Source: a virus
Virus record (IMG/VR): IMGVR_UViG_3300030406_004514
Coordinates: 1-25,109 of that record
Strand: one strand, 5' to 3'
DNA length: 25,109 nt
Position numbers and translations under genes: made by a program. Numbering within the stretch: position 1 is the first letter of the stretch; every line of letters begins with the position of its first letter. The notes below the pieces were generated by a model. It did not search any database. It had not been told where the DNA came from and saw only the letters and a list, made by a program, of their open reading frames with translations. This document shows, piece after piece, positions 1 through 25,109 of this stretch.

Positions 1-464
1 CCAGCTGGCCATAATACTAAAGTTCCTGCTACTGGCTTTAATGCTTTCTTTTGATATTTAAATTCGGTTTTACCGCCTTTATTTACATCGTTTAAATAAA
101 TCATCCATACCATAAACCTAGTCATAACATCTACATTTTTAGATTGACCTTGTTCAGTATGCCAATCTGTAAATCCACCCCCTGAAGAAGATCTTTGAAG
201 TTTCCAAGCTTTATGTAAATGTTTTTTTGTAGTAGGTTTATATTTAGAAGGGTTACTTAATAATGCTTCTTCTATTATTTCAACAGCAAAATCTAATGAT
301 TGAAATCTTTTAGGAAAAATACTTATATCATCTCTTTTACCATCTTTATCGATTCTTAAAGCATCATTAGGACCTTTATTTACTTTTTCATCTATAGCTT
401 TTACTATAGCTTTACAATCATCCTTTGATACAACGTTTGGTATAACTTCTATAAAATCAAGCAT
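1..464 (-). CDS. 2OG-Fe(II) oxygenase, prolyl-4-hydroxylase-like (partial, C-terminus beyond the left edge)
   Basis: This is an open frame of at least 154 codons that starts at ATG 464 and runs off the window. It carries the signature of Fe(II)/2-oxoglutarate dioxygenases of the prolyl-hydroxylase-like group. The motif WHTE gives an H-x-E iron pair (H102, E104), followed by GGKTEF (about 130-135) and a KPVAGTLVLWPA strand near the cut end. The second iron His and the 2OG-binding Arg/Lys would lie in the missing part. The start overlaps the stop of the preceding gene by 8 bp (ATGCTTGA). The substrate is unknown: such phage enzymes may hydroxylate proteins or nucleobases. The family call is fairly secure and the function is not. 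Confidence 0.75.
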   Translation of the reverse strand, partial: MLDFIEVIPNVVSKDDCKAIVKAIDEKVNKGPNDALRIDKDGKRDDISIFPKRFQSLDFAVEIIEEALLSNPSKYKPTTKKHLHKAWKLQRSSSGGGFTDWHTEQGQSKNVDVMTRFMVWMIYLNDVNKGGKTEFKYQKKALKPVAGTLVLWPA

Positions 465-1215
465 GGTAATCTAAAAAAGTATTTTCCATTATTTGACCAT
501 ATTTTTGTATATAAGACCATTGCACTCTATAATCAGGATGCATCTTTATTTCAAACCTATCTTCAAACCCTTCTATAGTTCTTATATCATCTAATAATAT
601 AGGTTCATAAGATCCATTTATATTTTTAGTTTGACCATAATATGAAGCTGTATGTTCACATCCATATTTTTTATAAAACTCTAATATATTCTTATAATTA
701 TCTATTACATAATTAACTGAGTTAAATTCATCAGAGTAATTATTCATATGAATATGATGTGCAACATAAAAATACCATGAATAAAATAACCATAAAGGAT
801 TTCTTTTATAAAAATAAAATATTTCTTTACTTGGAGTAATATTTAATCCTGTAAATTTTTTACAATGATACTCATAAGTCATATCTTGATATCTAGTTTG
901 CATTAACCTATAAGTACATGCAAGCTGATCCATTTCATTCTTATGAAGAATGCAAAAATTATATTTTAAAGGAAAGCTTGTAGACCAATTATGATCTTTA
1001 AACCATTCTTCAGGGAGTTCTTTATCTACAGATTCATTATAAAAAGCTCTATAACCTATTTCATCATTAGCAGGGTAAACTATTTCTTCAGGATTACTTT
1101 TTACTTTAACGTACTCGTTATTAAATCCCTCATGTAAGATGAGCCTTATAAACTTTCCGTACGCGCCGGGAGAGTACGATAATCTTATATTATTTAAAAT
1201 AGTGTTCTGTTCCAT
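457..1215 (-). CDS. Hypothetical protein, 252 aa
   Basis: I do not recognise this protein with certainty. It is rich in Tyr, Asn and aromatic residues, has no signal peptide or membrane segment, and contains a Trp/Phe/Tyr-rich patch near residues 140-152. The N-terminal stretch SPGAYGKFIRLIL faintly resembles the phosphate-binding start of some phage sulfotransferase-like proteins, but I see no firm motif. Its ATG lies inside the 3' end of the PP-loop gene (26 bp overlap) without a strong Shine-Dalgarno, which suggests translational coupling. It is the fifth member of the overlapping cassette at 1-2729. Confidence 0.6.
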   Translation of the reverse strand: MEQNTILNNIRLSYSPGAYGKFIRLILHEGFNNEYVKVKSNPEEIVYPANDEIGYRAFYNESVDKELPEEWFKDHNWSTSFPLKYNFCILHKNEMDQLACTYRLMQTRYQDMTYEYHCKKFTGLNITPSKEIFYFYKRNPLWLFYSWYFYVAHHIHMNNYSDEFNSVNYVIDNYKNILEFYKKYGCEHTASYYGQTKNINGSYEPILLDDIRTIEGFEDRFEIKMHPDYRVQWSYIQKYGQIMENTFLDYHA

Positions 1216-1858
1216 CAGCTTTAGCCACAGTCAATAGTTCCTTACATTTTTTACATTCAAGACAATGTATAGTAGTATCTCGTTCACATACAAAGACAGA
1301 TTGCTTCTCTTCTTCTGATAAACTTTGATACTGTTCAAGTTTAGTACTCCTATCTAATGGAGCTGAATATCTTAGAGGAATATTAAGCTCATTAGCTGCA
1401 TCTCTATAACCTACGTATTGATATTCACCATATGTATGTCTCGCGTCACCTAAGTTATCCCCACTCTCTAATAGAGACCCTCCATTATGTCCAAAGTAAA
1501 TATTATGGATATATGGATTATTAATTATAAACTGAAAGGCAACTGCTGCCCATAATTGCTGATTAGGAGGGTAGCCTGACTTATTAAAATTCTTTTTCCA
1601 GAAATCAATAGTAGGTCCTTTATCAATTACCCATCCATTATCCCAGTTCATATTAATTCTAACTGTTACAATCTTTACTCCGAAAAGTTTCTCTTTAAGA
1701 TGTAAGCATTTAGATTCACCTGGAACGCTTAGTACATGAAAACAAAAAGGCTTTTCTTTTCTTTTTACCAAGTACTTTACAAGAGCAGTTGATTCAACTC
1801 CTCCTGAAAAAGGAACAACGCAAGTATAGTTATTCGATTGTGGTCCAAGCTCTTTCAT
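1190..1858 (-). CDS. PP-loop ATPase, QueC/ExsB-like (second QueC-type protein in the window)
   Basis: The N-terminus has the ATP-pyrophosphatase loop SGGVES (residues 18-23). The C-terminus has a zinc-ligand quartet C191-x7-C199-x2-C202-x2-C205. The true QueC encoded at 16632-17396 has the same arrangement (C-x8-C-x2-C-x2-C). This makes it a QueC/ExsB-superfamily adenylating enzyme rather than a generic PP-loop protein. It is shorter (222 aa) and clearly diverged, and it sits outside the queuosine-type cluster, beside DUF2061, a nucleotidyltransferase and a kinase. It probably adenylates a carboxylate or thiol substrate that I cannot name. Its ATG is inside the end of the DUF2061 gene (29 bp overlap). 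Confidence 0.75.
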   Translation of the reverse strand: MKELGPQSNNYTCVVPFSGGVESTALVKYLVKRKEKPFCFHVLSVPGESKCLHLKEKLFGVKIVTVRINMNWDNGWVIDKGPTIDFWKKNFNKSGYPPNQQLWAAVAFQFIINNPYIHNIYFGHNGGSLLESGDNLGDARHTYGEYQYVGYRDAANELNIPLRYSAPLDRSTKLEQYQSLSEEEKQSVFVCERDTTIHCLECKKCKELLTVAKADGTEHYFK

Positions 1859-2021
1859 GTATAAAATATATTACCATTTTAGCTATAAATTCTGCTAAGC
1901 CTATGCTTAAAGCTACAGTAACATCTCCTACAAATATATATGCTATTATAATAGTAGTTAAAGTAGCTATAGCTCTCCATGAAAAAGTTTTAAGAATGCT
2001 TTTTTTAATCGAGTCCTTCAT
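1830..2021 (-). CDS. DUF2061 small membrane protein
   Basis: This 63-aa protein matches the DUF2061 pattern: SWRAIATLTT, a hydrophobic strand with GDVTVALSIGLAE, then KMVIYFIHERAW near the C-terminus. I see two hydrophobic stretches (about 17-32 and 36-52), so it is likely an inner-membrane protein. DUF2061 members in bacteria are often found near sulfate-activation genes, as I recall, but the biochemical role is unknown. It overlaps the upstream nucleotidyltransferase by 17 bp and the downstream PP-loop gene by 29 bp, so all three are probably translated as a coupled unit. Confidence 0.82.
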   Translation of the reverse strand: MKDSIKKSILKTFSWRAIATLTTIIIAYIFVGDVTVALSIGLAEFIAKMVIYFIHERAWTTIE

Positions 2022-2400
2022 CGTCTAAATTAGTTTCAAATTCCTTTTGGTTCATCTTTTCTCTTATATTAGTAGCAGAAATATTTTCTATATCTTGTTC
2101 AAATTCTTCTTTTTGTATTTTATATCCAACATCTCTTCCATAAGTAATATGAGTAATGTTAGGAACAAAAATAATAGTAAACTCTTTATTCCAAGTATAG
2201 CCTTCGTTCTGCAAAGCTTCAATAATGAAACCCATTCTCTCTTCTTGAGTCCATGGGTTATTCTGAGAACCGTCTTCTGATCTTAAAAGTATAACTACTT
2301 GGCCAGTTGCGGCAAGCGCTCGTTTAAATAACGCAGTATGTCCTTCGTGCCAGGGTTGAAACCTTCCAAGGAGCTGCGTAGTTGGTTGAGTCCAATCCAT
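2005..2400 (-). CDS. Nucleotidyltransferase, NadM/NMNAT-like (HxGH superfamily)
   Basis: The start of the protein reads GRFQPWHEGH (residues 12-21), the phosphate-binding motif typical of NadM/NadR-type nicotinamide-nucleotide adenylyltransferases. ISATNIREKM near the C-terminus corresponds to the ISxTxIR motif. PWTQEER in the middle resembles the P-F/W-T-x-x-E-R element of the same family. At 131 aa it is shorter than usual NadM (about 170). Expected chemistry is transfer of AMP or CMP from a nucleotide triphosphate to a phosphorylated acceptor; NMN is plausible but not shown. The ATG at 2400 lies 106 bp inside the kinase gene, and no later start would keep the motif. Confidence 0.75.
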   Translation of the reverse strand: MDWTQPTTQLLGRFQPWHEGHTALFKRALAATGQVVILLRSEDGSQNNPWTQEERMGFIIEALQNEGYTWNKEFTIIFVPNITHITYGRDVGYKIQKEEFEQDIENISATNIREKMNQKEFETNLDDEGLD

Positions 2401-2729
2401 TCTGATATCCTCAAATCATAATTTAAAGGTCGCTCAAATACTTTATTAGTATCCTCAAAGCGTCCTTTACTTATAGTATCCATAAAAATACTATAATCAG
2501 GTTGTAGCATTTCTCTGAAGTCTTGCAATGGACATACAAAATCTAATATGCCCCATTGTTGACTCATTCTCCATGCCTGTCTCATTCTTCCTGATTCGGA
2601 AAAATCCCAATCATCATAATGCTCTCTTACTGTGTCTGCATTAAAATGAGGTAGTAGAAAGTGATAAGCTAACTCTCTTGCTAACGTTGTCTTACCAGAT
2701 CCTGGTAAGCCGAATATTAAAATTTTCAT
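2295..2729 (-). CDS. P-loop kinase, adenylylsulfate-kinase-like
   Basis: Residues 6-14 (GLPGSGKTT) form a Walker A loop. The segment NADTVREHYDDWDFS followed by GRMRQAWRM resembles the substrate region of APS kinases (DGDNVR...DLGFS...R). At 144 aa it is short for CysC (about 200 aa). It may phosphorylate a small molecule; APS is one candidate, but the family also includes unrelated nucleoside and sugar kinases. It starts one base into the gp41 stop (TAATG) and its last 35 codons overlap the nucleotidyltransferase gene in another frame. The kinase plus HxGH nucleotidyltransferase pairing recalls, without proving, a two-step activation pathway. Confidence 0.7.
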   Translation of the reverse strand: MKILIFGLPGSGKTTLARELAYHFLLPHFNADTVREHYDDWDFSESGRMRQAWRMSQQWGILDFVCPLQDFREMLQPDYSIFMDTISKGRFEDTNKVFERPLNYDLRISEWIGLNQLRSSLEGFNPGTKDILRYLNERLPQLAK

Positions 2730-4099
2730 TAAATAAATTCATTAAACTTACTAGATAAGTTTTCGCCCGATTTAGAATTATCAAAGACGGGCGTATCTTC
2801 AATAATATCTTCTTGAGCAGTCTGCTCAACATCATACATCTTCATCTTAGATCTATCTACTCCTACTACAAATCTTCTATTCCAGTTAGGATCAGAATAT
2901 CTATTCTTTAGCTGCTTAACTAATATCTGAGCTAGGTCTTCTAGTTCTTCAGAGCTTATCAAAGCAAACATAAAGTCAGCAGTAGCAGGTAGACCAAACG
3001 ATTCAGAAGTATCTTCTAAACCAATATCAGTACTACTATATCCAGACCTAGTAGTCTGAGTAGCACTAACAATAGGTACATTAAATTCAACTGCTAATCC
3101 TCTAAGTTCTTCAGCTATAGATTTTACTATAGTATATGAATTAGCAGAAGCACCTCTTATTCTATGACTCATCATCAAGTTAAGATAATCAACATAGATA
3201 ATATCAGGTATAAATTGTTTCTTTATTTTTAGTTCTTGCAATAGATGCCTAAAGTGACCAGTATGAGCTGACGCAGTAGGATATTCTTTTATAATTAACT
3301 TACCAGGTGTCTTAGAAGATACTCTGTTCATCTTCTTTTCGTACGCTTCCTTCGGAAGCATTTTCAGTTCATCGATAGTAGTATTAAGTAAGTTAGCATC
3401 TACTCTTTCAGCTATTCTTTCTTCAGCCATCTCTAAAGTTATATACAATACATTATGACCTTGAGTTAAGTTACCAGCAGAGCAATGACACATAAACATA
3501 GACTTACCTACACCAGTACCAGCTAGAGCTATATTAAGAGTCTTTTTAGATAGACCACCTTTAGTTATTCTATTAAAGTAATCTAGATCGAAAGGTATCT
3601 TTACTTCTTTACGTTTATAAAACTCAAACCTTTCGTCTGCATCTTCTAACCAATCATGCCCTATATGATTATCAAAGCTAACAGATAAAGCGTCAGACAA
3701 CATCTGAGGTAATGCTCCAGCATCTTCTTTACCTTTACCATCTATAATTTGAATACCATCCATGATAGCATTATAGATAGCTTTATCCTGACAGAACTTC
3801 TCAGTCTGATCTAACAACCATTCGTTATTAGATACTTCAGTATTAGCAGGATTAAATTCGTTTATTTGATTTACAGCTGCTTCAGCTTGATCGTCAGATA
3901 AGCCACCAGCATTATTTAACTCTATAACAAGAGCTTCTTGAGAAGGGCATTCATTATAATCTAAATGATAGGCTTTTATAAGATTATATATTTTTTTATC
4001 AACTATATCAGAGAAATATCTTTCGTCTAGAAAAGGTAATACCTTTCTAGTATATTCATCATTAAAAATTAAATTACTTAATATAGTTTTTTCTATCAT
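2729..4099 (-). CDS. 41: Replicative DNA helicase gp41 (DnaB-like)
   Basis: This 456-aa protein is close in length to T4 gp41 (475 aa). It has the DnaB-type layout: a helical N-terminal domain, then a RecA-like ATPase with Walker A AGTGVGKSMF (about residue 195), Walker B IIYVDYLNL, and SATQTTRSGY plus ETSESFGLPATADF as later helicase motifs. It would unwind the fork 5'-3' as a hexamer with the phage primase. The gene follows uvsX and a 2OG oxygenase, whose stop it overlaps by 4 bp. The start at ATG 4099 is the first in frame after that overlap. Confidence 0.93.
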   Translation of the reverse strand: MIEKTILSNLIFNDEYTRKVLPFLDERYFSDIVDKKIYNLIKAYHLDYNECPSQEALVIELNNAGGLSDDQAEAAVNQINEFNPANTEVSNNEWLLDQTEKFCQDKAIYNAIMDGIQIIDGKGKEDAGALPQMLSDALSVSFDNHIGHDWLEDADERFEFYKRKEVKIPFDLDYFNRITKGGLSKKTLNIALAGTGVGKSMFMCHCSAGNLTQGHNVLYITLEMAEERIAERVDANLLNTTIDELKMLPKEAYEKKMNRVSSKTPGKLIIKEYPTASAHTGHFRHLLQELKIKKQFIPDIIYVDYLNLMMSHRIRGASANSYTIVKSIAEELRGLAVEFNVPIVSATQTTRSGYSSTDIGLEDTSESFGLPATADFMFALISSEELEDLAQILVKQLKNRYSDPNWNRRFVVGVDRSKMKMYDVEQTAQEDIIEDTPVFDNSKSGENLSSKFNEFI

Positions 4100-4701
4100 C
4101 TTTTCACACTTATATTAAATGATAACGTAACGCGTTCATTATTGCAAGCTTTTTGTTCTGGTACAGTATGTTCTACCCATCCAGGCCATATTAGTATATC
4201 ACCATTATCAGGTCTAAAAGAAAGTTCTTGAGCCCATCTTCCTCTCAAGTCACCGTCACCACTCCAAGCTTTTATCAAAGGATATAGAGGACTCTTTATA
4301 CGATAAGGAGAAGACTGATCATCAAGATTAATAAAAATAGTACCAGATAGGAAGCTTCTTCCGTGGTCATGCCAGCAATGATGAATTCCCTCATCATATA
4401 CGTTATACCAGACTTGAATAAATCTACGATTGAGTCTATACAAGTCTTTATTAGGTCCATCAGGGTCGATAATACAGGCGTCAATGTAGCTTTGACTGTA
4501 TCGTAAAATTGTGTCAAGTATTTCATCATGATTAGTTAGTATCTGTAAGTTACTTGTTTCAGGATCATCATCGTAAAACGAAGTGTATGCATGTTTATCA
4601 TCACCTTTTGCTTTACGATGTTCTAAAACTTCTTTAAGTATCTGCTGTATCGGAAGATTCGTCTTCTCGTGCAGCATCGGAATCGGGAATAGATTCTTCA
4701 T
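4096..4701 (-). CDS. 2OG-Fe(II) oxygenase (marine T4-like type)
   Basis: The N-terminal LFPIP followed by the core HCWHDHGRSFLSGTIFIN and PGWVEHTVPEQ is the pattern of the putative 2OG-Fe(II) oxygenase family common in cyanophages and other marine T4-like phages. H111/H113 and H178 are likely iron ligands and R190 (in ERVTLSFN) is the 2-oxoglutarate ligand. The substrate is unknown. It lies between uvsX and gp41. Its first 68 bp overlap the acidic tail of UvsX in another frame. I keep the ATG at 4701 because LFPIP starts at residue 4 and is normally N-terminal in this family. Confidence 0.83.
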   Translation of the reverse strand: MKNLFPIPMLHEKTNLPIQQILKEVLEHRKAKGDDKHAYTSFYDDDPETSNLQILTNHDEILDTILRYSQSYIDACIIDPDGPNKDLYRLNRRFIQVWYNVYDEGIHHCWHDHGRSFLSGTIFINLDDQSSPYRIKSPLYPLIKAWSGDGDLRGRWAQELSFRPDNGDILIWPGWVEHTVPEQKACNNERVTLSFNISVKR

Positions 4702-5722
4702 CTTCGTTTATTCCATACATATATTCATTCTTAGCAGCTTCATCTAGCTTATTTAAGAACTCATTAGTGAAATATTTCTCAGGGTCTTTATATACTGCTT
4801 TAGCAAATACTTTAGTTCCATCAGGCATCTCTACTCTAGTAGAAACCTTTTTCACTAGTCCATATCTTTCAGCTAAGTCTAGCAGTCCATAGTATCTATC
4901 TAAGCCATGCTCAAAAGATAGTTTAACTTCTACCTCTTTTCCTTCTTTAGATAGCCTTGACTTAAACATCTTAGCTTTAATAATATTACCAACAAGCTCA
5001 GTACCTTCTCTATCTTTCTTCTTACCTAACATTACAATAGTAGAAGCAGCATACTTAAGACCAGAACCACCACCTATTTCTTTCATAGGTATATAAGAAC
5101 CAACTACGTCATAAACGTGATTAGTTACTAACATAGGTATCTGAGCCTTAGCAAGCTTTAAAGTAAGTACTCTAAAAGTAGCCTTAATTACTTGAGCTTT
5201 AGTCATATCTCTTGTTTCTTTACCGTCAGCGGTATCTTCCATCTCTTTAGTAGTAGATAAAAGACCAAGAGAGTCTAGAACAAACATCATAGGCGGACGT
5301 CTGTCTTCAGGGTTTTTAGTATAGGCATCAATCATTCTTAGAGCATGAGTTCTAAAACCTTGAATAGTTTCAGGTTCAGCCAATATTACTCTAGTAGTAT
5401 CAATACCTCTTTGTTCCATCATATCTTTAGTAACAGCAGCTTCAGTATCATAATAAACAACACCAGCATCAGGATTATTTTTTAAGTACTTTTGAATTAC
5501 GCCAAGTACAAAAAAAGTTTTACCAGTAGCTGATTCACCAGCAAAAGCAGTTACTTTATTATTAGGAACACCACCGTAGATAGAACCAGACAAAGCAGCA
5601 TTAAGCATATAACTACCTGTATCGATAGTTCCTGAATACTCAGAACTACCTTCACCATCAGCTATAATGCTGGTATCTTCGTCTTTTATATCTTCGATTA
5701 GATTACGAAAAAATTCACTCAT
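4634..5722 (-). CDS. uvsX: Recombinase UvsX (RecA-like)
   Basis: This 362-aa RecA-family protein has Walker A GESATGKTF (residues 63-71), Walker B MMFVLDSLGLL, and ends in a strongly acidic tail (DEESIPDSDAAREDESSD), as in T4 UvsX (391 aa). It would coat ssDNA and drive strand exchange for recombination-dependent replication. A near-ideal sigma70-type promoter lies just upstream, and the ATG at 5722 is preceded by GGAG inside a 5'-terminal hairpin. The acidic-tail codons also encode the N-terminus of the next gene. Confidence 0.95.
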   Translation of the reverse strand: MSEFFRNLIEDIKDEDTSIIADGEGSSEYSGTIDTGSYMLNAALSGSIYGGVPNNKVTAFAGESATGKTFFVLGVIQKYLKNNPDAGVVYYDTEAAVTKDMMEQRGIDTTRVILAEPETIQGFRTHALRMIDAYTKNPEDRRPPMMFVLDSLGLLSTTKEMEDTADGKETRDMTKAQVIKATFRVLTLKLAKAQIPMLVTNHVYDVVGSYIPMKEIGGGSGLKYAASTIVMLGKKKDREGTELVGNIIKAKMFKSRLSKEGKEVEVKLSFEHGLDRYYGLLDLAERYGLVKKVSTRVEMPDGTKVFAKAVYKDPEKYFTNEFLNKLDEAAKNEYMYGINEDEESIPDSDAAREDESSDTADT

Positions 5723-5726
5723 AATT

Positions 5727-5740
5727 ATTCTCCAGAGAAT
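5727..5740 (-). promoter_or_regulatory. 5'-leader hairpin of uvsX containing the ribosome-binding site
   Basis: On the minus strand ATTCTC-TG-GAGAAT is a perfect 6-bp inverted repeat (5 bp with a CTGG loop if the loop is opened). The predicted transcription start from the promoter at 5746-5774 falls at its first bases, so the mRNA would begin with this hairpin. The GGAG ribosome-binding site sits in the loop and right arm, five bases before the ATG context. It could stabilise the mRNA 5' end or tune initiation. The structure is seen; its role is inferred. Confidence 0.5.
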
Positions 5741-5745
5741 ATTAT

Positions 5746-5774
5746 ATTATATACTATTTTAAGGTCTAAGTCAA
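5746..5774 (-). promoter_or_regulatory. Sigma70-type promoter of uvsX
   Basis: TTGACT (5774-5769) and TATAAT (5751-5746) are separated by exactly 17 bp. The TGA inside TTGACT is the stop codon of the preceding small gene. The expected start is near 5739, giving a leader of about 17 nt before the uvsX ATG. Confidence 0.8.
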
Positions 5775-6040
5775 CCTTTATATACTTTATCCAATGCGTC
5801 ACTAAACTCTTCTATCTTATCTAACCTATTAGGCCAGTAGATGTAATCTTTTGATGGATTCTTTTTCAAGTTATTAAGTAATGGTTGTACCATATTATAT
5901 AAACTATTGAATCTATCTTCAAGATCTGAAGCTGTAGACGAAGCAACTTTTACTTCATCTTTTGCAGCTTGAACTACTTCTAGTTCGTCAGCGTCCATTG
6001 CACTAAAGCCAAAATCGAAATTGAAATCTGTATTAGCCAA
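5771..6040 (-). CDS. Conserved small phage protein between gp43 and UvsX
   Basis: This 89-aa acidic, mostly helical protein has no membrane segment. Its N-terminus is ANTDFNFDFGFSAMDADELE, and its C-terminal half contains YIYWPNRLDKIEEF. I recall similar small proteins of unknown function at the same place in marine T4-like phages, but I cannot name it. I accept a TTG start at 6040 because GGAGG sits six bases upstream, inside the last codons of gp43. The next ATG (5998) would remove the conserved-looking FNFDFGF segment. The stop TGA lies in the -35 box of the uvsX promoter. Confidence 0.8.
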   Translation of the reverse strand: MANTDFNFDFGFSAMDADELEVVQAAKDEVKVASSTASDLEDRFNSLYNMVQPLLNNLKKNPSKDYIYWPNRLDKIEEFSDALDKVYKG

Positions 6041-8528
6041 AGAAGTCCTCCAACGTTTGTTTCTTTTCTATATCCCAACCTATAGCATCAAGAATAGTCT
6101 TCATAGGATCAACAAATGATTTATTATACTGCATATCATAATCAATATACTTATCAAGTTGAAGCTGCCTAGGTAAAGTATTAGGAGCAGCTATGACATT
6201 TTCTCTAGATGGATTAGGAAGTTTTAAGTAACAAAACTTTACTTTATCTCCATCATTGATAGGTTGGACTCTATCTATCTTCTTATTATTTATAAGATGA
6301 TTATACATAAGAGCACCTCTAACATGTATAGGAGTACCCTTCTTATAGATACTACTAGCATCTATATACTTGCTTATCCCTTTGCAGCCTCTAGGAAAAG
6401 CTACGTCTTCAAATGATAAGCTTCTAAATAATTCTCTATGCTTTTCTATAAAATCTATAATAGCTTCTTCGTCTTTAGTCATAATAACGTTAAGAGCATC
6501 TTTAATATAGGTTCTTACTACAGCAGGAGTAGAAGATCTAACAGCTTCTATACCCATCATCTTTAACTTAGGTTCGCTATATCGAACTCCTTCGGAGTCA
6601 AATACATTCATAATGTATCTTTTCTTAGCAGTCCATATAGCTTTATTGCCTATGTTCTCTCGCTTCATTTCCATTTTATTATCAATGGCATTTACATAGG
6701 TCGCAAGTTCTCCATAAGCTTTTTCAATTTTCGGTTCAAGAATCTCAGCACAGGACTTATTAAGAAAATCGATGATCTTTCCAGTCTCTGCGCCATTAGG
6801 AAAGACTTTATGTACAAGTGGTTCCATACGGATATATAACGAATCCGTATCGATTGCGATAACGTAGTCTTCATTTTCACTCCCTAGCGTTTTATTTAAA
6901 AGTTTATTAATAGCATTTTCAGCCCATCGAATAGATAACTGCCCGCCTTTAGTAATCGATTCAGTATTATTCATATCGAACCATCTAAAGTATTCGTTAC
7001 CTAACGCGCCATAAGCTGAGTTAAGTTGAATCTTTTTAGCCATCTGCATATTATATGCTTGAGCTATTTTATTTTCTAAAGACTTATCTTTAGTCTTTTC
7101 ATATTCTTTCTGATATTTAATCATCCTCTTCTTCCAGACTAATCTATCGTCATACATCTTACGCATTAGTTTAGGAAGGAATCCTTCAAAGTCTCTAGTA
7201 TATTTGTCTCCATTAGCAGAGACAGTACAATTATCTTCGGTAAATTTATCTCTAACTTTATTCCAAGCACCATCTAATATTTCATCTATAGAAGGAGCGT
7301 AACCAACTTTACCTTCATAGGTCTCAGGTGAGATATTATACTGCATTATTAAGTGTGGGTACAGTGAATTAAGGTCGAAAGATACAACCCAATTATGCAT
7401 TCCCACCTGAGGATCTTTTACGTAAGCACCTTCAGCAGCTCTTTCTTTTTCTACTTTATTAAACTGAGGTACTACGATCTTTTTATCTAGTAAGTAGTTA
7501 TGGATAATTAAGTCCCACATTCTTACAGAAGTAAAAGTATCTTGATAGTTTACTTTAGCATCATAAGCTATAGCAAATACTTGATCGATTAACTTAAGTT
7601 TATCATCTAAACGTTTTACTAATTCAGTATCTAAAATATTATAGTCAATAAACTTTTCCCAATCATGCTTATATAAATCAAATAAGCTATCATGCTCTGA
7701 ATAATCTAATTTACGTTCACCTAATTCAACATGAGCTATATGGTCTAGTCTATACGATTCTTGCATTACAAAAGTAAACTTACGATAGAGTTGCATATAG
7801 TCTAAAATAGATACACCTAAAGGATCAAATACTTGATTAGGTCTACCTGCAATAACTACATTACGTTCTCTTAACTGACCGAAAGGTGATAGCTTTTTAG
7901 CAAAGTCTGATCCTATTACATTAGTTATTCTATTTACTATATAAGGTATATCAAAAAACTCTACGTTCCATCCTGAAACTATATCAGGATCGATTGCACG
8001 CCAGCAATCTAAGAACTTCATAAGAAGCATAGCTTCGTTTTCGCATTGAATATATTTTACGTTATCTTGCTTAGGAGTATAAGGTTGACCTCCTATAGCT
8101 ACTATTTGATCGTTGAATTGTAAAGTGATAGCAGTTATTTCTTTATCTGCTTTTGTTATATCAGGGAAGCCTTCATCAGCTGCAACCTCTATATCTATAT
8201 AGACGGTACGTATGATAGAACTATCGTATTCAAGGTCTCCCTTATAGTTATCGTTAATATAAGTATAGGCAAACATAGGCAAGCCATAGGTCTCTTTGCC
8301 TCTTATATCGCGATTTTCTTGAATATATTTTTGAGCCCAGTTAGGATTATCGAAGTCTTTTTTTAGAACGTTTCTTCCTTCAAGAGTAGTATAGCCAGTT
8401 TCTTGTCTTACTGGACCAACAAACAAATAAGGTCGACAAGGTTCTTCATAACTAAAACGTTTACCATCTTCATAACCACGATGAAGTATTTTAGAACCTC
8501 TTAACTGAACGTTAGTATAAAATTTCAT
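6033..8528 (-). CDS. 43: DNA polymerase gp43 (family B, with 3'-5' exonuclease)
   Basis: This 831-aa family B polymerase is slightly shorter than T4 gp43 (898 aa). Exonuclease motifs are YIDIEVAADEG (Exo I), WNVEFFDIPYIVNR (Exo II) and YNILDTELVKRLD (Exo III). Polymerase motifs are DLNSLYPHLI (A), KKIQLNSAYGALGN (B) and AIDTDSLYI (C), all with catalytic acids present. It would be the replicative polymerase working with gp45 and the gp44/62 loader encoded in this window. It has its own promoter and ends in codons that form the GGAGG ribosome-binding site of the next gene, whose TTG start overlaps its stop. Confidence 0.97.
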   Translation of the reverse strand: MKFYTNVQLRGSKILHRGYEDGKRFSYEEPCRPYLFVGPVRQETGYTTLEGRNVLKKDFDNPNWAQKYIQENRDIRGKETYGLPMFAYTYINDNYKGDLEYDSSIIRTVYIDIEVAADEGFPDITKADKEITAITLQFNDQIVAIGGQPYTPKQDNVKYIQCENEAMLLMKFLDCWRAIDPDIVSGWNVEFFDIPYIVNRITNVIGSDFAKKLSPFGQLRERNVVIAGRPNQVFDPLGVSILDYMQLYRKFTFVMQESYRLDHIAHVELGERKLDYSEHDSLFDLYKHDWEKFIDYNILDTELVKRLDDKLKLIDQVFAIAYDAKVNYQDTFTSVRMWDLIIHNYLLDKKIVVPQFNKVEKERAAEGAYVKDPQVGMHNWVVSFDLNSLYPHLIMQYNISPETYEGKVGYAPSIDEILDGAWNKVRDKFTEDNCTVSANGDKYTRDFEGFLPKLMRKMYDDRLVWKKRMIKYQKEYEKTKDKSLENKIAQAYNMQMAKKIQLNSAYGALGNEYFRWFDMNNTESITKGGQLSIRWAENAINKLLNKTLGSENEDYVIAIDTDSLYIRMEPLVHKVFPNGAETGKIIDFLNKSCAEILEPKIEKAYGELATYVNAIDNKMEMKRENIGNKAIWTAKKRYIMNVFDSEGVRYSEPKLKMMGIEAVRSSTPAVVRTYIKDALNVIMTKDEEAIIDFIEKHRELFRSLSFEDVAFPRGCKGISKYIDASSIYKKGTPIHVRGALMYNHLINNKKIDRVQPINDGDKVKFCYLKLPNPSRENVIAAPNTLPRQLQLDKYIDYDMQYNKSFVDPMKTILDAIGWDIEKKQTLEDFFG

Positions 8529-8531
8529 AGA

Positions 8532-8548
8532 GTACCCACATATCGTAC
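8532..8548 (-). promoter_or_regulatory. Short leader hairpin upstream of gp43
   Basis: On the minus strand GTAC-GATATGTGG-GTAC forms a 4-bp stem with the ribosome-binding-site-like GTGG in its loop, right at the predicted mRNA 5' end. T4 gp43 represses its own translation by binding a leader hairpin that includes the ribosome-binding site, so this is a candidate operator. The stem is short and could arise by chance. Confidence 0.3.
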
Positions 8549-8555
8549 ATAATAT

Positions 8556-8584
8556 ATTATATGAAACTTATTGACAGAAGTCAA
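8556..8584 (-). promoter_or_regulatory. Sigma70-type promoter of gp43
   Basis: TTGACT (8584-8579) and TATAAT (8561-8556) have a 17-bp spacer. The TGA of TTGACT is the stop codon of the upstream membrane-protein gene. The expected start is near 8549, about 20 nt before the gp43 ATG. Confidence 0.82.
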
Positions 8585-8850
8585 CTAAAGGCTTTAGATA
8601 TTAAATAGAAACATGAAAGCATAAAACCTAAAGCTGATAATTGAACTAAAGATGCTATTGCTACAAACATTAATTGTTTATCACCCCACCAATCAAGCTC
8701 ATTCTTTTGCCAAGCTTCAGCTTCTTCTGGAGTAGCATCTACGGTTTTATTTAATTGAAGTTCGAGTTGTTGTTCGTATCCACTCATGACATTAGCTGCA
8801 TCATCAACTGCTGAGGGAAGTTCTCTTTTCCAAGCGTCTAATCTTCCCAT
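8581..8850 (-). CDS. Small membrane protein, last gene of the cytochrome unit
   Basis: This 89-aa protein has a charged, helical N-terminal part (residues 1-57, with KNELDWWGDKQ at the boundary) and one C-terminal transmembrane segment (about 60-85, hydrophobic and ending KAFS). It looks tail-anchored with the bulk in the cytoplasm. I do not recognise a family. Its start overlaps the cytochrome c gene by 13 bp, so the two are probably translationally coupled and may work together at the membrane. Its stop codon is inside the gp43 promoter. Confidence 0.75.
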   Translation of the reverse strand: MGRLDAWKRELPSAVDDAANVMSGYEQQLELQLNKTVDATPEEAEAWQKNELDWWGDKQLMFVAIASLVQLSALGFMLSCFYLISKAFS

Positions 8851-9284
8851 GCTGCTTCTGCTATAAAGTCTGATATACTTTGTATATCGTTATCTGATAA
8901 CATGCCAGCTTGAGCCCACATAGTAGAGCTCATTGCACCTCTTTGTTCTCTATTTTTATATGCATATAGAGCTTCAGCAATATACTCTGAAGACTGTCCT
9001 GCTAATTTTGGGAACGCTCCAACTCCCTGGCCCTCCTGACCATGGCACGCCGCACAACCGGCCCATAACGGCCGTATTGATGAAAAGGGATCGGTTGCCG
9101 CTTCGGCGGCTTTAGCCTGAAGCTGTTCAACAACCGTTCCATGTACTTTAACATATTCTTCATAGCATTCGCCAGTACATCCTTGTACTCTTTCGTATCC
9201 TTTATATTCTAAATTAGCATAAGTAAAGCTAATTAATCCATACATAAATGCACAGATAAAAAGTGGAGTTGTAAAATTGTTCAT
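8838..9284 (-). CDS. Exported cytochrome c (class I, single haem)
   Basis: Residues 1-23 form a signal peptide (hydrophobic core PLFICAFMYGLISF, likely cleavage after TYA). The haem site is CAACH (77-81), with G-x-G and PKLAGQ following as in c553/c5-type cytochromes. The segment GAMSSTMWAQAG offers M118 or M122 as sixth ligand, and the C-terminal helix (DIQSISDFIAEAAW) is typical. An extra Cys pair, C36 and C40, lies before the fold and could form a disulfide. It would be a periplasmic electron carrier. It sits between tiny membrane-protein genes under a late promoter. Codons around the haem site are markedly GC-rich against the rest of the window. Confidence 0.9.
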   Translation of the reverse strand: MNNFTTPLFICAFMYGLISFTYANLEYKGYERVQGCTGECYEEYVKVHGTVVEQLQAKAAEAATDPFSSIRPLWAGCAACHGQEGQGVGAFPKLAGQSSEYIAEALYAYKNREQRGAMSSTMWAQAGMLSDNDIQSISDFIAEAAWED

Positions 9285-9434
9285 TTATTGTTTAGATATT
9301 TTTTCTATATCTTCTTTCCAGGCTTCTGCATCTTTTATTGCTCTTAAAGCTCCGCCTGGATTACCATCAAGCATAATACCAGTCATCATTAGTGAATAGA
9401 GAAAACTTGGCATTAAATTCTTGATAAAGTTCAT
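9285..9434 (-). CDS. Small hydrophobic protein, 49 aa
   Basis: I choose ATG 9434 rather than an upstream TTG (9467) because the ATG lies three bases after the stop of the 44-aa gene. The protein has a hydrophobic N-terminal segment (about residues 3-22, MPSFLYSLMMTGIML) and a charged helical tail (AIKDAEAWKEDIEKISKQ). This suggests an N-terminally anchored peptide or a poor signal sequence. No family is recognised. Its stop TAA directly abuts the ATG of the cytochrome c gene, which supports real translation within the unit. Confidence 0.6.
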   Translation of the reverse strand: MNFIKNLMPSFLYSLMMTGIMLDGNPGGALRAIKDAEAWKEDIEKISKQ

Positions 9435-9436
9435 AG

Positions 9437-9571
9437 CTATATTATAGGGGTTATTGCCATTACACAAAAGAGAAACATAAGAACTAATGCAGTTATTTCG
9501 GCTGCAGATGTTATATCTTCCATGGTGATTTTTTGTGTATTTTCGATGAATCGTTTAGTCAATTCAGTCAT
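9437..9571 (-). CDS. Tiny membrane protein, 44 aa, first gene of the cytochrome unit
   Basis: Reading from ATG 9571 gives a 44-residue protein: a polar start (MTELTKRFIENTQK), an acidic linker, then one transmembrane helix (about 26-44, ALVLMFLFCVMAI) that ends with the protein. AAAGGG lies about ten bases upstream, a weak ribosome-binding site. It is the first reading frame after the late promoter at 9609-9616, and its stop is two bases from the next ATG. Size and topology resemble small accessory subunits of respiratory complexes, but no sequence match is claimed. Confidence 0.6.
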   Translation of the reverse strand: MTELTKRFIENTQKITMEDITSAAEITALVLMFLFCVMAITPII

Positions 9572-9608
9572 AGCATTATACCCTTTATTAATATTATATT
9601 ATTACTTT

Positions 9609-9616
9609 TATTTATA
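9609..9616 (-). promoter_or_regulatory. T4-type late promoter (TATAAATA)
   Basis: The minus strand reads CTTATAAATAAAAG, containing the exact T4 late-promoter octamer TATAAATA. It lies ten bases past the Hsp20 terminator and 37 bases before the ATG of the 44-aa gene, which is the right place to start the cytochrome unit. In T4 such promoters need gp55, gp33 and the gp45 clamp. Confidence 0.7.
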
Positions 9617-9625
9617 AGACGAAAA

Positions 9626-9648
9626 GGGTCAGCCACACGGACTGACCC
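9626..9648 (-). terminator. Rho-independent terminator after Hsp20
   Basis: The minus strand reads GGGTCAG-T-CC-GTGT-GG-CTGACCC followed by TTTTC. This is a 7-bp stem extended by two inner G-C pairs around one bulged base, with a GTGT loop and a short T run. It begins 24 bases after the Hsp20 stop and insulates Hsp20 from the late unit. Confidence 0.85.
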
Positions 9649-9672
9649 AAAAAACATATAGTTTTTTTTATT

Positions 9673-10119
9673 TTATTCTGCTAGAAATGACTTCACAGAA
9701 ATATCTTTTCCAAGTTCTATTTTCTGTGGACGTTTTTCTTCTGGAATAAACTTTTCTAATTGAATAGAAAGTACTCCATCAACAACATCTGCCCTCTTTA
9801 CAATTACGTCAGCATTAAGAATAAAGGTCTTTACAAAGTCTTTTGTAGAGATACCTTTGTGCTCATAAGCAATATCTTCCTTACTGCCTTTATCACCAGT
9901 TACCTCAAGCTTATTTTCTTTAAGCTCTATTGAGATATCTTTTTTACCAAATCCAGCTATTGCTAGTTCAATTACGAAATGCTCATCATCAATCTTTACA
10001 ATATTGTAAGGTGGGTATGATGGGTTATTAAGATGTTTAGCTCTGTTAAGTTCTTCAAAAACGTTATCAAAGCCAACTGAGAAAGTCCCGAATTGGGACA
10101 ATAGGTCTAATTTTGTCAT
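9673..10119 (-). CDS. Hsp20 small heat-shock protein
   Basis: This 148-aa protein has an alpha-crystallin domain: YNIVKIDDEHFVIELAIAGF, then ISIELKENKLEVTGDK, with the late strand DVVDGVLSIQL and a short C-terminal tail. It resembles IbpA-type chaperones, which bind unfolded proteins without ATP. Hsp20 genes are common in marine T4-like phages. It is transcribed alone: its own promoter at 10178-10207, a leader of about 50 nt with a hairpin, AGGAG eight bases before the ATG, and a terminator 24 bases after the stop. Confidence 0.93.
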   Translation of the reverse strand: MTKLDLLSQFGTFSVGFDNVFEELNRAKHLNNPSYPPYNIVKIDDEHFVIELAIAGFGKKDISIELKENKLEVTGDKGSKEDIAYEHKGISTKDFVKTFILNADVIVKRADVVDGVLSIQLEKFIPEEKRPQKIELGKDISVKSFLAE

Positions 10120-10150
10120 TTTTATCTCCTAAAAATTAGCAAGTTAAATT

Positions 10151-10173
10151 CAGGCCAGATTATTCTGCACCTG
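10151..10173 (-). promoter_or_regulatory. 5'-end hairpin in the hsp20 leader
   Basis: On the minus strand CAGG-TG-CAGA-ATAA-TCTG-G-CCTG folds into an interrupted 8-bp stem with an ATAA loop, at or within a couple of bases of the predicted transcript 5' end. It could protect the mRNA. I see no clear pairing with the AGGAG site, so I do not call an RNA thermometer. Confidence 0.4.
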
Positions 10174-10177
10174 TAAT

Positions 10178-10207
10178 AATATATAGGCATCCTTTATAAA
10201 AAGTCAA
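10178..10207 (-). promoter_or_regulatory. Sigma70-type promoter of hsp20
   Basis: TTGACT (10207-10202) and TATATT (10183-10178) are separated by 18 bp. The -35 box directly follows the TAG stop of the upstream gene. The expected start is near 10171. Confidence 0.7.
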
Positions 10208-10849
10208 CTACTTCCAGATAACTTCTTTAAAATTTTCTTTTGGTAATCCCCAGAAGTTTTGCTTCCAGTCTGATTGCTCAAAGAATCCAAGATGATGCCA
10301 TTGGTCTTTCTTGGATAGCATTTCACCAGCTTTTCGATCGAAGTCAGTATTCAATACTATATCTTCTACTTGATTCTGATGCATTAATACTCTATCAGGA
10401 TGAAAGTTATCCCATTCGAAATGTAATAACTCAAAAACATTACCATCCCAATCAGCATAATCTATACTTAAATCAACACCCCATTTAGATCTCATTTGAG
10501 TAAACTTATGAAATATAGGATGCTCTTTAGCTTTTTCTTTTAATTGATCTAATGCTTCACCTGCAAAGCCTCTTCTAAAATATAAGTCAGCATGATTAAG
10601 ATGAGGTCCATATGTCTTAGGTTCTTCATCTATAAACCAAGGTGCTTTACAAGTATATAAGTATCTATGTTCTTTTGGCTTATAACCATTAGCTTTAGCA
10701 TATGCTTGCTCGACTAATGTTAAGTCATAGCCATTCTGGTCATATAATGATAGGTCTTTAGCTGTAAAAGAGTCAAGTATAGATTGCTCAATAGGTTCAA
10801 CCCAATGATGAGTAACATCAAGAGTATTATTAGTCTTAATTAATTTCAT
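10208..10849 (-). CDS. Hypothetical protein, 213 aa
   Basis: I choose ATG 10849. The frame extends upstream to a TTG at 10885, but that would run through a GC-rich hairpin and add Arg/Trp-rich residues unlike the rest. The protein is soluble-looking and rich in Trp, His, Tyr and Asp (for example DWDGNVFELLHFEWDNFHPDR, and QWHHLGFFEQSDW near the end). I know no family; the acidic and aromatic content recalls other phage-specific proteins. It lies alone between RegA and the hsp20 promoter, with no clear Shine-Dalgarno. Confidence 0.75.
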   Translation of the reverse strand: MKLIKTNNTLDVTHHWVEPIEQSILDSFTAKDLSLYDQNGYDLTLVEQAYAKANGYKPKEHRYLYTCKAPWFIDEEPKTYGPHLNHADLYFRRGFAGEALDQLKEKAKEHPIFHKFTQMRSKWGVDLSIDYADWDGNVFELLHFEWDNFHPDRVLMHQNQVEDIVLNTDFDRKAGEMLSKKDQWHHLGFFEQSDWKQNFWGLPKENFKEVIWK

Positions 10850-10854
10850 AAGGC

Positions 10855-10904
10855 GGAGCCACTTAAACGCTCGCAGGCCGGCCAAAATGGTTTAAGATGG
10901 CCCC
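10855..10904 (-). promoter_or_regulatory. Long GC-rich hairpin between regA and the 213-aa gene
   Basis: On the minus strand GGGGCCATCTTAAAC (10904-10890) pairs with GTTTAAGTGGCTCC (10868-10855) over 14 positions, with one bulged T and one G-U pair. The 21-nt loop contains the palindrome GGCCGGCC. The stem ends six bases before the ATG of the 213-aa gene. No T run follows on this strand, so it is not a standard terminator. It could block or control translation, end RNA decay, or be a structured RNA. Confidence 0.6.
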
Positions 10905-10906
10905 TT

Positions 10907-11284
10907 TTATAACTTCTTACCGATATTATATTTTGCTACGAGATCCCATTCATTCTTTTCTTTAAATGGAATAATTTTTAATTTACTAACTGGAATCATA
11001 GGCATTTCAATTTTAGCTTTGTCTACTATTTGAAGTAGTCCCCATTCTTCTAATAATTTTGCTATGCAATTCCTTCTACCCTCGTCTTCGTCAGTAAAAT
11101 CTGATGGCTTGCCATCAAGCGAGAAGAGCTCTTTAAAGTGTACTATGTAATATTTTCCCTGCTTATGTAGAATATGGCAGGATTGAAAAAGAGTTTTAGT
11201 TTTTTTAGACGCAACACCCATTCGTGTTAACGTTTCTTTTATCTTAAGAAAATCGTCATCAGCCTTTAGTTTGATCTCGACCAT
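10907..11284 (-). CDS. regA: RegA translational repressor
   Basis: The protein is collinear with T4 RegA: FLKIKETLTRMGVA, LFQSCHILHKQGKYYIVHFKE, EDEGRRNCIAKLLEEWGLLQIV, then the FKEKNEWDLVAKYNIG ending. I use the ATG at 11284 because T4 RegA begins at the equivalent MxEIxLK. An in-frame ATG at 11305 adds seven residues and has a better ribosome-binding site (AAAGGG). RegA binds AU-rich start regions of early mRNAs and represses their translation. The gene order 45-(prx)-44-(small)-62-regA keeps the T4 order apart from gp43. It overlaps gp62. Confidence 0.93.
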   Translation of the reverse strand: MVEIKLKADDDFLKIKETLTRMGVASKKTKTLFQSCHILHKQGKYYIVHFKELFSLDGKPSDFTDEDEGRRNCIAKLLEEWGLLQIVDKAKIEMPMIPVSKLKIIPFKEKNEWDLVAKYNIGKKL

Positions 11285-11675
11285 TTTCTCTATTATGTTG
11301 TCCATTCTGTCCCTTTTGTAATTTTTGTTGAAGTGTTTCGATTTGATCAGTGCTTAGAATTTTAAAATATTCAAGCGCTTTCGATTCACTACATTTATAA
11401 TACTCTCTAATTACATTCACCTCTTCATTGTTGGCTTTATGCCATTTACTAAAACGCTTGCGAGGTCTTATACTATTTATGAGATAGTCATATGCGAGCT
11501 TATTGTCTATATGAGTTCGCATGTTAATCTCATTAGCGTAAAGGACAGTATCTGGAAAGTATGACAAGCCTCTATTTACCATATAAGCAGGATAACCTTT
11601 TTCTGAGTCTTCGTCAGGCATTAGATTATTCTTTTTATATGATATAGAATTTAAATAATCAAAGGGGTTTGTCAT
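11259..11675 (-). CDS. 62: Clamp loader small subunit gp62
   Basis: This 138-aa protein starts TNPFDYLNSISYKKNNLM and contains YMVNRGLSYFPDTVLYANEIN, the conserved segment of gp62 proteins. It is shorter than T4 gp62 (187 aa), as is usual in marine relatives. With gp44 it loads the gp45 clamp. The Gln- and Asn-rich C-terminal tail (KLQKGQNGQHNRENGRDQ) overlaps the start of regA by 26-47 bp depending on the regA start. The gene overlaps the upstream 78-aa gene by 17 bp. Confidence 0.9.
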   Translation of the reverse strand: MTNPFDYLNSISYKKNNLMPDEDSEKGYPAYMVNRGLSYFPDTVLYANEINMRTHIDNKLAYDYLINSIRPRKRFSKWHKANNEEVNVIREYYKCSESKALEYFKILSTDQIETLQQKLQKGQNGQHNRENGRDQTKG

Positions 11676-11895
11676 CTTTTATTAATCCAAGTAGCTCTCT
11701 ATATTTTAAATCCTTTTTAAGTCTTTCTATATAGATAGTTGCATCCATAAGTTCTTCTTGCAAATGATTTAGCCACTCTCCTAAAGTTAAATCTTTTCTA
11801 TCTGTATTAGTATTATATTTTTCAAAGCCAGTCTTTTCACGAGCTTCATACTTCGCTATAACATCTAATACTTGTTGGTCTCTATTTGAGCTCAC
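11659..11895 (-). CDS. Small conserved phage protein with MazG-like EELxDA motif
   Basis: This 78-aa helical protein contains GFEKYNTNTDRKDLTLGEW, then LQEELMDATIYIERL. The E-E-x-x-D-A pattern resembles the metal-binding helix of MazG/dUTPase-type all-alpha NTP pyrophosphohydrolases, but the protein is too short to be confident of activity. Similar proteins occur between gp44 and gp62 in marine T4-like phages, as I recall. I accept a GTG start at 11895, inside the gp44 3' end (14-bp overlap), because the next ATG is at residue 49. Confidence 0.8.
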   Translation of the reverse strand: MSSNRDQQVLDVIAKYEAREKTGFEKYNTNTDRKDLTLGEWLNHLQEELMDATIYIERLKKDLKYRELLGLIKDDKPL

Positions 11896-12826
11896 AGTTC
11901 ACCATTATTTCAGCTAAGCATGCTGCCATATTTAACTCATGGTCAGCAACGAAAGCAGCCTTATATTGATAGTCGGCTAGTATTAAAATAAGCTGAGGTA
12001 CTGAATTATTTTTAAATAAATCATTAGCACTATTATAAAACGTTCTAAATATTCTAGTAGAGTCGTTATTAATATTTTCAGCTACCCATTTACGTACATT
12101 AGTAAAGTTTTTAGCCTTCATATACGAAACTAAATTCTTTATAGAGACATCTTGTAAGTCTGCTAATATACCAGAGTCAATACTTCCAGTAGCAGAATAT
12201 CTTTGAAGCTCATTTAGTACTCTTCTCCAATCAGGAAAATGCTTTTGAATAAAAGCAGCTACAACCTTTTCATCATAGGTTATACTTTCCATTTCTAGAA
12301 TAGCTTTTATCTTTTCAAAAAACTCAGCAGCTAGTTTAGGCTTCTCTTGTGACTTAATACTAAAGTCTATAACAGAGCATCTACTATGCAATGGACTTAT
12401 TATTCTATTTTTAAAGTTACAAGTTAAGATAAAGCCACAGTTCTTAGAAAACTCTTCCATGAAGTTTCTAAGAGCAGGCTGAGTAGAGTTAGCGTTTAAG
12501 TAGTCAGCCTCATCGAGAATAACATACTTACGTCCACCTTGAAACGATACCGAGCTAGCAAATTGCATTATCTCGTTTCGTAAGGTATCAATATTACCAT
12601 GCATAGAACCATTTATAATAATATAATCTGCTTTAAGTTCTTCTAGCATAGCTCTAGCGACGGTAGTCTTACCGACGCCAGGGCCTCCAGATAGGATTAA
12701 ATTAGGTATATTATCTTGATCTATAAACTGCTGAAATACAGTCTTAAGTTCATAAGGTAATACAGTATCATTTATTTTACGGGGGCGATACTTTTCCACC
12801 CATAGGAATTCTTCACTTTGATTCAT
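11882..12826 (-). CDS. 44: Clamp loader large subunit gp44 (AAA+)
   Basis: This 314-aa AAA+ ATPase (T4 gp44: 319 aa) has Walker A SGGPGVGKTTVA (about residue 46), Walker B YVILDEADYL, and the loader SRC box in LHSRCSVIDF. It opens and loads the gp45 clamp with gp62. No Shine-Dalgarno is visible at a normal distance; the start codon lies in the same 17-nt AU-rich sequence found at the gp45 start. This suggests shared control, probably by RegA. Confidence 0.96.
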   Translation of the reverse strand: MNQSEEFLWVEKYRPRKINDTVLPYELKTVFQQFIDQDNIPNLILSGGPGVGKTTVARAMLEELKADYIIINGSMHGNIDTLRNEIMQFASSVSFQGGRKYVILDEADYLNANSTQPALRNFMEEFSKNCGFILTCNFKNRIISPLHSRCSVIDFSIKSQEKPKLAAEFFEKIKAILEMESITYDEKVVAAFIQKHFPDWRRVLNELQRYSATGSIDSGILADLQDVSIKNLVSYMKAKNFTNVRKWVAENINNDSTRIFRTFYNSANDLFKNNSVPQLILILADYQYKAAFVADHELNMAACLAEIMVNCELK

Positions 12827-12839
12827 AATATAATTATAT
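12823..12839 (-). promoter_or_regulatory. Candidate RegA operator at the gp44 start
   Basis: The minus strand reads ATATAATTATATTATGA across the gp44 initiation codon. It is identical to the gp45 start region (14027-14043) and has no nearby ribosome-binding site. Confidence 0.55.
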
Positions 12840-12841
12840 AA

Positions 12842-13348
12842 TTACTTGGTAAGATATTCAAGTACAGCTTCAGGAGTTGATTCTTCATAAGGATCTAGCT
12901 TATGATCATCTTGTTGTCCATCTTCTGAGAATAACTTTTCAAGTACACCGTTAGTAATAACAGCTGCGTATCTCCAAGACCTAACTCCAAAACCTAGATT
13001 GTCTTTTGCTACAGCCATACCCATTTGATCTGTGAACTCACAAGAACCGTCAGGTATCATTTTTACTTTTTCAATACCTTGAGCTTGAGCCCATGCATTC
13101 ATAACAAAAGTATCATTAACTGATAAGCAATAGATATCATCTATTCCAGCTTCTTGAAACTGAGAGTACATTGACTCAAAGCCAGGTAGCTGAAAGGTAG
13201 AGCAAGTTGGTGTAAAGGCACCAGGTAATGCAAATAGAACTACTTTTTTATTACCAAATAGTTCATAAGATGTAACCTGCTTCCAATCACCATCTTCACG
13301 AGTCTGGAACGTAACAGCAGGTACTGCTTGACCTTCTTCTACGTACAT
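12842..13348 (-). CDS. Peroxiredoxin (Prx5/AhpC-TSA type)
   Basis: This 168-aa redoxin-fold protein has the peroxidatic motif PGAFTPTCS (C49), as in Prx5-type peroxiredoxins. Further cysteines in DIYCLS and GSCEF could serve as resolving residues. VNDTFVMNAWAQAQG and WRYAAVITNGVLEKL are also typical. It would reduce hydrogen peroxide or alkyl hydroperoxides using host thiols, protecting the infected cell. It lies between gp45 and gp44. Its strong ribosome-binding site (AGAGGAG) is made by the last codons of gp45, so it is well integrated in the replication operon. Confidence 0.93.
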   Translation of the reverse strand: MYVEEGQAVPAVTFQTREDGDWKQVTSYELFGNKKVVLFALPGAFTPTCSTFQLPGFESMYSQFQEAGIDDIYCLSVNDTFVMNAWAQAQGIEKVKMIPDGSCEFTDQMGMAVAKDNLGFGVRSWRYAAVITNGVLEKLFSEDGQQDDHKLDPYEESTPEAVLEYLTK

Positions 13349-13349
13349 T

Positions 13350-14030
13350 TTAGCTCCTCTTTTCGAATGTTGAATTAGACTCTGTAGCTACCCAATACTC
13401 TACTTTCGGTCCGTATGTATTAGATGAAGTAAACTTAGCTATACCTCTTTCAGAAACTTGAATAATATAACTAAGGTTAAGTAGCTTCAGATTTTCTACT
13501 TTAAATATAAAAGTAAACTCGTCATTAGTTTCACCAACTTCAGATGAATAAACATCTGCAGTAGGGTTCTTACTATCAATAGCACTTAGATGAACTTCAC
13601 CAGAACTACCTATAAGAGCAATCTCAGGTAATTGCATTACGGAAGCAGCTCTAAGTACTTGTTGTATTTCTGCCCAAGTCACATCAACAGTAACTTCAGG
13701 CTCAGGAAAATTAATTTCTTTTTCAGGAGGAGTAATTATCATCTGCGGATCAGCAAACGTATAATTAATCTTTTTCTTTTCTTTAGATACCGTTACCATC
13801 TTATCATTGAAGATAAGTTCTGGTTCATCGAATAAAGAAAGCACACCTAAAAATCTATTTAGGTCATATATAGCCCCGCCAGACGGAAAGGTTTCTTCTA
13901 CTGTAGCTTTAGCCATAACAGTCTTCTGAGGACTAACAGTAGTCATAACCTCACCAGGCTTAAATTGTATAGAAGGGTTTATCTGCGCAAAGTTTTTAAG
14001 CACATTTATAGTTTGTTCACTTAGTATCAT
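13350..14030 (-). CDS. 45: Sliding clamp gp45
   Basis: This 226-aa protein matches T4 gp45 in length (228) and position. Features include LKNFAQINPSIQFKPG near the start, the acidic FPEPEVTVDVTWAEIQQVLRAA central segment and FIFKVENLKLLNLSY in the second domain. It forms the trimeric ring that tethers gp43 and, in T4, activates late transcription. This matters here because a late promoter lies at 9609-9616. The ATG lies in an AU-rich sequence shared with gp44, with AAGGA too far upstream (about 14 nt) to be ideal. Confidence 0.95.
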   Translation of the reverse strand: MILSEQTINVLKNFAQINPSIQFKPGEVMTTVSPQKTVMAKATVEETFPSGGAIYDLNRFLGVLSLFDEPELIFNDKMVTVSKEKKKINYTFADPQMIITPPEKEINFPEPEVTVDVTWAEIQQVLRAASVMQLPEIALIGSSGEVHLSAIDSKNPTADVYSSEVGETNDEFTFIFKVENLKLLNLSYIIQVSERGIAKFTSSNTYGPKVEYWVATESNSTFEKRS

Positions 14031-14043
14031 AATATAATTATAT
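14027..14043 (-). promoter_or_regulatory. Candidate RegA operator at the gp45 start
   Basis: The minus strand reads ATATAATTATATTATGA across the gp45 ATG, identical to 12823-12839. T4 RegA recognises AU-rich sequences around the AUG of early mRNAs including genes 44 and 45. Confidence 0.55.
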
Positions 14044-14045
14044 CC

Positions 14046-15050
14046 TTATTTCTTAGGAAGTGCAACTTGCTTTTTCTTAATCTGCGATTCATCTGCAGTA
14101 GCGCTCGCACCAATGTTAGCTAGATCTTGTAATGTACCACTAAAGACATAAGACCCAACATGCTGTAATCCCATCCAAGGACATAGCCAGATTTTACATC
14201 CTGCCTTTCTTACCCATTGACAGAACATATAATCCTCTGAAAGATATCTATTAGAATATTCAGGTCTATCAATACCTTCTCTTTTTCTTTCAGCTGAGAA
14301 CCATAATTTAACATCTTCAGGTTTAGCATCTGGATATTCTTCAAAGAACTTTTCTAGCTCTAGTTCCATGTTAGTATACTTATCGTCAATTAAAGCATCA
14401 AAGTAAGCCATGATTTCTCTTGATCCATCAAACTCTGCCGTTCTTACATGGTCTGGTTTATATAACATATTAGGATATGCTTCATTAAATCTTTCAAAGG
14501 TAGCTCTTCTTATCATCATAAAGCCTGTACCACCTTCTAATACTTCAGCTGGTTGATCTAGCTTAATAGTATTTTGACCTGCTACAGGATTAAAGACATA
14601 GTCACCAACAAACTTAGATAGCACCTCTGCATCTTCATCTGCTATACCAGTATCTACAGCTTGCTTAATTTTTTCCCATGATATACATTTCTTAGGATAA
14701 GGTCCGCACATGATATCATGAGGCTCACCATTATTAAGATCGGGATGACCATCAGACATAGCAAGCATTGCTATAACATCATTAGCATTGAATCCAATAT
14801 CACTATCAATAAACATTAAATGAGTACAATCTGATCTCATAAACTCATCAGCACAATAGTTCCTAGCTCTTGTGATAAGCGATTCATTGAATAGGTAATA
14901 AAACTTAAGTTCTATTCCATAAGCTTTAGCTAAAGCAGCTAGGTCATTAGTAGATTTACAAAACATTCCAGCACATTGACCACCATACATAGGAGCAGCT
15001 ACAAAGAGCTTCTTTTTTCTTAGTTCTTCAATCTGGATTTGTATATTCAT
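14046..15050 (-). CDS. GT-A glycosyltransferase-like protein
   Basis: This 334-aa protein has a GT-A nucleotide-sugar fold signature: KKLFVAAPMYGG at the N-terminus, LITRARNYCADEFM, and the metal-binding HLMFIDSDIGF (D-S-D, about residue 83). VLEGGTGFMMIRRATFERF and YLSEDYMFCQWVRKAG follow, like the acceptor and catalytic regions of family 2-type enzymes. Similar proteins are common in marine T4-like phages. The acceptor is unknown: DNA bases, virion proteins or host surface sugars are possible. The gene sits between dUTPase-like genes and gp45, so a DNA-related role deserves consideration but is not shown. Confidence 0.75.
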   Translation of the reverse strand: MNIQIQIEELRKKKLFVAAPMYGGQCAGMFCKSTNDLAALAKAYGIELKFYYLFNESLITRARNYCADEFMRSDCTHLMFIDSDIGFNANDVIAMLAMSDGHPDLNNGEPHDIMCGPYPKKCISWEKIKQAVDTGIADEDAEVLSKFVGDYVFNPVAGQNTIKLDQPAEVLEGGTGFMMIRRATFERFNEAYPNMLYKPDHVRTAEFDGSREIMAYFDALIDDKYTNMELELEKFFEEYPDAKPEDVKLWFSAERKREGIDRPEYSNRYLSEDYMFCQWVRKAGCKIWLCPWMGLQHVGSYVFSGTLQDLANIGASATADESQIKKKQVALPKK

Positions 15051-15490
15051 TACTTACCTACTTTAAATACTACAAGCTCAGCTATATCCATTCCTGGTTG
15101 TACGAATACTTCACCACCTGATACGTTTAATTGTCCTACTATTAGTCCTTTATAACCTGGCTCAAGTATTTGCGTACTAACACTACAGCCTGCAGCTAAG
15201 AACTCATCATTAACTATTAGCATACCTAAATGTCCTTCAGGAATATTAGCATATACATCACTAGTAAATTCATAAGTACCATGAAACATATGATAGAGTT
15301 CTCTTTTCTTTTCTGGATCACCAGGATCTATCATCATCTGCATTTCATAAGTTTCTCTTTTAAGAGTCTGATCTTCGGTCTTCACAAACGGATTACCTTG
15401 AAAGCCTCTTATCGTTTTTGCATTAACAGGTACACTATATCCAGTACCATCATCAACACCGTTAACCATTTTTATTGGATCAACAATCAT
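15050..15490 (-). CDS. dUTPase/dCTP-deaminase-fold protein A
   Basis: The C-terminal half has the fold's signature: STQILEPGYKGLIVGQLNVSGG, then VFVQPGMDIAELVVFKV. Here Glu replaces the catalytic Asp of the usual G-x-x-D-x-G-Y-x-G motif, and the N-terminal part is unusual. The protein may therefore be inactive or a partner subunit of the paralogue encoded just upstream (15500-15991). The clear ribosome-binding site GGAGAAG lies before ATG 15490. Confidence 0.7.
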   Translation of the reverse strand: MIVDPIKMVNGVDDGTGYSVPVNAKTIRGFQGNPFVKTEDQTLKRETYEMQMMIDPGDPEKKRELYHMFHGTYEFTSDVYANIPEGHLGMLIVNDEFLAAGCSVSTQILEPGYKGLIVGQLNVSGGEVFVQPGMDIAELVVFKVGK

Positions 15491-15499
15491 ATACTTCTC

Positions 15500-15991
15500 C
15501 TATACGTATTTTTTATCATGTTCTTTAGTTAAGCCATAACTACCATCATACATTGATAGAGCTTCAGCATCAAATAAAAGGAATTGACCTAGTCTAGTTC
15601 CTCTTTTTACATCAAATCGTCCAGAAGTAACATGCAATGCTCCTGCCATGACTCCTTCATAACCGCTATCATATAAGCCAGAGGTTATAAAGACACCATT
15701 TCGATTTAAGGTTGATCTTGTAATAACAAAGCCAGCGTCTCCTTCTGCTATTGTTACTATATTTTGAAAGGTAATTTCATAAGAACCTTGCTTTAGTCTG
15801 AAGTAGCCATCTACGTCAGGCTCTATTAGACTAGAACCTCTATGCAATTTTTGTTCTTCTGAAAGTATAAAAGGGCTATCGTTTATCTCAAATATTTTAT
15901 CTAGTCTGAGATCGACAGCATTAGGTTGAACATCGCCTTCTTTGATGTTACTTAGTTTAGAATTATTAGATTCACTTGCAATATTTTTCAT
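15500..15991 (-). CDS. dUTPase/dCTP-deaminase-fold protein B
   Basis: Key elements of the trimeric dUTPase/Dcd family are present: VQPNAVDLRLDKIFEI, GFVITRSTLNRNGVFI (R-S-x-L-x-R), GLYDSGYEGVMAG with the Asp of dUTPase motif III, RGTRLGQFLLF, and a Dcd-like YDGSYG ending. It could hydrolyse dUTP or deaminate dCTP; the Glu used for deamination in Dcd is not evident after GYEG, which favours a dUTPase-like role. The start overlaps the amidotransferase stop by one base. Confidence 0.78.
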   Translation of the reverse strand: MKNIASESNNSKLSNIKEGDVQPNAVDLRLDKIFEINDSPFILSEEQKLHRGSSLIEPDVDGYFRLKQGSYEITFQNIVTIAEGDAGFVITRSTLNRNGVFITSGLYDSGYEGVMAGALHVTSGRFDVKRGTRLGQFLLFDAEALSMYDGSYGLTKEHDKKYV

Positions 15992-16629
15992 TATATATTC
16001 CCAAAATAATATGGATTCTCTTTAGTAGTAAATGAGCTTACTTCATTAAGAGCTTTGGTAGTAAAGTTTATTTTTAAAACTTTATTAGGTTCAGTACTAG
16101 TTCCATTTTCGAACTTAGTACTAGATATATTTAGCTGATCGTCTACAAACATCGGAGATATTTCATTACGAAAAAGATATAAATCTTTATCAAAATATCT
16201 AAGACAGCTAAACGTACCATCAACCTCACTCAGCTTATCCCACCCTACATTAGTTAGTAGGTTATGCAATAGACCTGAGTCCCAGGATTGAGAAGTTTCA
16301 AAGTAAGCTTGTACGGTACTTACATACTTCTCTTTTAGAATACCGTTATGCCAAAGAAGATCATGTCCATCTGTACGTACGCTAGGATGAATACTTTCCT
16401 CGGCAGAGGCCCCGGTAGTCGGTGCTTGGATGTGACCAATATAGTACATCCCACGGGTCATCTCCAGACCTTCTAAAGTGAACGCACCTAGACATTTTCG
16501 CCTCATAATAAGTTGTTGAGTCGTTGTATTATATTCAGATAACGAATATGAGAGTTGTCCTCTATATGCATTAATTTCAGCTAGTTCTTCTAACTTATCT
16601 AAGTCATAACTACCAAAAATTGCACACAT
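15991..16629 (-). CDS. Stand-alone class II glutamine amidotransferase
   Basis: The protein begins MCAIFGSY, so Cys2 is the N-terminal nucleophile after Met removal. AYRGQ, YIGHIQAPTTGA and WHNGILKEK follow, matching the R-G, G-H and H-N-G elements of Ntn-type glutaminase domains. At 212 aa it is only the glutaminase half; no synthase domain follows. It starts two bases after the QueC stop. In some phages and archaea a Gat domain is fused to QueC and makes the formamidine of archaeosine/dG+. Here the two are separate and in the opposite order. It probably feeds ammonia to QueC. Confidence 0.85.
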   Translation of the reverse strand: MCAIFGSYDLDKLEELAEINAYRGQLSYSLSEYNTTTQQLIMRRKCLGAFTLEGLEMTRGMYYIGHIQAPTTGASAEESIHPSVRTDGHDLLWHNGILKEKYVSTVQAYFETSQSWDSGLLHNLLTNVGWDKLSEVDGTFSCLRYFDKDLYLFRNEISPMFVDDQLNISSTKFENGTSTEPNKVLKINFTTKALNEVSSFTTKENPYYFGNI

Positions 16630-16631
16630 AT

Positions 16632-17396
16632 TTATGTCACCTCATATTTACTTACTGCATATTCCCAACTAAAGGAATCAACATACTCAATAGGATCCTT
16701 ATAACCTGCTCTTACAAAGTTCATTATTCTTTCAGCACAGGAAGGACATATACCACAAGATTTACTATCTTTAGGATTATAGCATGTAATAGTACTCGAT
16801 AGCAACTCTTCCTTACCCATCTCATAAGCAAGATCTATTTCTTGCCTTTTAGATAATTCACTAAACGGAGCTATAACTTCCACTTTATGAGTCCTATTTT
16901 GTACTGCTACTGCATTTAAACTATCTACAAATCGTTGAGAAGTATCCCAATAACCATATTCATCATGAACTTGAAGTCCAGTAAATACATGAGAAGCTTT
17001 CGCTACTTCGGCTACTGACATAGTCAACGATAGCATAATTAAGTTACGAAAAGGTACATAAGTTGGCGGCTGAGGATCACCTAATACATCTTTTATATTA
17101 GGCATTTCAACATCAGTACCACCTATATTAGCTGACATAGGTTTAGCTATATCACCTAATATTTCTAAATTAAGTATCTTATGTTTTATTCTTAACTTAT
17201 TAGTTAACTCAAACGCTTTCTCTAATTCTATTCTCTGCTTCTGGCCATAGTCGTAGCTTACTGCAGACACTTTATCTGCACCGTACTTTTTAACTAATAA
17301 CATAGTCATTACAGATGAATCTAAACCACCGGAGAGAACGGCTAAGACGTTCTTATTAGTATCTGGTAATCTATCTAAAGCTTCGTTTAAGTTCAT
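16632..17396 (-). CDS. queC: 7-cyano-7-deazaguanine synthase QueC
   Basis: From ATG 17396 the protein is 254 aa. It has the PP-loop SGGLDS (22-27), SYDYGQKQRIEL, YVPFRNLIML and a C-terminal zinc site C-x8-C-x2-C-x2-C (ITCYNPKDSKSCGICPSC). QueC converts 7-carboxy-7-deazaguanine to preQ0 using ATP and ammonia. I reject a TTG start at 17429 because the ATG overlaps the upstream stop as ATGA. The gene is between a 63-aa gene and the amidotransferase, within the 7-deazaguanine cluster. Confidence 0.94.
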   Translation of the reverse strand: MNLNEALDRLPDTNKNVLAVLSGGLDSSVMTMLLVKKYGADKVSAVSYDYGQKQRIELEKAFELTNKLRIKHKILNLEILGDIAKPMSANIGGTDVEMPNIKDVLGDPQPPTYVPFRNLIMLSLTMSVAEVAKASHVFTGLQVHDEYGYWDTSQRFVDSLNAVAVQNRTHKVEVIAPFSELSKRQEIDLAYEMGKEELLSSTITCYNPKDSKSCGICPSCAERIMNFVRAGYKDPIEYVDSFSWEYAVSKYEVT

Positions 17397-17584
17397 AGTT
17401 TCTTTACACCTAGTACATAATTTTCGCAACAGTCTTCAGCCCAATATTCTGATTTACCAGGATAAGTTTCTCTTGCAACTTCTTTACCATCTACAAAAAA
17501 GATAGCTCCATAACAGCCATTATCTATAAAAGTTTTTGCTGTCTTTTCACCATCCATATATTCGCTTAAAAATTGTTCTGCCAT
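17393..17584 (-). CDS. Hypothetical protein, 63 aa
   Basis: This small acidic protein has no membrane segment. Features are FIDNGCYGAIFFVDGKEVARE, a likely beta-hairpin, and EDCCENYVLG with an adjacent Cys pair; three cysteines in total. I know no family. It lies between queF (stop abuts) and queC (ATGA overlap), so it is probably translated with them. Confidence 0.65.
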   Translation of the reverse strand: MAEQFLSEYMDGEKTAKTFIDNGCYGAIFFVDGKEVARETYPGKSEYWAEDCCENYVLGVKKL

Positions 17585-18516
17585 TATTGCCTCGGTGTTT
17601 TTCTATGAGGTACATCTGAGTCTATAAGACCAGGTACTACCTCATTAAGTAGCTTCGGTGAAGAAGCTCTTACAGGGTTAATATCTATACCACCTCTTCT
17701 AGTATATAAACATGCTACTAAAATTTCGGTATCATCAGCTAATAAGTCTCTTAGCCTTGTATAAATGCATTCGCATATCTCTTCATGAAAATGATTCTCT
17801 TTTCTCATACTAATTATATAACGCATTAACGATTCAGGCGTTACACAATCTTCACCTTGTATATGAATAAATACATCACCCCAGTCAGGCTGATTAGTTA
17901 TTCTACAATTAGATCTAAGAGCACTAGACGTAACTTGGAAAGGCATAAAGCCTAACATAGGAGCATGCTCTAGTATATTAGGATCTTCTTCATAATGAGT
18001 AAATTCTATCGTCTCTAAGTCAATTAAGTTTTCTAGTCTAACAAAATGACCTTTTACAGCTTTATCAGGTAGGTCAATATCATCATCGTAATGGAAGGTA
18101 ACATCTACAACACAACCTAAAGCATCACTTAAGTCTGCTTCTATCTGTCTAGTTACTTCGTTTATACCTGTAGTAATATTATTACCTATCTTATGCATAT
18201 TATAAGAGTTCATATATAACTTTAACGATTTAGATTCTACTATGCTTTCACTATCACTAGGATATACTATCTTTACAACACCGCTTACAGGGAATCCATT
18301 CTCTAATAGAAATGAAACCTCATAGCAGTTCCAAGAATCATAACCAACAAATTGTAGATCATCTTCGTCTATATTATATTCTTCTCTATTAAGCACTCTA
18401 GGAACGGGAACTAATAAAGACTTATCAGCTTTATCAGGAGTTACATAAGGCTTTACTACAGAACCATCTCCTGCTTTTCCTAAATGCTTAGATACTATTT
18501 TATCTAATTTCTTCAT
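17584..18516 (-). CDS. queF: preQ0 reductase QueF (two-domain type)
   Basis: This 310-aa protein is of the E. coli-type bimodular class. It has the QueF motif ESKSLKLYMNS (94-104), the catalytic Cys204 and Asp211 in SNCRITNQPDWGD, and YTRRGGIDINPVR (271-283). It reduces the nitrile of preQ0 to the aminomethyl of preQ1 with NADPH. Its presence points to a preQ1-type DNA base rather than preQ0. It overlaps the P-loop gene by 4 bp (ATGA). Confidence 0.95.
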   Translation of the reverse strand: MKKLDKIVSKHLGKAGDGSVVKPYVTPDKADKSLLVPVPRVLNREEYNIDEDDLQFVGYDSWNCYEVSFLLENGFPVSGVVKIVYPSDSESIVESKSLKLYMNSYNMHKIGNNITTGINEVTRQIEADLSDALGCVVDVTFHYDDDIDLPDKAVKGHFVRLENLIDLETIEFTHYEEDPNILEHAPMLGFMPFQVTSSALRSNCRITNQPDWGDVFIHIQGEDCVTPESLMRYIISMRKENHFHEEICECIYTRLRDLLADDTEILVACLYTRRGGIDINPVRASSPKLLNEVVPGLIDSDVPHRKTPRQ

Positions 18517-19040
18517 GTTATTACCTTCATTATTTGATCCAGTCTTTCTCTAACAGAGCCAGAAAGTCTAACTATCTCTCTAGGCATTTCAGAAATATAA
18601 CCTTCGAATAGCTCAACTATTTCATCTCTAAAGTTAGGATCAATTGATCTTACACCGTCATCTACTATATTAAACTCAGGCGGTATATAAAAAATATAAT
18701 CATACTCATGTATAATTTTATCATAGATAGCTTTTACTATATCAAGCGTATCTTTACTTACCTTTTTATGCAGATGTAAATAAGCAGTATATACTAATCC
18801 ATCTAAGGCAGTTCTATCAGTTAACATATCACTATACATGAATACGTTGAATACATGCTTTTGCATGATTAGTTCTTGCGTTAAGTCAGAACCAGCTTCA
18901 TTTATATCTAGTCCTAGTTTAATAAGCTCTCGAGTCACTTCGTCGCATATAGCATACGTCTTGAATTTTTTCTCAGATCTTAACGCATTTAGTAGCGTAG
19001 TTTTACCTACAGACTGAGCACCAGTAATACCTATCTTCAT
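18513..19040 (-). CDS. P-loop NTPase/kinase, NadR-kinase-like (AAA_28 type)
   Basis: The N-terminus has Walker A GAQSVGKTTLL (7-17), then CDEVTRELIKLG. TDRTALDGLVYTAYL follows, like the D-R-x-x-x-D segment of nucleoside or thymidylate kinases. RLSGSVRERL near the end may be a lid. At 175 aa it resembles the ribosylnicotinamide-kinase domain of NadR and the AAA_28 family found in many phages. The substrate is unknown. It overlaps both the formyltransferase (4 bp) and queF (4 bp), so a link to deazaguanine metabolism is possible. Confidence 0.72.
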   Translation of the reverse strand: MKIGITGAQSVGKTTLLNALRSEKKFKTYAICDEVTRELIKLGLDINEAGSDLTQELIMQKHVFNVFMYSDMLTDRTALDGLVYTAYLHLHKKVSKDTLDIVKAIYDKIIHEYDYIFYIPPEFNIVDDGVRSIDPNFRDEIVELFEGYISEMPREIVRLSGSVRERLDQIMKVIT

Positions 19041-19543
19041 ACTCTACCTACTAAAAACATTTCCCATAATTTAACAGCTTCATATCTAAGCTGATCAGTT
19101 AATTCATCTACTGTAGTTCCTTCTTCTATATTATAGTCGCTAAACAATACAGGTTCACCTCCATCAACAGTATCATCTACTTCATGAATTAATACTCCAG
19201 TAGAAGGTAAGTTTAATTCAATAGCTTTTTTCTGAGGATGAATACCTACTAATTCAGGATACTTAAATATATCGCCAGGATGAACGTTATAGATTTTACA
19301 CTCTATTTTACTAGCAGGAATTATTCTCCAATAACCATGCAACGTAACTAGAACATCTTCGTCTAGTTGCGATAACCAACTAATAATATCTTCATGATCT
19401 TCGATAGCAACGTTATTAAGTCTAGAGTCATGCTCCGTTCTTATTTTATCACATACAATAAAGTCAGGCTTCTTACCTGATTTTTCAATTAGTTCAGCTA
19501 ACTCTTTTCCCGAGTTGCTGAACAACGCTACCCATTTCGTCAT
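19037..19543 (-). CDS. PurN-fold formyltransferase, candidate dPreQ1 formyltransferase (DpdN-like)
   Basis: This 168-aa protein shows the formyltransferase catalytic set: N86 and H88 in IYNVHPGD, and D127 in DTVDGGEP, matching Asn106, His108 and Asp144 of PurN. It is shorter than PurN (212 aa) and would use 10-formyl-tetrahydrofolate. Its start lies inside dpdA (50-bp overlap) and its end touches the cluster kinase. A formyltransferase named DpdN has been predicted to make formyl-dPreQ1 in phage DNA, and the position here fits that role. A purine-synthesis role is the alternative. Confidence 0.75.
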   Translation of the reverse strand: MTKWVALFSNSGKELAELIEKSGKKPDFIVCDKIRTEHDSRLNNVAIEDHEDIISWLSQLDEDVLVTLHGYWRIIPASKIECKIYNVHPGDIFKYPELVGIHPQKKAIELNLPSTGVLIHEVDDTVDGGEPVLFSDYNIEEGTTVDELTDQLRYEAVKLWEMFLVGRV

Positions 19544-20333
19544 CTATATTCGCTCTAAATTTCATTATATTATAGAATACTTTGTCTAAGTTTTCAACAT
19601 CTTCGTTCATAAGAGTAAATAATTTTGTATCACTCTTATCTTCTAGATAGAAAACTCCATCTTTCTCTTTATATTCTATTCCTGCCATACCATGCACTAC
19701 AGGATTAGAAGTATCTAAAGAGTCTATAAAGTCGTATTTCTCTCCTTTATAGTGTGCAAACTCTTGAGGTAGACCACAACCTAATAAATGATGAGGCTTA
19801 TCATAGTTAATAAGTTTTTCATCTATCAATAGATCGATAAGGTATTGTCTACCTTTCATCCAACTAAAGAATTTATTTTTTTCTGCTGGAAAGCATTTTT
19901 CATACCAACTATAGTCAAATGATATAGCTACTACGTCTGCTTCTTGAGCCATATACTTATAACAATCTACTATCTCTTGTTCGGTCTTACCTTGGACTAC
20001 TCCAATCTTATTACCTCTCAAGTCACTATAGTTCTTTTGCCAGTCTTTCCAGTTAGAAATAGTTCCATCTATATCTTCTAGTACATCAGGAACAATATAA
20101 GCAGAAGGTTTCAAATGTCTTACCCATGCAGCGAATTGCTCGCTATCAAAAGCTACCCCGAGTTCAAATATACTATTATCTAAAATAACATATCTGCCTC
20201 TCTTAAGCGCATCAACAAAATAATTATGATAAGCATGCGACTCTTCAAATAAATGAACTAACGCATAATCATAATCAGTTACTTGCATCAATCGATGCAT
20301 AACACTTAAGGGTGCTTCATGGGCAATTTTCAT
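19494..20333 (-). CDS. dpdA: DNA guanine transglycosylase, DpdA-type
   Basis: This 279-aa TGT-like barrel has YVILDNSIFELG (D52), YIVPDVLED (D83), IGVVQGK (Q114), HHLLGCGLP (182-189) and FIDSLDTSNP (D204/D207, nucleophile region). These mirror the TGT aspartates, the GxVQG base-binding loop and the LGxGxP strand. The protein is shorter than bacterial tRNA TGT (about 375 aa) and lacks its C-terminal zinc site, as in phage DpdA. It exchanges guanine in DNA for a 7-deazaguanine base. Which DpdA subfamily it belongs to needs an alignment. Confidence 0.87.
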   Translation of the reverse strand: MKIAHEAPLSVMHRLMQVTDYDYALVHLFEESHAYHNYFVDALKRGRYVILDNSIFELGVAFDSEQFAAWVRHLKPSAYIVPDVLEDIDGTISNWKDWQKNYSDLRGNKIGVVQGKTEQEIVDCYKYMAQEADVVAISFDYSWYEKCFPAEKNKFFSWMKGRQYLIDLLIDEKLINYDKPHHLLGCGLPQEFAHYKGEKYDFIDSLDTSNPVVHGMAGIEYKEKDGVFYLEDKSDTKLFTLMNEDVENLDKVFYNIMKFRANIDDEMGSVVQQLGKRVS

Positions 20334-20590
20334 TCAAAATACTCTTCTATTACATCTACTAGCTCTTTATAATGAGCTATTTGTTTAAATTCATCTTCCA
20401 ATACCTGCATTACATCAGGATGGTCTGCGACGCCTACTTGCCTTTGAAGTAAGATCTCGGCATTCATTATATGCCTTGATACTTGCGATAAGAAATAATT
20501 TTTACTATGCTGTAATAAATCATCTCTAAAGCTAGTTCTTAAATCAGTAGCAGTTATATTTACGTCTGATATATCGTTATTTGCTTTCAT
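20330..20590 (-). CDS. Small conserved helical protein, 86 aa
   Basis: The protein is alpha-helical with no membrane segment. It includes SRHIMNAEILLQRQVGVADHPDVMQVLEDEF and ends DVIEEYFE. I recall similar D-H-P-D-V/I-M containing small proteins in marine T4-like phages, without a function. It overlaps dpdA by 4 bp (ATGA) and follows folE directly. Confidence 0.72.
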   Translation of the reverse strand: MKANNDISDVNITATDLRTSFRDDLLQHSKNYFLSQVSRHIMNAEILLQRQVGVADHPDVMQVLEDEFKQIAHYKELVDVIEEYFE

Positions 20591-21315
20591 TAGCCTTTTC
20601 CTCCAGCATATTGCTGTTGTAGCATAATGTCATCGAAGAATTCCTTCTTAACATCTGCATCGTTAAATCTACCTTTTAATACAGTAGTCTGAGTTAGAGA
20701 AGAATGAGCCATAATACCTCTATTCTCGCAACACCCATGAACTGCATGAATATACACAGCTAGATCTTCCGTGTCAGTTGCTTCTTGCAACTCTCTTACA
20801 ATCTCATTACAGAGTTGTTCTTGTAAAGTACCTCTACGGGCAACCCATTGCGCTATTCTGGTATATTTAGATAATCCAATCACCATCTTATTAGGAATAA
20901 TTCCAATATAAGCTATACCTACAACAGGCTGATGATGATGCGAGCACATAGATCTTAGTTCAGATCTAACTACAAGCATACCATCATACTTATCATCACC
21001 TTCATTAGGGAAAGCAGTAGCAGCAGGCTTTTCAAAATACCTACCTCTCATTAGCTCGTTTATATACATCTTAGCTAACCGTTTAGGAGTACCCATAGCA
21101 TTAGGATCATTTTTCCAATCAATTAATAATCTATGTAATACTTCTTCGAAAGCTTCAGCTACTTCTTCTATAAGTCTCTCTCTTCCACTTTCGGTTAATA
21201 CTTCAGCTATATTATCATTAGACCAGGCTCTTAGACCTTTTTCTTTTATTGCTTTCCAATATAGCTCATGTACCTTTTGATCATTCATATATGTATTATA
21301 CTTGCTTTTACTCAC
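20590..21315 (-). CDS. folE: GTP cyclohydrolase I (FolE)
   Basis: The protein contains the zinc and catalytic elements RSMCSHHHQPVVG (C124, His126-128) and HAVHGCCENRG (C195/C196), and the VIGLSKYTRIAQWVARR segment. It converts GTP to 7,8-dihydroneopterin triphosphate, the first step to 7-deazaguanines. The start is a GTG at 21315 sharing one base with the queD stop (TAGTG). An ATG nine codons later (21288) has no ribosome-binding site. It adjoins queD. Confidence 0.94.
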   Translation of the reverse strand: MSKSKYNTYMNDQKVHELYWKAIKEKGLRAWSNDNIAEVLTESGRERLIEEVAEAFEEVLHRLLIDWKNDPNAMGTPKRLAKMYINELMRGRYFEKPAATAFPNEGDDKYDGMLVVRSELRSMCSHHHQPVVGIAYIGIIPNKMVIGLSKYTRIAQWVARRGTLQEQLCNEIVRELQEATDTEDLAVYIHAVHGCCENRGIMAHSSLTQTTVLKGRFNDADVKKEFFDDIMLQQQYAGGKG

Positions 21316-21767
21316 TAGTTCAAGTCCCTTTTAAAAATAGCACTATTAGCTCCATGCTCTCTTACTTCAACACTTACACAGTAGCACCTATTGTCAGTTT
21401 TTTCTCTAACAATTTTATCTGCTTCATGAAAAGCATGCTCTGCAAACTTCTCACACCCTACACCTTCCATGATTACTATATCAATTAATCCCATCTTATC
21501 TAGATCACAAAAAGTATCTATAGCTGGATCATCAACATCAACAGCAGTCTTATGGTCAAAGTTATCCTTTAACCATTGCTTTAGTTCACCTAAGTCACCA
21601 AAGTCAACAGCCCAATTTTTATCATCTAATTCACTAGCTGCAAAAGTAAAGGTAAATGCTAATGCATATCCATGAATCAAACTACAATGACTATGAGTAG
21701 CGCCAGGCTGCCTAAACGCACAAGATAACCCTGCCTCATGTCCATACGTTTTAGTACTATAAAACAT
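21315..21767 (-). CDS. queD: 6-carboxytetrahydropterin synthase QueD (PTPS family)
   Basis: This 150-aa T-fold protein has THSHCSLIHGYALAF (C28, H32), the internal FGDLGELKQWLKDNFDHKTAV and the C-terminal CVSVEVREHGANSA with the pterin-binding Glu. It would make carboxytetrahydropterin from the FolE product. The usual C-x3-H-G-H is C-x3-H-G-Y here, and the early zinc His is not where expected; nearby H25 and H27 may compensate. It lies between the phosphoribosyltransferase and folE. Confidence 0.88.
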   Translation of the reverse strand: MFYSTKTYGHEAGLSCAFRQPGATHSHCSLIHGYALAFTFTFAASELDDKNWAVDFGDLGELKQWLKDNFDHKTAVDVDDPAIDTFCDLDKMGLIDIVIMEGVGCEKFAEHAFHEADKIVREKTDNRCYCVSVEVREHGANSAIFKRDLN

Positions 21768-22224
21768 CGTTACTCTCCCACCAAAATTTAACCCATCTCT
21801 TTTCTTCTTTTCTATCTATAGTCTTATGAAAAAAGTCAGGCATAGTTTCTTGGTCTGTATTTAAAATTAAACATGCTATAGATAGATTTTGTTCTGGAAA
21901 GTTACCCCATGTATCGATAACTTGTCTTATTGTCTCTCCGGAGTCTATTATATCATCAACAAGTAATATTTTTTGTCCGTTATTCATATCCTCTGCTACT
22001 ATTTCGTTATATTCTTTTTCAGCAAAGTCTCTTGTTGACCAGGTTATAGTTGTTATAGGTACTTCTAGTATATAAGATAATCTAGTTGCTAAAGGTAACC
22101 CACCTCTAACTAACCCTACTATTCTACTGTATTCAGTTCCAGTAGCTCTAATATTATTTACGATTTGTTTAACACCAGCTTCAAATTCGCTGTGTGTATA
22201 ATTAATTTCTTTTTTCTTCCACAT
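21757..22224 (-). CDS. Phosphoribosyltransferase (type I)
   Basis: The PRPP-binding motif ILLVDDIIDSGETI is intact, and RIVGLVRGGLPLATRLSYIL is the usual preceding loop of hypoxanthine/xanthine-type enzymes. ITTITWSTRDF resembles the flexible-loop region. I choose ATG 22224; in-frame ATGs at 22245-22248 lie deeper in the upstream oxygenase gene. The protein probably joins a base to PRPP. The base is unknown, but its place between queE and queD makes purine or deazapurine salvage plausible. Confidence 0.82.
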   Translation of the reverse strand: MWKKKEINYTHSEFEAGVKQIVNNIRATGTEYSRIVGLVRGGLPLATRLSYILEVPITTITWSTRDFAEKEYNEIVAEDMNNGQKILLVDDIIDSGETIRQVIDTWGNFPEQNLSIACLILNTDQETMPDFFHKTIDRKEEKRWVKFWWESNDVL

Positions 22225-22777
22225 TATTTGGATCCACGTTTTCATCACAGTACCAAGTTACTAAAACAGTTCTATAACCTTTTAGTACTTTACTAACACT
22301 ATGCTTTAAATTATGAGCATATTCAATAGTCTCTCCGACTTGTTGCTTAACTATAACAGGAGTAATTGTATCTCCTTCTCTATAAGATTTTAGGTCGTAT
22401 CTATTGATAGTATTATCATTTACTTCCATATCTCTTTTATAGTGAGGCTCATATACTATTATATCTCCACCTTCTAAATCATCTGATTTATCTATTAGAG
22501 TAATAGCTGTCTTTTTAACTAAGTTGTTATCATCGCAATGAGCTCTAGCAAAAGCACCAGGAGTATATCTTAGATAATATTGAGAGAATATTTTTAAGCC
22601 GTCGTGATGTAATTCTTTTTCTATCCAGTCAAAAGTATTCGGATGAATAGTCTCTGTATAGAATAGATTATAATATATTTTAACATACTTTAGCAACCTT
22701 TGATTGCTATTCCAAACCTTATTAGCTTTTTCTAATATATGAGAGTGATCTACTCTATTATAGTGCTTAGACTCCAA
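22202..22777 (-). CDS. 2OG-Fe(II) oxygenase, prolyl-4-hydroxylase-like
   Basis: The iron ligands are visible as ARAHCDD (H80, D82) and LKHSVSKVLKGYRTVLVTWY (H159, with R169 as the 2OG ligand). LEGGDIIVYEP sits between them, as in P4H-type phage proteins. The substrate is unknown; its placement between queE and the phosphoribosyltransferase raises the possibility of acting on the modified base. The start is a TTG at 22777 overlapping the queE stop; no ATG lies near the N-terminus, so the exact start is uncertain. Confidence 0.82.
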   Translation of the reverse strand: MESKHYNRVDHSHILEKANKVWNSNQRLLKYVKIYYNLFYTETIHPNTFDWIEKELHHDGLKIFSQYYLRYTPGAFARAHCDDNNLVKKTAITLIDKSDDLEGGDIIVYEPHYKRDMEVNDNTINRYDLKSYREGDTITPVIVKQQVGETIEYAHNLKHSVSKVLKGYRTVLVTWYCDENVDPNNVEEKRN

Positions 22778-23654
22778 TTAGATTACCCCATAAGTAGGTA
22801 TGAACTCTAGCTGATACATTATAGCCTCTTTTAAAAGCTTCTTTAGCAACATCACCATCGACTAGCTTCTGACCTTCTACAGTAGCTCCTACAGGCATTA
22901 TCCATATAGGCCAATCTACTCCATGATATCTAAATTTTTCTATAGTATCTTCTAACTCTTCCCAAGTTTCAGGTTTACCGTCTACAACAAACTTAAGCTG
23001 ACCCTTATTAGTCATTTGCGCATAGGTAGCTACTACCTCAGGTCTTATAGCTCTTTTAGTAGTTTCACCAGATACATTATGTAATTTAGGACTACAAGAT
23101 ATAAATAACTCACTACCCCATACATCTCTATACTCTTGCCAGAACTCAATAAACTCTGGTCTTAGAGTTTGAGTACCATTAGTCTCATAAGTTACATATC
23201 TAGGATAGTCTCTTTCTTCTATCCAATACTTCATCATATTCATGCTACATATCTGCGCATGCTTCATTAAAGGTTCACCACCAGTAAAGCACATATGTCT
23301 ATCACCCCAGGCGCCTTTATTCCATTTATTAGTAAATTCTTTTCTTACTCTATTAGCTATTTGCTCTGCTGTACCTTTATGCTGTAAGTGTTTAAACTTC
23401 TTAGACCATGAATAAGAACTATCACATCCGTATTCCCATACAGGTAGTTCTTCCATACGATTAACTTCTATAAGATCAAAGTCTTTATAAGGAAGCTTAT
23501 AAGTAGAAGGGTCAGTAGGATCGTCTTGACCAAATCCATTGCACTGCAAGTTACATAAAAAGAATCTTAACCACGCAGTAGGTCGTCCAGTATAGTGACC
23601 TTCTCCTTGAATAGAGTCAAATATCTCAGAATAAGCATATGTCATCTCGCTCAT
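22767..23654 (-). CDS. queE: 7-carboxy-7-deazaguanine synthase QueE (radical SAM)
   Basis: The protein starts with YSEIFDSIQGEGHYTGRPT and LRFFLCNLQC, the QueE hallmark. CFTGGEPLM and FISCSPKLHN are the SAM-binding and late elements. The iron-sulfur cysteines are spaced C34-x3-C38-x38-C77, the third being in YGCDSSYSW, instead of the common C-x3-C-x2-C. This looks like a loop insertion, and the protein is 295 aa against about 210-225 for typical QueE. It makes 7-carboxy-7-deazaguanine from carboxytetrahydropterin. The start overlaps the flavodoxin gene by 4 bp (ATGA). Confidence 0.93.
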   Translation of the reverse strand: MSEMTYAYSEIFDSIQGEGHYTGRPTAWLRFFLCNLQCNGFGQDDPTDPSTYKLPYKDFDLIEVNRMEELPVWEYGCDSSYSWSKKFKHLQHKGTAEQIANRVRKEFTNKWNKGAWGDRHMCFTGGEPLMKHAQICSMNMMKYWIEERDYPRYVTYETNGTQTLRPEFIEFWQEYRDVWGSELFISCSPKLHNVSGETTKRAIRPEVVATYAQMTNKGQLKFVVDGKPETWEELEDTIEKFRYHGVDWPIWIMPVGATVEGQKLVDGDVAKEAFKRGYNVSARVHTYLWGNLIGV

Positions 23655-24187
23655 ATTTCCTCTTTAAGTTGCTTTACCCATGCCATTATTCTTAACGGTG
23701 AATGAGTAGGTTCGTTATCTTCGTCTATAGGTAAACCATAAAAGGTATTTTCATCTTTAAGTCCAGTAGACTTCTCAAACTTATATCCTTCTGTTGAGGT
23801 TAAACCTATTAACCTTCCACCATTTTTTAAAACAACTTCCGCTAACATACCTAAACCATCTACAAAATTATCACCATAACCTACTTGATCACCTAACCCA
23901 TATAGAGCTACAGTTTGATCGGTAAAATCTATCTTACTAAATCTTTCATATGATTCGTTCCAATCATCTGAATATTCGCCATAAGTATCTAATCTTGGCT
24001 CACACCAAGTAGGAGTTCCAAGTATAAGCAAATCAGCTCTCCAATCTTCTGGACCAGCTTCATCTACTTTTACTAGGGAATGAGTTTTAGGTTTGAAATG
24101 AGTTATTATATCTTCACCGATAGCTTTAGTAAAGCCAGTTTCGGTTCCATATATTAACTTTAAGTTTATCTCGGAATTGAGATCCAT
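23651..24187 (-). CDS. Flavodoxin
   Basis: This 178-aa protein has the FMN phosphate loop GTETGFT (14-20), LILGTPTW, and the second flavin loop YGLGDQVGYGDNF, as in long-chain flavodoxins. It carries one or two electrons. It sits directly before queE with a 4-bp overlap, and flavodoxin is the known reductant for QueE in E. coli, so it likely powers that radical SAM enzyme here. AGGAG lies seven bases before the ATG. Confidence 0.94.
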   Translation of the reverse strand: MDLNSEINLKLIYGTETGFTKAIGEDIITHFKPKTHSLVKVDEAGPEDWRADLLILGTPTWCEPRLDTYGEYSDDWNESYERFSKIDFTDQTVALYGLGDQVGYGDNFVDGLGMLAEVVLKNGGRLIGLTSTEGYKFEKSTGLKDENTFYGLPIDEDNEPTHSPLRIMAWVKQLKEEI

Positions 24188-24209
24188 ATCTGCTCCTAGT
24201 TATTTTTTT

Positions 24210-24227
24210 AACGTGGAAGGGCACGTT
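24210..24227 (-). other. Hairpin in the leader between peptide deformylase and flavodoxin
   Basis: On the minus strand AACGTG-CCCTTC-CACGTT is a perfect 6-bp stem with a 6-nt loop, followed by a run of seven A. No T run follows, so I do not call a terminator on this strand. It may be an mRNA processing or stability element in the only sizeable gap of the right-hand cluster. Confidence 0.4.
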
Positions 24228-24231
24228 GGTA

Positions 24232-24753
24232 TTATTTAGCTAACTTAGCTGCCTTCTTGAGTAATCTAGTCATTTTAGTCCATTTCTTTTTGAACCTTTC
24301 TTGATGAATAGGGTGTGCTCTTTTAAAATATTCTATTCCATCTAAATGATCTATCTCGTGTTGAACGCATCTGGCTGCAAGTCCAGAATATCTTTTTGTG
24401 CAAATTGCTCCATGTAAGTTTTTATATCTTACTCTTATATCTTTCGGTCTTTTTATTTTTACATATACACCTGGATACGATAAGCAACCTTCATCCATTA
24501 ATACTTCTTCATCACTAGCAAATGTAATAATAGGGTTAAAAAGAACCTCAGGTGGTTCAGTATGAATAGCAAAAGCTCTTGTAGCTATACCTAATTGATT
24601 AGCAGCAAGACCAACTCCTTTTTCATCTTTCATAGTATTGATAAGCGTCTTATTTAGATCTGTTGCATCCATTATTGGATCAGCAAAATTAAACTCAGGC
24701 ATTTTCTGCCTTAGCATATCATTATTATCACCTATTGGAATTACTCTTTTCAT
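24232..24753 (-). CDS. def: Peptide deformylase
   Basis: All three metal-enzyme motifs are intact: GVGLAANQLG (46-55), EGCLS (88-92, Cys90 metal ligand) and QHEIDH (131-136). The basic tail RFKKKWTKMTRLLKKAAKLAK is unusual. It removes the formyl group from nascent proteins, and phage versions are thought to aid synthesis of phage or organelle-like membrane proteins. Its ATG shares a base with the gp46 stop (TAATG). An internal promoter in gp46 (24841-24869) may drive it. Confidence 0.95.
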   Translation of the reverse strand: MKRVIPIGDNNDMLRQKMPEFNFADPIMDATDLNKTLINTMKDEKGVGLAANQLGIATRAFAIHTEPPEVLFNPIITFASDEEVLMDEGCLSYPGVYVKIKRPKDIRVRYKNLHGAICTKRYSGLAARCVQHEIDHLDGIEYFKRAHPIHQERFKKKWTKMTRLLKKAAKLAK

Positions 24754-25109
24754 TAACTAGCCATTCTAGAGAACGATTTAACCTTCTCAAATTTTATTAC
24801 ATTATGAAATTTATCGATGAGGGTATCACCTTTATGACTTATTATATAGACATTAGTATCGGAAGTCAACTCTCTTAGTATTTTTAAGAACTCATCAGTA
24901 CCAGCTGAGTCAAGAGACGAATCAAATACTTCATCCATTATTAGTAAGTTAGTCGAAGCAGAGTTTCTAATCTTAGAAATACTTCTCCAAGTAAATAGTA
25001 ACGCTAGATCTATTCTCATTTTTTCTCCTTCAGAGAAAGAAGCGTAGCTAAAGTCATCTCTAAATCTAGATCTAATAGTTTCTGTAAAGTTCTCATCTAA
25101 CTCAAACTG
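24753..25109 (-). CDS. 46: Recombination endonuclease subunit gp46 (Rad50/SbcC-like), C-terminal part
   Basis: The frame is open to the right edge, so the gene begins outside the window; an internal ATG at 25019 is not the true start. Visible are the ABC signature SFSEGEKMRIDLALL, Walker B LLIMDEVFDSSLD and the switch His in VYIISHKGD, the expected C-terminal ATPase half. With gp47 it resects DNA ends to start recombination-dependent replication. Confidence 0.93.
   Translation of the reverse strand, partial: QFELDENFTETIRSRFRDDFSYASFSEGEKMRIDLALLFTWRSISKIRNSASTNLLIMDEVFDSSLDSAGTDEFLKILRELTSDTNVYIISHKGDTLIDKFHNVIKFEKVKSFSRMAS
24841..24869 (-). promoter_or_regulatory. Sigma70-type promoter inside the gp46 coding region
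   Basis: TTGACT (24869-24864), a 17-bp spacer and TATAAT (24846-24841) are encoded within codons for ELTSDTNVYIIS. The match equals the uvsX and gp43 promoters. It would start transcription near 24834, upstream of peptide deformylase and the 7-deazaguanine cluster. Confidence 0.6.

Follow-up and report, generated by a model that had tools for sequence, protein, structure and literature searches.

Within the 25,109-nt stretch of DNA analysed here (IMG/VR virus record IMGVR_UViG_3300030406_004514, positions 1 to 25,109; hereafter the window), four small genes lie together on the minus strand, encoding a one-helix protein (S44), a hydrophobic protein (H49), a cytochrome and a tail-anchored protein (TA89) (Table 1). 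All four abut or overlap, with the TA89 and cytochrome genes sharing 13 bases, and the open reading frame coordinates confirm the placement proposed in a first-pass annotation made from the letters alone. H49 is counted here from its ATG, and an upstream TTG at 9467 would give a protein of 60 aa. A copy of TATAAATA, a candidate T4-type late promoter, stands 37 bases before the S44 ATG, which is a promoter distance for a T4-type late unit. Between hsp20 and this motif we found a strong intrinsic terminator that the first-pass annotation had not mentioned; the segment 9605-9672 folds with a predicted energy of -19.4 kcal/mol (z -5.1). At the other end, a sigma-70-like site for polB is the top-scoring one in the scanned region and overlaps the end of TA89, so that polB need not depend on the four-gene unit. 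Given the terminator after hsp20 and the separate polB site, the four genes look like a single transcription unit of their own, insulated by the terminator.

Table 1. Features of the four-gene unit and its flanks (positions in the window)
Feature	Coordinates	Strand	Description	Basis
S44	9437..9571	minus	membrane protein, 44 aa, one helix; first in the unit	ORF
H49	9285..9434	minus	hydrophobic small protein, 49 aa from ATG	ORF
Cytochrome	8838..9284	minus	148 aa, probably membrane-anchored class I cytochrome c	PF00034, alignment and AlphaFold2
TA89	8581..8850	minus	89-aa tail-anchored protein, one predicted helix near the C terminus	profile family
TATAAATA	9609..9616	minus	candidate T4-type late promoter	exact match
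Intrinsic terminator	9626..9648	minus	3' of hsp20; 9-pair stem GGGTCAGTCCGTGTGGCTGACCC, then TTTT	
Sigma-70-like polB promoter	8556..8584	minus	TTGACT-17-TATAAT; 11/12 consensus bases	

Elsewhere in the window, the same virus carries further redox genes, namely a peroxiredoxin (PF08534, 12842-13348) and a flavodoxin (PF00258, 23651-24187). Read by eye, the genes at 16632-17429, 20590-21315, 21315-21767 and 22767-23654 look like QueC, FolE, QueD and QueE, respectively, a set belonging to the 7-deazaguanine pathway and suggesting that the phage DNA is modified.

The first-pass annotation took TATAAATA as an exact late promoter. The motif is indeed present, but by itself it is weak evidence, because chance predicts more copies in the window (7.2) than were found (three). 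Upstream of genes in HTVC008M and in two cytochrome-bearing T4-like viruses (G002 and G017), TATAAATA ranked first among 56 permutations of its letters, which makes it probable that viruses of this group have a late signal of T4 type. A conserved late promoter at S44 was nevertheless ruled out, since only 3 of the 19 distinct loci with S44 have the motif before that gene. The cytochrome gene itself lies behind nrdB in most relatives. Late expression is thus possible in this virus and is not a property of the family.

The predicted cytochrome matches PF00034 (E 2.3e-9; 38.9 bits against a cut-off of 21.3) and carries a haem motif, CAACH, at residues 77-81, preceded by CxGxC at residues 36-40. 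Met122 lines up with the Met region conserved in cytochrome c554, is invariant in a 20-member alignment (A1) and is probably the axial (distal) haem ligand. Across the distinct members of the family that were examined, CAACHG, the upstream CxGxC and MWxQA are invariant (82/82). The N terminus is hydrophobic in 66 of these 82 proteins, and an AxA-like cleavage motif occurs at the expected place in only 16. The AlphaFold2 model (mean pLDDT 72) consists of an N-terminal helix (residues 5-28), two short helices and then the haem domain, with low confidence around the haem motif, perhaps because the model contains no haem. Given the modelled helix and the scarcity of the cleavage motif, we prefer to describe the protein as membrane-anchored, its N-terminal helix probably remaining uncleaved. 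The first-pass description as an exported class I cytochrome c therefore stands as to class, on the strength of PF00034, CAACH and the putative distal Met, and is amended as to location.

Structure searches returned cytochromes c as the top matches, but these were weak (TMt about 0.6, E 0.01-0.1). Matches to solved structures and plasmid sequences were restricted to about residues 55-147, and the N-terminal part with the CxGxC segment had no match in the PDB or plasmid searches. The alignment to cytochrome c554 (2zzs) spans residues 71-140. With the c554/c552/c4 group as a whole (2zzs, 1cno, 8uf3), the phage protein has in common CxxCH, the distal Met region and the core fold over residues 71-143, whereas the additional N-terminal helix and the CxGxC segment set it apart. 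Assignment to cytochrome c4 was rejected, as that protein has two haem domains and the phage protein a single CxxCH; assignment to CcoP, subunit III of cbb3 oxidase, was likewise rejected (TIGR00782, 21.7 bits against 179.95; one haem motif). In alphaproteobacteria, cytochrome c-y consists of an N-terminal membrane anchor, a linker and a single periplasm-facing haem domain, and has been proposed to act between bc1 and oxidase. The phage protein would resemble this description in its probable anchor, linker and single-haem domain, and differs in that its linker comprises two short predicted helices with the conserved CxGxC.

In the viral collection, 396 loci matched the cytochrome, and the best 80 of these were kept. 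No record of the GenBank phage set matched, and the plasmid proteins with similarity to it cover only residues 55-147. A scan of GTDB genomes gave three matches, each on a contig whose phage-type genes stand in the order nrdA/nrdB-cytochrome-grx; these contigs (L082, L083 and L084) belong to metagenome-assembled genomes named Planctomycetaceae TMED10, Synechococcus CPC35 and a Sphingobacteriales bacterium, and look like misbinned phage DNA. Within the collections searched (viral, GenBank phage, GTDB scan and plasmids), the family thus appears to be virus-specific. A cellular origin of the contigs was ruled out, because both the window and G002 hold T4-type replication genes, with structural genes in addition in G002, and because the "bacterial" matches are phage contigs. 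Carriers include the T4-like viruses G002 and G017 (130-146 kb), the 250-kb phage G018, and G003 from a lineage whose portal is of the PF04860 type. On the 129.7-kb contig of G002, a lone tRNA-Ala(TGC) lies near the contig end (L093, 4594-4669) and could help to identify the host. The tree of the cytochrome is poorly resolved; along its well-supported branches the gene-context labels switch at least six times, no more than a hint that the gene has been reshuffled between contexts.

The replication genes of the window are of T4 type, and most of the core genes in common with HTVC008M are about 44-59% identical to their counterparts there; the polymerase is about 51% identical to those of cyanomyoviruses. 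With HTVC008M and the pelagimyophages (Kyanoviridae), the virus also has gene order partly in common around polB, the clamp gene and hsp20. The label "pelagiphage" used in the first-pass annotation was not confirmed: HTVC008M, a cultured pelagiphage, carries none of the module's genes, being without the cytochrome, AOX (alternative oxidase), TA89, S44, H49, the DoxX-like protein and the two-helix protein described below. The word cytochrome is absent from the text of the main survey of pelagimyophages (PMC7029224). Respiratory-chain genes, in the form of cbb3-oxidase-like reads, have been reported from a marine viral size fraction (PMC3474794); these are annotated reads without genome context, and may or may not belong to the phage cytochrome family. 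In the literature covered, from which subscription journals and preprints are largely absent, we found no report of such a phage cytochrome c family or of an adjoining phage AOX.

In the window, the four-gene unit has neither an oxidase nor any other respiratory gene beside it, and the respiratory reading is drawn from the context of its relatives. Most relatives have the cytochrome near nrdB and glutaredoxin, the glutaredoxin gene adjoining it in 39 of 83 loci, and this vicinity could be a nucleotide-metabolism cluster in which the cytochrome merely rides. In several independent arrangements, the neighbour is AOX: of 79 AOX loci, 28 also hold the cytochrome within the stretch fetched, and in 13 of the 79 the two genes overlap or are direct neighbours. 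The identity of AOX is clear from PF01786 (E 1.6e-66 and 1.2e-67) and from readable di-iron motifs of the LET, EAENERMH, EEEA and DEEHH types. PTOX was considered and ruled out, since the phage protein has about 54% identity to AOX from proteobacteria, mostly alphaproteobacteria, and matches the PTOX PHROG 4235 only weakly (E 1.4e-4); the cyanophages of the phage collection gave no AOX match at E 1e-5. Because AOX takes its electrons from quinol and not from cytochrome c, the two proteins need not act in one pathway. In phage C48C1 (OQ984149; L246), an AOX annotated as a hypothetical protein (26279-26830) adjoins T4-type clamp-loader genes, and the 12.6-kb stretch read there holds no TA89 or cytochrome.

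In five loci, a DoxX-like protein adjoins the cytochrome, and in G018, the most informative example, a single gene run encodes S44, the cytochrome, a secreted EF-hand protein, a pseudoazurin, TA89, a ferredoxin, AOX and a one-helix protein. The pseudoazurin scores 132.7 bits with TIGR02375, an NCBIfam equivalog with a cut-off of 109.85, and matches the PetE PHROG (E 8.5e-13). These neighbours (AOX, DoxX-like protein, pseudoazurin and ferredoxin) support the earlier suggestion of an electron-transfer unit aimed at respiration. The DoxX-like protein and pseudoazurin could instead be partners of the cytochrome in another periplasmic oxidation, for example of sulphur or C1 compounds. We regard this as highly improbable: the loci read showed no recognisable gene for a dehydrogenase, a Sox protein or methanol oxidation beside the cytochrome, and the scores with the SoxX and cytochrome cL models were far below cut-off.

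The small membrane proteins form families of their own. TA89 (as a profile family) is present in all nine large cytochrome-bearing contigs, not always adjoining the cytochrome, and has no Pfam, NCBIfam or PHROG match at the limits used. An iterated profile of S44 recovered 19 distinct relatives, the lowest at 46 bits compared with 13.6 for the best of 5000 shuffled decoys, nearly all of them encoded just 5' of a gene for TA89, the cytochrome or an EF-hand protein. The H49 family comprises six distinct proteins, which mostly occur in S44-H49-TA89(-AOX) units; H49 adjoins the cytochrome only in this virus and in L001. The usual order is S44, then an EF-hand gene, H49 or the cytochrome, then TA89 and then AOX. 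Since loci were fetched because they contain the cytochrome, AOX or TA89, co-occurrence is not independent evidence, and what is informative is how closely, and in what constant order, the genes lie within loci of 4-12 kb. The exact S44-H49-cytochrome-TA89 set was seen only in this virus and its near-identical copy L001, and the four-gene block that the first-pass annotation had proposed to look for in other pelagiphages was not otherwise recovered as such. Loci L235-L237 have S44, a 42-aa gene, the cytochrome and TA89; the 42-aa gene was not taken as an H49 homologue, its profile score being no better than those of shuffled sequences. From these comparisons of gene content and order, the four genes of this virus are best read as a mix-and-match version of a wider module.

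Crude dN/dS estimates suggest purifying selection on the cytochrome (median 0.34) and AOX (0.16); the values for TA89 (0.59) and S44 (0.72) come from divergent pairs with uncertain starts. A two-helix neighbour protein gave a poor AlphaFold2 model (pLDDT 62) and had no credible relative among solved structures. Two further groups of one-helix genes were seen. In L186, L177, L167 and L219, a gene of 52-61 aa with a C-terminal motif like LTLPxLLPxxI lies between a gene of 160-180 aa and S44. In L028, L071, L072, L083, L084, L155, L163, L165 and L247, a family of 54-86 aa with the C-terminal motif ..GTKGI.K..Y..TAK..RE..IV adjoins the cytochrome or AOX. The first-pass annotation had likened the small proteins to accessory subunits; they are real families kept near these genes, but their status as oxidase subunits was not borne out.

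We consider it probable that the unit is a version of a portable electron-transfer module, carried by marine phages, that keeps or reroutes the aerobic respiration of the host. An uncleaved N-terminal helix would anchor the cytochrome in the inner membrane. The protein would receive its haem in the periplasm from the c-type maturation system of the host and ferry electrons from one host complex to another, the likeliest route being from bc1 to a terminal oxidase. S44, H49 and TA89 may be small helpers that tether an electron carrier to the membrane or to a complex of the host, the carrier being the cytochrome here and AOX elsewhere. The AOX of relatives would oxidise quinol directly, without proton pumping. 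In either form, the phage would supply extra or replacement electron carriers to the aerobic chain of its host, the common aim being that quinol oxidation, NAD+ regeneration and ATP supply keep going while the host is dismantled.

The occurrence of several one-helix proteins per unit, together with the candidate late promoter and insulating terminator found here, might also fit interference, in which the cytochrome and its companions block or divert the host chain so that the proton motive force falls at a late stage of infection, which would help to time lysis or exclude other phages. This seems to us very unlikely, because a pure inhibitor would not need the haem-ligand residues that every distinct member retains, and because the gene mostly lies behind nrdB and not beside lysis or structural genes. 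Another possible role is that of a safety valve, with AOX and the cytochrome draining surplus electrons to oxygen alongside phage peroxiredoxin and glutaredoxin, which would keep the quinone pool from becoming over-reduced and protect phage DNA from oxidative damage as it replicates. AOX lies near the cytochrome in many phages, a peroxiredoxin is encoded in the window and also near the module in L062 and G003, glutaredoxin is a frequent neighbour as noted above, and PTOX has been described as such a valve against over-reduction in cyanophage studies (PMC5082946). Yet the unit in the window has a cytochrome without an oxidase, and HTVC008M has peroxiredoxin and glutaredoxin genes and no module; we therefore judge this role rather unlikely.

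The closest parallel to the preferred reading, a module that maintains or redirects respiration, is found in cyanophages, from which phage electron-transport genes are known as a class (PMC5082946). There, PTOX and petE likewise provide the chain of the infected host with a quinol oxidase and electron carriers encoded by the phage. The set described here differs in combining a c-type cytochrome, a proteobacterial-type AOX and small membrane proteins of no described family, and the gene lists read showed no photosystem gene. By analogy, the module suggests that phages adjust host respiration during infection much as cyanophages adjust photosynthesis. A bolder version, which we hold only tentatively and think doubtful, is that unrelated marine phages share a mobile, virus-specific unit in which cytochrome c or AOX and the undescribed one-helix proteins form a phage-made complex on the bc1 or oxidase of the host and take over respiration.

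Control of photosynthesis by phages is textbook knowledge, whereas direct genetic evidence that they control respiration is scant for marine heterotrophs, which are far more numerous. The tiny families S44, H49 and TA89 and the two-helix protein may represent new partners for respiratory complexes. With its links to AOX, pseudoazurin and DoxX-like proteins, this widespread and virus-specific family of cytochromes c makes it a testable question whether infected heterotrophs respire differently by way of electron carriers supplied by their phages.
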